64,000 nucleotides of DNA. It comes from Natronorubrum aibiense. GTDB taxonomy: Archaea > Halobacteriota > Halobacteria > Halobacteriales > Natrialbaceae. A model generated the notes under the pieces. It did no database searches and was not told where the DNA came from. It was given only the letters and a program-made list of their open reading frames with translations. Positions 1-64,000 of the stretch are shown in pieces; position 1 is the stretch's first letter, and every line of letters begins with the position of its first letter. The stretch spans positions 992,001 through 1,056,000 of the forward strand of contig NZ_CP045488.1 of the NCBI RefSeq assembly GCF_009392895.1, read 5' to 3'. Made by a program: the position numbers and the translations under genes.

Positions 1-1
1 G

Positions 2-1060
2 GGCAAAGACATGGGCGACATCGGGACCGTCGTCATCGACGAAGTCCACACGCTCAAAGAAGACGAGCGCGGCCACCGACTCGACGGGCTCATCTCGCGG
101 CTCAAATACACCTGCGAGCAACGTGCGAAGCGCCGCGACGACTACAGCGGCGCACAGTGGGTCTACCTCTCGGCGACCGTCGGCAACCCCGAACAGCTCG
201 GCGCAGCCCTCGAGTCGACGCTCATCGAGTTCGAGGAACGCCCAGTGCCGATCGAACGCCACGTCACGTTCGCAGACGGCCAGGAGAAGGTCCGCATCGA
301 GAACAAACTCGTCAAACGCGAGTTCGATACCGAGTCCTCGAAGGGCTATCGCGGGCAGACGATCATCTTCACCAACTCGAGACGGCGGTGTCACGAGATC
401 AGCCGGAAACTCGAGTACTCCGCCGCGCCGTATCACGCCGGCCTCGACTACAAGCGCCGCAAGGAGGTCGAACGCAAGTTCGGCGAACAGGAACTCTCCG
501 CCGTCGTGACGACTGCTGCCCTCGCCGCAGGGGTCGACTTCCCGGCCTCGCAGGTGATCTTCGACTCGCTGGCGATGGGAATCGAGTGGCTCTCCGTCCA
601 AGAGTTCCACCAGATGCTCGGGCGCGCGGGCCGGCCAGACTACCACGACAAGGGGACAGTGTACGTCCTCGTCGAACCAGACTGCGCCTACCACAACTCC
701 ATGGAGATGAGCGAGGACGAGGTCGCGTTCAAACTCCTGAAAGGCGACATGGAGTCGGTGATGACCCACTACGACGAAGCCGCCGCCATCGAGGAAACGC
801 TCGCAAACATCACCGTCGGCGGGAAAGCCGCAAAGGGGCTCAACGACCGCATGCTCGGCGATGTCCCGACGAAACACGCCATCGGGAAACTCCTCCAGTA
901 CGACTTCATCGACGGCTTCGAACCCACGCCGCTGGGTCGCGTCGTGACCGAACACTTCTTAGAACCCAGCGAAGCGTTCACCCTCGTCGACGGCATCCGA
1001 AAAGACGCCCACCCCTACGAACTCGTCGCCGACATCGAACTCCGCGACGCGGATCTGTAA
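2..1060 (+). CDS. Ski2-like superfamily 2 helicase, C-terminal part (truncated by window edge)
   Basis: The reading frame is already open at the first bases, so the N-terminus with Walker A lies outside the window. Visible SF2 motifs in order are DEVH (motif II, in VVIDEVHTL), SAT (III, in LSATVGNP), FTNSRR (IV), TTAALAAGVDFP (V) and QMLGRAGRP (VI). The rest resembles the helical tail of archaeal Ski2/Hel308-type helicases. It should be an ATP-driven RNA or DNA unwinding enzyme; the substrate cannot be deduced. It ends in TAA. The nearest downstream gene is on the opposite strand. Confidence 0.9.
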   Translation, partial: GKDMGDIGTVVIDEVHTLKEDERGHRLDGLISRLKYTCEQRAKRRDDYSGAQWVYLSATVGNPEQLGAALESTLIEFEERPVPIERHVTFADGQEKVRIENKLVKREFDTESSKGYRGQTIIFTNSRRRCHEISRKLEYSAAPYHAGLDYKRRKEVERKFGEQELSAVVTTAALAAGVDFPASQVIFDSLAMGIEWLSVQEFHQMLGRAGRPDYHDKGTVYVLVEPDCAYHNSMEMSEDEVAFKLLKGDMESVMTHYDEAAAIEETLANITVGGKAAKGLNDRMLGDVPTKHAIGKLLQYDFIDGFEPTPLGRVVTEHFLEPSEAFTLVDGIRKDAHPYELVADIELRDADL

Positions 1061-1113
1061 GCCGCTCGAGAGTCGACCACTGTACCCGTTCTCTGCTTTG
1101 ACGCTATCGGACG

Positions 1114-1368
1114 CTATGGGACGAACGCAACGCCGAACAGCGAGAGCACGAGCACGATGATCGAGCCGGGCACGCCACCGAGGGCGACGATGCCGAGGAC
1201 GATCGGTGTCACGGCAACGGAGAGCCCGAAAACAGCCTGTGCGAGGAACAACAACACCAGTCCGACGACCGCGTTGATAATGAAGGGGCTGGCCGCACGG
1301 ATGAGGGCGGCCCCGACGAGGACGCCCACGAGGGCGAGGATCAATAGCAGGATCTCGATGCCAGTCAT
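1114..1368 (-). CDS. BofA-like small hydrophobic membrane protein
   Basis: 84 residues, almost entirely hydrophobic, with two to three membrane spans (ILLLILALVGVLVGAALI; AVVGLVLLFLAQAVFGL; ALGGVPGSIIVLVLSLFGV). Composition and the central NAVVGL-type motif resemble the pro-sigmaK processing inhibitor BofA family, which is widespread in haloarchaea with unknown function. I chose the ATG at 1368. A longer frame to 1458 would add 30 atypical basic residues and run up to the tRNA promoter. It is transcribed convergently with the helicase and divergently from tRNA-Pro. Confidence 0.75.
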   Translation of the reverse strand: MTGIEILLLILALVGVLVGAALIRAASPFIINAVVGLVLLFLAQAVFGLSVAVTPIVLGIVALGGVPGSIIVLVLSLFGVAFVP

Positions 1369-1458
1369 GAAATTAGTTATAATACGTCCATCGGGAAAAA
1401 CGCTCGGCTCATAACGAAAGCCTTTAACTAATACACCTGCAAGTCGTAGATGCAGCAC

Positions 1459-1531
1459 GGGATCGTGGGTTAGCTTGGTATACTTCGGGCCTTGGGTGCC
1501 CGTGACCCCGGTTCAAATCCGGGCGATCCCA
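1459..1531 (+). tRNA. tRNA-Pro (anticodon TGG)
   Basis: 73-nt cloverleaf: acceptor GGGATCG pairs with CGATCCC before discriminator A. The anticodon stem is CGGGC/GCCCG around loop CTTGGGT, giving anticodon TGG, and the T-arm is CCCGG TTCAAAT CCGGG. No CCA is encoded and there is no intron. An AT-rich CTTTAACTAA about 35 nt upstream is a plausible TATA element. Confidence 0.95.
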
Positions 1532-1715
1532 TACTTCTGTTGTGATCAACGTCATGACCAGTGACAATTCGAGCAGCACTGGTTTTGGAGTCGATAAACG
1601 GACCGTCCAGAGCGCGGGGTCTCAAGTCAGTTGGCTCGAGTCGTTTGCTTCGAAACAGAGACTGAAGTCGGAGTGAGGTTCGAGCGCGAAACGTCAGTTG
1701 TCGCTGTCCGAGTTG

Positions 1716-2867
1716 CTAACAAACTGTTTCACTACTTTCAACATGGATTGTAGCGGTGTTACATGCTTCGCCGTTAATAACACCCGAAACGATTACGGCG
1801 TCGTTCTTGTTCCGCACTTTCAGATCGCGGGTAACAGTCCCAGTCGTGTCCGACAATTCCGCCTTCGCCTCATCTTCGAAGTTGTCGACTTCGGCGGCGA
1901 TTGCGATTTCGTTTTCACCGATTGGACCATTCAATTTGTACTCGAATACAACCCTCACTTCGTCGTCTTCGCCACCTGTGTTATCTTCATACTCATGAAC
2001 GTCCACTACCAAGCTCTCGAACACCACTTCCTCGTCTGAGTTCTCATCCGAATCGTCTCCCACTACGTCACCGGAGTCATCTCCCGACTCGCCACTCGAG
2101 CCACCATCCGTTTCGTCGTCGACACGAACGACTGACCCTGCGAGGCGGTCGTCGTCGCTGCTGACGGCCGCCGAGTACGATCGTTTATCCTCCCGGTCTT
2201 CGCCCTCGAGGCCGTCGTCGGCGTCCCACACCAGTCCGATCGTCTTGGACTCGCCGCTGTCTAACTCGAGTTCCGTGTCGGCAACGATGTCAGAAGCGCC
2301 CGTCCCTCGGTTTCTGATCTCGAGTTCGATCGGCTGCTCGTCCGTGTCAGTACCCTCGTTCGTGACGGTCACGTCGAACGTGACCGACTCGTCCGGCGAT
2401 ACCTCGTTGTCGTACCCGTCGAGCGTCAACTCGAACCCGGGGAAATCCGGTTCGTAGGAGCTGACCAGTTCCGACTGCGCGCCGTGGTCGACGACCACGG
2501 TGATCGAGTCGCTCTCGACGATATCCGTACAACTGTCTCCGTAGCCCGTGATCTCGAGGCTGTCGCCGACCTCGAGTTCGTCATCGCCGTCCCACGTCCC
2601 GCAGGCGTCGTCGCCGTCGATCCGGACGTCGATGGCTGACGCTTCGACGCTCGAGGTGCCGATGAGCGACGTGACGACCACCGACACGTCATCGTCCGTC
2701 TGATTGTAGCCCACGTCCACGTCTGGCGTCGTCTGGACGAAGCCACCCTGATTGAGAACGACGGTGCCCACGAGCGCCATCGTCATAACGGAGATGCCAA
2801 CGAGTAACACGATACCGATGACCGGCGAAACGGCAGTATCATCCTTGAGAAATGCTACAGAGCCCAT
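1716..2867 (-). CDS. Type IV pilin / archaellin-like N-terminal domain protein
   Basis: 383 residues. The N-terminus carries the haloarchaeal type IV pilin signature: a short basic/acidic leader followed by DDTAVSPVIGIVLLVGISV (about residues 9-27), a class III signal region processed by a PibD-type prepilin peptidase. The hydrophobic helix continues to about residue 40. Behind it come beta-rich segments; one at about residues 140-235 resembles a CARDB-like adhesion domain (VTFDVTVTNEGTD). An acidic Ser/Gly/Asp linker (about 250-280) and a C-terminal domain with two Cys follow. It is probably a surface pilus or adhesin subunit. It is monocistronic, with no other pilus genes adjacent. Confidence 0.85.
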   Translation of the reverse strand: MGSVAFLKDDTAVSPVIGIVLLVGISVMTMALVGTVVLNQGGFVQTTPDVDVGYNQTDDDVSVVVTSLIGTSSVEASAIDVRIDGDDACGTWDGDDELEVGDSLEITGYGDSCTDIVESDSITVVVDHGAQSELVSSYEPDFPGFELTLDGYDNEVSPDESVTFDVTVTNEGTDTDEQPIELEIRNRGTGASDIVADTELELDSGESKTIGLVWDADDGLEGEDREDKRSYSAAVSSDDDRLAGSVVRVDDETDGGSSGESGDDSGDVVGDDSDENSDEEVVFESLVVDVHEYEDNTGGEDDEVRVVFEYKLNGPIGENEIAIAAEVDNFEDEAKAELSDTTGTVTRDLKVRNKNDAVIVSGVINGEACNTATIHVESSETVC

Positions 2868-2944
2868 TCGTGGTTGGGCTACGAAACTACGGTTTCTTAA
2901 AGCGTATCGACGGTTCGTCGGGGGCTCGAACCACGCACGCAGTT

Positions 2945-3079
2945 CTACTGGTTCCTGTAGACCGCCAAGAGTGACTTGATTCCCTTCTGTGCGCCGTTGA
3001 ACCCGTCGACCACCGGTCGTTGGCAGTGGTGAATCGCCTCGAATGCGTCGGATCGACAGAGATTGCCGTCAAGTTGGCG
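2945..3079 (-). pseudogene. Possible decayed coding remnant in the pilin-mcm intergenic region
   Basis: The 556-bp stretch 2868-3424 holds no intact gene. On the minus strand a frame closed by TAG at 2945-2947 reads plausibly as protein (FEAIHHCQRPVVDGFNG, then GIKSLLAVYRNQ) but has no start codon and is stopped upstream at 3080. A second minus frame (2887-3210) overlaps it. A frameshifted relic of a small gene is one reading; I recognise no family. The rest of this interval is unremarkable apart from the mcm promoter. Confidence 0.2.
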
Positions 3080-3392
3080 TCATTCGAGTGGACATCGCGA
3101 GCCGTCTCACCAGAAATGACCGTCACGGTTACCGTACATTCACCAGCGAATACCAAAATAGATTGGCCGTACATACATAACCGCTGGTGACGAAATCCGT
3201 CCGTGGCCACGTAAACAGGAATACAGGTGACGGTGTGTGCGTCTTCGACGGCCCAGGAGATGACGTTTGAACGGACGGTTCGATGTGGCCCGAAACCGAT
3301 CCGTTCGGCTTTGCTGACCGACTGTACGGGAGCTCCAAAACCGAAACGCTACGGGACACTCCTGCGATCAGTTTCAGCCCGCTTTGCAACCA

Positions 3393-3398
3393 TTTATA
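3393..3398 (+). promoter_or_regulatory. TATA box of mcm
   Basis: TTTATA lies 27 nt upstream of the mcm ATG at 3425. This is the usual spacing for an archaeal TATA box driving a leaderless or nearly leaderless transcript. Confidence 0.6.
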
Positions 3399-3424
3399 GC
3401 CGATGGCGAACCTAGGACAGTGCA

Positions 3425-6400
3425 ATGGCGCAAGCGGGAAATTCTGAACTCGTCGACTCGTTCGAGCAGTTCTTCCGCAACTACTACGACAATGATATCA
3501 AGCAGCTTGCGCAGCGATACCCCAACGAGCAGCGGTCGCTCCGGGTCGACTGGCAGGATCTCTATCGGTTCGACCCCGATCTCGCTGACGACTTTCTGAA
3601 CCAACCCGAACAACTCCAGCGCTACGCCGAGGAGGCACTACGACTGTACGACCTACCGATCGACGTCAGCCTCGGCCAGGCGCACGTCCGGATTTACAAT
3701 CTCCCCGAGACGGAGTCGCCCGAAATCCGTGATATTCGCGCCCGGGATATGAACTCCCTCGTGCAGGTCCACGGCATCGTTCGCAAAGCGACCGACGTCC
3801 GCCCAAAAATCGAAGAGGCGGCCTTCGAGTGCCAACTCTGTGGCACCCTGAATCGGATTCCACAGTCCAGCGGCGATTTTCAGGAACCTCACGAGTGTCA
3901 GGGCTGTGAACGACAGGGGCCGTTCAAGGTCAACTTCGACCAATCGGAGTTCGTCGACTCCCAAAAGCTCCGGATGCAAGAGAGTCCGGAAGGGCTTCGT
4001 GGCGGCGAGACGCCGCAATCGCTCGACGTCCACATCGAAGACGACATCACCGGCGAAGTCACCCCCGGCGACCACGTCTCGGCGACCGGCGTCTTGCGAC
4101 TCGAGCAACAGGGCAACGACCAGGAGAAATCGCCCGTCTTCGACTTCTACATGGAGGGAATGTCCGTCGACATCGACGAAGAGCAGTTCGAGGACATGGA
4201 CATCACCGACGAGGACAAAGAGGAGATCGTCCGACTCTCCTCGAGTGAGGATATCTACGAGCAGATGGTCGCCTCCATCGCGCCCTCGATCTACGGCTAC
4301 GAGCAGGAGAAACTCGCGATGATCTTGCAGCTGTTTTCGGGCGTCACCAAGCAGTTGCCCGACGGCTCGAGAATTCGTGGTGACCTGCACATGCTGCTTA
4401 TCGGTGATCCTGGTACTGGGAAGTGTGTCCACGGAGATACGAAAATAACACTCGCAGATGGCCGTAACGTCCCAATTCGGGAAATTGTCGAGTCGAATCT
4501 GGAGGACCCGAAGCCGATTGATGATGGCTGGTACGACGAGATAGATTTCAACATCCCGTCTCTACAGGACGATGGCTCAATCGCACCGCAGCGGGCGACT
4601 AAAGTCTGGAAGCGAGAGGCCCCCAACCAGATGTATCGGATTCGAACCTCGAGTGGGCGAGAACTCGAGGTGACGCCGTCACATCCTCTGTTCGTACAGA
4701 ATGACGGACAGCTCAAACCGGTAATCGCAGATGACCTCACAACAGGACAGTTCATTGCTGCACCTCGAACACTTACAGTAGACGGTAATGACACACTCAA
4801 TGTTGACTTTCGGCAATCTCGGTCACCAAATGCGGTTCAACTTGACCTGCCAGGTCAATGGACGCCATCATTAGCCCGCCTGATTGGATACATCATCGCA
4901 GAGGGATACGTCCAACAGCGAGACGATAATACAGGATTCGTTTCAATTACGAACAATGACAGGGAAGTATTGGACGACGCAACGGATGCACTCAAGAAAC
5001 TAGGCCTCAATACGACGGAGCGAGTGCCTCATGAATCGAAGGATGCGTATGAACTACTTTGTTCAGCAGGGGAGTTCGTAAGCTTCCTCAAAGTACTCGA
5101 GCCATGCATTCTTCAGTCATCCAGTGAGCAATGTGTTCCTGATTCAATCTTCGAGGCTTCAGCGACAATTAAATCGGAATTCCTCAAAGCATTCATCGAA
5201 GGAGAAGGACACGTTTCGGAATCGCAGCGCGAGCTCACTGTTGCTTCGATAAGCCGTAATCTGCTCGAAGATGTTAGAACATTACTTCTCTCAGTTGGGA
5301 TCCGATCACAACTGCACGAGCGGCAGAACAGTAGCTACCGACTCAGAATCAGCGGAAACGAATTTGAAAGGTATGTCTCCAAAGTGGGCTTCATAACCCA
5401 GCGAAAACAGCAGGCTGCAGAACAATACGCCGGTACAATGAGGAATACAAACCGGGATGTTATTCCAGATATTGGCTCAGAACTGCGGCGAATACGGGAA
5501 TCACTATCGCTCACACAGGCCGAGTGTGGACTACCACGATCGACGTATCAACATTATGAACGGGGGTCGAGAAATCCAAGTCGAGAGAGTTTCGAGAAGG
5601 TCGTCGCGACATTCAAAGACGCGTTATCAGCAGAAGAGGCCCCAAGTGAGGACGGTGTTCTAGCTGACGGTGGGTCTCTAAAAAGGAGTCTCAATACTCT
5701 CGAGCAGTTTGTCGAAGGGGATGTCTGCTGGGAACGCATCGAATGTGTCAACAGCGTCGAACCTGATTACGACTGGGTATACGATCTTGAGGTCGAGGGA
5801 ACTCACAACTACATCTCGAATGGTGTGATCTCGCACAACTCCCAGATGCTCGGCTACATCAAAAACATCGCCCCTCGAGCCGTCTACACCTCCGGGAAAG
5901 GCTCGTCCTCGGCAGGACTGACAGCCGCAGCGGTGCGAGACGACTTCGGCGACGGCCAGCAGTGGACCCTCGAGGCCGGCGCGCTCGTCCTCGCTGACCA
6001 GGGAATCGCCGCAGTCGACGAGCTCGACAAGATGCGCAGCGAGGACCGCTCTGCCATGCACGAAGCCTTAGAGCAACAGAAAATCTCCGTCTCCAAGGCA
6101 GGTATCAACGCGACGCTCAAATCCCGGTGTTCCCTGCTGGGCGCGGCTAACCCCAAGTACGGCCGGTTCGACCACTACGAGCCGATCAGCGAACAGATCG
6201 ACTTAGAGCCGGCGCTCGTCTCGCGATTCGATCTGATCTTTACGGTCACCGACGATCCCGACGAGGAGAAAGACCGGAATCTCGCAGAGCACATCCTCAC
6301 CACGAACTACGCCGGCGAGTTGACTACCCAGCGCGAGCAGATGACGTCGATCGACGTCTCGAACGAGGAGATCGAAGAGATGACCGGCCAGGTCGACCCC

Positions 6401-6943
6401 GAAATCGACGCCGAACTCCTGCGCAAGTACATCGCCTACGCCAAACAGAACTGCCATCCACGGATGACCGAGGCAGCACGCGAGGCGATCCGGGACTTCT
6501 ACGTCGACCTCCGTTTGAAAGGGACCGACGAGGACGCTCCGATTCCGGTGACGGCACGGAAGCTCGAGGCGTTGGTGCGACTCTCGGAGGCGAGCGCCCG
6601 TGTGCGGCTGTCAGATACGGTCGAACAACACGACGCCGAGCGAGTTATCGAGATCGTTCGCTCGTGTCTGCAGGATATCGGAGTCGACCCCGAAACGGGC
6701 GAGTTCGACGCGGACATCGTCGAGGCAGGGACGTCCAAATCCCAGCGCGACCGGATCAAGAACATCAAACAGCTTATCAGCGATATCGAAGAGGAGTACG
6801 ACGACGGTGCGCCGGTCGATATCGTCCTCGACCGGGCCGAAGAGATCGGGATGGATCACTCCAAGGCCGAACACGAGATCGAGAAACTCAAACAGAAAGG
6901 TGAGGTCTACGAGCCGAGTACAGACAACCTCCGAACGACGTGA
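3425..6943 (+). CDS. mcm: Replicative minichromosome maintenance helicase MCM with in-frame intein
   Basis: 1172 codons. Removing the intein (residues 334-805) leaves a 700-residue MCM, the normal haloarchaeal length. The N-domain has a zinc motif (C136, C139, C158, C161). The AAA+ core has Walker A GDPGTGK-S split by the intein, a Walker B/DELD motif at residues 865-868, and SRFDLIF as the arginine-finger region. A C-terminal winged-helix segment ends at DNLRTT. The protein is the 3'-5' hexameric helicase that unwinds the replication fork. Splicing is obligatory because the intein interrupts the ATP-binding loop. It has its own TATA box and is convergent with tfb. Confidence 0.97.
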   Translation: MAQAGNSELVDSFEQFFRNYYDNDIKQLAQRYPNEQRSLRVDWQDLYRFDPDLADDFLNQPEQLQRYAEEALRLYDLPIDVSLGQAHVRIYNLPETESPEIRDIRARDMNSLVQVHGIVRKATDVRPKIEEAAFECQLCGTLNRIPQSSGDFQEPHECQGCERQGPFKVNFDQSEFVDSQKLRMQESPEGLRGGETPQSLDVHIEDDITGEVTPGDHVSATGVLRLEQQGNDQEKSPVFDFYMEGMSVDIDEEQFEDMDITDEDKEEIVRLSSSEDIYEQMVASIAPSIYGYEQEKLAMILQLFSGVTKQLPDGSRIRGDLHMLLIGDPGTGKCVHGDTKITLADGRNVPIREIVESNLEDPKPIDDGWYDEIDFNIPSLQDDGSIAPQRATKVWKREAPNQMYRIRTSSGRELEVTPSHPLFVQNDGQLKPVIADDLTTGQFIAAPRTLTVDGNDTLNVDFRQSRSPNAVQLDLPGQWTPSLARLIGYIIAEGYVQQRDDNTGFVSITNNDREVLDDATDALKKLGLNTTERVPHESKDAYELLCSAGEFVSFLKVLEPCILQSSSEQCVPDSIFEASATIKSEFLKAFIEGEGHVSESQRELTVASISRNLLEDVRTLLLSVGIRSQLHERQNSSYRLRISGNEFERYVSKVGFITQRKQQAAEQYAGTMRNTNRDVIPDIGSELRRIRESLSLTQAECGLPRSTYQHYERGSRNPSRESFEKVVATFKDALSAEEAPSEDGVLADGGSLKRSLNTLEQFVEGDVCWERIECVNSVEPDYDWVYDLEVEGTHNYISNGVISHNSQMLGYIKNIAPRAVYTSGKGSSSAGLTAAAVRDDFGDGQQWTLEAGALVLADQGIAAVDELDKMRSEDRSAMHEALEQQKISVSKAGINATLKSRCSLLGAANPKYGRFDHYEPISEQIDLEPALVSRFDLIFTVTDDPDEEKDRNLAEHILTTNYAGELTTQREQMTSIDVSNEEIEEMTGQVDPEIDAELLRKYIAYAKQNCHPRMTEAAREAIRDFYVDLRLKGTDEDAPIPVTARKLEALVRLSEASARVRLSDTVEQHDAERVIEIVRSCLQDIGVDPETGEFDADIVEAGTSKSQRDRIKNIKQLISDIEEEYDDGAPVDIVLDRAEEIGMDHSKAEHEIEKLKQKGEVYEPSTDNLRTT
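4424..5839 (+). other. Intein in mcm (Walker A insertion site) with LAGLIDADG endonuclease and HTH-like segment
   Basis: 472 residues from Cys334 (CVHGDTKI, block A) to His-Asn805 (NGVISHN), followed by extein Ser806. TPSHPLF is block B. Two LAGLIDADG-type motifs, LARLIGYIIAEGYV (residues 483-496) and FLKAFIEGEGHVS (586-598), indicate a homing endonuclease. Between the second motif and the C-terminal splicing block there is an extra segment (about 683-735: ELRRIRESLSLTQAEC, then STYQHYERGSRNPS) that reads like a Cro/cI helix-turn-helix. GC content is visibly lower than in the exteins, consistent with lateral acquisition. The catalytic Cys, His and Asn are all present, so splicing should be functional. 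Confidence 0.93.
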
Positions 6944-6996
6944 TCGACTCCACACTATTTTGACAGCCACAGAAAGTGCTCGAGTGTGAGTCCCGG

Positions 6997-7896
6997 TCAG
7001 TGGTCTCTAATCGTCGTTACCGTCGAGCGAATTGTCACCGGCGCGACATTGGCAACGTCGGCCGCATCGGCCTGTGTGATCGTCGGCCACTCTTCGCGTT
7101 CATCCGCTGCCGTGTAGAGACAGGCCGCCGCAATGCCGCTTGGGTTCCGCCCGCTGATGTGTCCCGCCTGACGTAGGTCGGTCAGGTGTTCCCGAGCGCG
7201 GCGCTCGACATCGGTCTCGAGGCCGAGTTTCGAGGCATACCGTGGCAGATACTGCGTTGGATCGATCGGTCCCGTCGGAAGACCGAGTTCCCGATTGAGT
7301 GCATCGTAGGCCACTCTGAGCTCGTCGGCGTCGGCGCGGGCGACGGCAGTGATTTCGTCGATCGTTCGCGGGTTCGAGCGCGTTCGACAGGTCGCATAGA
7401 TCGCCGCAGCAGCAAACCCCTCGAGCGATCGGCCCTGGAACAGCCCTTCGGATTGGGCCGACTTAAACAGCGTACAGGCCTGTTCACGAGCGGACTCGGG
7501 AAGCGAAAGGGCGGTGTTGACGCGGCGGATCTCGGTAAAGCCGTAGATCTGATTGCGTTCGGCTTTCGACGAGATTCGGGCGCAATTATGCTCCCGTCGT
7601 AGGCGCGCGATCTGTCGGCGTTTCCGTCCAGTGAGTCGGGAACTGTACTCGAAACGAGTGCCGGAGCCGTAACCGATCTCCGTCGAGAGTCCACGGTCGT
7701 GTCTCGAGCGCGTCAACGGCGCGCCGGTCCGGCGTGGATCGGTCTCGTCGTCGTCGAACGATCGCCATTCGGGGCCGTGGTCGATCGCGTCCTCAGCAAA
7801 GACGAGTCCACAGTCTTCACAGATCGTCTCGGTACCGCTCGTCCGCAATCTCCCATCGCATTCCGGGCAGACGCCATCTCCACCCATACTAACCAT
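6997..7896 (-). CDS. tfb: Transcription initiation factor TFB
   Basis: 299 residues. An N-terminal zinc ribbon (C10, C13, C26, C29) is followed by the B-finger/linker region (PEWRSFDDDE, then TRSRHDRGLSTEIG). Two cyclin-like repeats fill the rest, each containing the characteristic FCRTRSNPRTIDEI / PSGIAAACLYTA-type helices. TFB recruits RNA polymerase to TBP-bound promoters and contacts the BRE. Haloarchaea carry several TFB paralogues; which one this is cannot be told from the sequence. It is slightly shorter than the usual 310-330 residues. An alternative ATG lies 9 nt downstream. Confidence 0.93.
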   Translation of the reverse strand: MVSMGGDGVCPECDGRLRTSGTETICEDCGLVFAEDAIDHGPEWRSFDDDETDPRRTGAPLTRSRHDRGLSTEIGYGSGTRFEYSSRLTGRKRRQIARLRREHNCARISSKAERNQIYGFTEIRRVNTALSLPESAREQACTLFKSAQSEGLFQGRSLEGFAAAAIYATCRTRSNPRTIDEITAVARADADELRVAYDALNRELGLPTGPIDPTQYLPRYASKLGLETDVERRAREHLTDLRQAGHISGRNPSGIAAACLYTAADEREEWPTITQADAADVANVAPVTIRSTVTTIRDH

Positions 7897-7938
7897 TGGT
7901 TATTCTCAACCCAATACGTGGATTGAGGGGCGCTATCC

Positions 7939-7946
7939 TATTTAAG
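7939..7946 (-). promoter_or_regulatory. Probable TATA box of tfb
   Basis: On the minus strand this reads CTTAAATA, about 43 nt upstream of the tfb ATG, in a locally AT-rich stretch (7935-7990). The spacing implies a short leader of about 15-20 nt. Confidence 0.4.
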
Positions 7947-8067
7947 ATACATGATCTAGTTGGGAATTAAACATACAATCCGATTTTAGTTATTGGCAGG
8001 AATCGATCAAGAAGCGCGTCGGTTCGGGTCGAATCAGACGTGGGCTGCGATGAAAACGGCAGTCAGC

Positions 8068-9327
8068 TTACTGCTGGAGATGCTCGAGGACGCCGTCCGT
8101 GTCGGCTGGTACGGGTTCGGGATCACCGCCAGCAGCGGCAGCGGCGTCGGGATCTTTGAGCAGGTGGCCGGTCGTCAGACAGGCAACGCGTTCGTCATCG
8201 TCGACGACACCGTCGGCGCGGAGCTTTCGCAAGCCGGCGACGGAGGCGGCGGAAGCGGGTTCGACGCCGATTCCCTCGGCGGCGAGGGATCGCTGGGCGT
8301 CAGTGATCTCCTCGTCGGAGACAGCGACGGCGGTGCCACCGGTTTCACGGATGCCGGGCAACGCCTTCGGTGCGTTGACGGGGTTCCCGATCCGGATCGC
8401 CGTCGCGCGCGTCTCGACGTCGTCCCAGCGTCGGACCTCGTCGGCGTCGTTCTCGATCGCTTCGACCATCGGAGCCGCGCCCTCGGCCTGCACGCCGGTC
8501 AGTTTGGGGACGTCGTCCTCGTCGAGTTCACCTGCCTGGACGAGTTCGCGGAACGCCTTGTACAGCGCCGAGGTGTTGCCGGCGTTGCCAACCGGGAGCA
8601 CGATTCGGTCGGGAACGGTGTCGTAGTCGGCGAGGAACGCTTCGAGGATCTCGAGGCCGATCGTCTTCTGGCCCTCGAGTCGGAACGGGTTCAGCGAGTT
8701 CAGCAGGTAGACCTCGCCCTTGGCGGCTAGTTCCTGGACGATATCCAGGCAGGCGTCGAAGTTGCCGTCGACCTCGAGAATGCGAGCGTCGTGGAGGCTC
8801 GCCTGCGCGATTTTGCCGGCTGCGACTTTGCCGGCTGGAAGGAGCACGAGCGTCTCCATACCGCCGCGGGACCCGTAGGCAGCGAGCGCGGCACTCGTGT
8901 TCCCCGTCGAGGCACAGGCCAGTCGACCAACGCCGAGTTCCTCGGCGACCTTCACGCCGACGGTCATCCCGCGGTCTTTGAACGACCCGGTCGGGTTCAT
9001 CCCCTCGTGTTTGATCCGCAGCGCTTCGACGCCGATCTCGTCTTCGAGACGCGGCACCTCGTACAGCGGCGTCGATCCTTCCTGGATCGAGACGCCCGAT
9101 TCGAACGGCAACGCGGCAGCGTAGCGCCAGACGCCGTGCCCTTCGAAGTCGTCGAACGTCGGCAGATCCTCGTAACGCACCTCGAGCAAACCGTCACACT
9201 CGTCGCAGGTGTACCGGACATCGTCGAAGGGGGCGAACGTGTCGCCACACTCGATACACTCGAGCCAGACGCCATCGGTTGCGACGTCGGGGGTGGCCGG
9301 CTGCTCTGCGGACAGGCTGAGACTCAT
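8068..9327 (-). CDS. thrC: Threonine synthase
   Basis: 419 residues from the ATG at 9327; an upstream ATG at 9384 adds 19 unconserved residues. The enzyme converts O-phosphohomoserine to threonine with PLP. The N-terminal zinc-ribbon-like CxxC pairs (C24, C27 and C41, C44) are typical of archaeal ThrC. The PLP lysine is K117 in NPTGSFKDRG, ACASTGNTSAALAAYG is the SGNTA-like loop, and VLPVGNAGNTS is the phosphate-binding glycine loop. It is monocistronic here. Its 5-prime flank is where the TnpB element inserted, with 130 bp left between them. Confidence 0.95.
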   Translation of the reverse strand: MSLSLSAEQPATPDVATDGVWLECIECGDTFAPFDDVRYTCDECDGLLEVRYEDLPTFDDFEGHGVWRYAAALPFESGVSIQEGSTPLYEVPRLEDEIGVEALRIKHEGMNPTGSFKDRGMTVGVKVAEELGVGRLACASTGNTSAALAAYGSRGGMETLVLLPAGKVAAGKIAQASLHDARILEVDGNFDACLDIVQELAAKGEVYLLNSLNPFRLEGQKTIGLEILEAFLADYDTVPDRIVLPVGNAGNTSALYKAFRELVQAGELDEDDVPKLTGVQAEGAAPMVEAIENDADEVRRWDDVETRATAIRIGNPVNAPKALPGIRETGGTAVAVSDEEITDAQRSLAAEGIGVEPASAASVAGLRKLRADGVVDDDERVACLTTGHLLKDPDAAAAAGGDPEPVPADTDGVLEHLQQ

Positions 9328-9457
9328 TATCAGCCGAGAGGTGTGGCAGCGGCAAAAAGGACGTGGATTCGCCGGTGGCCCCAATTCGGTGGCCGGTCGA
9401 TCGGCGGTACGGGCGAGACGCCATCGGACGGGTTGGCCACGGATGTCGGGTGAACTA

Positions 9458-9507
9458 CCCCTGCCTACTCATTCGCGGTGGCAGCCGCTCGTTCCTTGAG
9501 GCAGGGG
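9458..9507 (-). ncRNA. Right-end hairpin, candidate omega-RNA (reRNA) scaffold of tnpB
   Basis: A perfect 9-bp stem (CCCCTGCCT at 9458-9466 with AGGCAGGGG at 9499-9507) encloses a smaller GCGG/CCGC stem (9475-9478 with 9485-9488). The tnpB stop codon (9465-9467) lies inside the outer stem, so the last TnpB residues are encoded by the hairpin. This overlap of the tnpB 3-prime end with a structured RNA at the transposon right end is the established layout of IS200/IS605 omega-RNAs. The guide would be read from just below about 9451 on the minus strand. Confidence 0.6.
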
Positions 9508-10799
9508 CTTCCTGTTTCAACGACGCGACTTGCAGACACGGAAACAGTGTCCACAGCGGTCGCAGTCTCCACGGGCGTTCGAAAATCGTCGAACGATTTT
9601 CGCAGCCCATCAGAATCGCCATGCGATTCTGAGGACGTTCCTTCGGAGTGAACCACTCCTAGTTTCGACAGCCCACGCGACTTCACGTTCAACGCCGCGT
9701 TCCAATCCCTATCCAGTTCAAACCCACAAGAGGGACACGAATGTTCACGAACCCAGAGGGGTTTCTCGGTTTCCACGCCGCAAGACGCACACTCTTTCGT
9801 CGTCCCAGACGGTTCAACCTCGACCACGTGGCACCCGTTCTTTCGACCGTGATGCTTGAGAATCGATATGAAGTCACGCCATCCAACTTCAGCCTTGTTT
9901 CGAGCGTTACCTTCGCCTTCGAGCATCGACTTCACGTTCAAATTCTCGACGAACACCGCGTCGGACAGTGTTGTATACGCATGGGCGAGTTTGTGCTTGT
10001 AGTCGTGCTTCTTGTTCGACATACACGCATGCACCTCAGCGACTCGAAGGCGCTGTTTCTCCCAGTTATTCGACTCGTGTTGCTTGCGAGAGAGCGAGCG
10101 TTGCTCACGTTCGAGGCGGTCTCGCTCGTCGGACAAGTCGAGGCGTCCGATGGAGCGACCATCTGAGTCGTGCACGAAGTTGAGGACGCCGAGGTCGAGA
10201 CCGACGGTGTCCTCTGCATCGATGTCTTCTGGGGCGGGTTTCTCAGGTTCGTTGGTGCTGATACAGAACGAGGCGTACCATGCTCCTGTGGGTTCTTTCT
10301 TCACCGTGACTTCCTTGAGAGCGTCGTGATCAGGAAGGTCGCGGTGGAGGTGGATTGGAATCTCCAGGGTTTCGCCGCGGACTTTCTTGAGTCGGAGGAT
10401 TGCTCGGTTATTCGAGCCACTCTTGGTGTCGAGTTCGAAGCCCGATTGTCGATACGTGAAACTCCGAAATTCACGCGGCGCTTTCCAGTTCAACGAGCCA
10501 ACATCGTACCCCTTGGCTTTCAGCTTGCCGAGGTTGTTGATGTTGGTGCGGATGCGTTCGACAGCTTTCTGCAACACGGTAGAGTAGATCTGTTTGAGGT
10601 CAGTCCACTGTTGTTTGAGACGGGGGAGTTCATCGCGGACGTGCCAGACTCGCTGTCGAAGTGTTCCCTCGTCTTGTGGAATTTTGTTGAACTCGTAGAG
10701 CGCGTGGTTGTAGAGTTGTCGCACAATGTTTCGAGTCCAGTCGAGACTCTCCCACTGTTCGGTTGTCGGGAAGAGTCGGTATCGTGGACTGTACTCCAT
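9465..10799 (-). CDS. tnpB: RNA-guided endonuclease TnpB
   Basis: 444 residues with an N-terminal OrfB helix-turn-helix-like region and an intact RuvC-like nuclease: D202 in DLGVLNFV, E285 in VFVENLNV and D365 in DRDWNAALN. A zinc ribbon (C337, C340, C355, C358) is inserted before the last Asp. TnpB proteins use an omega-RNA from the transposon right end to cut matching DNA next to a transposon-associated motif. The tail after about residue 375 is low-complexity and runs into the right-end hairpin. No frameshift or missing catalytic residue is seen, so it is probably active. Confidence 0.95.
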   Translation of the reverse strand: MEYSPRYRLFPTTEQWESLDWTRNIVRQLYNHALYEFNKIPQDEGTLRQRVWHVRDELPRLKQQWTDLKQIYSTVLQKAVERIRTNINNLGKLKAKGYDVGSLNWKAPREFRSFTYRQSGFELDTKSGSNNRAILRLKKVRGETLEIPIHLHRDLPDHDALKEVTVKKEPTGAWYASFCISTNEPEKPAPEDIDAEDTVGLDLGVLNFVHDSDGRSIGRLDLSDERDRLEREQRSLSRKQHESNNWEKQRLRVAEVHACMSNKKHDYKHKLAHAYTTLSDAVFVENLNVKSMLEGEGNARNKAEVGWRDFISILKHHGRKNGCHVVEVEPSGTTKECASCGVETEKPLWVREHSCPSCGFELDRDWNAALNVKSRGLSKLGVVHSEGTSSESHGDSDGLRKSFDDFRTPVETATAVDTVSVSASRVVETGSPCLKERAAATANE

Positions 10800-10836
10800 G
10801 CGACTTGTCTCCTGCTAGTGGACAGGGTTAATTAAA

Positions 10837-10852
10837 CACTCTGATTAGAGTG
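10837..10852. repeat. Left-end hairpin of the TnpB element
   Basis: CACTCT-GATT-AGAGTG is a perfect 6-bp stem with a 4-nt loop, 38 nt upstream of the tnpB start in an AT-rich stretch. It fits the subterminal imperfect palindrome recognised at the left end of IS200/IS605 elements. Confidence 0.5.
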
Positions 10853-10866
10853 GTAGAGAATCGAGC

Positions 10867-10941
10867 GGGCGCTGTATCCCCTCCCTGCTCGCTCACTCCA
10901 CGCTGTTCCGTTCGCTCCCTGAGGAAGGGGGCTTAGCGCCC
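10867..10941 (-). repeat. Orphan IS605-type right-end-like hairpin
   Basis: A long imperfect stem-loop: GGGCGCT (10867-10873) pairs with AGCGCCC (10935-10941), and CCCCTCCC pairs with GGAAGGGG inside. Read on the minus strand, its 5-prime half (AAGCCCCCTTCCTCAGGGA, then GCGAACGG) aligns with the right-end hairpin at 9458-9507 (AAGCCCCTGCCTCAAGGAA, then CGAGCGG). It therefore looks like the right end of a related element without its own tnpB, abutting the left end of the resident element. Confidence 0.45.
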
Positions 10942-10951
10942 ACTCTTTCAG

Positions 10952-11029
10952 CTAAAGCAGGATAAGTGCGAGTAGTGCAGCGGGCCCTGCAAGCAGGAGC
11001 AGCGTTCCGATGATGAGCCGTATTGACAT
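10952..11029 (-). CDS. Possible 25-residue hydrophobic peptide
   Basis: ATG at 11027-11029 and TAG at 10952-10954 enclose a peptide that is one uninterrupted membrane helix (IIGTLLLLAGPAALLALILL). ACTATAAG lies about 25 nt upstream of the ATG and could serve as a TATA element. Haloarchaea encode many such single-span micro-proteins, but length and composition alone could arise by chance. It lies downstream of argF on the same strand, separated by 132 bp. Confidence 0.35.
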   Translation of the reverse strand: MSIRLIIGTLLLLAGPAALLALILL

Positions 11030-11161
11030 ACAGTCGTCACGATCACGGCCGATACTATAAGAACTGAATATTGTTCAACTAGTCAACTAGTGGCTAGCGA
11101 CCAGTAACTGCGAGTTGACGGCAGGAGAATCGCCGATTCGTCCGTGCGTCGCTCGCGCTTC

Positions 11162-12091
11162 TCACTCGAGCAACCAGCTCAACACCGCCTTCTGTGCGTG
11201 CAGTCGATTTTCGGCTTGATCGAAGACGATCGACTGGTCGCTTTCGATGGCTTCGTCGGTGATCTCCTCGCCGCGGTGGGCGGGAAGACAGTGCATGATC
11301 GACGCCTCGGGGGCGTGCTCGAGCAAGTCCGCGCCGACCTGAAAGCCCTCGAAATCGTTCATACGGACGTCGCGTTCGTCTTCTTGGCCCATGCTGATCC
11401 AGACGTCGGTGTAGATGATGTCAGCGTCCGAGACCGCCTCGACCGGATCGGTCGTGGTCGTCGGATCGCCGCCCAGTTCGCGGGCGCGCTCGAGCACTTC
11501 CTCGTCGAGCTCGTAGCCCTCGGGCGTCGCGACCGTCAGATCGATGTCGGTCATCGCACAGCCGAGTGCAAACGACTGAGCGACGTTGTTACCGTCGCCG
11601 ATCCAGGTCGCCGAGACGCCGTCGAAGCCGTCTTCCTGTTCGCGGATCGTCTGGAGGTCCGCGAGCGTCTGGCAGGGGTGGGCGTCGTCGGTCAGCCCGT
11701 TGACGACGGGGACGTCGGCGTACTCCGCGAGTACTTCGACGTTCTCGTGTTTGAACACGCGGGCCATCACGGCGTCGACGTACCGCGAGAGCGCACGCGA
11801 GGTGTCTTTCAGCGGCTCGCCTCGCCCAAGTTGGATGTCGTCTTCCCCGAGGAAGATCGCGTGGCCGCCCAGCTGGGTCATCCCCGTCTCGAACGAGACG
11901 CGGGTACGGGTGCTTGCCTTCTGGAAGAGCATCCCCAGCGTCTGGTCCTCGAGGTCGGCGTGATTGTCGCCGGTCTCGAGGGCTCGTTTGTACTCCTCGG
12001 CCCTGTCGAGGACCGTGAACAGTTCTGCCTCGGTGAGATCGTCGACATCGAGGAAATGTCTCGGCTGGCTGTCGTCAGTATTTGTCGTCAT
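11162..12091 (-). CDS. argF: Ornithine carbamoyltransferase
   Basis: 309 residues, the normal length. It condenses carbamoyl phosphate with ornithine to give citrulline. The carbamoyl-phosphate motif STRTR is at residues 60-64, HPCQ at 138-141, the ornithine loop SMGQE at 233-237, and HCLPAHR with the catalytic Cys at 267-273. It is the last gene of the arginine block, 30 nt after argE, and has its own TATA-like sequence in that gap, so it may be transcribed both by read-through and independently. Confidence 0.97.
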   Translation of the reverse strand: MTTNTDDSQPRHFLDVDDLTEAELFTVLDRAEEYKRALETGDNHADLEDQTLGMLFQKASTRTRVSFETGMTQLGGHAIFLGEDDIQLGRGEPLKDTSRALSRYVDAVMARVFKHENVEVLAEYADVPVVNGLTDDAHPCQTLADLQTIREQEDGFDGVSATWIGDGNNVAQSFALGCAMTDIDLTVATPEGYELDEEVLERARELGGDPTTTTDPVEAVSDADIIYTDVWISMGQEDERDVRMNDFEGFQVGADLLEHAPEASIMHCLPAHRGEEITDEAIESDQSIVFDQAENRLHAQKAVLSWLLE

Positions 12092-12104
12092 GATCTGTGA
12101 ATCG

Positions 12105-12112
12105 TATAAAAA
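12105..12112 (-). promoter_or_regulatory. TATA-like box upstream of argF
   Basis: The minus strand reads TTTTTATA, 14-21 nt upstream of the argF ATG, in the short argE-argF gap. It is a little close for a leaderless start, so function is uncertain. Confidence 0.35.
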
Positions 12113-12121
12113 TGCGTGTGT

Positions 12122-13192
12122 TCAGTCCTCGCTCAACGTCCGCGAGACGCGCTCGAGGATCGAAACGGATTGATCGTACTCCGAGAGTGAGAGTCGCTCG
12201 TCGGGTGCGTGATCGAGATCGGAGTTACCAGGGCCGTACGTGACCATTGGACAGTCCCACGCCCCCGCGTAGATGTTCATGTCGCTGGTGCCGGTCTTTC
12301 GTAGCAGACGTGGCTCCTCGTCTTCGTTGCGAATAGCGACACGGAACGCTCGAGCGACCTCCGTTCGCGGACTCGTCATCACGGGCGGAACCTTGTCCTT
12401 CCAGGTTACAGTCCCAACCTCGAGTTCGGCTTCTGCGGCTTCGCGGACGGTCTCGACATCGAGTGCGGGCGGGACGCGCAGTTGGACATCCATCGTCGCT
12501 TCGACGGAGAGGCCGTCGTCGCTGACGCCGCCTTCGATGTCGACCGGCTTGGTCGTCACCTGCTCGAAGACGGGTTCGTACTCGCCACCTTCGAAGTGTG
12601 CTTCGACGGCGGACCACCAGCGAACGGCGTGTTGGATCGCGTTCGGGTCCGGCCGGGAGGTGTGGCCGGACTCGCTGGTCGCGACGTACGTGCCAGCGAT
12701 GAGGCCACGATAGCCCAGCGTGATCCCGTTCGCTCCGGACGGCTCGCCGTTGATGACGGCTTCCGGTGACTTCTCCCTGTCGGCGACGAGGTAGCGCGAC
12801 CCCTTCGAGTCGACTTCTTCGCCGACGACGCCGACGAAGGAGACGCCGGTTCGGACGGCGGCGGTCGCCATCGCGGCGAGTGGCCCGGTTGCGTCGACGC
12901 TGCCACGACCCCAGAGGATTTCATCGTCGCCGGTTTCTTCGACCTCGACGGGGATATCCCCCGGGACGGTGTCGATGTGTGAAGTGAGCAGCACGGAATC
13001 GTCCGCCGGTGCGCGGACGTTGCCGACCGCGTCGATCCAGACCTCTCGGTCGTGGGCCTCGAAGAAATCCACGAGCCGTTTGGCCGCCTCGCGCTCCTCA
13101 CGGGTCGGCGAGGGAATCGAGACGAGGTCGACCAGTAGCTCCCGGGCTTCCGAAAGCGAGACGTCCGCCGGGTCGCTCGTACTCGCGCTCAT
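12122..13192 (-). CDS. argE: LysW-carrier hydrolase (ArgE/LysK, M20 family)
   Basis: 356 residues, M20/ArgE-DapE metallopeptidase fold. It releases ornithine (or lysine) from the C-terminal Glu of the LysW carrier. The metal ligands are visible: H72 in SHIDTVPG with D74, D100 in WGRGSVDATG, and E125-E126 in VGEEVDSKG. Its ATG overlaps the argD stop codon (ATGA), so the two are translationally coupled. The LysK-type assignment rests on the lysW/argX genes in the same operon rather than on specificity residues. Confidence 0.93.
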   Translation of the reverse strand: MSASTSDPADVSLSEARELLVDLVSIPSPTREEREAAKRLVDFFEAHDREVWIDAVGNVRAPADDSVLLTSHIDTVPGDIPVEVEETGDDEILWGRGSVDATGPLAAMATAAVRTGVSFVGVVGEEVDSKGSRYLVADREKSPEAVINGEPSGANGITLGYRGLIAGTYVATSESGHTSRPDPNAIQHAVRWWSAVEAHFEGGEYEPVFEQVTTKPVDIEGGVSDDGLSVEATMDVQLRVPPALDVETVREAAEAELEVGTVTWKDKVPPVMTSPRTEVARAFRVAIRNEDEEPRLLRKTGTSDMNIYAGAWDCPMVTYGPGNSDLDHAPDERLSLSEYDQSVSILERVSRTLSED

Positions 13193-14340
13193 GATTCGGG
13201 TTCGTCAGGTGCGATAACCGCGCCGAGGGCGTCGACGAGTTGATCCGCCTCCGCTTTGTCGATCACCAGCGGCGGCAGCAGGCGCAGGACGGTCCGACCT
13301 GCTGGCAGCGCCAGCACCTGGTGGTTGATCGCCAGGTCACGGGCGGCGCGATTGGCTCCTCGCTTCAACTCGATGCCGATGAGCAGGCCCTCGCCGCGGA
13401 CCTCGCGGACCTCGTCACCGAGTCTGGCTTCGAGTTCGGTCGTGAGGTAGTCGCCCATCGCGGCGGCGTGGGCGGGCCACTCTTCCTCGACCAGCGTCGA
13501 GATCGTCGCGTGGACCGCCGCGGTGACGACGGGACCGCCGCTGAACGTAGCGTTGTGCGAGGCCGCGCCGTCGGCGATCCAGTCACGAACGACGACACCG
13601 CCGATAGGCAGGCCGTTGCCGAGGCCTTTCGCCGTCGTGAGAATGTCGGGCGTGACGCCGGCGTTCTGGCAGGCCCACATCTGGCCCGTCCGTCCCATGC
13701 CGGTCTGGACCTCGTCGAAGACGAGCGCCGCGCCGGCCTCGTCGGTGACCTCGCGGGCGGTCTCGAGGTAGCCCGCGGGCGGGACGTTGATGCCGCCTTC
13801 GCCCTGAATCGGCTCTAAGATGACGGCTGCGGTCTCGTCGTCGACGGCGTCGGCGAGCTCCTCGCCGTCGCCGTAGGGAACGAACTCCACGTCGCCGGCG
13901 AGCGGCTCGAACGGTTTCTTGTACTTGTCCTTCCAGGTCGCCGCGAGCGAGCCCATCGTCCGGCCGTGGAAGCTCCGGGTCGCGGCGATAATTTTCGAGT
14001 TGCCGGTCGCCGAGCGGGCGAACTTCAATGCGGCCTCGTTGGCCTCGGTGCCGGAGTTACAGAACCAGGCCGACTCGAGGCCGTCGGGCGTCGACGCGAC
14101 GAGCGCGGCGTAGGCGTCCTCGCGCGACTGGACGGGGAACGAGGAATCGACGAACGTCAGCTTCCCAACCTGTTCTTGTACCGCCTCGACGACGGCCGGG
14201 TGGCTATGGCCGAGCGGCGTACACGCGTAGCTCGCGCCCGCGTCGAGGTACTCCGTCCCGTCGGTGCTGTAGAGGGACGCCCCCTCGCCGCGCTCGATCC
14301 CGATCGGCTTGCTACCGGAGATGAAATCGAGGTCACTCAT
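13189..14340 (-). CDS. argD: LysW-gamma-semialdehyde aminotransferase (ArgD/LysJ)
   Basis: 383 residues from the ATG at 14338-14340; the frame stays open far upstream but that extension is antisense-like and overlaps argB. Class III aminotransferase: the PLP lysine is K238 in TTAKGLGNGLP, preceded by the VFDEVQTG motif, with CNSGTEANEAALK forming the phosphate loop. It transfers the amino group from glutamate to the carrier-bound semialdehyde. It overlaps argB upstream and argE downstream by 4 nt each. Confidence 0.95.
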   Translation of the reverse strand: MSDLDFISGSKPIGIERGEGASLYSTDGTEYLDAGASYACTPLGHSHPAVVEAVQEQVGKLTFVDSSFPVQSREDAYAALVASTPDGLESAWFCNSGTEANEAALKFARSATGNSKIIAATRSFHGRTMGSLAATWKDKYKKPFEPLAGDVEFVPYGDGEELADAVDDETAAVILEPIQGEGGINVPPAGYLETAREVTDEAGAALVFDEVQTGMGRTGQMWACQNAGVTPDILTTAKGLGNGLPIGGVVVRDWIADGAASHNATFSGGPVVTAAVHATISTLVEEEWPAHAAAMGDYLTTELEARLGDEVREVRGEGLLIGIELKRGANRAARDLAINHQVLALPAGRTVLRLLPPLVIDKAEADQLVDALGAVIAPDEPES

Positions 14341-15203
14341 TCTGCGGCCTCCGTTTCGGCTTCGTCTTCGTCCGCGAGCACGCTGGGCTCGAGGGTCGTC
14401 CCCTCGCCACCGAGCGCACTCGAGATCGGTTCGTCTGCATTCGCATCGGCAACGACGACCGAGGACGCGCCGCCCTCGAGGGCTTCCTCTGCGGCCATGA
14501 CCTTCTTCGTCATGAAGCCTTCCGCAGCCGATTTGACGGTCTCGAACGCTTCCGGAGTCGCCGCCGAATCGATCTTCGTCGACTTGTCGTCGGGGTCCTC
14601 GTAGACGCCGGATACATCCGTGAGGAGCACGAGGTCGGCCTCGAGCGCCCCTGCGATCGCGGCGGCGGCGCGGTCGGCGTCGGCGTTGACCGCGGTGTAG
14701 CCACCGTCTTTCTCTTTCCCGAGTACCGGGACGGAGACGACGGGCGTGTAGCCGCCCGCGAGGACGGTCTCGAGCAGGTCGGCGTTGACCGACTCGATTG
14801 TCCCCGAGTGGTCGCCGCGTTTGATCTTCTTCTTGCCGTCTTCTTTGACGCGGACGGCTGACTTGCGCTTGCCAGAGAGGAGTTTGCCGTCGGTGCCCGA
14901 GAGGCCGACTGCGTCGACGCCCTCGTTCTGGAGGCTTTCGACCAGATCGGTGTTGAGCTTGCCCGGCATCACCATCTTGAAGACGTCCATGGTGCGTTCG
15001 TCGGTAAAACGCCCGACGACGCCGCCAGGCGTCTCGACGTAGGTGGGTTCCTCGCCGAGCTCTTCTAAGGTCTCGTCGACGGCGGTCGAGCCGCCGTGGG
15101 TGAGCACGACGTCTTCGCCATCCTCGACGAGACTCGCAACGTCCGCGAGTGCGCCTTCGGGATCGACGGCGCGTGCGCCGCCGATTTTGACGACAACCGT
15201 CAT
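14337..15203 (-). CDS. argB: LysW-glutamate/aminoadipate kinase (ArgB/LysZ)
   Basis: 288 residues, amino-acid kinase fold. It phosphorylates the side-chain carboxyl of LysW-bound glutamate. The N-terminal VVKIGGA loop and the HGGSTAVDETL segment match N-acetylglutamate kinases, as does the NADADRAAAAIAGAL helix with VLLTDVSGVY. The C-terminus carries an acidic Ala/Glu tail. The gene starts directly behind the argC stop (TAAATG) and overlaps argD by 4 nt. Confidence 0.94.
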   Translation of the reverse strand: MTVVVKIGGARAVDPEGALADVASLVEDGEDVVLTHGGSTAVDETLEELGEEPTYVETPGGVVGRFTDERTMDVFKMVMPGKLNTDLVESLQNEGVDAVGLSGTDGKLLSGKRKSAVRVKEDGKKKIKRGDHSGTIESVNADLLETVLAGGYTPVVSVPVLGKEKDGGYTAVNADADRAAAAIAGALEADLVLLTDVSGVYEDPDDKSTKIDSAATPEAFETVKSAAEGFMTKKVMAAEEALEGGASSVVVADANADEPISSALGGEGTTLEPSVLADEDEAETEAAE

Positions 15204-16250
15204 TTACGGAGCCCCCACGGGGTGTAGTCCCGTGAACTCGAGTCCGGCCGTCTCCTCGAAGCCCAGCGCGATGTTGGCGGCGTGGACCGCCTGGCCCGCC
15301 GAGCCTTTCATCATGTTGTCGATCGCCGAGAAGACGACGATGCGTTTGTTCGAGGGGTCGAGTTCGAAGCCGACTTCGGCGAGGTTCGTCCCCGCGACCG
15401 ACTTCGGTTCGGGGTAGCGGTAGACGCCGGAGCCGCCGGCAGCCATGCGGACGAACGGCTCGTCCTCGTAGGCCCCTCTGTACGCTTTCCAAAGGTCGCC
15501 CTTCGAGACAGGACCCGACGGGAAGACGTGGCTGGTCGCGCTCGCGCCGCGGATCATATCGACGGCGTGGCACGTGAACGCGACGCTCGTGCCGAGGAAC
15601 TGCTCGATCTCGGCTTCGTGACGGTGGCCGGTCGGCGCGTAGGGGCGAACAACACCGGAGCGCTCAGGGTGGCTCGAGGCCTCGCCGCCGCCGGCCCCGC
15701 CTTCGGAGGAGCCGACTTTCACGTCGACGACAACCTGCTCGCCGCCCTCGAGAATCCCCTGGTCGAACAGCGGGTAGAGCCCGAGAATCGTCGCGGTGGC
15801 GTTACAGCCGCCGCCGGCGATCAGCTCTGCGCCCGCGAGGTTCTCGCGGTTGATCTCGGGAAGCGCGTACTCGGCCTTTTCTAAGTACTCGGGCGCCTCG
15901 TGGCCGTCGTACCACTCGTCGTACTGGTCTTCGGTCTCGAGGCGGAAGTCAGCCGAGAGGTCCACGACCGTGTCGGCGATCTCGAAGAACTCGTCGATCC
16001 GGCCCATCGAGACGCCGTGTGGCGTCGCCGCGAACAGCACGTCGACGGACTCGAGATCATCGGGTTCGGTAAAGCGCAGGTCCGTGCCGCGCAGTGGCGG
16101 GTGGACGGAGCCGACGCTCTTGCCGGCTTTCGATCGGCTCGTGACTTCGGTGAGCTCGAAGTTCGGGTGGCCGGCGAGCAGTCGCAGCAGTTCGCCACCC
16201 GTAAAGCCCGAGCCACCGATGACGGTTGCGGTAGCCGTGTCAGCAGCCAT
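15204..16250 (-). CDS. argC: LysW-glutamyl/aminoadipyl phosphate reductase (ArgC/LysY)
   Basis: 348 residues. The N-terminal Rossmann motif is VIGGSGFTGGELLRLL, and the catalytic cysteine is C149 in GGGCNATATI. GVSMGR and HRHEAEIEQ are typical ArgC signatures. It reduces the acyl phosphate on the carrier to the semialdehyde with NADPH. Its start overlaps the argX stop by one base (TGATG), showing tight operon packing. Confidence 0.95.
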   Translation of the reverse strand: MAADTATATVIGGSGFTGGELLRLLAGHPNFELTEVTSRSKAGKSVGSVHPPLRGTDLRFTEPDDLESVDVLFAATPHGVSMGRIDEFFEIADTVVDLSADFRLETEDQYDEWYDGHEAPEYLEKAEYALPEINRENLAGAELIAGGGCNATATILGLYPLFDQGILEGGEQVVVDVKVGSSEGGAGGGEASSHPERSGVVRPYAPTGHRHEAEIEQFLGTSVAFTCHAVDMIRGASATSHVFPSGPVSKGDLWKAYRGAYEDEPFVRMAAGGSGVYRYPEPKSVAGTNLAEVGFELDPSNKRIVVFSAIDNMMKGSAGQAVHAANIALGFEETAGLEFTGLHPVGAP

Positions 16251-17137
16251 CAGGCGCTCACCTCGAGTTCGTTCTCGGCGGCGTCGGCTGCCTTCTGCTC
16301 GAGCCAGTCGACGACGGTGCCGGCGATGTCGGTGTCGACGGCCCCGTCGAGGGCTTTGAACTCGACGGTGTGGTTGACCTCGTGGACGGTGTACCCGTCT
16401 TCGGTTTCCATCAGGTCGATACCGAGCAGTCCGCCGCCGACGGCGTCGCTGGCCTGTTTGACGAGTTCGGTTGCGTCCTCGTCGGGCTCGAAGACGTCCG
16501 TCTCCGCGCCTTTGGCGGCGTTGGTGATCCAGTGGTCCGACGAGCGGACCATGCCGGCGATCGGCTCGCCGTCGGTCGCGAGCACGCGGATGTCACGACC
16601 GGGTTTCTCGACGAACTCCTGGACGTAGAACACCTTGTGCTCGTAGTGGCCGAGCGTGGCCTTGTGCTCTAAGATGGCTTCGGCGGCGTCCGGCGAGTCG
16701 ATCTTGGCCATCAGGCGGCCCCACGACCCGACGACGGGTTTGAGCACGCAGGGGTAGCCAAAGTCCTCGATGGCTTCCATTGCGGTCTCTTTCGTGAACG
16801 CGACTTTGGTCGCCGGCGTCGGCACGCCTGCCTGCTCGAGTGCGAGACTGTTTTTCACTTTGTCCGCACAGATGTCGGCCGTCTCGTGGCTGTTGACCAC
16901 GGGGATGCCGTAAGCCTCGAAAAACTGCGTGGCATAGAGGCTGCGGCTCGTGGCGAGACAGCGGTCGACGACGATGTCGAGGTCAGCGAACGCCTCGGGG
17001 GCCTCGCTGATGTCGAACGTCTGCTTGCGGACGTCGATCTTCTCGACCTCGTGGTCGCGCTCGCGAAGCTCGTTGAGCAAGAGCTTCTCGTCCTTGCGAA
17101 TCCGGGAGTAGAGTATTCCTACGTTCACGCGAACCAC
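16250..17137 (-). CDS. argX: Glutamate/aminoadipate-LysW ligase (ArgX/LysX, ATP-grasp)
   Basis: 295 residues, RimK-like ATP-grasp. CVLKPVVGSWGRLMAKI is the ATP-binding loop, and HEVNHTVEFK holds metal-binding residues near the C-terminus. It attaches the alpha-amino group of glutamate (arginine route) or aminoadipate (lysine route) to the C-terminal Glu of LysW. The specificity loop reads TNAAKGA, so it cannot be assigned confidently to one substrate. Haloarchaea normally make lysine by the DAP route, which favours the arginine role. It lies 49 bp downstream of lysW. Confidence 0.94.
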   Translation of the reverse strand: MVRVNVGILYSRIRKDEKLLLNELRERDHEVEKIDVRKQTFDISEAPEAFADLDIVVDRCLATSRSLYATQFFEAYGIPVVNSHETADICADKVKNSLALEQAGVPTPATKVAFTKETAMEAIEDFGYPCVLKPVVGSWGRLMAKIDSPDAAEAILEHKATLGHYEHKVFYVQEFVEKPGRDIRVLATDGEPIAGMVRSSDHWITNAAKGAETDVFEPDEDATELVKQASDAVGGGLLGIDLMETEDGYTVHEVNHTVEFKALDGAVDTDIAGTVVDWLEQKAADAAENELEVSA

Positions 17138-17186
17138 CCCTGGTGTGTGTGCTCAGGGCACAAGGTAGTCGCGACCGTGTGCAAGG

Positions 17187-17351
17187 TCACTCACCCCAGT
17201 CCTCTTCGAGCTCGGGGGCTCGCTCGAGGACTGGCGGCTCGGTGTCGACGACTTCAAGCTCTGCGCCACAGGTCGTACAGTCAACGATCTCTCCCACTTC
17301 CAGATCCTCGTGCAGGGACACTTCCGCCCCACATTCGACGCATTCCGTCAT
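17187..17351 (-). CDS. lysW: Amino-group carrier protein LysW/ArgW
   Basis: 54 residues. It begins MTECVECGAEVSLHEDLEVG and ends in the diagnostic EDWGE, whose terminal Glu carries the growing ornithine/lysine side chain. Four cysteines in two CxxC pairs (C4, C7 and C26, C29) form the zinc ribbon. The protein is very acidic, as needed for docking to the basic faces of the pathway enzymes. It heads the argX-argC-argB-argD-argE operon and has a TATA box 28 nt upstream. Confidence 0.95.
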   Translation of the reverse strand: MTECVECGAEVSLHEDLEVGEIVDCTTCGAELEVVDTEPPVLERAPELEEDWGE

Positions 17352-17378
17352 TGTACCTGCAACTGGGAGCCAATAACC

Positions 17379-17384
17379 CTTAAA
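17379..17384 (-). promoter_or_regulatory. TATA box of the lysW-argX-argC-argB-argD-argE operon
   Basis: The minus strand reads TTTAAG (within GGGTTTAAGGG), 28 nt upstream of the lysW ATG. No other feature is seen between it and repeat copy A at 17575. Confidence 0.55.
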
Positions 17385-17574
17385 CCCTTCGAACTTATCA
17401 GGAGAAATACACGAAGCGCAGTATCGCCTAATGGAGTGAATGTACTGTTTTCCGGCCGGTTACGGTTTCCATATCATGGAGTTGGTAGTTTGTCCCCTGG
17501 CGGGGACCGCCGCGAAATCGTGGGCCGCACTCGAGCAACTGTCAGGCGTGTCACTTCGGGACGTGCCGACTCAT

Positions 17575-17650
17575 ACGGATTGCTGTAACTGTGTACCGTC
17601 GATCGCCAGCACGGGTCGGCGATCGGCGGTAATTGACGACAGTAAACCGT
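17575..17650 (-). repeat. Stop-codon-abutting double-stem repeat, copy A (after argH)
   Basis: 76 bp. Read on the minus strand it starts one nucleotide after the argH TGA. The outer stem is ACGGTTTACTGT with ACAGCAATCCGT. The inner stem CCGCCGATCGCC pairs with GGCGATCGACGG (one mismatch) around a 10-nt loop. There is no downstream T-tract. It belongs to a five-member family in this window. Confidence 0.8.
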
Positions 17651-17651
17651 A

Positions 17652-19160
17652 TCAGACATAGTCGTTCACCTCCGAACGAAGCGCCTGGCGGGCTGCCTCG
17701 AGTGCGTTCTCGGTCACGTCGAGCGTTTCCTCGTCGGCCTCGAGGGCGTCGCGAGCGGTCTCGAGCTGTGGGCCGACGGCCTCGGGAGCGGGTCCGCCCT
17801 GCGAGTCGCGGCTCGCGACGCTTTCGGCGGGATCGAGGGCGGCCTCGACGGCATCGGGGTCGACGACCGACTCGAGGGGTTCTCCGAGCACCTCTTCGGC
17901 GGCAGCCGCGATTGCGTCGTAGTCTGCCCCACTCTCCGCTGCAATCGCAACGAGTTCGTGTGCCGTCCGGAACGGCAACCCGTTCGCCGCGAGCAGGTCG
18001 GCGACGCCGGTCGCGGTCGAAAAGCCCACGCCGGCTTCCACCGCGAGCGTGTCTTCGTTCCAGTCGGCCGTCGCCACGGCCCCGGCCGCGACCTCGCTGG
18101 CTTCCGTCACCGCGTCGACGGTCTCCCAGGCGTGGGTCGTCGCACGCTGGAGGTCGCGGTTGTACGCACGCGGGAGCCCTTTGAGCGTCGTCGTCAACCC
18201 CTGTACGCTGCCGGCCGCGTCGCCCGCGACCGCGCGGACGAGCTCCAGTGTGTCCGGGTTCTTCTTCTGGGGCATGATCGACGACGTCGAGGAGTAGTCG
18301 TCGGCAAGGTCGACGAAGCCGCGGTTGGCGAAGATGATGATATCTTCGGCCAGCCCGGACAGCGTCGTCGCGTGTGTCGACAGCACCTGAACGGTCTCGA
18401 GCAAGAAATCCCGGCTCGAGGAGGCGTCCATCGAGTTCTCGATGACCGACTCGAACCCGAGCAATTCGGCGGTGCGTTCGCGGTCGATATCGAACGTCGT
18501 GCCGGCGAAGGCCGCGCCACCCAGCGGTGACTGGTTGATCCGCTGATAGGCCTCGAACAGGCGTTCCGTGTCGCGACGAACCGCGCCTTCGTAGGCTAGC
18601 GCCCAGTGTGCAACGGTGGTCGGCTGGGCGGGCTGGAGGTGCGTGTAGCCTGGCATGATCGTCTCCGTGTGCTCGGCGGCGACCTCGACGAGCGACTCGC
18701 GCAGCGCGAGCGTCGTCTCGATGGCCTCGAGGACGTCTTCGCGCAGTCGGTAGCGGATGCAGGCCGCGACCTCGTCGTTTCTCGAGCGCGCGGTGTGCAT
18801 CTTCCCGCCGTCGGGGCCGATCCCCTCGATGACGGCGGTCTCGATGGCCTCGTGGACGTCCTCGCCGTCGGGCAGAGAGGCGTGGCCGTCGACTTCGATC
18901 GCATCGAGTGCCGTGAGGATCTGGCCCGCGACGTCGTCGCCGATGATATCCTGCTCGGCGAGCATGATGACGTGTGCGCGGTCGATCTCGATGTCGGCCT
19001 CGAAGATCCGTTCGTCGGCCGCAAGCGAGGAGAGGAAACTCCGAGCGGGGCCGCCGCTAAAGCGGTCCCGTCGCACGACGCCTTCGTCGCTCGAGTTTCC
19101 GCTGCCGTCAGTTCGCAACGTTGGTTCGGCTGCCCCGCTGTGAGTGCTCTCCTCGGTCAT
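17652..19160 (-). CDS. argH: Argininosuccinate lyase
   Basis: 502 residues, slightly longer than usual because of a Ser/Gly/Glu-rich N-terminal extension of about 30 residues. Fumarase/aspartase superfamily: the signature loop SSIMPQKKN is at residues 293-301, with HTARSRND at 122-129 and TTVAHW at 181-186. It cleaves argininosuccinate to arginine and fumarate. It starts 2 nt after the argG stop, so the two form an operon. Its TGA is followed after one base by repeat copy A. Confidence 0.96.
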   Translation of the reverse strand: MTEESTHSGAAEPTLRTDGSGNSSDEGVVRRDRFSGGPARSFLSSLAADERIFEADIEIDRAHVIMLAEQDIIGDDVAGQILTALDAIEVDGHASLPDGEDVHEAIETAVIEGIGPDGGKMHTARSRNDEVAACIRYRLREDVLEAIETTLALRESLVEVAAEHTETIMPGYTHLQPAQPTTVAHWALAYEGAVRRDTERLFEAYQRINQSPLGGAAFAGTTFDIDRERTAELLGFESVIENSMDASSSRDFLLETVQVLSTHATTLSGLAEDIIIFANRGFVDLADDYSSTSSIMPQKKNPDTLELVRAVAGDAAGSVQGLTTTLKGLPRAYNRDLQRATTHAWETVDAVTEASEVAAGAVATADWNEDTLAVEAGVGFSTATGVADLLAANGLPFRTAHELVAIAAESGADYDAIAAAAEEVLGEPLESVVDPDAVEAALDPAESVASRDSQGGPAPEAVGPQLETARDALEADEETLDVTENALEAARQALRSEVNDYV

Positions 19161-19162
19161 GG

Positions 19163-20359
19163 TTATTCCTCGTCGTCGGCGTTTGCGGCGATCGCTTCGT
19201 TCGCGAGACGGCGCTGGAAGCCGTGGTACTTCGCGACGCCGGTGGCGTCTTCTTGGGTGATCTTCCCGACCGTTTCCGTGTCGAAGGAGGCGTGTTCGGC
19301 CGAGTACGCCGCGAATGTGCTGTCGCGGGCCACGGCACGAGCCTGACCGCCCTCGAAGCGGATCGTGACGGTTCCGGTGACGCGTTTCTGTGTCTCGTCG
19401 ATGAAGCCCTCGAGTGCGCCGACGAGCGGCGCGTCGACCAGGCCCTCGTAGCCCTTTTTCGACCAGCGCTGGTCGATCAGCTGCTTGAACTCGCGTTCTT
19501 CCTGCGTGAGGACGAGTCCCTCGAGCGCCTCGTGAGCATTGAGCAGCGTCGTCGCGGCCGGATGCTCGTAGTTCTCACGAACCTTCAGGCCGAGCATGCG
19601 GTCTTCCATCGAGTCGGTACGACCGACGCCGTACGCGCCGGCGACCTCGTTCAAGTGCTGGATGAGTTCGACGGGCTCGTACTCGACGCCGTCGACGGCG
19701 ACGGGGCGACCCTGCTCGAACTCGATATCGATCTCCTGGGTCTCGCCGGTCGGGGCCTGGGTCCAGGCGTAGATGTCCTCCGGCGGGACGTAGCTCGGGT
19801 CCTCCAGCTCGTCACCCTCGACGGAGCGGCTCCAGAGGTTGGTGTCGATCGACCAGTCGCCGCCGCTGCCACCCTCGACGGGGAGGTCCTTCTCGGCGGC
19901 GTACTCCTGTTCCCACTCGCGCGTGAGTCCGAGTTCGCGAACGGGGGCGATGACCTCGAGATCGGAGTCACGCCAGATGGCTTCGAAACGCAGCTGGTCG
20001 TTTCCTTTGCCCGTACAGCCGTGAGCGATGCCGGTACAGCCCTGTTCCTCTGCAACCTCCAGAATTGCCTCGGCGATCACCGGGCGGGCGAGTGCCGTCC
20101 CGAGTGGGTAGCCCTGGTAGGTCGCGTTCGCGCGAACACTGTCAAGACAGAGATCAGCGAACTCCGCTTTTGCGTCGACGACGTAGTGCTCGAGGCCGAG
20201 TGCCTCGGCGGTTTCTTCGGCTTCGTCGAATTCGGAAGCCGGCTGGCCGACGTCGACCGTGACGCCGATAACGTCGTCGTATCCGTACTCTTCCTCGAGC
20301 AGTGGGACACAGACAGTCGTGTCAAGCCCACCCGAGAACGCAAGTGCGACGCGTGTCAT
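19163..20359 (-). CDS. argG: Argininosuccinate synthase
   Basis: 398 residues. The N-type PP-loop ATP pyrophosphatase motif SGGLDTT is at residues 9-15. Further family motifs are GCTGKGNDQLRFE (citrulline/aspartate binding) and TPGETQEIDIEFEQG-type segments. It joins citrulline and aspartate. It is the first enzyme gene of the argG-argH pair, and a 49-codon Arg-rich ORF ends 88 nt upstream on the same strand. Confidence 0.97.
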   Translation of the reverse strand: MTRVALAFSGGLDTTVCVPLLEEEYGYDDVIGVTVDVGQPASEFDEAEETAEALGLEHYVVDAKAEFADLCLDSVRANATYQGYPLGTALARPVIAEAILEVAEEQGCTGIAHGCTGKGNDQLRFEAIWRDSDLEVIAPVRELGLTREWEQEYAAEKDLPVEGGSGGDWSIDTNLWSRSVEGDELEDPSYVPPEDIYAWTQAPTGETQEIDIEFEQGRPVAVDGVEYEPVELIQHLNEVAGAYGVGRTDSMEDRMLGLKVRENYEHPAATTLLNAHEALEGLVLTQEEREFKQLIDQRWSKKGYEGLVDAPLVGALEGFIDETQKRVTGTVTIRFEGGQARAVARDSTFAAYSAEHASFDTETVGKITQEDATGVAKYHGFQRRLANEAIAANADDEE

Positions 20360-20447
20360 ATGGTATTCGAGTGAAGCAGCAGGAGGGACTTAAGCACATT
20401 GATTCTATTTGCGTAAATTAACGTTAGAGCGGCTGCTAACTGGAAAA

Positions 20448-20597
20448 TCAGCGTTTTTGGATCGGTGAAACGGTCCGGGGACGTGGGGTGTGATGTAGGT
20501 CGGGCTCAAAGGCCCGCCGTCGCCGTCGTCGCCGCCGCGGAGAAACAGTCCCGTCGGTACCGGAGACAGCACGCGCGGTTCCGACGGTGGAACTCAT
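20448..20597 (-). CDS. Candidate arginine-rich leader peptide upstream of argG
   Basis: 49 codons, ATG at 20595-20597, TGA at 20448-20450. Residues 21-28 are eight consecutive Arg codons (five CGG, three CGA), and 12 of 49 residues are Arg in total. A TATA-like TTTAATA sits 25-31 nt upstream of the ATG, fitting a near-leaderless transcript that would continue into argG. Behind the stop lie 88 nt with a short hairpin (GTTAG/CTAAC, 20423-20440) and an AT-rich tract. By analogy with bacterial attenuator peptides, ribosome pausing at the Arg run would report arginyl-tRNA supply. A chance GC-rich ORF is the alternative. Confidence 0.55.
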   Translation of the reverse strand: MSSTVGTARAVSGTDGTVSPRRRRRRRRAFEPDLHHTPRPRTVSPIQKR

Positions 20598-20621
20598 TAG
20601 AGAAGCCATAACAGTCCTCAG

Positions 20622-20628
20622 TATTAAA
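20622..20628 (-). promoter_or_regulatory. TATA box of the leader-argG-argH transcript
   Basis: TTTAATA on the minus strand, preceded by AGGA, 25 nt upstream of the leader ATG. It is the best TATA match in the argG upstream region. A second AT-rich patch at 20401-20425 could give an argG-proximal promoter. Confidence 0.5.
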
Positions 20629-20665
20629 TCCTGCTAAATATCGAACGGGACGCCACTCACCTCGG

Positions 20666-21772
20666 CTACTCCTCGGTTTCGTCCTCCCCGGGAAGCGCTA
20701 ACACGTTCTCCCGGCCGATCCGAAAGACTTCGATTTCGCCGTCCTCCCGTAGGCCGCCAACGACCTGACTCGTCTTGGCCTCGGTCCAGTCCAGTTCCGA
20801 GACGACCGCCTGCTGTTTGATCCGACCGCCACGTTCCTCGAGCAAGCGCAGGACGCGTTCTTCGTTGCTGAGCAGTTCGTCCGGCGGTTCGTTCGCGTCG
20901 TCGCTCGCGGTGGACCCATCGGTAACCGGGGTCGTCGCGCCGTCGCCCGTGACTATGGAACCCACGCCACTTCGCCGTCGCTCGAGCCACCAGCCAGCTA
21001 CTCCGAGGCCGGCCAGCAAGGCGAGTGCGGCTACCACGGCGAGCCACGGCATCGACGGCCCGTCTGCTGTTTGTGCGGGTTGTCCGTCATCGTCGCTCTC
21101 TTCGATCATGACGACCAGCGGCGGGTCGGGTGAGAACTCCGAGCCGTCGCTGTTCCAGTAGACGGAGTTCTCGTCCTCGGATGCGTCTTCCGGCGACGGC
21201 GAGACTTCTTCGATCGTGTAGCCGTCCGGGGCGAACATCTGCATCGACGTGTTCTGTGAGAGGGTGTATCCCGCGAGCGCGTCGCCCGCCTCGAGGCGAT
21301 TTAGTTCGACGTACGCGAACTTCGACCACTCGAAACTTACCTCGACGCTGCCGAGATCACGCGGTGCGGAGCTTTCGCCCGTCTCGACGGAGACGTTCGA
21401 GAGTTCCATCTCGCGTTCCGTCGCGTTCTCGCCTTCGACGAGAATTTCGTTCCAGCGAGCTTCCTGGCTGGCGGCGTAGACTTCCGGGTTCGATTCGACG
21501 TCGTCTCGAAGGTCCTCCCATTCACCGTCGGAATCGTTCTCGAAGCGGTAGTCGACGGCGAACGTCGCCGATCCGTTCTCGGCGACGAAGATGTCGATAT
21601 GGATCTCGTCCGCCTCAGCGAGTCGGTCGCTCTCGTTGGACGATTCCTGCAGTACTGCACCCTGTGTCGCGACATCGGCAGCAGCCCCGGCCGAAAGAGC
21701 CGGGAGCAGCACCAGGACACAGCCGATTCCCACGAGCACCCAGATCAGGGCCCAGCGCCCCTTCACATCCAT
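20666..21772 (-). CDS. Membrane-anchored protein with cytoplasmic winged-helix domain
   Basis: 368 residues. It has a signal peptide/first membrane segment (about 7-31), an extracellular beta-rich domain (about 50-235) in the style of haloarchaeal DUF7345-type sensors, and a transmembrane helix (WLAVVAALALLAGLGVAGWWLE, about 245-266). After a linker comes a winged-helix domain (NEERVLRLLEERGGRIKQQ, then WTEAKTSQVVGGLREDGEIE) at about 302-360. The architecture suggests a one-component transmembrane regulator that senses outside and binds DNA inside. No cognate target is evident. The DUF label is from memory. Confidence 0.75.
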   Translation of the reverse strand: MDVKGRWALIWVLVGIGCVLVLLPALSAGAAADVATQGAVLQESSNESDRLAEADEIHIDIFVAENGSATFAVDYRFENDSDGEWEDLRDDVESNPEVYAASQEARWNEILVEGENATEREMELSNVSVETGESSAPRDLGSVEVSFEWSKFAYVELNRLEAGDALAGYTLSQNTSMQMFAPDGYTIEEVSPSPEDASEDENSVYWNSDGSEFSPDPPLVVMIEESDDDGQPAQTADGPSMPWLAVVAALALLAGLGVAGWWLERRRSGVGSIVTGDGATTPVTDGSTASDDANEPPDELLSNEERVLRLLEERGGRIKQQAVVSELDWTEAKTSQVVGGLREDGEIEVFRIGRENVLALPGEDETEE

Positions 21773-21856
21773 TGTATTGGAATGCCGTATCCGTCCAAAT
21801 AGGCTTTCCGACGCGAGAACGGTGTATTTTTCAGACCATCACGCTGAGACGAACGT

Positions 21857-22051
21857 ATGCTCGATACACGCGGTGAACTCGAGGTCGAGACTCTCCTGAA
21901 GATCGTCCTCGGACTGGTCGCCGTTTTGCTCATCTTACAGATCCTGCAGGCACTGATTAGCGGGATCGCGAGTCTCCTCGGCCCGTTCTTTCTGCTCGTA
22001 CAGATCGCAATCGCCGTCCTAATCGTCCTCTGGCTGGTCGACCGGATCTGA
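21857..22051 (+). CDS. Small two-span membrane protein
   Basis: 64 residues. A short acidic N-terminus (MLDTRGELEVE) is followed by two hydrophobic helices (LLKIVLGLVAVLLILQIL and LLGPFFLLVQIAIAVLIVLWLV) separated by a Ser/Gly hinge. It belongs to the many conserved short haloarchaeal membrane proteins of unknown function. It is divergent from the HTH membrane protein and 51 nt ahead of the ligase-like gene, probably co-transcribed with it. Confidence 0.7.
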   Translation: MLDTRGELEVETLLKIVLGLVAVLLILQILQALISGIASLLGPFFLLVQIAIAVLIVLWLVDRI

Positions 22052-22102
22052 ACCGCGCGAGCGTCGTCGGATCACCACACTCATACTCGAACCGCTCTTA
22101 GA

Positions 22103-22612
22103 ATGGGGTACGTGTACAGCGTCAACGTCCCGGTCCCCGGTCGCGTCCGCACGCTCGCGAACGAACTCTATCCCGAACTCGTCGGCTTCGAACACGTCCG
22201 CGAGGACCACTCGTGTCTGCTCAAACGCCTCGGCGAGGCCGACCACGTCGCCCAGTTACAACATCGCGCCCATCGCGCGCTCGAGGGGGCGCCCGCGGTC
22301 GAAGCCCGGATCACCGAGATCGACTACTTCGAGGACCCACCGCTCGGCTCGGCTCCTGTCGTCTATCTCGCCGTCGAGAGCCCTGGCCTCGAGTCGATCC
22401 ACGACGACCTCACCGGCGCGTTCGACATCGTCGACGGACTCGAGGGGGCCGACTACGTCCCCCACGTCACGCTGGCCCGCGGTGGGGACGTAGCGACCGC
22501 ACAACGGCTGGCCGACCGCGAGATCGAGCCGATCGAGTGGACGGTCAGCGGCCTCGAGTTCTGGGATGGAACGTACAAACTCCCGGTGAGTCGGGTTTCG
22601 CTGCCGGCCTGA
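22103..22612 (+). CDS. 2'-5' RNA ligase / cyclic phosphodiesterase (2H) family protein
   Basis: 169 residues. Two HxTx-like motifs define the 2H fold: a degenerate first one, HSCLL (about residue 34), and a canonical second one, HVTLAR (about residues 114-119). Family members cleave or form 2',5' or 2',3'-cyclic phosphate RNA ends. The replacement of the first Thr by Cys is unusual and may change activity. It is convergent with the Rad3-type helicase, 37 bp apart. Confidence 0.75.
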   Translation: MGYVYSVNVPVPGRVRTLANELYPELVGFEHVREDHSCLLKRLGEADHVAQLQHRAHRALEGAPAVEARITEIDYFEDPPLGSAPVVYLAVESPGLESIHDDLTGAFDIVDGLEGADYVPHVTLARGGDVATAQRLADREIEPIEWTVSGLEFWDGTYKLPVSRVSLPA

Positions 22613-22649
22613 CCGCGGCTGTCGCCTCTCGAGACGAACCGGGAACAAC

Positions 22650-24842
22650 CTACGGGGCTGGCGGATCGCCGTCGTAGGCGTCGTAGTCGCCGTAGAAATT
22701 CAGCATCGCGAACTTCAGCTTCTCGGGATCGATATCGAGCAGTTCCTCGCGTTCCTCGTGTGGGAACGTGCTGTTGACGCTGTATCTTCCGAGCTCGGAT
22801 TTGGCCGACCGCGAGTAGCGCCTGTCGAGCAGGGCGCGAACGCCGACGTCTTCCGGTGAGCGGATAACCCGGCCAAGCGCCTGTCTCGTCTTGCGAACCG
22901 TCGGAATCTCGACGGCATAGCGCCAGCCAGTTTCGGTTCCCTCGAACGCTGCGTCGTAGGCCTCTTGGACCGCCTCGGCTCGATCGTCGAGATGGGGATA
23001 GGGGACGCCGACCACCAGCACCGTCGTCGCGTCGTCGCCGTCGAAGCTCACGCCCTCCGCGAGGGTGCCCCACAGTGAGGTACACAACACTGCTCCGTCG
23101 TCCGCGACGAACCGCTGGCGCAACTCCTCGACCGACTCACCCGGTTCGTCCAGATACACCGTCTTCGACGAGCGGCGCTCGAGGCGGTCGGCGTAGCGCT
23201 CGGCTTCGCCGTAGTTGGGGAAGAACGCCAGCGTGTTGCCGGGCGTCATTCGCACGGCGTCGTGGATCGTCTCGGCGACTGTCTCCTGAACGGCTGGGTC
23301 GTCCCGATCCGAGGCGAACAGCGGCGGTGTCTCGACGGCGTACGTCCGCCGCCTGTCTTCGGGGAACTGCAACCCGTAGGCCATCGTGACCGGATCCTCG
23401 AGACCTAACACGTTCTCGGTGACGTCGAACGGCTGGAGGGTTGCGCTCATCAGGACGGTGCTCGAGACCTCGTCGAACAGCCGGCCGGTCACCTGTCGCG
23501 GCAGACAGGAGTACAGCTCCGCGCGGCCGTAGACCTCGTCGGTGCCGGCGTCGCGGGTGACGGCGACGACCGGGTACAGTCCCTCGGCCGTTCCCTCGTC
23601 GAGCCACGCGCTGACGAACGCCGCGGCTTGGAGGATCTGACACTCCGTTCGGGTCGCCGTTTCGCCCTCTCGATATGCTTCCTCGTACTGCTCGTCGAGT
23701 TCCTTCCCGAGTTCCATCGCGGCGTCTAAGTCGTCGTCGATCCCCCGACCGGAGTACCGCTGCAGGAACTCGAGCGTCAGGTCGTCGCGCCGATCGTCGT
23801 TAGCGATGGAGACGTCGGTCCAGCTCTCGCCGACCGCCTCACGATCGCCGAAGCCGAAAGAGCCCTCGTAAGTCTCGACCAGCGCGCGGTGAAACGCCGA
23901 GAGGACGTTGCCGGCGTCTTCGGCGCGCGGGTCGTCAGATTCGGCGAGTTCGTCTAGCGCCGAGTCGAACGTGCGCTCCGAGCAGGTTCGGGTGGCGTGC
24001 TCGCGGGCGGCGTCTTCGACGTTGTGGGCCTCGTCGAAGACGACGATGACGTCCTCGGGGTCGCGACCGAGCCAGCGGAAGAACTGCTTTCGGATGGTCG
24101 AATCGAGCAGGTGATGGTAGTTACAGACAACGAGATCGACGCCCTCGATCCCCTCTTTTAAGAGTTCGTAGCCACACAACTGCTGGCTGTCGGCGAACTC
24201 GTAGATCTCGTCGGGCGTGCGGACGTCCTCGAACAGCCAGCCGAAGAAGTCGTCCGTGTCTTCGGTCAGGTTGTTCCGATAGTAGTCACAGACGTTTTGC
24301 TCCTCGAGATCGTCGAGTCGCTCCTCGAGTGACTCGAGTTCGTCCATGACGGTGCTGCGGGCGTCGGCCGCGCCGCTGTCGCCGTCTTGACTCTCTGCGA
24401 GGAGTTCGCGCTGGCGGCGCTCGAGTTGGCGTTTGTCACGTTCGGTGTCGACGACCGCGCGGGTGTTGTCCCGCAGGGCCTGACACTCCTCGTAGCCGAC
24501 GTCGATGTGACACATCGACGACTTGCCTTTGAACACGATCGCCCGAATCCGTTCCTCGCGGGTGATCGCGCGAGCCTCGGCGACGAACTGGCGCATCTGC
24601 TGGTGGACGTTCGTCGTAATGACGACCGTCTTGTCCTGCTCGCGGGCGACCTCGAGTGCCGGCACGAGCGACGAGAGCGTCTTGCCGGTCCCGCAGGCCC
24701 CCTCGAAGAGGATGTCTTGCCCGCGCGTCAACGCGTTGTGGATGCGATCCATCGCCTCGCGCTGATTCTCGTACGGCTGGTCGTACGGGAAAAAGCGCAT
24801 GTACCCGGCAGTCTCGGACACGGTACGTGATTGGTCCTTCAT
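22650..24842 (-). CDS. XPD/Rad3-family iron-sulfur DNA helicase
   Basis: 730 residues from ATG 24842; a second ATG at 24800 precedes the conserved FFPYDQPY. Walker A is GACGTGKT (residues 48-55) and DEAH is in VVFDEAHNVEDAA. Between Walker A and DEAH lie cysteines C111, C120 and the later ones in NVCDYYRNN and QQLCGYELLK, which fit the XPD-type 4Fe-4S domain. The C-terminal motor ends with LWGTLAEGVSFDG and QALGRVIRSPEDVG. It is a 5'-3' helicase in DNA repair. The frame upstream of 24842 is antisense to the phosphoesterase gene. Confidence 0.9.
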   Translation of the reverse strand: MKDQSRTVSETAGYMRFFPYDQPYENQREAMDRIHNALTRGQDILFEGACGTGKTLSSLVPALEVAREQDKTVVITTNVHQQMRQFVAEARAITREERIRAIVFKGKSSMCHIDVGYEECQALRDNTRAVVDTERDKRQLERRQRELLAESQDGDSGAADARSTVMDELESLEERLDDLEEQNVCDYYRNNLTEDTDDFFGWLFEDVRTPDEIYEFADSQQLCGYELLKEGIEGVDLVVCNYHHLLDSTIRKQFFRWLGRDPEDVIVVFDEAHNVEDAAREHATRTCSERTFDSALDELAESDDPRAEDAGNVLSAFHRALVETYEGSFGFGDREAVGESWTDVSIANDDRRDDLTLEFLQRYSGRGIDDDLDAAMELGKELDEQYEEAYREGETATRTECQILQAAAFVSAWLDEGTAEGLYPVVAVTRDAGTDEVYGRAELYSCLPRQVTGRLFDEVSSTVLMSATLQPFDVTENVLGLEDPVTMAYGLQFPEDRRRTYAVETPPLFASDRDDPAVQETVAETIHDAVRMTPGNTLAFFPNYGEAERYADRLERRSSKTVYLDEPGESVEELRQRFVADDGAVLCTSLWGTLAEGVSFDGDDATTVLVVGVPYPHLDDRAEAVQEAYDAAFEGTETGWRYAVEIPTVRKTRQALGRVIRSPEDVGVRALLDRRYSRSAKSELGRYSVNSTFPHEEREELLDIDPEKLKFAMLNFYGDYDAYDGDPPAP

Positions 24843-24969
24843 TCGATAAAAGGGTTCGTCTCGGGCGACTCCGACACGATGACGAGGCGTGTCGATGGGC
24901 GGCGCAGTGACCAACAGCGCCGACGGCGATGGCGAAAGAATGGTCATCCCTCGACCTGTAGCCGACGGC

Positions 24970-25524
24970 ATGATCGCGATCTTCTCCGATACGCACAGCC
25001 GCCGTGGACACGAACTCGAGGGTGAGGCGCTGGCCACAGCTCGCGAGGCCGATGTCGTCATCCACGCGGGCGACTTCACGAGTCCGGCCGCCCTCGAGGC
25101 CTTTCGGGACGAGTGCGAGCGGTTCTACGCCGTCCACGGGAACGCTGACAGCGCACCTATCCGGGACCGGCTGCCGACGGAGACCGTCGTCGAGGCCGAT
25201 GGAATCCGCGTTGCGGTGACACACCGTCGCGACGGCGGCGAGATGGGACTGGCCATGTTCGGGCGCTCGAACGCTGCCGACGTTGTCGTCTCGGGCCACA
25301 CCCACCGACCGACGGTCGTCGAGACCGAGGACTGTCTCCTGTTGAACCCCGGCAGCCACGCCGACCCACGCGGGAATCGACCGGGGTTCGCCGTTCTCGA
25401 GGAGCGATCCGACGAGCACGCAGCCGGGAAGACGCGGCTCGCAGGCGAGATTCGCCAACCGGACGGCACACTCGTGGAGTCGTTCGAGTACACGGTACCG
25501 GCAGGAACGAACACGGCGGAGTGA
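24970..25524 (+). CDS. YfcE/MJ0936-type metallophosphoesterase
   Basis: 184 residues from ATG 24970; the frame is also open from ATGs at 24889 and 24940. The calcineurin-like motifs are in order: FSDTHS (D, H), HAGDFTS (GD), HGNADS (GNxD), VTHRRDGG and SGHTHRP (GHTH). It hydrolyses phosphodiesters with two metal ions; the physiological substrate is unknown. Divergent from the XPD-like helicase. Confidence 0.85.
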   Translation: MIAIFSDTHSRRGHELEGEALATAREADVVIHAGDFTSPAALEAFRDECERFYAVHGNADSAPIRDRLPTETVVEADGIRVAVTHRRDGGEMGLAMFGRSNAADVVVSGHTHRPTVVETEDCLLLNPGSHADPRGNRPGFAVLEERSDEHAAGKTRLAGEIRQPDGTLVESFEYTVPAGTNTAE

Positions 25525-25791
25525 GGGGCCGAAAAACGGCGCGTCAGCGGGTGGTGGAGGGGTGATCCAGCGGGCGATCCGTCTCGACCACGGGAGTGGA
25601 GGGCGGCGATCGAGACGTATGCGTTGCTATACCCGCTGGATGGATATACACGGCGGAAGGTAAAACATCGATTTCAGTCATCGGCGATGACTGGTCAGTG
25701 TGGTTGTCGGCTGATCGATCGGTCCAGACAGTCAGACGACAACTCGACGTGGTCGAAACGGTTTTGCACACCGGTGCGGTACGGTTTCTGT

Positions 25792-25917
25792 ATGCTCGGC
25801 TTCCTGCCCGACGATCCCGTCATCATCGCGGTCGTGGTGATCCTCCTGTCGCTGGTCTTCTTCTCGTACCTGCTGATCCGCCGAACGATCCTCGAGTTCC
25901 GCGATGGGATGCGCTGA
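25792..25917 (+). CDS. 41-residue single-span membrane protein
   Basis: Starts MLGFLPDDPVIIAVVV, followed by one membrane helix and a charged tail (RRTILEFRDGM). The positive residues immediately after the helix predict an outside-in orientation. It resembles a recurring haloarchaeal micro-protein family of unknown function. It is convergent with threonine aldolase, 6 bp between the stops. The region 25525-25791 before it holds no other gene. Confidence 0.6.
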   Translation: MLGFLPDDPVIIAVVVILLSLVFFSYLLIRRTILEFRDGMR

Positions 25918-25923
25918 CGGCCG

Positions 25924-34181: not shown

Positions 34182-34559
34182 TCAGCCGTGAAAGCGGTAC
34201 AGCGACGTCACGAACGGCAGTCGGTTGATCATCCAGATGGCGATCGGGAGGCCGATGATCGTCACCGCGAGCAGGGCAGCCAGGTTCGCCCAGAGAAAGC
34301 TGAGCCACCAGCCGACGAGGACGAAATACAGCGCTCGAGTCACGAGCGAGTGCTGGCCGCGAGCCAATTCGGGCTCGGTAAACGAACGTGGTTCGGCCAG
34401 CGTCAACACCGTCGGGACGAGGTTGATCAGCTTGATCCCGAGCGGAGCGAGGATGATGGTGACGTTCAGTGCCCACGCGAGGTTCACCACGACCGGCGTC
34501 GCTCACCAGCCGATGGCCAGAAACCAGAGCGCCCGCACCACCAGCGACCGTTGTGCCAT
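34182..34559 (-). pseudogene. YccF-family membrane protein gene with internal TGA
   Basis: From ATG 34559 the frame reads MAQRSLVVRALWFLAIGW, then TGA (34503-34505), then continues in frame as ATPVVVNLAWALNV to the end. YccF proteins contain two tandem repeats. The second, intact one here reads VTRALYFVLVGWWLSFLWANLAALL, so the stop replaces the second Trp of the first GWW (TGG to TGA). A 102-codon GTG-initiated remainder (34182-34490) is open. It may be a recent nonsense mutation, a sequencing error or a real truncation. The product would be an inner-membrane protein of unknown role. Confidence 0.8.
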
Positions 34560-34643
34560 AGTCGGAAAAAGCAGGATGCAGAGATAGGGGTGTCGAAACG
34601 GCGAACACAGCGTTTATGCACGTCTCGGCGGTACCCTCGAGCA

Positions 34644-35264
34644 ATGCACGTCATCGGAACAGTGGGGCTTCCCGGCAGCGGGAAAAGCGAAGCAGCTACC
34701 GTCGCACGCGAACACGGCATCCCGGTGGTGACGATGGGCGACGTCGTCCGTCAGGAGACGGCCGACCGTGGCCTCGATCCGACGAAAGACCACGGCAGCG
34801 TCGCCCAGGCACTGCGCGACGAAAACGGACCGACGGCGATCGCCGAGCGTTCACTGCCGATGATCGAAGATCGCCTCGAGAACTACGAGGCGGTCGTCGT
34901 CGACGGCATTCGCTCCGATGCCGAGGTCGATATCTTCGAGGAACGCTTCGGCGAGGCGTTTACGCTCGTCAGTATCGAAGCGCCGTTCGAGGTGCGTGCC
35001 GAGCGCATCGACGCCCGCGGCCGTGACGCAGGCGCAGACGACGGTGGCGAGGGGCTGGCGGCTCGCGACGAACGCGAGCGCAGTTTCGGGATGGACGACG
35101 CGATGGACCGCGCCGATGTCGTCGTCGAGAACACCGACTCGCTCGAGGCGTTTCACGACCGAATGCGAACGATCATCCGGGACGAAGCCGGACAGGCCGG
35201 CGACGAGGACGAATCGGAACCGACACCTGAATCCGAATCGAACACGGAAGTCAATCAGCCATGA
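34644..35264 (+). CDS. Dephospho-CoA kinase-like P-loop protein (UPF0200 type)
   Basis: 206 residues from ATG 34644. The P-loop is GTVGLPGSGKSEAA (residues 5-18); the DGIRSDAEVD segment carries the acidic strand-3 motif, and a lid region is rich in Arg/Asp. This family is the archaeal UPF0200/CoaE-like group, thought to phosphorylate a nucleotide-type substrate. The C-terminal 25 residues are an acidic, low-complexity tail. The stop overlaps the start of the next gene (ATGA), as in other archaea. Confidence 0.85.
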   Translation: MHVIGTVGLPGSGKSEAATVAREHGIPVVTMGDVVRQETADRGLDPTKDHGSVAQALRDENGPTAIAERSLPMIEDRLENYEAVVVDGIRSDAEVDIFEERFGEAFTLVSIEAPFEVRAERIDARGRDAGADDGGEGLAARDERERSFGMDDAMDRADVVVENTDSLEAFHDRMRTIIRDEAGQAGDEDESEPTPESESNTEVNQP

Positions 35265-35674
35265 CTGACATCTACCGCGTGGACGTCGAAATCACGGCAC
35301 CGGTCTACGATACGGAGGTCACGAGTCGCGTCGTCGACGCCGTCTCGAACATCTTTCCGAACGCCGACATCGAGGAGGAGTTCGGCGAGATCAGGGCCGA
35401 AGCCCACGCGATGGACCACTTTTCGGAGCTGTTGCACAAACAGGAGATCCTCGATACCGCCCGCGGCGAGTTCTTCGCCAATCGCGAGGGCGATCGCTTC
35501 TCGTTTGCCCTCAAAAAGCAAGCCGCGTTCGAGGATCGCGTGAACTTTTCGGTGGGTGAACCGGACGAGCTCGGCGAGATCAGCGTCCGCGTGCGCGTCG
35601 AAGAGCCGACCCTCGAAGAGTACATCGACCACATTGCCCCGCCGACGGAAGACGGCCGCCCGATCGAAGGTTGA
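35261..35674 (+). CDS. UPF0201-type RNA-binding-like protein (coaE operon protein)
   Basis: 137 residues, starting MTDIYRVDVEITAPVYDTEV. It belongs to the UPF0201 family, which is repeatedly encoded directly behind UPF0200 genes in archaea. Its fold resembles the L5/Alba-like alpha-beta type and contains the conserved FANREGDRFSFALKKQAAF segment. Function is unproven. Overlap of 4 nt with the preceding gene supports co-translation. Confidence 0.85.
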   Translation: MTDIYRVDVEITAPVYDTEVTSRVVDAVSNIFPNADIEEEFGEIRAEAHAMDHFSELLHKQEILDTARGEFFANREGDRFSFALKKQAAFEDRVNFSVGEPDELGEISVRVRVEEPTLEEYIDHIAPPTEDGRPIEG

Positions 35675-35801
35675 ACGTCCGACTCGAGCACTGTCGCTGT
35701 CGCGTCCGCACTGCCGTGTGTCGGAGTGACGCCGCCGATCGTGTCCCCGCACGCTCGGGCAGGGACAGGGATGATAGGGAGCCAACACGTACTGCGAGGC
35801 G

Positions 35802-36743
35802 ATGCACGAGTCACTTACTGCCTCGGAGATCATGGTCACCGACGTCGTCACCGCCTCGCCCGGCGCGAGTGCGACCGACGCTGCGAGACTGCTGCGCGAT
35901 GAACACGTCAGCTCGGTCGTCGTCGTTCGCGACGAGACCCCCGTCGGCATCGTCACAGAAGGTGACTTCGCCACCCAACTCTGCGAGCGATCCGACCTCG
36001 GCAGGACCAAACTGAGCGATGTGATGTCAAGCCCACTCGAGACGATTACACCTGAGACGGCCATCGTCGACGCGGTGGCACTCCTCCGGGCCGAAGGCAT
36101 CGAACACCTGCCGGTCGTCAGCGACGGTGGAGACGATGATTCAAGCACGCTCGTCGGGATCCTCACGACGACGGAGCTGTCCTACTACGTCCCGCATCTG
36201 GCCCACCAGACGGGGGGCCTCGAAGCCCGGAAGCCGCGACGGCAGGTTCGAACCGATACCCAGTACGAACGCGACGACTGGTCGTTCGAGTACCATGGCG
36301 AGGACGAGTCGACTGTCTCCGTCGGCGACGTCGCCGAGTTCTCGAAACCGATCTCCGACGACGACGTCGCGTCGTTCGCCGAGGTCACGGGCGACACGAA
36401 CCGCCTCCACTTGGACGACGCGTACGCCGCCGAAACTCGCTTTGGCCGACGGATCGTTCACGGCATCCTCGCGAACGGCCTGATCAGCGCCGCGCTGGCT
36501 CGACTCCCCGGGTTGACGATCTACCTCTCACAGGAGAGTAGCTTCCTCGCGCCGCTGTCGATCGGCGACCGCGTCACGGCCGTCTGTGAAGTTGTCGGCG
36601 ACCTCGGCGAGTCGAAGTACCGGATCGAGACGACCGTCGTCGACGGTGATGGAACGACAGTCCTCGAGGGCGATGCCGTCGTTCTCATCGACGAGTTGCC
36701 GCCGAAAGCGGCGCTCGAGGGGGACGCAGCGACGGCCGACTGA
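35802..36743 (+). CDS. CBS-domain pair fused to a MaoC-like (R)-hydratase domain
   Basis: 313 residues. Residues 1-135 are two CBS motifs (IMVTDVVTASPGASATDAARLL; VMSSPLETITPETAIVDAVALL) that typically bind adenosyl nucleotides. After a basic linker (EARKPRRQVRTD), residues 170-300 form a hot-dog MaoC hydratase with FAEVTGDTNRLHLDDAYA and RIVHGILANGLI, keeping the Asp/His hydratase dyad. MaoC enzymes hydrate enoyl-CoA to (R)-3-hydroxyacyl-CoA. The fusion suggests nucleotide- or energy-state control of that step. It has no evident operon partner. Confidence 0.88.
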   Translation: MHESLTASEIMVTDVVTASPGASATDAARLLRDEHVSSVVVVRDETPVGIVTEGDFATQLCERSDLGRTKLSDVMSSPLETITPETAIVDAVALLRAEGIEHLPVVSDGGDDDSSTLVGILTTTELSYYVPHLAHQTGGLEARKPRRQVRTDTQYERDDWSFEYHGEDESTVSVGDVAEFSKPISDDDVASFAEVTGDTNRLHLDDAYAAETRFGRRIVHGILANGLISAALARLPGLTIYLSQESSFLAPLSIGDRVTAVCEVVGDLGESKYRIETTVVDGDGTTVLEGDAVVLIDELPPKAALEGDAATAD

Positions 36744-36782
36744 CCGAGGTGGGACGCTCGCGTCCCCACGGGTGTATCGATG

Positions 36783-37757
36783 CTACTGTGAGCAGTCCCG
36801 CGCGGCTTCGAGTGCCCGTTTGCCGTCCTGCTGGCGCTGTTCTGCGGTGATCGGATCGCCGGCGTCCGCCGCAGCGGCCCCGTCCTCGAACGCTGCCGCC
36901 ACGGTCTCCAAGTGGTCGCTCTGGCAACTCGCCGTCTCGAAGTATGAGACGAGACCGCTCGGCGGGTTCTCGTCTCCCTCGAAGGTCGTCGTCGCCGCCT
37001 CGAACGCCGCTTTGGCGTCGGCGAACGTCGTCTGTGCCTGCTCGTAGTTCTCGTCGTCGACGGCGGTCTGTCCCTGTTCGAGGGCCTCGTAGCCCGCGAG
37101 CATCGCTTCGAAGCCGTCGCCAAGTGTCGAAAGCGAGTCCACGACGTTCTCGAGCGTCGAGATTCCGTCCTCGAGATCCGCATAGTCGATCCGTGCAAGG
37201 TCCTCGAACCGGTCTTCCTCGAGCGTCTCGAAGTCGGCTACGACCTCGTCGTGTCGCGTCTGTGCATCCTCGAGCGTCGCCGTTCGGGTCTCGAGGGTGT
37301 CGGTTGCATTCTCGAGATCGCCGTCTTCGTCGATCGCTGCCGAGATCGTGTCGACGGCGTCGCTGAGCGTCTCGTCCGTGACCGTGTCGGTCACGACGAC
37401 CAGCCCCTCGAGGACGTCAGCGTACGTCCGCAGGTCCTCGACGTCGGCCTGCCGGTCATCGTCCAGTTCGGCCGCGGCGGTCTCGAGGTGGTCGCGGGCG
37501 TCGTCGATCAGGTCGGTTGGCACCGCGGGATCGAAGTCGATCGATTCCGGGTCGTCGATGGAGTCGTCGACCCGCAACGCGAGCGCTGCCTCGTTTAACT
37601 TCCCCGTCGCGCGGTCGAGTGCTCTCTCGCCGGCTCGGTCGGCGACCTCACTGCCCGTGTCGTCATCACTGTCGGTGAGATCGCCGAGACATCCCGCGAG
37701 CGTGGTCACCGCGCCGGCACTGACGCCGGCACGCATGAGATACTGTCGACGGTGCAT
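36783..37757 (-). CDS. Tat lipoprotein with predominantly helical, coiled-coil-like body
   Basis: 324 residues. The signal is MHRRQYLMRAGVSAG with lipobox LAGCLGD, so it is a Tat-exported lipoprotein. The mature part is nearly all acidic amphipathic helices with many Leu/Ala heptads (for example DTLETRTATLEDAQTRHDEV, DLEDGISTLENVVDSL). Two Cys near the C-terminus (ETASCQS, ARDCSQ) might form a disulfide. No known catalytic motif. It is convergent with the CBS-MaoC gene, 39 bp apart. Confidence 0.75.
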   Translation of the reverse strand: MHRRQYLMRAGVSAGAVTTLAGCLGDLTDSDDDTGSEVADRAGERALDRATGKLNEAALALRVDDSIDDPESIDFDPAVPTDLIDDARDHLETAAAELDDDRQADVEDLRTYADVLEGLVVVTDTVTDETLSDAVDTISAAIDEDGDLENATDTLETRTATLEDAQTRHDEVVADFETLEEDRFEDLARIDYADLEDGISTLENVVDSLSTLGDGFEAMLAGYEALEQGQTAVDDENYEQAQTTFADAKAAFEAATTTFEGDENPPSGLVSYFETASCQSDHLETVAAAFEDGAAAADAGDPITAEQRQQDGKRALEAARDCSQ

Positions 37758-37853
37758 CGTTACTCGATCATACGTCTAGAAACGTATGAACGTAGTGGCA
37801 CGCCCGGAGCGCACGGAGATCGATACTCGGTCGGAGAATAGGAAAGAGCGGTC

Positions 37854-39239
37854 TCAGAACGGGCCCATGCCGCCCATGCCGCCACCGCCGCCTTGCTGTT
37901 GCATCTGTTTCATCATGCGCTGCATCTCTTTTTCCGAGCCCATGCCCTGGAACTGCTTGATCGTCTTCTCCATCATCTTGTACTGCTGGAGCAGTTCCCG
38001 GACTTTCTCCTCACTGGTGCCCGAGCCGCGGGCGATGCGTTCGATCTGGCTCGCACCGATGGCTTTCGGATACTCTTTTTCGGCGTCGGTCATCGAGTCC
38101 ATGATGACGCTGAAGGTGCGCATCCGCTCCTGGGTGACATCCATCGCGTCGTCGGGGAGCTGGTCTTTGATCCCGCCACCGAAGCCGGGGATCATGTCCA
38201 TGACCTGATCGAGCGGCCCCATGTTGTTCATCGCCTCCATCTGCTTTTGCATGTCATTGAGGGTGAACTGGCCCGAAAGCATGTCCTCGGGCTCCCAGTC
38301 GTCGTCTTCGACTTGGGTCTGCTCCATCGCGCGCTCGACGCGCTCTGCGAGCTGGCCGAGGTCGCCCATGCCGAGCAGCCGCGAGATGAAGCCGTCGGGC
38401 TCGAAGCGCTCGATGTCCTGGACCTCCTCGCCGGTCCCGAGAAACGCGATCGACGAATCGGTCTGGTCGACTGCCGTCAGCGCGCCACCACCTTTCGCCG
38501 TCCCGTCTAGTTTCGTGATGACGACGCCGTCGATGCCGATCGACTCGTCGAACTGCTGGGCCTGCTCTTTCGCGCCCTGTCCGATCGCCGCGTCCAGCAC
38601 GAGCAGCGAGGTGTCTGGCTCGACGACGTCCTCAATCTGCTCGATCTCGTCGATCAGGTCCTCCTCGAGCGCGTGGCGACCCGCCGTGTCCACGATGTGG
38701 ACGTCGGCTTCGCTGGTTGCCTCGAGTCCCTTGCGGGCGATTTCGACGGGGTCCTCGCTGTCGGGGTTGCCGTAGTAGTCGACCTCGGCGCGGCCGGCCA
38801 TCTCCTGGGCCTGCTCGTAGGCACCGGGTCGGAACGTGTCCGTCTGGATCACGGCGGGACGAAGCCCCTTCGTCGAGAACCACCAGGCCATCTTCGCGGC
38901 GGAGGTCGTCTTCCCCGACCCCTGCAGGCCGGCAAGCAGGATCGTCTGTTCCTCGAGTGGCAACTCGGTCGACTCGCCGATAAGGGCGACCAGTTCCTCG
39001 TAGACGATCCGGAGGACGAAATCCCGCGCCGGCGTGCCGGCTGGCGGCTCTTCTTCGAGTGCGCGTTCTTTGATGTTGTCCGACAGCTCCATCACGAGCG
39101 AGACGTCGACGTCGGCGGAAAGCAAGGAGCGCTGAATCTCCTTGACGATCTCCTCGATGTCTTCCTCGCTGATGCGTGACTTCCCGCGAAGTTTATCTAA
39201 AGTGCCCCGCAGAGAACTGCCGAGATCGTCGAGTACCAT
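37854..39239 (-). CDS. ffh: Signal recognition particle protein SRP54/Ffh
   Basis: 461 residues. The N domain is followed by the G domain with G1 [14 protein letters not shown]3 [13 protein letters not shown]4 [13 protein letters not shown] and the [12 protein letters not shown] closing loop. The C-terminal M domain is methionine-rich ([16 protein letters not shown]) and ends in a Gly-rich [15 protein letters not shown] tail. It binds 7S RNA and signal sequences and docks with FtsY, whose gene lies at the end of this window. A TATA-like CCTTTAAC lies about 28 nt upstream of the ATG. Confidence 0.97.
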
Positions 39240-39362
39240 TTGCTCGATGTACGGGACGACGTCGTTAAAGGCTTTTTCTACTGTTCACTTCGCTCCACGG
39301 CGCGAGGCGCCACCCGGGACAGCGCCGGAGCGTATTTCAACCGACCGTGACAACGTTTCCGT

Positions 39363-39584
39363 ATGACCGCCGATGCGGACGTCGATCCGAGCGAGTACGA
39401 CGCACTCGCGGACGCAGACGTGACGATGCGCGAAAACGACCACGGCCTCCACATCGCCGACGACGAAGTCACCGGCGTCTCGAGTCAGGGACAGACCCCC
39501 GAAGAGGCCCTTGCAAATCTCGCCGCCGCAGTCGAATCCTACACCGAGGCGACCGACGACGATCCGGGCGACGACTGGCTCTGA
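39363..39584 (+). CDS. Orphan HicB-like antitoxin-fold protein
   Basis: 73 residues with the HicB partial RNase-H-like strand-helix pattern: VTMRENDHGLHIADDEVTGVSSQGQTPEEALANLAAAVESY. No HicA toxin gene (short double-stranded RNA-binding-like ORF) is found on either side, so it is solitary. Such solo HicB proteins are common in haloarchaea. It is divergent from ffh. Its TGA is followed after one base by repeat copy C. Confidence 0.75.
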   Translation: MTADADVDPSEYDALADADVTMRENDHGLHIADDEVTGVSSQGQTPEEALANLAAAVESYTEATDDDPGDDWL

Positions 39585-39585
39585 G

Positions 39586-39662
39586 ACGGTCTCCTGTAGT
39601 CACGTGCCGCCAATCGTCGATCCCGTTCTGTCGATCAGCGGTACACAGTTACAGCAGTCCGT
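39586..39662 (+). repeat. Stop-codon-abutting double-stem repeat, copy C (after hicB)
   Basis: 77 bp starting one nucleotide after the hicB TGA. The outer stem is ACGGTCTCCTGTA (39586-39598) with TACAGCAGTCCGT (39650-39662). The inner CCGC...GCGG stem carries an ATCG/CGAT core. Its 3-prime half is nearly identical to copy A (GGTACACAGTTACAGCA). Confidence 0.8.
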
Positions 39663-39682
39663 CTGAGCAGTCACCGAGTCGC

Positions 39683-40483
39683 TCACTTCGCGACCGGCCC
39701 CGTCTCGACCTCGCCGTCGCGTGCCAGCCACTCCGTCAGACTCCCCTCGTAGAACGCGACGTTCTCGTAGCCGAGTGCCCGGAGCACGACGTAGGTGTGG
39801 CTGATCCGCCGAGCGGTGTTGCAGTAGAGGACGATTTCGCGGTCGGGCGTGATGCCGGTCGACTCGAGGACGGCCTCAAGTTCGGACTCGGGTTTCAGCC
39901 CGCGCGTCTCGTCGTCGACGGCCTCCCGCCAGTCGAACCGAACCGCACCCGGAATCCGGGCCTCCTCGAACTCGTCTCGATCGCGCGTGTCGACGAACAG
40001 CGCGCCGCGCTCGAGGGCGTCCGCGACGGCGTCGAAGCCGATCAGTGGACTCTCTTCGGGGGAGAGCGGGTCGGGGTCGTAGCTCGTCGGTTCGATCTCG
40101 GGGACGGCGCTCGTCGTCTCGCGGTCGCGGTTCCAGGCGCTGTAGTCGCCGTCGAGCAGGCGCACGTCGTCGTGGCCGTACTCGAGGGCCGTCAGCACGA
40201 AGCGGGCAGCGAAGACGCCGTGAGTGTCGTCGTAGGCGACGATGGTGTCGTCGGGAGCGATTCCGGCATCCGAGAGCAGTGCTGCGAAGGCATCAGCACC
40301 GGGAAGGGTCCCGCGATCGACGTCAGAATCGTCGCGATAGCTGTCGAAGGGAATACTTACAGCACCGGGAAGGTGTCCGATACCGTCGTACTCCCAGGCG
40401 TCTCTGACGTCGACGAGACGTATCTGTGGGTCCTCGAGGTGCGTCGCAAGCCAGTCGGGGGAAACGACGACGGATTCGTCCAT
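39683..40483 (-). CDS. Tandem-rhodanese sulfurtransferase
   Basis: 266 residues from ATG 40483; the frame continues open upstream but over the neighbouring gene. Two rhodanese modules: the first has a dead loop (VAYDDTHGVFAAR, no Cys), the second holds the persulfide-forming Cys in VLYCNTARRISH. It transfers sulfane sulfur from thiosulfate or mercaptopyruvate to an acceptor. Divergent from a second rhodanese gene, 273 bp away. That gap shows no other gene. Confidence 0.92.
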   Translation of the reverse strand: MDESVVVSPDWLATHLEDPQIRLVDVRDAWEYDGIGHLPGAVSIPFDSYRDDSDVDRGTLPGADAFAALLSDAGIAPDDTIVAYDDTHGVFAARFVLTALEYGHDDVRLLDGDYSAWNRDRETTSAVPEIEPTSYDPDPLSPEESPLIGFDAVADALERGALFVDTRDRDEFEEARIPGAVRFDWREAVDDETRGLKPESELEAVLESTGITPDREIVLYCNTARRISHTYVVLRALGYENVAFYEGSLTEWLARDGEVETGPVAK

Positions 40484-40756
40484 CGAGTGACCGTTCCGGA
40501 GCGACCCCCGAGAACACACCGATCCCGGCACCACTCCCCTCGGTACCGAGATTGCGGCAGTAATTTCCGTTTCGGTGGAACGCGTGCCCCGAGTGATCGG
40601 TGATAAGACGGGGAATGCTCCGACAGACGAGTTCGGACGGGGCTCGTGCCACCGTCGACGACGGAAAGTAGCGGCAACAGTCTCCGGGACGGTCGACCGG
40701 CGTCCGAATTGTCCGGTTGAGATGGCCCTATGACCCTGCCACCCTTCGGACCGTGT

Positions 40757-41620
40757 ATGGCAACCGACTACGCCAACGACGTACTCGTCACCGCCGATTG
40801 GGTCGAGGACCGTCTCGAGGAGTTCCAGAGCGACGATTCCACCTATCGACTCGTCGAGGTCGACGTCGACACCGAAGCCTACGACGAAGAGCACGCTCCC
40901 GGCGCGATCGGGTTCAACTGGGAGACTCAGCTGCAAGACCAGACGCGCCGCGACGTCCTCGAAAAAGATGAGTTCGAAGACCTGCTCGGCAGCCACGGCA
41001 TCAGTGAGGACTCGACGGTCGTCCTCTACGGTGACAACGCGAACTGGTTCGCCGCCTACACCTACTGGCAGTTCAAGTACTACGGCCACGAGGAGGTCTA
41101 CCTGCTCGACGGTGGCCGCGAGTACTGGCTCGAGAACGACTACCCAACCACCGAAGAGGTGCCAGAGTTCTCGGCTGTCGAGTACGACGCCGCCGGTCCA
41201 CGCGAGAGCATTCGTGCCTACCGCGAGGACGTCGAAAACGCGATCGAGCGTGGCGTTCCGCTCGTCGACGTTCGGTCGCCCGAGGAGTTCACCGGTGAGA
41301 TTCTCGCCCCGCCAGGCCTCAAAGAGACCGCCCAGCGCGGCGGCCACGTCCCCGGCGCGCGAAACATCTCGTGGGCTGCCGTGACGGACGACGACGGCAC
41401 CTTCAAATCGCGTGAGGACCTCGAGGAGCTCTACGCCGAGGAAGGCATCGACGGCAACGAGTCGATCGTCGCCTACTGCCGTATCGGCGAGCGCTCGTCG
41501 GTCGCCTGGTTCGCCCTGCACGAACTGCTCGGCTACGAGGATGCCGTCAACTACGACGGCTCCTGGACCGAGTGGGGCAACCTCGTCAACGCGCCGATCG
41601 AGAAGGGCGAGGCGGAGTGA
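40757..41620 (+). CDS. Thiosulfate sulfurtransferase (tandem rhodanese)
   Basis: 287 residues from ATG 40757. The N-terminal module has VVLYGDNANWFAAYTYW (no catalytic Cys). The C-terminal module has the active-site loop AYCRIGERSS, which matches the CRxGxR/T thiosulfate-specific type. FNWETQLQDQ and GGHVPGARNISW are family segments. It is a better thiosulfate sulfurtransferase candidate than its divergent paralogue. Confidence 0.93.
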   Translation: MATDYANDVLVTADWVEDRLEEFQSDDSTYRLVEVDVDTEAYDEEHAPGAIGFNWETQLQDQTRRDVLEKDEFEDLLGSHGISEDSTVVLYGDNANWFAAYTYWQFKYYGHEEVYLLDGGREYWLENDYPTTEEVPEFSAVEYDAAGPRESIRAYREDVENAIERGVPLVDVRSPEEFTGEILAPPGLKETAQRGGHVPGARNISWAAVTDDDGTFKSREDLEELYAEEGIDGNESIVAYCRIGERSSVAWFALHELLGYEDAVNYDGSWTEWGNLVNAPIEKGEAE

Positions 41621-41747
41621 GCATAGCGAACGAGGCCTCGTAGCCACGAAACGACTGAGCGGCGAGCCGTAACCGCAGTACGTGCCATCTCTTTTCGTTT
41701 TCGGAGCGTCGTACTCGATCGATCCCGTCGAGTATCGTCTGAACTGG

Positions 41748-42185
41748 CTACTTTGAGAAGATCGTATCGGCCGTCGCCGCGCCGACGATGCTGAACACCG
41801 AACCGACACTGATAGCGTTGAACGTGATTCGCAGTCCCTCGACGCTCAGCGGTTCGATGTCGAGAAATGTATCGGGTGCGTCGAACAGCATCGCGAGGAT
41901 GAGCACCGACCCAAACGAAACGCACAGCAGCGAGATAAATCTCGCAGGAACGCCAGCGATTTCCTGTTCGACGTCGATGTCTCGAGTCGTGTCGGCCTTA
42001 TAGAGCGCGGCGTAACCGATTCCGGCGACGACACAGATCGTCGCCAGTGCATGGAAGATGGTCATGTCCGCTGCGAGGACCCAGACCTCTTCGGTGACGA
42101 CGAACGGCCCCGCAAGCAGGAAGCCACCGACGATCTGCTGTGCGGAGTCGGCCAGTCGAAACCGGTTCGGGCGACGAAATTTCAT
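41748..42185 (-). CDS. DUF2391-like four-span membrane protein
   Basis: 145 residues from ATG 42185 (two further ATGs up to 42212). After a basic N-terminus (MKFRRPNRFRLADS) come about four membrane helices, including VVGGFLLAGPFVVTEEVWVLAADM-like and AISVGSVFSIVGAATADTIF. The QIVGGFLLAGPFVVTEEVW motif is what I associate with the DUF2391 family. Function unknown. Confidence 0.75.
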   Translation of the reverse strand: MKFRRPNRFRLADSAQQIVGGFLLAGPFVVTEEVWVLAADMTIFHALATICVVAGIGYAALYKADTTRDIDVEQEIAGVPARFISLLCVSFGSVLILAMLFDAPDTFLDIEPLSVEGLRITFNAISVGSVFSIVGAATADTIFSK

Positions 42186-42250
42186 GCCGACGGCTATCCA
42201 CTCAGCCATCAAATAACGACCGGTACTGTCAGTGATGGCGGCGAACGACG

Positions 42251-43438
42251 TTACTCGGCGATGTTGTCCGACGCGACGTCACTCGGCGAGACGACCTCGA
42301 GTTCGCCTTCGGACTCGAGTTCCGAAATCTTCGAGACGGCCGCCTCGAAGGCCGTGAGCGTGCTGCCCTCGAGCGTGCCGTAGGACAGCGACGTGATCGT
42401 GTTGTATTCGGCGGTCAGATCCAGCAGTGTGGTCACCTCGTCGGCGTCCGGGGTGGCGGCCTGCGGTGCGAGCGCCGCGTTGGTGAGGTAGCCGTGGCCC
42501 GCGAAGCCGCCGACGAAGCCGAGGTCGTGGTACTCGTCGACGAGTTCGAGCGCCGACTCGTCGTAGCCGTCGAGCGGGTACGAGAAGTAGGCGCTGTCGA
42601 AGCCGTGGTCGTCGAGCCACGAGACGGCGCTGCTGATCTGGTCTTCCTGCCCGGCCGCGTCCTGGTCTATGAGTGACGCGTTGTTGGCACTCTGGCTGGC
42701 GATCGTCCACCCGTCGTCCTGTAAGGACTCGAGGTCGTCGACCGAGAGTCGATCCTCGCCATCCACGTAGTCGGTGTTGACGAACACCGTCGCGGGGTAG
42801 TCGTGCTCCGCGAGGATCGAGGCCGCTTCGCTCGCGACCGTCTCGTGGCCGCCGGGGAACTGCAACAGGACGCGCCCGGTGTCGGGGCGACCGACGAGGC
42901 GGTAGTCGTCACACCACAGCGACAGTTCGCGGTCGCCGGCCCAGACGGAGATCTTGGTGTGTTCGACCGAACTCAGGTCGGGTTCGCCGACCCGTTCGAC
43001 GATCCCGAGATCGCGGTGGACGAACGGACCATCCGCATTGACTGCACACTTGAGCAGCAGTCGGTCACCATCGGTGTCCGTCAGCTGAACGGTCGGATTC
43101 ACCGTGTGATCGCTCGCGAACGCGATCGCGGGGTAGCCGTTCGAGAGGTCACGCGGCGTGTCGAACTCCCGCTTGATCATGATGCGGCCGTCGCCTTCTG
43201 CGGCTTCCATTCGCGCGGACTGGGAGCCGACGTACGTCTGCTCTTCGTCTGCGGTGAGCGATCCTTCCATCACAGTCCACTGCGAGAGGTCTTCGAACTC
43301 GTCGAACGAACCCAACTCCTCGTCGACTGCATCCTCGTCGCCGTTGCCGTCCTCGTCCGAGGTTTCGGAATCGCTCAATGCAGAACAGCCGGCCACCATT
43401 GCCGCGGCGGCCGTCGTGAGATACACACGTCGTTTCAT
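42251..43438 (-). CDS. Polysaccharide-deacetylase-like lipoprotein lacking the metal-binding Asp/His
   Basis: 395 residues from ATG 43438. Signal MKRRVYLTTAAAAMVAGCS with lipobox. Residues about 50-200 form a beta-sandwich-like module. Residues about 210-390 follow the NodB barrel pattern (VASEAASILAEHDYPATVFVNTDYV; SAVSWLDDHGFDSAYFSYP). Where deacetylases have TFDDG, this protein has LQFPGGHE, and the HxxxH motif reads SQSANNASL. The metal triad is therefore gone and deacetylase activity is doubtful. It may act in carbohydrate binding. Confidence 0.75.
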   Translation of the reverse strand: MKRRVYLTTAAAAMVAGCSALSDSETSDEDGNGDEDAVDEELGSFDEFEDLSQWTVMEGSLTADEEQTYVGSQSARMEAAEGDGRIMIKREFDTPRDLSNGYPAIAFASDHTVNPTVQLTDTDGDRLLLKCAVNADGPFVHRDLGIVERVGEPDLSSVEHTKISVWAGDRELSLWCDDYRLVGRPDTGRVLLQFPGGHETVASEAASILAEHDYPATVFVNTDYVDGEDRLSVDDLESLQDDGWTIASQSANNASLIDQDAAGQEDQISSAVSWLDDHGFDSAYFSYPLDGYDESALELVDEYHDLGFVGGFAGHGYLTNAALAPQAATPDADEVTTLLDLTAEYNTITSLSYGTLEGSTLTAFEAAVSKISELESEGELEVVSPSDVASDNIAE

Positions 43439-43617
43439 TCCGACCGATAGCACTCGGCTTTCGGTGATTGTTATGCCCTGTTGACGGTTCGCTTCGAGAG
43501 AGTAACGGGACCCTATCCACGAGCGTATCGACAGGCTATCAGCCACCCCATACACGTCGGCAACGGCGACGCCCATATCGCGACAGAGCTAACTCGAGGC
43601 CGGCCGAAAAGCCCGCT

Positions 43618-44253
43618 ATGACCGATTCCGAGACATTCGTCGATGCTGTACGGGAAGACAACCAGACCGCACTTTCGCGACTCGGTTCCTCGAAGTCGCT
43701 GTATGCCGACACTGGCGGCGACATCGACACCGAGCCTGTCCTCCGTGCGACTGCCACCGCCGAACACGCAGCATGGACGACGTTCACACAGTGGGCCGAC
43801 AGCGACGACCACGACGGGGCTCGCAACGCCTTCGACACCACGGCAACGGAGGAACGAGGCCACTACGAGACTGTTCTCGACCATCTCGGCGTCGAGGAGT
43901 TCGAGCCGGACGACGTGCCGAACCTCCACGAGTACCTGCGCGGCCTCGAGTCGACGGTCGAGCGCACCGGGGCCTTTATCGGCCGCATCCTCGCGAGCAA
44001 GCGCTCGAAAGAGCAGGTCGTCGGCTACTTCGTCGGCGACGCCGATCCCCAGACCGCCAACGTCTTCCGGGAGTTCGGCACGGACCTGGACGACCAACTC
44101 GAGCGCGCACAGGCCCTCCTCGAGGACGTCTGCGAGACCGACGACGACTACGAGCGCGCGCAGACGGCTGCGGCGGGCGCGATTGAGGCCGCCTACGACG
44201 AGTACGTCGAGAACCTCGAGGCGATGGGCGCGAATCCGAAACCCGTCTGCTGA
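43618..44253 (+). CDS. Ferritin-like/rubrerythrin-type helical protein
   Basis: 211 residues. The helical bundle carries ExxH-like pairs: ATAEHAAWTTFTQ and TATEERGHYETVL, which suggest a diiron or degenerate diiron centre. Two further helices (VFREFGTDLDDQLERAQALL; AAGAIEAAYDEYVENLEAM) complete the four-helix bundle. No rubredoxin domain. Haloarchaeal relatives are annotated as rubrerythrin family of unknown role. Confidence 0.75.
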   Translation: MTDSETFVDAVREDNQTALSRLGSSKSLYADTGGDIDTEPVLRATATAEHAAWTTFTQWADSDDHDGARNAFDTTATEERGHYETVLDHLGVEEFEPDDVPNLHEYLRGLESTVERTGAFIGRILASKRSKEQVVGYFVGDADPQTANVFREFGTDLDDQLERAQALLEDVCETDDDYERAQTAAAGAIEAAYDEYVENLEAMGANPKPVC

Positions 44254-44280
44254 TCGGGTCGACGCTGTTTTTCCGAGTTG

Positions 44281-44553
44281 CTACACGCCCTCGACCGTCT
44301 CGCGGAACGCCCGAACCGACTCGAGGGCGTCCTCGACGTGGGACGCGACGTCGCCACCCGCATCGTCCGCGATTTCGGTGAGGATGTGTTCGTGGCGAGC
44401 GAGCGTGCCGTGGTCCGGCCCGCGGTCGGCCTCGGCCAGCGTTGCGAACTGATCCGACTGCGTCTCGAGGCGGTCGCGGACGGCGTCCTCGGCCGCAACG
44501 TCGGCTGCGTCCTGTAGCGTTTCGGCGGCGTCTTCGAGCTGTTCTCGAGCCAT
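44281..44553 (-). CDS. Small acidic helical protein
   Basis: 90 residues, highly acidic and helical (EQLEDAAETLQDAADVAAED; RHEHILTEIADDAGGDVASHVEDAL). A similar small protein family is conserved across haloarchaea with no assigned function. Convergent with the ferritin-like gene, 27 bp apart. Confidence 0.6.
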   Translation of the reverse strand: MAREQLEDAAETLQDAADVAAEDAVRDRLETQSDQFATLAEADRGPDHGTLARHEHILTEIADDAGGDVASHVEDALESVRAFRETVEGV

Positions 44554-44614
44554 ACGTGACGTTCACCGGCTGATGATAAAACGATTTCACTAGTCGCGGC
44601 TGTGAGAGACTGGG

Positions 44615-45454
44615 TCAGTCGACGCGTTCGATCCGATCCTCGAGTTCGAGATCAGCGACGACGGTCGGCGAGAGTCCGGCGACGGCGTCGTGGAAGTTCG
44701 TGCGGTAGCTTTCGGGCCCGTTGTGGGCCATCTCGGCCGCGCGCTCGCCCGCGATCCCGAACGCGAGCGTGCCGTGAACGGCGGCCGTCGCGGCGTCCTC
44801 CAGCGCGCCGCGGAACGTCGCGAGCGTCGCACCGAGCATACAGCCGGTGCCGACGACCTCGGAGAGCCGTTCGTGGCCAGCCGTGACGCGGATCGCTTCG
44901 TCGCCAGTGGCGATGACGTCTGAGACGCCGCTCGCGACGACCGTCGCGCCGGTGATGTCCGCCAGCGACCGAGCCGCGTCTTCGATTTCATCGTACTCGC
45001 CGACAGATTCGACGCCCCGTACCTCGGCTTCGACGCCCGCGAGCGCGCTGATCTCGCCGTAGTTACCCTTGATGATCGAAAACTCGAGATCCTCGAGGAG
45101 GGCTTCGGCAACTGCTTCGCGGGTCGGCGTCGCACCGACGCCGACGGGATCGAGGACGAGCGGAATCTCGCGGTCGGCCGCGGTTGCGCCGGCCTCGTGC
45201 ATGGCCTCGACTTTCCCCTCGGGGACCTGCCCGGTGTTGAACAGGAGCGCGGCCGCGCCGGCGGCCATCTCGCCCGCGTCACCCGGCGAGTCAGCCATCA
45301 CCGGGAGTGCGTCCCAGTGGAGGGTCAGGTTCGCGACGTCGTTCATCGTCACGGTGTTGGTCAGATGCTGGACGAGCGGCGTCGTCTCGCCGATCGCCTC
45401 GAGCGACGCCGCGAGGTCGCCGCCGGTGACGTCGGCTGGCAGTGTGTCAACCAT
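44615..45454 (-). CDS. thiM: Hydroxyethylthiazole kinase
   Basis: 279 residues, ribokinase-like ThiM fold. The N-terminal VQHLTNTVTMNDVANLTL is the family signature. LVLDPVGVGATPTR binds ATP/Mg, and GTGCMLGATLATFRG carries the anion hole and catalytic Cys. It salvages thiazole alcohol by phosphorylation. It overlaps thiE by 8 nt, so the two salvage steps are co-translated. No THI-box is visible upstream. Confidence 0.95.
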   Translation of the reverse strand: MVDTLPADVTGGDLAASLEAIGETTPLVQHLTNTVTMNDVANLTLHWDALPVMADSPGDAGEMAAGAAALLFNTGQVPEGKVEAMHEAGATAADREIPLVLDPVGVGATPTREAVAEALLEDLEFSIIKGNYGEISALAGVEAEVRGVESVGEYDEIEDAARSLADITGATVVASGVSDVIATGDEAIRVTAGHERLSEVVGTGCMLGATLATFRGALEDAATAAVHGTLAFGIAGERAAEMAHNGPESYRTNFHDAVAGLSPTVVADLELEDRIERVD

Positions 45455-46115
45455 CCTGTTGGGGTGTGTCTCCCACGGACTTCGCAGTTTCGACGGCCGT
45501 GACGAGCGACTCGGTTGCAGCGCGCGGGCCCTCCGCGGCGGTGAGCGCCGAGACGACGGCCACCCCGACCGCGCCGGCCTCGACGACCGTACCGGCGTTT
45601 TCGGCCGTTATGCCGCCGATACCGACGACCGGGATCGACACCGCAGTCGAGATTTCGGCGATCCGTTCGGGACCGACGCTGGCTCTGTCTGCCTCGACGT
45701 CTTTCGACGTCGTCCCGTAGACGGAGCCGACGCCGAGGTAGTCCGCGCCGTCGGCTTCGGCTCGCGTCGCCTCGTCGACCGTCGAGGCAGAACAGCCGAT
45801 CACGGCCTCGGGTCCGAGTAGGTCCCGCGCGACCGCGACGGGCAGATCGGACTGCCCGAGGTGGACGCCATCGGCGTCGATCGCCTGTGCGATATCGACG
45901 CGATCGTTGACGAGCAGGTCGACGCCCGCTTTGGCAGTGAGTTCGCGCACTTCGAGGCCGAGTTCGTAGCGCCAGCGGGCGTCGGTTCCTTTCTCTCGCA
46001 GTTGGACGGCATCGATGCCGCCGTCGATCGCCGCCCGAACGATCTCGGTCGTCTCCCGACCCGCCGACAGCGACGCTTGCGTGACGAGGTAGGTTCCGTA
46101 CTCCGTGGGAGTCAT
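45447..46115 (-). CDS. thiE: Thiamine phosphate synthase
   Basis: 222 residues (an ATG two codons upstream is also possible). TIM-barrel motifs: VQLREKGTD binds pyrophosphate, VNDRVDIAQAIDADGVHLGQSD follows, with CSASTVDEA and VVGIGGITAENA near the phosphate site. It couples HMP-PP with thiazole phosphate to thiamine phosphate. First gene of the thiE-thiM operon. Confidence 0.95.
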   Translation of the reverse strand: MTPTEYGTYLVTQASLSAGRETTEIVRAAIDGGIDAVQLREKGTDARWRYELGLEVRELTAKAGVDLLVNDRVDIAQAIDADGVHLGQSDLPVAVARDLLGPEAVIGCSASTVDEATRAEADGADYLGVGSVYGTTSKDVEADRASVGPERIAEISTAVSIPVVGIGGITAENAGTVVEAGAVGVAVVSALTAAEGPRAATESLVTAVETAKSVGDTPQQDG

Positions 46116-46220
46116 ACACATAACAGCGGGACTGAAACACCATAGTCGCTACTGAACGGCGGCGCACGCTCGAGCGGACGACGTGTGGATCGAAGCGTTG
46201 GCGCTGTACTCTCCGGGGTC

Positions 46221-46826
46221 CTACGACGACTCGAGCCGATCCACCCCCGTCCGAACCAGCCCGCCCCAGTCGGGCGCGTCTCGAGCGACTGGCAACGGTG
46301 TCGGCGGCTCCGGATCGGCCGCCTTCTCGGCGATCGACCGCCGCCACCAGGCGACGTCGTGCCACGCGTCCTGCGTGTAGCCCATCGCGGGAAAGTCGGC
46401 GACGCGTTCGAACCCGAGCTGTTCGTGGAATCGAACCGTCGCAGGGTTCGGCAGCGTCGTCACGGCGTAGGCGTCACAGAATCCCTGTCGCTCGAGGATC
46501 GCAAACAGCGACTCGTACAGCGCCCGGCCGACGCCCGACCGGCGGGCGTCGTCGGCGACGTAGACGGAGAGTTCGACGACCCACTCGTAGGCACGGCGCT
46601 TTCGCAACGATCCCGCGTAGGCGTAGCCGACGACACCGTCATCGAGTTCACAGACGAGCCACGGGTAGGTCTCGAGCGTCGAGTCGATGCGGGCGGCCAG
46701 TTCGGCCTCAGTCGGTGCGGTTTCTTCGAAGGTGACGGCCGTCGATTCACAGAACGGGGCGTAGATCTCACGAACTGCGGCCGCGTCTTCCGGGGTCGCG
46801 AGTCGAATCTGCGGGGCAGCGTCCAT
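46221..46826 (-). CDS. GNAT acetyltransferase (phosphinothricin/L-amino acid type)
   Basis: 201 residues from ATG 46826. The N-terminal IRLATPEDAAAVREIYAPF and the central SVYVADDARRSGVGRALYESL acetyl-CoA loop, followed by NPATVRFHEQLGFERVADF, are typical of Pat/Bar-like GNATs. The WHDVAWWRRSI C-terminus is also characteristic. It likely N-acetylates a small amine or amino acid analogue. Confidence 0.9.
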   Translation of the reverse strand: MDAAPQIRLATPEDAAAVREIYAPFCESTAVTFEETAPTEAELAARIDSTLETYPWLVCELDDGVVGYAYAGSLRKRRAYEWVVELSVYVADDARRSGVGRALYESLFAILERQGFCDAYAVTTLPNPATVRFHEQLGFERVADFPAMGYTQDAWHDVAWWRRSIAEKAADPEPPTPLPVARDAPDWGGLVRTGVDRLESS

Positions 46827-46910
46827 ACCCCTGTGACAGTCAGTGGCCGATATAAGCGCGTGGGACTCGACGCTCACAGCGCAGGTCAGTGCAGGTGACT
46901 CGAGAACAGC

Positions 46911-47606
46911 CTATCTAGCTCGAGTGAGGTGCCAGCCGCCGAAGACGCCGACCGAACTGGCGAGAAGCAACACGGCATCCGGATCGGCGGCACTCGCGAC
47001 GAGTGCCACTGCGCTCACGACGACTGCGAGCGAAAACGCGATCGATCGCTGTCTGGTCGGGAAGCGAGCGAGCAGTCGTTCGACCACGAACAGGAAGACG
47101 AGCCCGATGCCGACGCCGGCGACGACGTCGACGAGGTAGTGTACCCCCAGCGCAACTCGAGAGAGACAGACGACCGTAACCACAGTCACCGCGGCGAGCA
47201 ATCGACGACGCGGCGTCCCGATCGAGAGGCGCCGGGCGAGGCTGCCGTAGACGACCGTCGTGATGAGCGCGTGCCCGCTCGGGAAGCCGTAGCTGCTGGC
47301 CGTCGCCGTCACCTCGTACAGCGGTTGGAGCACCACGGGCAGCGCCTCGAGGGCGACGAGCGGCTGATCCGGTCGCGGCAGCGCGAAGACGTGTTTCAGC
47401 GTCGTAATCAGCCCGAACCCGGCCAGCGCCAGCCCAGCGATGACGGTCATGTCCTCGCGTTCGTCCGCGTAGAGCCAGTAGAGTCCACCGACGAGGACGG
47501 CGAGAAACCAGACGTCGCCCAACTGTGTCACGAGCGCGACGAAAATCGCGGCCCAGTCGGGGATCAGCTCCTGAATCCGTCCGACTACGCCGATGCCACG
47601 AGACAT
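46911..47606 (-). CDS. PAP2-family membrane phosphatase
   Basis: 231 residues from ATG 47606. Six membrane segments. The three acid-phosphatase motifs are KHVFALPRP, YGFPSGHA and SRVALGVHYLVDV, all intact. It dephosphorylates lipid or isoprenoid (pyro)phosphates at the membrane. The frame is open upstream but no family homology exists there. Confidence 0.92.
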   Translation of the reverse strand: MSRGIGVVGRIQELIPDWAAIFVALVTQLGDVWFLAVLVGGLYWLYADEREDMTVIAGLALAGFGLITTLKHVFALPRPDQPLVALEALPVVLQPLYEVTATASSYGFPSGHALITTVVYGSLARRLSIGTPRRRLLAAVTVVTVVCLSRVALGVHYLVDVVAGVGIGLVFLFVVERLLARFPTRQRSIAFSLAVVVSAVALVASAADPDAVLLLASSVGVFGGWHLTRAR

Positions 47607-47763
47607 ATTGGCCCTACTGGGACGAGTCACTAATGGATGTCGGCTCGTCACGCGCCTCGGTACTCGAGTCTCCCTCGAGTGAGCTTGCAGGGATAGCGAA
47701 CTCGATACCGCTACCGCGAGAGGGGTGTCGAGGGCCGTCCGGGCTCGAGCCCGAGACGGACGG

Positions 47764-49311
47764 TTAGCGGCCCTGATCGTGGGGGTTCGTCGCCGTCCCG
47801 TAGTTCTCGGCGTGGTCCGTGTACTCAATAAAGCGCGGGGCGTCGGGATCGAACGGGCGCGCTAAGCTCTCGAAGGCCTTCTTTTTGTCCCAGCCCTGGA
47901 GCTTGCCGACAGCCGACCGATCTTCGAGGTCGTGGTAGTCGAGTTTAGGCACGGTGCGCTCCCACGCGTCCAGACCCTGCTCTGTGCGGACGATGACGCT
48001 CGAGTACTCGTCGGAAGAGCCGACGGAGCCGACGGTGATGTCAGCACAGAACCCAGTGAAGTCGGCACACTCGTCACAGCCCTTGAGCGCGGCGTCGTGG
48101 AAGTTTCCGATATCTTCCTCGAGGATCAGTTCGCCGCCGTGATCGTAGACCAGCAGTTTGCCGTGGAGGACGTCCATCTTGCCGATCTCAGCCGGCGGGA
48201 TGTCCCGTTGCTCCGCCAACTGCTCGCCCATGAGGCTGTAGTAGTTGAAGTTCTTCGTACACATCAATGCGATCGTGTAGTCGACCGCGCGGATGCCCTC
48301 GTTTTGGTCCTGATAGTCCCACTCGAAGTCCTGCAGCGCGCGCAGGCCTTCGATTTCACACGGCGTGCCCACGAGCGCGAGGCTCAGGTCATCCCACGAC
48401 TCGTCGGGGAGCTTGTGTTCCCACCGTTTCAAATCGAGATTCCCTAGCGCGAGCGTCTGGTTGTAGACCGTGCCGGCGTTTGCGAGGAGTTCCTCGGTGG
48501 TCGTCGCGAGGAAACTCTCTGCTTTCCACGGCTCGTCGTCGCTTTCGGTAGCGATGAGTGCGCCGTCGATCTCGCCCGCCTCGAGTAGCGACGCGAGGAT
48601 GCCGGTGACGACGCCACCGTCCTGGGCCGCGTCGGTCCAGTCCTCGTCGACGCGGGCGGAGAACTCCGTGATCGGGTCGCCGGCGCCCTTGACGTTGTCA
48701 TCGCCGCCGGTGATCTTCCACTGACGCTCGTACCGCAGCCCGCCGCGGGGGCAGAAATCCCAGCAGAGCGAACAGCCGGTACACATCTTCACGAGTTTCG
48801 GCAGGTCGTCGTCGCCGACGCCGATCGAGTCCGAGGGGCAGGCGGCGACACAGGTTCCGCACTGAATGCAGCGACCCTCGTCGATGACGGCCTCGTCCAG
48901 TTCCATGAACCACGTCTTCTCGTCCGGTGTCTCGATGTCGTTCATCCGCGACCGAATCGAGTACTCGGGAGTCTCGAGGTCGACGCCCTCGGGAACGCCG
49001 ACGCGGGTGTCGGGTGCACCGTCGTCGACGTCCTGACTGACTCCTTCAGCGGGCTCGGTGAACTCGAGGTCGCCGAGGTCGCCCATCTCGTCAACGTTTG
49101 CAACGCCGGCCCCATCAGTGGCGACGGGCTGGTCGACGTCCCGCGTTTTTTCGCCGCAGGTGCAGGTGTCGGACGAGCAGCGATCATCGCGACCGGTCCG
49201 ACCGGTTTCCGCTCGAGCGTGACCCGGGGTCGCTCGCATGGGAGACGAGTCGCCGCCGGTGTCGGGGACGTGTGGGAATCGGTGCGCGTTGTCCTCGCCG
49301 TCAGTCCCCAT
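47764..49311 (-). CDS. FrhB/FdhB-like F420-type flavoprotein with two 4Fe-4S clusters
   Basis: 515 residues. An N-terminal extension of about 130 residues, Asp/Glu-rich and holding a CSSDTCTCGE cluster, precedes the core. Ferredoxin motifs CIQCGTCVAACP and CTGCSLCWDFCP (about 145-190) follow, then the FrhB/FdhB domains (about 215-470) with the C-terminal CDECADFTGFCADITVG Cys motif. It would pass electrons between F420H2 and iron-sulfur partners. It overlaps the siroheme reductase gene by 11 nt, so it is the obvious electron donor. Confidence 0.88.
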   Translation of the reverse strand: MGTDGEDNAHRFPHVPDTGGDSSPMRATPGHARAETGRTGRDDRCSSDTCTCGEKTRDVDQPVATDGAGVANVDEMGDLGDLEFTEPAEGVSQDVDDGAPDTRVGVPEGVDLETPEYSIRSRMNDIETPDEKTWFMELDEAVIDEGRCIQCGTCVAACPSDSIGVGDDDLPKLVKMCTGCSLCWDFCPRGGLRYERQWKITGGDDNVKGAGDPITEFSARVDEDWTDAAQDGGVVTGILASLLEAGEIDGALIATESDDEPWKAESFLATTTEELLANAGTVYNQTLALGNLDLKRWEHKLPDESWDDLSLALVGTPCEIEGLRALQDFEWDYQDQNEGIRAVDYTIALMCTKNFNYYSLMGEQLAEQRDIPPAEIGKMDVLHGKLLVYDHGGELILEEDIGNFHDAALKGCDECADFTGFCADITVGSVGSSDEYSSVIVRTEQGLDAWERTVPKLDYHDLEDRSAVGKLQGWDKKKAFESLARPFDPDAPRFIEYTDHAENYGTATNPHDQGR

Positions 49312-51001
49312 GGGCCACCCCCCGCGTGACCGGCGCGTCCGCGTCTTGCATGATCGTGCGGAGCTGCTCGTTGTCGACGCGACGACACCACTCGTAGAAC
49401 CGCTCGCTGTCGTGCCGGTCGTCCGCGTAGGCGTCGAAGAGGTGCTCGAGTGCCGGGATCACGGCGTCAGCGGGAACGGCGTGTTCGATCCAGTCGAGGA
49501 ACTCGTTGTCCACACCGAGCGAGCCGCCGAGACCGACGTCCATCCCTTCGACTAGGTCGTCTCCCTCGTCGTTTGGCCCGTCCGTGTCTTCCAGTTTGAC
49601 GGTCTCGCCGCGGAAGCCGATATCCGCGATCTGTGGCTGGGCGCACGACGCCGAGCAGCCGGACATGTGCATTCGGATGGCCTCGATGTCGTCGGGGACG
49701 TCGATGCGCTCGTCGAGTTCACGGGCCCAGCGTTTGGTGCGCTTTTTCGTCTCGATGATGGCGTAGTTACAGAACTCGCTGCCGGTACAGCCGACAGCAC
49801 CGCGGGCGAACGCGCCGGGGTCGGGCTGGTAATCCGCGGCGAACGGCTCCTCGAGGAGGTCCGCGACGTTCTCCGCGGGGATGTGGGAAATGAGGAAGTT
49901 CTGGTCGGTCGCCAGTCGGATGGAGGCATCCTCGGTACCGTACCGCTTCGCGGCGTGGGCCGCTTGCGCGAACTCGTCGCCACCCATGCGACCGGCGATC
50001 ACGTTGAAGCCGACGTACTGGAGCCCGTCTTGCTTCTGGTCGTGGACGCCGACGTGGTCGCCCTGGTAACCGACCGTGAGGTGCTGGCCGCTCTCGGGGA
50101 GGTTGACGGTGCAGCGATCGCGGACCGCCGCTTCGAACGTTTCGGGGCCGAGTTGCTCGACGAGATACCGCATACGACAGACGCCGCGATTGGTGCGATC
50201 GCCGAGTTCCTTAAACGTCTGGGCGACGGCGCGGGTGAACTCGACGGCATCCTCCGGCGGGACGAAGACGTCGAGTTCCGAGCCCATGCGCGGGCCGTCC
50301 GAGAGGCCGCCGCCGACGCGGGCGTGGAAACCGTAGAGATAGCTGCCGCCGATCTCTTTTTTGGCTGGCACAAGGCCGACGTCGTTGATCTGGGACTGGG
50401 CGCAGTCGTGGGCGCAGCCCGTGATCGTGAGCTTGAATTTCCGCGGGAGGTTGGCGTACTCGCGGTTTCCGGTGAAGAACTCGGAGACGGCCTCGACGAC
50501 CGGCTGGGCGTCGAAGCACTCGTGATCGTCAAGGCCGGCGGCGGGACAGCCGAGGACGTTCCGGGCCGAATCGCCACAGCCCTGGACCGTCGTCAGGCCG
50601 ACCTCGTCGTAGCGCTCCCACATCACGGGCACGTCCTCGATGCGGATCCAGTGTTTCTGGATGTCCTGTCGGGTCGTGATGTCGAGGTAGGCATCACCCC
50701 AGAGTTCGTTTTGCGCCTCGCCGCCGTACTTCTCGGGCGCGGCAGCGAGCTCGTCGGTCACCTCGCCGATGACTTCGGCCTGTTCCGGGGTGAGTTTCCC
50801 GCCCGGAACCTTCGTCCGGATCATGAAGTAGCCCTCCTGCTTCTGGGCGTACATACCGGCCCACTTCAGGCGCTCCCACTCGCCGTCGCCGGCGCGGGCT
50901 TCGATTTCCTCGAAAGAGAGGTCGGCGGCAGCGTAGTCGTAGACGTCGTCGATCACGTCGAGTGGGTGTTTCTCCTGTTTGTGTCGTTCGACGGCGTTCA
51001 T
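49301..51001 (-). CDS. nirA: Ferredoxin-type nitrite/sulfite reductase (siroheme)
   Basis: 566 residues from ATG 51001. The two-fold nitrite/sulfite reductase repeat is visible. The first half ends at CGDSARNVLGCP and TGCAHDCAQSQINDVG. The second carries the siroheme-4Fe-4S cysteines GCTGSEFCNYAI and SGCSASCAQPQIADIG (C-x5-C, C-x3-C). It reduces nitrite to ammonia (or sulfite to sulfide) with six electrons. No nitrate reductase or transporter gene is adjacent, so the nitrite assignment is tentative. It is co-transcribed with the FrhB-like gene. Confidence 0.88.
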   Translation of the reverse strand: MNAVERHKQEKHPLDVIDDVYDYAAADLSFEEIEARAGDGEWERLKWAGMYAQKQEGYFMIRTKVPGGKLTPEQAEVIGEVTDELAAAPEKYGGEAQNELWGDAYLDITTRQDIQKHWIRIEDVPVMWERYDEVGLTTVQGCGDSARNVLGCPAAGLDDHECFDAQPVVEAVSEFFTGNREYANLPRKFKLTITGCAHDCAQSQINDVGLVPAKKEIGGSYLYGFHARVGGGLSDGPRMGSELDVFVPPEDAVEFTRAVAQTFKELGDRTNRGVCRMRYLVEQLGPETFEAAVRDRCTVNLPESGQHLTVGYQGDHVGVHDQKQDGLQYVGFNVIAGRMGGDEFAQAAHAAKRYGTEDASIRLATDQNFLISHIPAENVADLLEEPFAADYQPDPGAFARGAVGCTGSEFCNYAIIETKKRTKRWARELDERIDVPDDIEAIRMHMSGCSASCAQPQIADIGFRGETVKLEDTDGPNDEGDDLVEGMDVGLGGSLGVDNEFLDWIEHAVPADAVIPALEHLFDAYADDRHDSERFYEWCRRVDNEQLRTIMQDADAPVTRGVAHGD

Positions 51002-51202
51002 CCGAACCACCCGCTGAACTGCGTGGATTCGAACGGACTGTGTCGTGGGATCATGGGTTAGTGCGTGGTACACTGGCACACATATACCAGCCCGCAAGCA
51101 GGCGAACTCTGACGGAGCTAGTGTGAGCAGGTAACGCTTGCCAGTATCGGCGACGGGGTGCATCGATGTTTTTCCAGACAGGGGGAGAACGCCGCCGTCG
51201 CG

Positions 51203-51227
51203 GGCCGGCGACGACTCGTCACCGGCC
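51203..51227. repeat. Inverted repeat in the nirA-SHOCT divergent region
   Basis: GGCCGG-C-GACG / CGTC-A-CCGGCC, ten pairs with one mismatch around a 3-nt loop. The region 51002-51417 contains no other gene. This could be an operator or a cruciform. Confidence 0.35.
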
Positions 51228-51417
51228 TGAAGCGGTGATTATCTCCGGGAAGGTGGACGCAGCTTCGATCAGGAGAATTTCCAGAAACCATCACAGCAAC
51301 GAATCGGGTAATCAAGGCAACAGGACCGTCAACATCTCTGGCAATACTGCCGGTGTACGGTCTCGAATGAGGGGGGAGAACTGGGCTTTTATGCTACTTC
51401 CGGGAGAATCAATTCGT

Positions 51418-51783
51418 ATGTCCATGGAAAACACGCTTCTTCGGAGCCTGCTGCTTATCATCGCCCTAGTCGTCCTCGTTCCGCTGCTTATGATGGCATT
51501 CATGATGCCGATGATGGGGCTGTGGGGCTGGGGTCACATGTGGGACGGCGGGATGTGGGGTGGCACGGGAACACCGTGGCCGTGGCTCGTGATGTGGCTC
51601 GTGTTTTTAGCCGTCGTGATCGGCCTCGGATACCTGCTGTACCGCGCACTTCGTGGCCCAACCGGCCGCGAAACCGACGCCGCACTCGAGGAATTGCGGC
51701 TGGCGTACGCCCGCGGCGACCTCTCCGACGAGGAGTTCGAGGAACGGCGACGACGGCTGCAGACGCGAGATGAGTCCCAATGA
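51418..51783 (+). CDS. SHOCT-domain membrane protein
   Basis: 121 residues from ATG 51418. Two membrane helices (LLRSLLLIIALVVLVPLLMMAFMM; WPWLVMWLVFLAVVIGLGYLLY) flank a Gly/Trp/Met loop (WGWGHMWDGGMWGGTG). The C-terminal SHOCT motif ALEELRLAYARGDLSDEEFEERRRRL is intact. The Met/His/Trp-rich external loop could bind metal. It overlaps the cupredoxin gene by 4 nt, suggesting a joint role at the cell surface. Confidence 0.82.
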   Translation: MSMENTLLRSLLLIIALVVLVPLLMMAFMMPMMGLWGWGHMWDGGMWGGTGTPWPWLVMWLVFLAVVIGLGYLLYRALRGPTGRETDAALEELRLAYARGDLSDEEFEERRRRLQTRDESQ

Positions 51784-52484
51784 CGACGTACACCACAACA
51801 CGGCGACGGACACTCGCAGCCACCGGCAGCGCGCTCGCGGCCGGTTTCGCGGGCTGTCTCGAAAGCAACGATCCCCAGCCGACCGACGCGAGCGACGACT
51901 CGAGCGGCGCGGGCGACGACTCGAGCGGCGACCACGACCACGATACCGATCACGAACTCGGCCACCCGGAGGCACGGATCGACGTGACGATGGAATCGGA
52001 CGACGGCACGCACCACTTCGCCCCGCACGTGGTTCACATCGAGGAGGGCGGGACGGTAACGTGGACGCTCGAGAGCGGCGCGCACGATACCGTTGCTTAC
52101 CACCCGGACAACGCCGATTTGCTCCCGTCGGCGAGCGAGCGACGGATCCCGGACGGCGCCCAGCCGTGGGCGAGTGAGTTCCTTCGAACCGAGGGCGAAA
52201 CGTTCCAGCGAACGTTCGAAGAGGCAGGAGTCTACGACTACGTCTGTACGGTCGTCGAACACGGTCACGGACCGGAGCGCGGGCAGGGTCCCTACGGCCA
52301 TCACCCGACGCACGAATCGACGGGCATGGTCGGGCGTGTGATCGTCGGTTGGCCGGATCCCGACTCCGACGCACAGCCCGCCCTTCGGGCGCCCGCAGAC
52401 GAGCTTCCTGAAGCCGCGCGAGACGAACTCGAGGGATTCAACGAGCGAACACGGACGGCACTCGAGCACGACGACGATCACTGA
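51780..52484 (+). CDS. Halocyanin-like cupredoxin lipoprotein
   Basis: 234 residues. Signal TTTRRRTLAATGSALAAG with lipobox AGCLE. A His/Asp/Ser-rich linker (about 35-60) precedes the blue-copper domain (about 65-190). Ligands: first His in ESGAHDTVAYH, Cys in DYVCTVV, second His and Met in THESTGMVG. The loop between Cys and the second His/Met is enlarged by about 20 residues (HGHGPERGQGPYGHHP). It is an electron carrier at the outer membrane face. Its TGA is followed after one base by repeat copy D. Confidence 0.88.
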   Translation: MTTYTTTRRRTLAATGSALAAGFAGCLESNDPQPTDASDDSSGAGDDSSGDHDHDTDHELGHPEARIDVTMESDDGTHHFAPHVVHIEEGGTVTWTLESGAHDTVAYHPDNADLLPSASERRIPDGAQPWASEFLRTEGETFQRTFEEAGVYDYVCTVVEHGHGPERGQGPYGHHPTHESTGMVGRVIVGWPDPDSDAQPALRAPADELPEAARDELEGFNERTRTALEHDDDH

Positions 52485-52485
52485 G

Positions 52486-52563
52486 ACGGTCTGCTGTAGG
52501 TCATTTCCGGCGCACCCGCGACCAGCCCTGCGGGTGCACCGGTAAATCGTTACAGCAGTCCGT
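52486..52563 (+). repeat. Stop-codon-abutting double-stem repeat, copy D (after cupredoxin)
   Basis: 78 bp, one nucleotide after the TGA. The outer stem ACGGTCTGCTGTA (52486-52498) pairs with TACAGCAGTCCGT (52551-52563). The inner stem CCGG-C-GCACCCGC (52507-52519) pairs with GCGGGTGC-A-CCGG (52530-52542). It is the best-folded member. It sits between two convergent genes. Confidence 0.8.
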
Positions 52564-52631
52564 ACGAGTGCGGCCAGTCGACCTCGAGTTGCGTTCGTCG
52601 GACCGTCCAGAGCAAAAGAGAGTGAGAGTAG

Positions 52632-53429
52632 TTAGCGCTCGAAGTAGCGGCTGAGAAGGGCTGCCACGACCATGATGACGACGAGGACCGTCGAGAGCGC
52701 GTTGATCGTCGGCGTCAACCCGGTCCGCAACATGGTGTAGATCTCGACCGGGACGGTACTCGAGCCCGGCGAGATGAGAAACTGCGTCGCGGTGAACTCG
52801 CCGAAGGAGACGACGAAAGAGATGAAAAAACCGGCCAACAGTGCCGGCGAGATGATCGGCGCGGTGACGTTCATGAACGTCACCGTCGAATCGGCACCGA
52901 GCACGCGAGAGGCCTGCTCTAGGTCTTCGTCGAACGTTACCAGCTGTGACCGAACGAGCAAGAAGACGTACGGCACTGTCAGGATCGAGTGGCCAATGAT
53001 CAGCGCCGGGTAGCCACTCGAGACGTTGACCATGCCGAAGTAGCGGATCAGCGCGATGCCGGTGATGACCGGTGAGATGATCATCGGCAACAGCATGATC
53101 GTCGAGAGCTGCTGTTTGTACGGGAATTCGGCGCGAACGAAGCCGACGGCGGCGGCCGTGCCGAACGCGACCGAAAGCAGCGATGCCGACGTCGCGACGA
53201 CGAAACTCGTCATCAGCGCGCCCAATAGCTGATTGTCGGCGAACAACTCGGCGTACCACTGAACGCTGATGCCGTCGTAGGGGATCGCCGGGAAGGTCTG
53301 TCCAGTAAAGGACGTAAGAATGACGACCGCCACGGGAACGAGCAAAAACGCGTAGATAGCCACCAGAACGGCCAGCAACGCGCCCTGTCGAACCAGACTC
53401 GCTCGACGGATCGAGGCTGTCACACTCAT
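52632..53429 (-). CDS. ABC importer permease (PotC-like)
   Basis: 265 residues, six membrane helices. The cytoplasmic coupling EAA-like loop is LEQASRVLGADSTVTFMNVTAP. It is the fourth gene of a potDABC-like operon and overlaps the preceding permease by 4 nt. The family imports polyamines, thiamine, iron or similar cations; substrate is not set by the sequence. Confidence 0.9.
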   Translation of the reverse strand: MSVTASIRRASLVRQGALLAVLVAIYAFLLVPVAVVILTSFTGQTFPAIPYDGISVQWYAELFADNQLLGALMTSFVVATSASLLSVAFGTAAAVGFVRAEFPYKQQLSTIMLLPMIISPVITGIALIRYFGMVNVSSGYPALIIGHSILTVPYVFLLVRSQLVTFDEDLEQASRVLGADSTVTFMNVTAPIISPALLAGFFISFVVSFGEFTATQFLISPGSSTVPVEIYTMLRTGLTPTINALSTVLVVIMVVAALLSRYFER

Positions 53430-54271
53430 AGGTTACCCAGCGCCTCCTGGAGGTTGAAAACGGCGTTGAACGCCGTGATGAACGCGACGAGCAAGACGGT
53501 GTAGATCACCGCCAGCGCCGATGCCAGTTGGATGTTGTACGCCTCAAGGAACGTGCGTGCGATCTCGTTTGCGATCATCGCTTGGTTCGGACCACCGAGG
53601 ACCGCCGGACCGAGGAACGACCCGGTCGCGAGGATGAAGACGATGACGCCCGCGGCGACGATTCCCGGCGTGGACAGCGGCAACACGACCTCGCGGATCG
53701 TCCGGAACTGTCCGGCGCCGAGCACCCGGGACGCGTTTATCGTCTCGTGGTGGATCGCGTTCAGCGAGTTGTAGATCGGTAAGACGGCGAACGGGAGGTA
53801 CGCGTTCGCCAGCCCGAGGACGACCGCCGTCGACGTAAACAGCAGGTCGATCTCGAGACCGAGTTCGCCGAGCGGACCCGTCGGCGAGAAAAACAACAGC
53901 AGGCCGAAGTAGCGGATGATGTACGCGACCCACAGCGGGACGACGACCAGCGTCAACAGGAGCCGAACGCGGTCGCTCACGAACACGAGGTAGTACGCGA
54001 GGGCGTACGCAAACACGAGCGTGAGCACGGTCGTCACGAAGCCGTAGATGAACGACCGAACGAACGCGTCGACGTAGACGCCGCCCATCGCCCGGCGGTA
54101 GGCCTCGAAGAGACTGCCATCACCGAAGTTGAGACTCTCGACGACCAGAAACAGGATCGGGAACACGAAAAAGAGCGTAACCCAGCCGATACCGACCGCG
54201 ACGAGATGGCGGTTGCTGATCCGCTCGGTGAGCCAGCCGGGGACGGGGCTTCGTTCGACGACGAAACTCAT
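53426..54271 (-). CDS. ABC importer permease (PotB-like)
   Basis: 281 residues, six membrane helices with the EAA-like loop HETINASRVLGAGQFRTIREVVLP. The N-terminus is extended by a hydrophilic stretch (ERSPVPGWLTERISNRH). It pairs with the second permease to form the channel. It overlaps the ATPase gene by 4 nt. Confidence 0.9.
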   Translation of the reverse strand: MSFVVERSPVPGWLTERISNRHLVAVGIGWVTLFFVFPILFLVVESLNFGDGSLFEAYRRAMGGVYVDAFVRSFIYGFVTTVLTLVFAYALAYYLVFVSDRVRLLLTLVVVPLWVAYIIRYFGLLLFFSPTGPLGELGLEIDLLFTSTAVVLGLANAYLPFAVLPIYNSLNAIHHETINASRVLGAGQFRTIREVVLPLSTPGIVAAGVIVFILATGSFLGPAVLGGPNQAMIANEIARTFLEAYNIQLASALAVIYTVLLVAFITAFNAVFNLQEALGNL

Positions 54272-55371
54272 ACCACGACCACCGACTCGGGGTCGAACGT
54301 AACGGTCACCTCGTCACCGACGGCGATGTCCGGGAATCGTGGAGTGTTCGCCAGCGCCGTTTCACCGCTCTCGAGCGTGACGGTGACTTCGGTCCGGTTG
54401 CCGAGGTTGGCAACCTTTTCGACGGTGCCGGGGAACGCGTTCTCGGCAGTCGCCGCCGCGGTCGGTGCCGTCGATCCCGTCTGTGAGACGGTCGTCGTCC
54501 CACCGTCGGCAGTCGCCGAGACGGGTTCGACGTCGACGTCTTCGGGGCGAACGAACAGGCTGACGTCCTCGCCGTCGTCGTGGTCGCCGGTGACGGCGAC
54601 ACGGGTCGACTCGGTTTCGACGATCGGCAGGTCGTTGACGGTCGTGACAGTACCGTCGAACGTGGTGGATTTGCCGACGAAGGTGGCGACGAATTCGTTG
54701 GCCGGCTGTTCGTAGATCGTCTCGGGATGCGCCGCCTGTTGTTTCTCCCCCTCGTCGAGGACGATCACTTTATCAGACATCGAGAGGGCGTCTTCCTGGT
54801 CGTGCGTGACGTACAGCGACGTGACACCGAGTTCGCGCTGGAGCGTCATCAGCCACTCTCGCATCTCCTCGCGAAGGACGCGATCGAGGCCCGTCAGCGG
54901 CTCGTCGAGCAAGAGGATATCGGGTTCGTACGCGAGCGCTCGAGCGAGCGAGACGCGCTGTTGCTGCCCACCCGAGAGTTCGTCCGGGAAGTGATCGCCG
55001 TGGTCGGGGAGGTCGACGAGCTCCAAGAACTCCTGGACCTGCGCGTCGCGTTCCTCGGCATCGTAGCCGTGCATCCGGAGGCCGTAGGCGATGTTCTCCC
55101 GGACGGTCATGTGGGGGAACAGCGCCGTGCTCTGGAACGCCATTCCGATATTGCGGTCTTCCGGAGCCAGTTCGGTGACGTCCTCGCCGCGGAGTTTGAC
55201 CTGGCCATCCGTCGGTTCCCTGAGCCCGGCGATCATGTGCAACAGCGTCGTCTTGCCACAGCCCGACGGGCCGAGGAGGGTGACAAAGTCGCCTTCGTCG
55301 ATGCGGAAGCTGACATCGTCGACGGCGAGCAACTCTCCGTAGTACTTCGTGAGTCCGGTGACTTCGAGCAT
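54268..55371 (-). CDS. ABC importer ATPase (PotA-like)
   Basis: 367 residues. Walker A GPSGCGKTT, Q-loop FQSTALFPHM, signature LSGGQQQR, Walker B ILLLDEPLTGLD, and H-loop VTHDQEDAL. The C-terminal TOBE region (about 260-367) contains an insertion rich in Thr/Ala. It hydrolyses ATP to power the transporter. Located 6 bp behind the substrate-binding gene. Confidence 0.94.
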   Translation of the reverse strand: MLEVTGLTKYYGELLAVDDVSFRIDEGDFVTLLGPSGCGKTTLLHMIAGLREPTDGQVKLRGEDVTELAPEDRNIGMAFQSTALFPHMTVRENIAYGLRMHGYDAEERDAQVQEFLELVDLPDHGDHFPDELSGGQQQRVSLARALAYEPDILLLDEPLTGLDRVLREEMREWLMTLQRELGVTSLYVTHDQEDALSMSDKVIVLDEGEKQQAAHPETIYEQPANEFVATFVGKSTTFDGTVTTVNDLPIVETESTRVAVTGDHDDGEDVSLFVRPEDVDVEPVSATADGGTTTVSQTGSTAPTAAATAENAFPGTVEKVANLGNRTEVTVTLESGETALANTPRFPDIAVGDEVTVTFDPESVVVV

Positions 55372-55377
55372 CGTTGG

Positions 55378-56448
55378 TTAACTCTGTTTGACTTCCTGGA
55401 ACCGTTCGGACCAGTCGTCCTGCAGCGGGAGGATCTTCGACCAGTCGCGGAAGGCGAGATCCTCGACGGGTGCGTAGTCGGGAAGGTCGGTCATCTCCTC
55501 GGGTGGATCTTCGACCTGTATCGTGTAGTTCATCATATCCGAGAGGTCGAGCAGGTTCTCCCGGTCGTACGTGAAGTTCAACAGCTCGTGGACAGTCTCG
55601 CGGTTCTCGGTGCCGTCGGCAATCGCGAGCGTGTCGGTCCAGGCCATCGCCCCCTCCTCTGGCATGACGTACTCGATGTGATCGTAGCCGTCCTCCTGGA
55701 GCGCGAGAACGCGTCCGCCCCACGCCTCACAGACCGTCGCGTTCTCTTGGCGGAGATACTGGATCGACGTCGCGCCGTCGGACCAGTAGCTAAAGCAGTT
55801 CGCATTTTGCGCTTCGGCCTCGGCGATCACGTCCTCGAGCAAGCCCTCGTCGTCGGCAGCCTCGTTGATATCGGCACCGATCGCGACCGCACAGTTCGAA
55901 AAGCGGTCGACGGCCCGATCGAGCAGGGCGAGATCACCCTCGAACTCGTCGGCTTTGATGTCCTCCCACGACGTAAGCTCGCGGTCGACGAGTTCGGTGT
56001 TGTACGCGTAGCCCGTCGCACCGTTCTCGCGGATCAGCCCCACCGTCTCCCCGTCCTCGACGAGGAACGTCAGGTCCTGAGCCCCGTCACGGATGTTGTC
56101 GGTGTAGTTCGGCACCTCGTCGAGATCGATCGGCGCGAGGACGCCCTCCTCCTGTCCTTGCGCCATCCCCGTATCGTTCAGTGCAACGATGTCGAACTCG
56201 CCGGGGTTTTGCTGGATCATCGAGATCATCTCCGTAGTCCCCCCGGCCGACGTCCCCTCGATTTCGTATTCCGAATCGTCGGCCCAGCGTTGGAAGACCT
56301 CCATCTGGGACTCCTGGGTGTTACCACCGAAACCGAGGAACCGGAGGGTGTTCGATTCGCCACCGAGACAGCCCGCGATACCTGCGAGTGATCCGGCACC
56401 GATCGTCGCAAGCGCCGTCCGTCGCGTTACCATGTTACGGTTAGGCAT
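55378..56448 (-). CDS. Tat lipoprotein substrate-binding protein (PotD-like)
   Basis: 356 residues. Twin-Arg TRRTALATIGAGSLAG with lipobox AGCLGG. It is a type 2 periplasmic-binding fold of the PotD/PotF family: GTSAGGTTEMISMIQQNPGEFDIVALND and NCFSYWSDGATSIQYLRQENATVCEAWGG are conserved segments. It captures the solute outside the membrane. First gene of the operon, with a TATA box about 30 nt upstream. Confidence 0.9.
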   Translation of the reverse strand: MPNRNMVTRRTALATIGAGSLAGIAGCLGGESNTLRFLGFGGNTQESQMEVFQRWADDSEYEIEGTSAGGTTEMISMIQQNPGEFDIVALNDTGMAQGQEEGVLAPIDLDEVPNYTDNIRDGAQDLTFLVEDGETVGLIRENGATGYAYNTELVDRELTSWEDIKADEFEGDLALLDRAVDRFSNCAVAIGADINEAADDEGLLEDVIAEAEAQNANCFSYWSDGATSIQYLRQENATVCEAWGGRVLALQEDGYDHIEYVMPEEGAMAWTDTLAIADGTENRETVHELLNFTYDRENLLDLSDMMNYTIQVEDPPEEMTDLPDYAPVEDLAFRDWSKILPLQDDWSERFQEVKQS

Positions 56449-56475
56449 GGGTCTGACAACTGGTATGATAAGGAC

Positions 56476-56482
56476 CTATATA
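56476..56482 (-). promoter_or_regulatory. TATA box of the pot-like operon
   Basis: TATATAG on the minus strand, 28-34 nt upstream of the potD-like ATG. The region 56449-56605 is the divergent control region. A second AT-rich block (56513-56520, TTTTAAGA) may serve the crotonase operon. Confidence 0.5.
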
Positions 56483-56605
56483 GTTCTAACGGCGAGTCCG
56501 AATTAGAATCGAGATTTTAAGAAAACCTCCGAAATAGCTAAGTGAGTTAGGAGAAATTATGACTAATACACCTCTCGCTACGGACGAGGGAGATAAAGAT
56601 CAGCT

Positions 56606-57427
56606 ATGGACTGCACTGATGGTCGAGGAGTGGATACTGTCGAACCGACAGCGACCGATGCCGTCGAGTACGACCTCGACGGCGACGTCGCCACCGTGAC
56701 GCTGACGCGCCCGGACCGGCTCAACGCCGTCACGAAGGAGTTGTACACAGGCGTGATGGGCGCACTCGAGCAGGCAAGCGTCGACGAAGCCCGCGTCATC
56801 GTCCTCCAGGGGGCCGGCCGTGCCTTTTGCGTCGGCGCGGATATGAAAGCCCACGGCGAGCGCGAGCGAACCGCCGCCGAGAAACGCGAGTACGCCTGGG
56901 CCGCCCAGCGGGCCTGTCGGGCGGTCCAGACCCACGAACGACCGGTGATCGCGAAGGTACAGGGGTACGCGATCGGTGCGGGCGCCGAACTGGCCCTCAG
57001 CGCGGATCTGATCGTGATGGCCGACGACGCCGAGATGCGGTTTCCCGAGGCCGGGATCGGCACCTACGTCGGCGGGGGCGTGACCTATCGGCTTCCCGAA
57101 CGGGTCGGGACCGCGACGGCGAAGCGACTGCTGCTCACCGCTGCCAGTGTCGGCGGTGATGAGGCCGCAGAGATCGGGCTCGTCGACGAAACCGTTCCCC
57201 CGACCGACTTGAACGACGCCGTCGCCGACCTCGCGGGTGAGATCGCCGGCAATGCGCCGATTCCGGTCGCGTTCGCGAAAGAACATCTGAACCGTCGGGC
57301 GGACGATCCCGAGCTCGCGCTGACCGCGGAGGTCGACGCCCTGCTTACCTGCATGGAAACCGACGATTGGCAGGAGGGTGTCGACGCGTTCGCCGAGGAC
57401 CGCGAGCCGATCTTCGAGGGGCAGTAA
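56606..57427 (+). CDS. Enoyl-CoA hydratase/isomerase family protein (first crotonase)
   Basis: 273 residues. Crotonase oxyanion motifs GAGRAFCVGADMKAH (residues about 70-85) and KVQGYAIGAGAELALSADL (about 114-132) are intact. The catalytic Glu positions of the hydratase are less clear (ADDAEMRFPEAGIGTYVGGG). The hydratase or related acyl-CoA reaction is unknown. A GTG nine codons downstream of the ATG is an alternative start. Gene 1 of the crotonase/ACD/nitrilase operon. Confidence 0.88.
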   Translation: MDCTDGRGVDTVEPTATDAVEYDLDGDVATVTLTRPDRLNAVTKELYTGVMGALEQASVDEARVIVLQGAGRAFCVGADMKAHGERERTAAEKREYAWAAQRACRAVQTHERPVIAKVQGYAIGAGAELALSADLIVMADDAEMRFPEAGIGTYVGGGVTYRLPERVGTATAKRLLLTAASVGGDEAAEIGLVDETVPPTDLNDAVADLAGEIAGNAPIPVAFAKEHLNRRADDPELALTAEVDALLTCMETDDWQEGVDAFAEDREPIFEGQ

Positions 57428-57429
57428 CC

Positions 57430-59640
57430 ATGCGCGATCCGATCGATCGCATCCTCGAGCCGTCGTCGATCGCCGTCGTCGGCGCGTCGTCCGATCCGTC
57501 CAAACGCGGCTATCAGGCCATCGAGACCCTCCAGACGGGCGGCTACGAGGGTACGATCTACCCCGTCAACCCGTCGGCAGACGAGATCCGCGGCCTCGAG
57601 GTCTTCGCCTCGATCGCCGACGTTCCCGAGCCGGTGGACCTCGCGCTGATCGTCGTTCCGGGACCGGTCGTCCCGTCCGTGCTCGAAGACTGCGGTGAGA
57701 TCGACGTCGGTGGCGCAGTCGTCATCGCCGTCGGCTTCGGCGAAACCGGCAAAGAAGGTGAAGCGCTTGAGGAGGAGATCGTCTCGCTCGCAGCCGAGAA
57801 CGACGTCCGACTCGTCGGGCCGAACACCTCCGGGCTGATCAACGTCGGCGACGGGGCGAACCTCGTCGGTGCCGACGGCGTTCCCGAGGGCGACCTCGGA
57901 CTGCTGTGTCAGAGTGGGAATCTCGCCATCGCGCTGTTTACCGAGGCCGCCGGCCGGGAGGGCGTCGGCTTCAGCCACTACGTCGGCGTCGGCAACGAGG
58001 CCGACCTCCAGTTCGACGAGTATCTCCCCTACTTCGAACGAACCGAGGACACCGACGCCGTCGTCTGTTACGTCGAGGGCTTCTCCGACGGGCGCTCATT
58101 TCTCGAGCAAGCCCGCGAAACCGGGACGGAGACGCCGATCGTCGTCTGTAAGAGTGGCCGCTCGGACGTCGGCAAGCGCTCTGCGAGCTCCCACACCGGA
58201 TCGCTCGCGGGCGACGCGGCGGTCGCGGACGCCGTCTTCCGGCAGGCGGGCGTTGTCAGCGTCGACCGATCCGACGAACTGCTGGCGGCGGCCGACGCGC
58301 TCGCCTCCCAGCCACCCGTCGACGGCGAGAACGTCGCGATCCTCGCCGACGGCGGCGGCCACGCGACGCTGGCGGCCGACGCCCTCGCCGAGCGCGGCCT
58401 CTCGGTGCCCCAACTGGCCGACGAGACCCAGCGCCGACTCGAGGGCATCCTTCCCGACGCCGCGAGCGTCCGAAACCCGGTCGACGTCGCCGGCGGTACC
58501 GACGACAACCCGTCGGTGTTCGCCGACTGCGCGCTGGCGCTGTTCGACGATCCGAACGTCGACGCCGTGTTGCTCTCGGGACTGTTCGGCGGCTACGGCC
58601 AGCGCTTTACCGACGACCTCGAGCCGATCGAGCAGGGCGCCGCCAAGGAGATTGCCGAGGCCGCTGCGGCGACTGAGACACCACTGGTCGTCCAGAGCGC
58701 CTACGAGAGCACTGACCCCGAAACCCACACGATTCTCCGGGAGCACGACGTTCCGGTGTACGAGTCGCTGGATATTTCCGTCGCCTGCCTCGATGCGCTG
58801 TCGACGTACGGCACGCACCTGCAGGTCGCCGACGAGAAGAGTTCGTTCGAACTGGATTCCGCATCCGCCGACAGCCCCGATGGCGCTCGAGCGCTCGAGG
58901 ACTGTGCCACCGACAGCACCCTCTCGGAGTACGACGCCAAAGCACTCCTCGAGGAATACGGCGCGCCAGTGACGCCGTACGCGCTCGCTGAAACGGCGAC
59001 AGACGCCGAACGCGCCGCCGCCGAGTTCGACGGCCCCGTCGCGATGAAGGTCGTCTCGCCGGATATCGTCCACAAAACCGAAGCCGACGCCGTCGCGCTA
59101 GACGTCGCAGACGAGTCGGTTCGATCGACACACGAGACGCTACTCGAGAACGCTCGAGCGTACGATCCGGACGCTGCGATCGACGGCGTGCTCGTCTCGC
59201 CGATGCGATCCGACGGCGTCGAGGTGATCGTTGGCGCGACCCGCGACGAGCAGTTCGGCCCCGTCGTCATGTTCGGACTCGGCGGCGTCTTCGTCGAGGT
59301 GCTCGAGGACGTCGCCTTCCGCGCTGCCCCGCTGACCGAACACGACGCGCGGGCGATGCTCGACGACATCGACGCACAGGACGTACTCGAGGGCACTCGC
59401 GGCGATCCACCGGTCGACCGTGACGCGATCGTCGACGTCCTCCTGTCGGTCTCTCGGCTCGTTGCCGACTACCCCGAAATCGCGGAGGTCGACCTGAATC
59501 CGGTACTCGCGGGCGACGGGGGTGCCGAGATCCTCGACGCGAGTATCGTCCTCGAGTCCAGTGATGGCGACGCCGACAGCGACGACGGTCGGCAGCCACA
59601 GGAGCCGGATGCGGTCCCCGATGGAGGTGTCGACGAATGA
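57430..59640 (+). CDS. ADP-forming acyl-CoA synthetase (fused alpha-beta, ACD type)
   Basis: 736 residues from ATG 57430. An N-terminal CoA-binding Rossmann domain (SIAVVGASSDPSKRGYQAI), succinyl-CoA-ligase-like domains with SSHTGSLAGDAAV and GGHATLAADAL, and a C-terminal ATP-grasp (VAMKVVSPDIVHKTEADAVALDV). It makes ATP from acyl-CoA, ADP and phosphate, or runs in reverse. The tail of about 30 residues is acidic and specific to this copy. It starts 2 nt behind the first crotonase stop and overlaps the second by 4 nt. Confidence 0.93.
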   Translation: MRDPIDRILEPSSIAVVGASSDPSKRGYQAIETLQTGGYEGTIYPVNPSADEIRGLEVFASIADVPEPVDLALIVVPGPVVPSVLEDCGEIDVGGAVVIAVGFGETGKEGEALEEEIVSLAAENDVRLVGPNTSGLINVGDGANLVGADGVPEGDLGLLCQSGNLAIALFTEAAGREGVGFSHYVGVGNEADLQFDEYLPYFERTEDTDAVVCYVEGFSDGRSFLEQARETGTETPIVVCKSGRSDVGKRSASSHTGSLAGDAAVADAVFRQAGVVSVDRSDELLAAADALASQPPVDGENVAILADGGGHATLAADALAERGLSVPQLADETQRRLEGILPDAASVRNPVDVAGGTDDNPSVFADCALALFDDPNVDAVLLSGLFGGYGQRFTDDLEPIEQGAAKEIAEAAAATETPLVVQSAYESTDPETHTILREHDVPVYESLDISVACLDALSTYGTHLQVADEKSSFELDSASADSPDGARALEDCATDSTLSEYDAKALLEEYGAPVTPYALAETATDAERAAAEFDGPVAMKVVSPDIVHKTEADAVALDVADESVRSTHETLLENARAYDPDAAIDGVLVSPMRSDGVEVIVGATRDEQFGPVVMFGLGGVFVEVLEDVAFRAAPLTEHDARAMLDDIDAQDVLEGTRGDPPVDRDAIVDVLLSVSRLVADYPEIAEVDLNPVLAGDGGAEILDASIVLESSDGDADSDDGRQPQEPDAVPDGGVDE

Positions 59641-60455
59641 CAGAGTCCACCAAAACCGAGACCGACGACCTGCCCGTCCGCGTCGACCATCCCCGCGAGC
59701 ACGTCGCCCGTGTGACGCTCGACCGGCCGGACGCGATGAACGCCTACGACGAGTCGCTCCTGCGGACGCTCGTTGCCCGCCTCGAGGACCTCGACGCGGA
59801 CGACGACGTTCGCGCCATCGTCCTGACCGGCGCGGGCGACCGGGCCTTTTGCAGCGGCGTCGACCTCGAGAACATGCCGCTGACGCCCGAGATGGAGTTC
59901 GCCGACTACGAGGCAGGACTCGGGCTGTTCCAGAACGTCGTTCGCACGCTGCGGACGATCCAGACGCCGGTCGTCGGCGCGGTCAACGGCTACGCGCTCG
60001 GTGCTGGCTGTGACACGGCACTCGCCTGTGACATTCGTATCGTCAGCGAGAACGCGGCCATCGGCGAGACGTTCATCGACGTCGGCTTCGTCCCCGGCGA
60101 CGGCGGTGCGTACCTCCTCCCGCGGGTGATCGGCGAGGCCCGCGCGAAGGAACTGATCTTCACTGGTCGCCACCTCGAGGGCGAGGAGATCGTCGATTGG
60201 GATCTCGCCCGTGAGTGTGTCCCCGCCGACGAGTTGCTCGAGGTTGCCGAGTCGTTCGCCGCCGAGCTCGCCGCCCGGCCGCCGATCGCGCTCGGGTTGA
60301 GCAAGTCGCTGGTCAACGAGAGCGCCGACGTCGACCTCGAGACGGCGTTCGAACACGCCACGCGCGCCCAGCGGATCTGTGCCCAGACCGACGACCACGC
60401 GGAGGCCGTCGACGCGTTCGCCGAAAACCGCGAACCGGAGTTTACGGGCAAATGA
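59637..60455 (+). CDS. Enoyl-CoA hydratase/isomerase family protein (second crotonase)
   Basis: 272 residues. Oxyanion motifs GAGDRAFCSGVDLENM and AVNGYALGAGCDTALACDI, and the catalytic region GETFIDVGFVPGDGGAYLLPRVIG with a hydratase-like Glu/Asp pair. The two crotonases are clearly different paralogues, so they probably act on different acyl-CoA intermediates. Overlaps ACD and nitrilase by 4 nt. Confidence 0.9.
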   Translation: MTESTKTETDDLPVRVDHPREHVARVTLDRPDAMNAYDESLLRTLVARLEDLDADDDVRAIVLTGAGDRAFCSGVDLENMPLTPEMEFADYEAGLGLFQNVVRTLRTIQTPVVGAVNGYALGAGCDTALACDIRIVSENAAIGETFIDVGFVPGDGGAYLLPRVIGEARAKELIFTGRHLEGEEIVDWDLARECVPADELLEVAESFAAELAARPPIALGLSKSLVNESADVDLETAFEHATRAQRICAQTDDHAEAVDAFAENREPEFTGK

Positions 60456-61276
60456 GTCTCGATACCGTCGCCCTCGTCCAGTTCGATCCCACGCTCGGCC
60501 CGGCCGACGACGGCACCGTAGAGCGACTCTGCGAACGGATTCGAGACGCGGCTGCCGAGACGGACCCGGATCTGATCGTCTTTCCCGAACTCGCGACGAC
60601 CGGGTATTCGATCTTCGAGCAGGCCGAGACCTGCGCGGAGTCGATTCCGGGGCCGACGACGCGAGCCATCGGCGAGACGGCCGCCGCCGTCGGCTCGCAC
60701 GTCCTCGTCGGCATGCCGGTCCGCCACGGGCGCGGCGTTCGAAACAGCGCCGTCTGGATCGATCGGACGGGATCGGTTCGGGCGCGCTACGACAAGCGAA
60801 ATCCGTGGGGTGACGAGCGCGACGTCTTCGTACCCGGCGACGACGTGCTCGTCCTCAAGTGCGAGGGCCGAACGCTCGGCGTCCAGATCTGTTACGATCT
60901 GAACTTCCCCGCGGAGAGCGCGGCGCTCGCGCGGGCAGGTGTCGACGCCGTCGTCAACATCTCGGCGTGGTCGGTCCCGATGGCAGGCGACTGGGATCGG
61001 TTGTTGCCCGCCCGCGCTATCGAGAACGGCGCGTACGTCTTCGGCTGCAACCGGGCCGGAGCCGAGCCCGACCTCCAGTTTTATGGGCACACCACGGCGT
61101 ACGAGCCGGACGGCTCGGTGGCCGGCCAACTCGATGGTGAGCCCGGAATCCTCGTCCAGCGGATCGACGACGATCGGCTTCGCGAGGAACGGGATCGAAA
61201 TCCGATGCGACAGGACCGCCGCGACGACCGAGTCTCCGTCAGCCGGGTCACGATCGATGCCGGTGACGGGGCGTGA
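60452..61276 (+). CDS. Nitrilase-superfamily amidohydrolase
   Basis: 274 residues from ATG 60452. The Glu-Lys-Cys triad is visible: E in FPELATTGYSIFE, K in YDKRNPWGDER, C in VQICYDLNFPAE. The family hydrolyses carbon-nitrogen bonds (amides, carbamoyl amines, occasionally nitriles). The ATGA overlap with the crotonase ties it to the acyl-CoA pathway. I infer release of an amine or amide from the transported substrate. Confidence 0.9.
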   Translation: MSLDTVALVQFDPTLGPADDGTVERLCERIRDAAAETDPDLIVFPELATTGYSIFEQAETCAESIPGPTTRAIGETAAAVGSHVLVGMPVRHGRGVRNSAVWIDRTGSVRARYDKRNPWGDERDVFVPGDDVLVLKCEGRTLGVQICYDLNFPAESAALARAGVDAVVNISAWSVPMAGDWDRLLPARAIENGAYVFGCNRAGAEPDLQFYGHTTAYEPDGSVAGQLDGEPGILVQRIDDDRLREERDRNPMRQDRRDDRVSVSRVTIDAGDGA

Positions 61277-61358
61277 CCAACCGTCCATCGTCGCGACGCA
61301 CGAGACAGTATTCAGGGGTTTCGACGGCATTTCAAGCGCTTAGACACAATCGAGTACT

Positions 61359-61856
61359 ATGGCCGAACTCACACTCGACGAAACGGACTTTCGACTGCTC
61401 AGAGAACTCGACGAAAACGGCGACATCGACGCCGACGAGATCGCCGAGGAACTCGACGTCAGCCAGTCAACCGTCTACTACCGCCTCGAGAAGTATCGCG
61501 AACAGGGGATCCTGACGGGGACGGTCGCCCACCTCGACCGCCACCAGCTCGGGCTCAGCATGACCGCGATTTCGGAGATCAAGACCGTCTACGGGCCTGA
61601 AGCGAAGGAAGTCGGCGAACGCCTCGCAGAGCTCTCCGGCGTCCAGCAGGTGTACTCGATGATCGGCGAGATGTCCTTTTACGTCATCTCCCACGTCCGC
61701 GATCACGATCACCTCCAGTCGCTGATCGAGGAGATCATCGAAACCGACGGCGTCGAGAACTCCGCGACCCACATCGTCCTGCGGACGTTCAAAGAGGAGC
61801 CACGGCTGCTGGTCAACTACGACGAAGGCGATTTAGAACAGCTATTCAACGACTGA
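61359..61856 (+). CDS. Lrp/AsnC-family transcription regulator
   Basis: 165 residues. N-terminal winged HTH (DFRLLRELDENGDIDADEIAEELDVSQSTVYYRLEKY) and a C-terminal RAM/effector domain (about 70-150) with the amino-acid-binding ACT-like fold. It follows the nitrilase by 82 bp on the same strand and may control that operon and the pot-like transporter. Its TGA is followed after one base by repeat copy E. Confidence 0.92.
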   Translation: MAELTLDETDFRLLRELDENGDIDADEIAEELDVSQSTVYYRLEKYREQGILTGTVAHLDRHQLGLSMTAISEIKTVYGPEAKEVGERLAELSGVQQVYSMIGEMSFYVISHVRDHDHLQSLIEEIIETDGVENSATHIVLRTFKEEPRLLVNYDEGDLEQLFND

Positions 61857-61857
61857 C

Positions 61858-61934
61858 ACGGGCACCTGTCCGTCAGTACCGGTGTGGCTCGATTGTCCTC
61901 AGGGAGACCACGATACCGGGATAGCAGCCCCCCG
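61858..61934 (+). repeat. Stop-codon-abutting double-stem repeat, copy E (after the Lrp gene)
   Basis: 77 bp, one nucleotide after the TGA. The 5-prime end ACGGGCACCTGTCCGTCAG and the 3-prime end GGGATAGCAGCCC match copy B closely. The inner CCGGT...ACCGG and GTGG...CCAC pairs are kept. The right boundary is accurate to a few bases. Confidence 0.65.
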
Positions 61935-61972
61935 ATACGCCGGACCGGACGAAAGGATGTCGGCTGCTTCGA

Positions 61973-62548
61973 TCACTCGAAACAGGCGACCGGCGTGCCC
62001 GCGTCTCGAGGGTCCGGATCGAACGACGGCTCGTCCGCGAGCCCGTTGTATCGGGCCCGGAGTACGACGTTCTCGTCGACGTAGTAGGTAACACGCGTGT
62101 CTCGCTCGGTTGACGTCGGAAGCTGTCGTGTCGCAGTCGTCAGGTTGTATACGATCGAGACCAGAATCGCCTCGCGCCGGTCGTCCGACTCGAGGGCGTC
62201 CATCTGCTGGGTCTGCAACTCGAACTCGAACGTTCGCGTCTCCGAACCGTACTCCTCGACGAACGCGTTTCGCCGATACGTCCGTTCGAACTCGAGGACG
62301 TACTGGTCACCCGTCTCGAGCAGCGACGTCGGTCGCGACGGATACGATCCCGGCTCGATCGCGTTTTCCTGTTCCGGTGGGAGCGGATCTGGTCGCTCGC
62401 TGTTGACGCAGTCGTATTCATCCGTGGATACGACCCTGGGCTCGTCCGGGTCGTCGTCGGTGAACTGGTCGTCGAAACAACCGGCAAACGCGACGGAAAA
62501 CGACACGGCGGTGGCGAGGAGGGCGCGACGCGAACGGGGTGTGCGCAT
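61973..62548 (-). CDS. Putative lipoprotein of unknown function
   Basis: 191 residues. Signal MRTPRSRRALLATAVSFSVAFAGCFDD with a lipobox. A Pro/Glu/Asp-rich stretch (about 30-70) precedes a beta-rich domain (YVLEFERTYRRNAFVEEYGS; TRVTYYVDENVVLRARYN). No catalytic motif. Divergent from nothing in particular; ftsY is on the same strand 130 bp upstream. Confidence 0.65.
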   Translation of the reverse strand: MRTPRSRRALLATAVSFSVAFAGCFDDQFTDDDPDEPRVVSTDEYDCVNSERPDPLPPEQENAIEPGSYPSRPTSLLETGDQYVLEFERTYRRNAFVEEYGSETRTFEFELQTQQMDALESDDRREAILVSIVYNLTTATRQLPTSTERDTRVTYYVDENVVLRARYNGLADEPSFDPDPRDAGTPVACFE

Positions 62549-62678
62549 ACGATAGTGTCAATTAGATATTGTATGTAGTTTTCGCATTCGTATCAATCGA
62601 TTGTCCTTCCGCTGTAATCGACGCAGACGCTCGCTCGTGGTGAGTCCCGCCGATAGAAAATCGAACGCGGCCGCGTCG

Positions 62679-64000
62679 TTACTCGTCTGCGAGCAGGCGA
62701 TCGACCATCTCGTCGGGGTCGAACCGCTCTAGGTCGTCGTAGCCCTGTCCAACGCCGAGGAAGAGGATCGGCTTCCCGGTAACGTGGGCGACCGAGATCG
62801 CCGCCCCGCCGTTGGAATCCGCGTCGGCTTTGGTCAGGATCGCGCCGTCGATCTCGGCGGCGTCGTTGAACTCGCGGGCGCGGTTGACCGCGTCCTGTCC
62901 AGCGACGGCCTCGTCAACGAACAGCGTCATGTCGGGACCGACGACCCGATCGATCTTCTCGAGTTGGTCCATCAGCCCTTCGTCGGTGTGGAGTCGACCC
63001 GCCGTATCGCCGAGCACGACGTCGACGTCGTTCGCCTCGGCGTACTCGACGGCGTCGTACAACACGGCGGCGGGATCGCCACCCTTCTCGTGGGCGATGA
63101 GTTTCGTATCTAACGCGTCGGCGTGTTCTTGGATCTGCTCGTTGGCCCCGGCGCGGTAGGTGTCGCCGTTGGCCATCACCGTCGAGAAGCCGCGTTCCTC
63201 GAAGTAGCGGCTCAGCTTCGCGATCGAGGTGGTCTTTCCGACGCCGTTGACGCCCGTGAAGACGATGGTGACGGGTTTGTCCTCGATGGCGATGCGCTCG
63301 TCGAAGTCGAACTGTCCGACGCTGATCACGTCGTAGATCGCGTCGCGCAGTGCCTCCTCGACGACCTCGCCGGTCGAGGTCGTAAACGTCCGCGTCTCGC
63401 CGACTAACTCCTCGCGGATGTTGTCGAGGATCTCCTCGGCAACGCCCATCTCGACGTCGCTCGAGAGCAGCGCCATCTCGAGTTCGTGCAGTGGGTCCTC
63501 GAGGTCTTCTTCCTCGATGACGAACTTCCCCTTGACGAGCGATCTGGCTTTGGCCCCGAAGCCGGTCGAGTTGGAGTCGTCGTCCGACTCCTCCGACTCG
63601 TCCGGTTCGTCGTCCACCGCAGCATCGTCCGCCGCTGGGTCCGGTTCGTCGTCCGCGTCCGGTTCCACGTCGCCCTCGTCAATCTCGATCTCGGCATCCG
63701 ACAGAGGTTCCTCGACGGCGGCTGCGCTCGCCGCTGATTCGGTTGCCGGTGCTGTCTCGGCCTCGGATGGCTCGTCGTCGACACCGGCATCGGCCGCTTC
63801 AGCGGTAGTATCTGGGGCTTCCGTCGCCTCGGATGCTGCCTCCGCGTTGGCTTCAGCGTCCGCCTCTGTGGCTGCGTCTGCTTCGAGTTCCGACTCCTCG
63901 AGTTCCTCGAGTTCGTCTTCGTCGACTTCCTCGAGTTCGTCTTCGTCGACTTCCTCGAGTTCGTCTTCGTCGACTTCCTCGACGTTCTCTTCGGCGGCTT
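62679..64000 (-). CDS. ftsY: Signal recognition particle receptor FtsY (5-prime end beyond window)
   Basis: At least 440 codons; the frame runs open past 64000. The N-terminal part is the acidic A domain (Asp/Glu/Ala) with three perfect 8-residue repeats EEVDEDEL. The NG domain from about 63500 carries G1 VNGVGKTTSIAKL, G3 DTAGRLHTDEGL and G4 TKADADSNGG. It is the SRP receptor GTPase at the membrane and pairs with the Ffh encoded at 37854-39239. Confidence 0.95.
   Translation of the reverse strand, partial: AAEENVEEVDEDELEEVDEDELEEVDEDELEELEESELEADAATEADAEANAEAASEATEAPDTTAEAADAGVDDEPSEAETAPATESAASAAAVEEPLSDAEIEIDEGDVEPDADDEPDPAADDAAVDDEPDESEESDDDSNSTGFGAKARSLVKGKFVIEEEDLEDPLHELEMALLSSDVEMGVAEEILDNIREELVGETRTFTTSTGEVVEEALRDAIYDVISVGQFDFDERIAIEDKPVTIVFTGVNGVGKTTSIAKLSRYFEERGFSTVMANGDTYRAGANEQIQEHADALDTKLIAHEKGGDPAAVLYDAVEYAEANDVDVVLGDTAGRLHTDEGLMDQLEKIDRVVGPDMTLFVDEAVAGQDAVNRAREFNDAAEIDGAILTKADADSNGGAAISVAHVTGKPILFLGVGQGYDDLERFDPDEMVDRLLADE
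63903..63974 (-). repeat. Three tandem 24-bp repeats inside ftsY
   Basis: The 24-bp unit occurs at 63903-63926, 63927-63950 and 63951-63974 without a difference, encoding EEVDEDEL three times. A partial unit flanks each side. Exact identity suggests recent slippage. Confidence 0.9.

Follow-up and report, generated by a model that had tools for sequence, protein, structure and literature searches.

The gene for argininosuccinate synthase, argG, lies on the reverse strand of the window (that is, the whole 64-kb stretch of DNA analyzed), and is preceded on that strand by a short open reading frame (ORF) rich in arginine codons (Table 1). The genes flanking this leader are argG, argH and argW. 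A preliminary description had called attention to a 49-codon ORF with a run of eight Arg codons and 12 Arg codons overall, whose stop lies 88 nt from the argG ATG (position 20359), and to a TATA box at leaderless distance from its start. All of these features were found again. TTTAATA precedes the ATG at 20597 by 25 nt, so this codon, and not the ATG at 20609, represents the start at leaderless distance.

Table 1. Positions in the window of argG, its leader and associated sequence features
Feature	Position	Strand	Remarks
argG, argininosuccinate synthase	19163..20359	-	Putative regulated gene; NF010392 (658.6 bits), TIGR00032 (449.8 bits)
Second TATA-like box, CTTAAG	20389..20394	-	35-30 nt before argG ATG, at leaderless distance
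Operator-like imperfect palindrome, GTTAGCAGCCGCTCTAAC	20423..20440	.	Ahead of the argG-proximal promoter; perfect in Halobiforma haloterrestris (GGTTAGAGTGCACTCTAACC)
AU-rich inverted repeat with U4C2, AAAAACGCTGATTTTCC	20442..20458	-	Possible termination site; lineage-specific
Leader ORF, MSSTVGTARAVSGTDGTVSPRRRRRRRRAFEPDLHHTPRPRTVSPIQKR	20448..20597	-	Orthologues in relatives
Pyrimidine-rich tract	20484..20500	-	Follows the conserved hairpin; in all lineages, with variable sequence
Conserved GC hairpin, CGGGC-CTTTGA-GCCCG	20501..20516	-	Overlaps end of Arg run; contains the stop TGA of most relatives (20508-20506)
Eight consecutive Arg codons	20514..20537	-	All CGA or CGG (rare codons)
Stem 1, inside ORF, upstream of Arg run	20551..20587	-	5' arm CCGTCGGAACC (20587-20577), 3' arm GGTACCGACGG (20561-20551)
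Leader promoter TATA box, TTTAATA	20622..20628	-	Same spacing in relatives

The next gene upstream of the leader on the same strand (20666-21772) encodes a protein with DUF7345 and DUF7343. A hydrophobic stretch is visible in this protein by eye, and it is possibly a membrane-bound regulator. The window also carries genes for tRNA-Arg (anticodon TCT, 34061-34135) and tRNA-Pro (TGG, 1459-1531). Searches against Rfam, including its T-box and amino-acid riboswitch models, matched only tRNAs in the window, and gave no match in the leader region or in seven leader loci.

Conservation and structure of the leader

Arg-rich spurious frames are common in the GC-rich DNA of haloarchaea, including this genome, as would be expected if the leader were a chance frame of this kind. 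Within the 64 kb, however, only the leader ORF has a post-ATG run of at least eight Arg codons (four other runs reach five), and only two loci, the argG leader and argW, combine an ORF of 15 to 60 amino acids with a strong TATA box at leaderless distance. The preliminary description had suggested a comparison among haloarchaea as a check on the ORF, and we compared 80 named argG loci together with further haloarchaeal genomes. The start, the Arg run and the position of the stop are kept in relatives. In total, 98 distinct haloarchaeal argG upstream regions exhibit the same arrangement, in which a TATA box at leaderless distance is followed by an ORF that ends in Arg codons and, directly after these, by a GC hairpin. 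Examples of the encoded peptides, each followed by a stop codon, are MSLTVGTTLAAFGTDGTVSPRRPRRRRPGL in Natronorubrum texcoconense, MATRSTLATFAPLRAAAVRRRRPAL in Haloferax and MTRTRRADERAAVSAGPVPLFRRRPRRPGR in Halorientalis. Leader length varies from roughly 22 to 50 amino acids, and conservation is confined to the Arg/Pro run, the hairpin and segments that form stems. The argG loci that diverge most in the sample (families f2, f9 and f11) lack the element. Genomes of the window's relatives contain roughly one copy each of the hairpin motif, located at argG.

A scan that was blind to residue identity detected a leader at 66 of the 80 argG loci, versus zero to three of 30 loci at each of five control genes (none for trpC, trpE and argS, one for hisG and three for leuA, none of these with matching residues). 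This result, together with the conservation of start, stop position, hairpin and codon bias over about 33 named genera, makes a chance origin extremely improbable. Judged by this comparison, the leader ORF is real and conserved.

The stop codon is located in or at the hairpin loop at 89 of the 98 loci with an Arg-run ORF; similarly, where an ATG with TATA-compatible spacing exists, the first in-frame stop falls within the hairpin in 87 of 96 cases. The window's own frame has shifted relative to that of relatives. The TGA that most of them use is therefore out of frame, and the ORF extends past the hairpin to 20448, so that its last 20 residues are lineage-specific. The preliminary description had overlooked the lack of conservation of this C-terminal part (AFEPD...QKR). 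In several other species, readthrough of the hairpin arose independently. Its occurrence in the window's species and in some relatives means that the stop need not lie in the loop.

The conserved hairpin had likewise been overlooked. Its predicted stem occurs in several forms, including GGGC/GCCC, GGGCC/GGCCC, GGCCC/GGGCC (Haloferax and others), GGGCTC/GAGCCC, GGGGC/GCCCC (Halorussus) and GGGGTC/GACCCC, and this variation constitutes compensatory change. Its position relative to the Arg codons is also constrained. In all 89 leaders, the GC arm lies at most 2 nt from the end of the final Arg codon, with between two and five Arg codons located within 12 nt of the arm. A ribosome stalled on these codons should therefore cover the arm.

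RNAalifold applied to a MAFFT alignment of the leaders yielded no consensus structure, because loops of unequal length misalign the stem; stems were therefore compared in anchored form instead. This comparison also covered stem 1, inside the ORF. It has a helix of at least 7 bp in 86 of 96 leaders, with a mean longest helix of 8.8 bp versus 7.1 bp in shuffled sequences, a modest margin. Stem 1 is present upstream of the Arg run, and we did not find in the leaders a conserved alternative pairing of the kind that would form a mutually exclusive antiterminator.

Codon choice provides further evidence of selection. The Arg codons of the leaders comprise 281 CGA (59%), 146 CGG, 37 CGT, eight CGC and two AGG codons, whereas the argG genes themselves use CGC (74%), CGT (16%), CGG (7%) and CGA (2%). 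The choice made in the leaders opposes the genome's preference for GC at third positions. It fits selection for slow decoding that is sensitive to tRNA supply, and RNA structure may contribute to the bias as well. The use of rare codons suggests that tRNA decoding is involved, rather than the chemistry of the peptide. Taken at the level of sequence, the comparison shows that the ORF, its codons, the hairpin and the spacing among them are under selection upstream of argG.

The region between the leader and argG

The preliminary description had assigned a hairpin to positions 20423-20440. A 5-bp hairpin does exist there, but the conserved hairpin is that at 20501-20516, and the former belongs to a distinct, palindrome-like box that precedes the argG-proximal promoter. 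The palindrome is a candidate site for some regulator. The CTTAAG box, which had also escaped notice, is one of the TATA-like sequences located at most 75 nt from argG in 82 loci, the window included; most Natrialbaceae and Haloferacales loci have such a box, with an operator-like palindrome ahead of it. A further 20 loci, from Halorussus, Halorientalis, Halobacterium, Haloarchaeobius and others, lack a TATA-like sequence in this interval, and their argG genes most likely depend on the leader promoter. In the window, the proximal TATA box could allow argG to be expressed without the leader. The preliminary description had regarded a transcription start downstream of 20450 as incompatible with its proposal. 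In the window's lineage some transcription may indeed begin there, because of the second, argG-proximal promoter, but the 20 loci elsewhere have no such box.

These promoters bear on the possibility that the leader is a separate small gene, which merely adjoins argG, has its own promoter and produces a peptide or short RNA that acts in trans. A TATA box at leaderless distance from argG in the 82 loci would be expected in this case, as would the AU-rich inverted repeat and T-tract that precede the proximal TATA box in some loci. However, the leader is always found upstream of argG, neither the length of the peptide nor its sequence outside the Arg run is conserved, 20 loci have no proximal TATA box, and pheS, trpS and ilvB have leaders of the same design for different amino acids (see below). 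We consider a separate gene improbable.

The AU-rich repeat belongs to a pattern (A3-5 N4-9 T4+) present in 27 of 79 loci with a proximal promoter, versus 1.5% in shuffled sequences. Its U-tract (T4-5C) lies approximately 54 nt past the conserved hairpin and occurs in only some loci. The AU hairpin (20458-20442) was evaluated as the main attenuator and set aside, since gaps contain T runs of at least four in 41 of 79 loci versus 36% in shuffled sequences, which is a slight enrichment.

Directly after the conserved hairpin, the gap sequences of the argG loci contain pyrimidine-rich sequence, and no U-tract was found at this position. Consequently, the hairpin is not a classical intrinsic terminator. 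This fact raises the alternative that the leader acts not by termination, but on translation of argG or on the stability (cutting) of its mRNA, by means of the stop-codon hairpin and the position of the ribosome. In several lineages the argG ATG is preceded by another hairpin and by a single-stranded, CA-rich stretch, as this alternative might predict. Also, the terminators reported for Haloferax are mainly T-stretches that end at C, although one hairpin tested there gave 59% termination (PMC7237163). Direct occlusion is harder to reconcile with the distance of 90 to 160 nt between the hairpin and the argG start, and no conserved pairing between the leader and the start region was found. We regard action at the level of translation or stability as unlikely.

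Leaders at other amino-acid genes

Leaders with cognate residues also precede other genes related to amino acids. We found a Phe leader (...GFGFFFAR, then stop) at 26 of 30 pheS loci, a Trp leader (...WxWRW..., for example ...LEWQWRW...) at 24 of 30 trpS loci, and an Ile/Val leader (...SSAFASIRIVGA, then stop; that is, ...IRIVGA) at 28 of 30 ilvB loci. The genome from which the window derives carries all three. The ilvB leader has its stop in or behind a hairpin (AGGGGC..GCCCCT) and uses rare codons (ATT, 81% versus 5%; GTA, 87% versus 0.7%), with GTA located within an arm of the hairpin.

Additional structural details were observed. In the pheS leader (MAPESH...SGFGFFFAR), the stop lies in a GCCCG..CGGGC hairpin, after which comes a further conserved, structured stretch (GGTGGA...GAAACCG). 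In the trpS leader, the Trp codons occupy the loop of a long, strong hairpin that is often followed by a conserved ACAGT. In the window's genus, the ilvB leader resembles that of argG in that its stop has shifted to a position past the hairpin.

Two of these leaders appear to correspond to published transcripts. In a map of transcription start sites of Haloferax volcanii (PMC4983044, Table 2), pheS and trpS are listed as transcripts with long 5' UTRs containing upstream ORFs (uORFs) of 26 and 23 amino acids, respectively, and with no separate start site at the gene. We matched these uORFs to our leaders by gene name and length, and the lengths fit Phe-rich and Trp-rich leaders. The list of long 5' UTRs in that table does not include argG or ilvB. 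We found no function assigned to these uORFs there, and the only uORF peptides reported are of low isoelectric point, unlike the Arg-rich peptide of the argG leader.

Candidate mechanism and relation to known systems

An attenuator-like element upstream of argG is supported because start, Arg run, stop, compensatory hairpin and rare codons coincide, and because parallel leaders exist at pheS, trpS and ilvB. We judge it quite likely that the argG leader is a cis-acting, ribosome-mediated arginine attenuator that senses charged tRNA. The preliminary description had proposed an Arg-leader attenuator, and comparison strongly supports the core of that idea; but the functional hairpin appears to be a different one, and attenuation itself is predicted from sequence alone.

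When charged tRNA-Arg is ample, the ribosome would pass the Arg run, terminate at the hairpin and depart. The hairpin could then form, and the synthesis or use of the leader RNA would presumably end before argG. Premature termination might be carried out by the archaeal termination factor FttA/aCPSF1 acting on unprotected RNA; alternatively, the T4-5C tract of the window's lineage may be the point of termination. When Arg-tRNA is scarce, the ribosome would stall at the last Arg codons with its footprint over the 5' arm, so that the hairpin could not form and transcription would proceed into argG. According to this model, argG loci without a proximal promoter would depend on readthrough from the leader, whereas in the window's lineage the second promoter, with its operator-like box, would supply argG in parallel.

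In fungi, the arginine attenuator peptide is a uORF (arg-2/CPA1) that encodes a conserved arrest peptide sensing free arginine. The argG leader resembles it in being a uORF before an arginine gene, and its Arg-rich C terminus with a stop codon close behind might suggest a nascent peptide that arrests in the same manner. Nothing is conserved in the leader peptide beyond the Arg/Pro run, however, and leaders of homologous design have Phe, Trp or Ile/Val in place of Arg; the rare codons, moreover, point to tRNA decoding. An arrest peptide that senses free arginine is therefore very improbable.

We found no description of leader-peptide attenuation in archaea in the open-access literature. We lean toward the broader proposal that haloarchaea possess general, previously undescribed leader-peptide attenuators, in which rare cognate codons and a hairpin near the stop would permit the sensing of charged tRNA for a set of amino acids that includes at least Arg, Phe, Trp and Ile/Val, with archaeal termination that does not involve a bacterial-type terminator. 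If this proposal is correct, archaea use transcription-translation coupling for amino-acid sensing, and the presence of uORFs on argG, pheS, trpS and ilvB is explained in organisms where leaderless genes prevail. The set of leaders would also offer a directly testable assay for coupling and premature termination in Haloferax.

Leader-peptide attenuation is a textbook bacterial mechanism that needs such coupling. The haloarchaeal elements differ from bacterial attenuators in that the leader ORF is archaeal and lies at leaderless distance from a TATA box, the stop is in the loop of the conserved hairpin, and some lineages have a second promoter. Moreover, one defining feature of the bacterial elements, a U-tract after the hairpin, is missing. 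Like the trp, his, leu, ilv, pheA and pheS leaders of bacteria, however, the haloarchaeal leaders comprise a short ORF with codons, including rare ones, for the amino acid concerned and a hairpin that seems positioned for control by the ribosome, and they are found upstream of genes for biosynthesis and for aminoacyl-tRNA synthetases.
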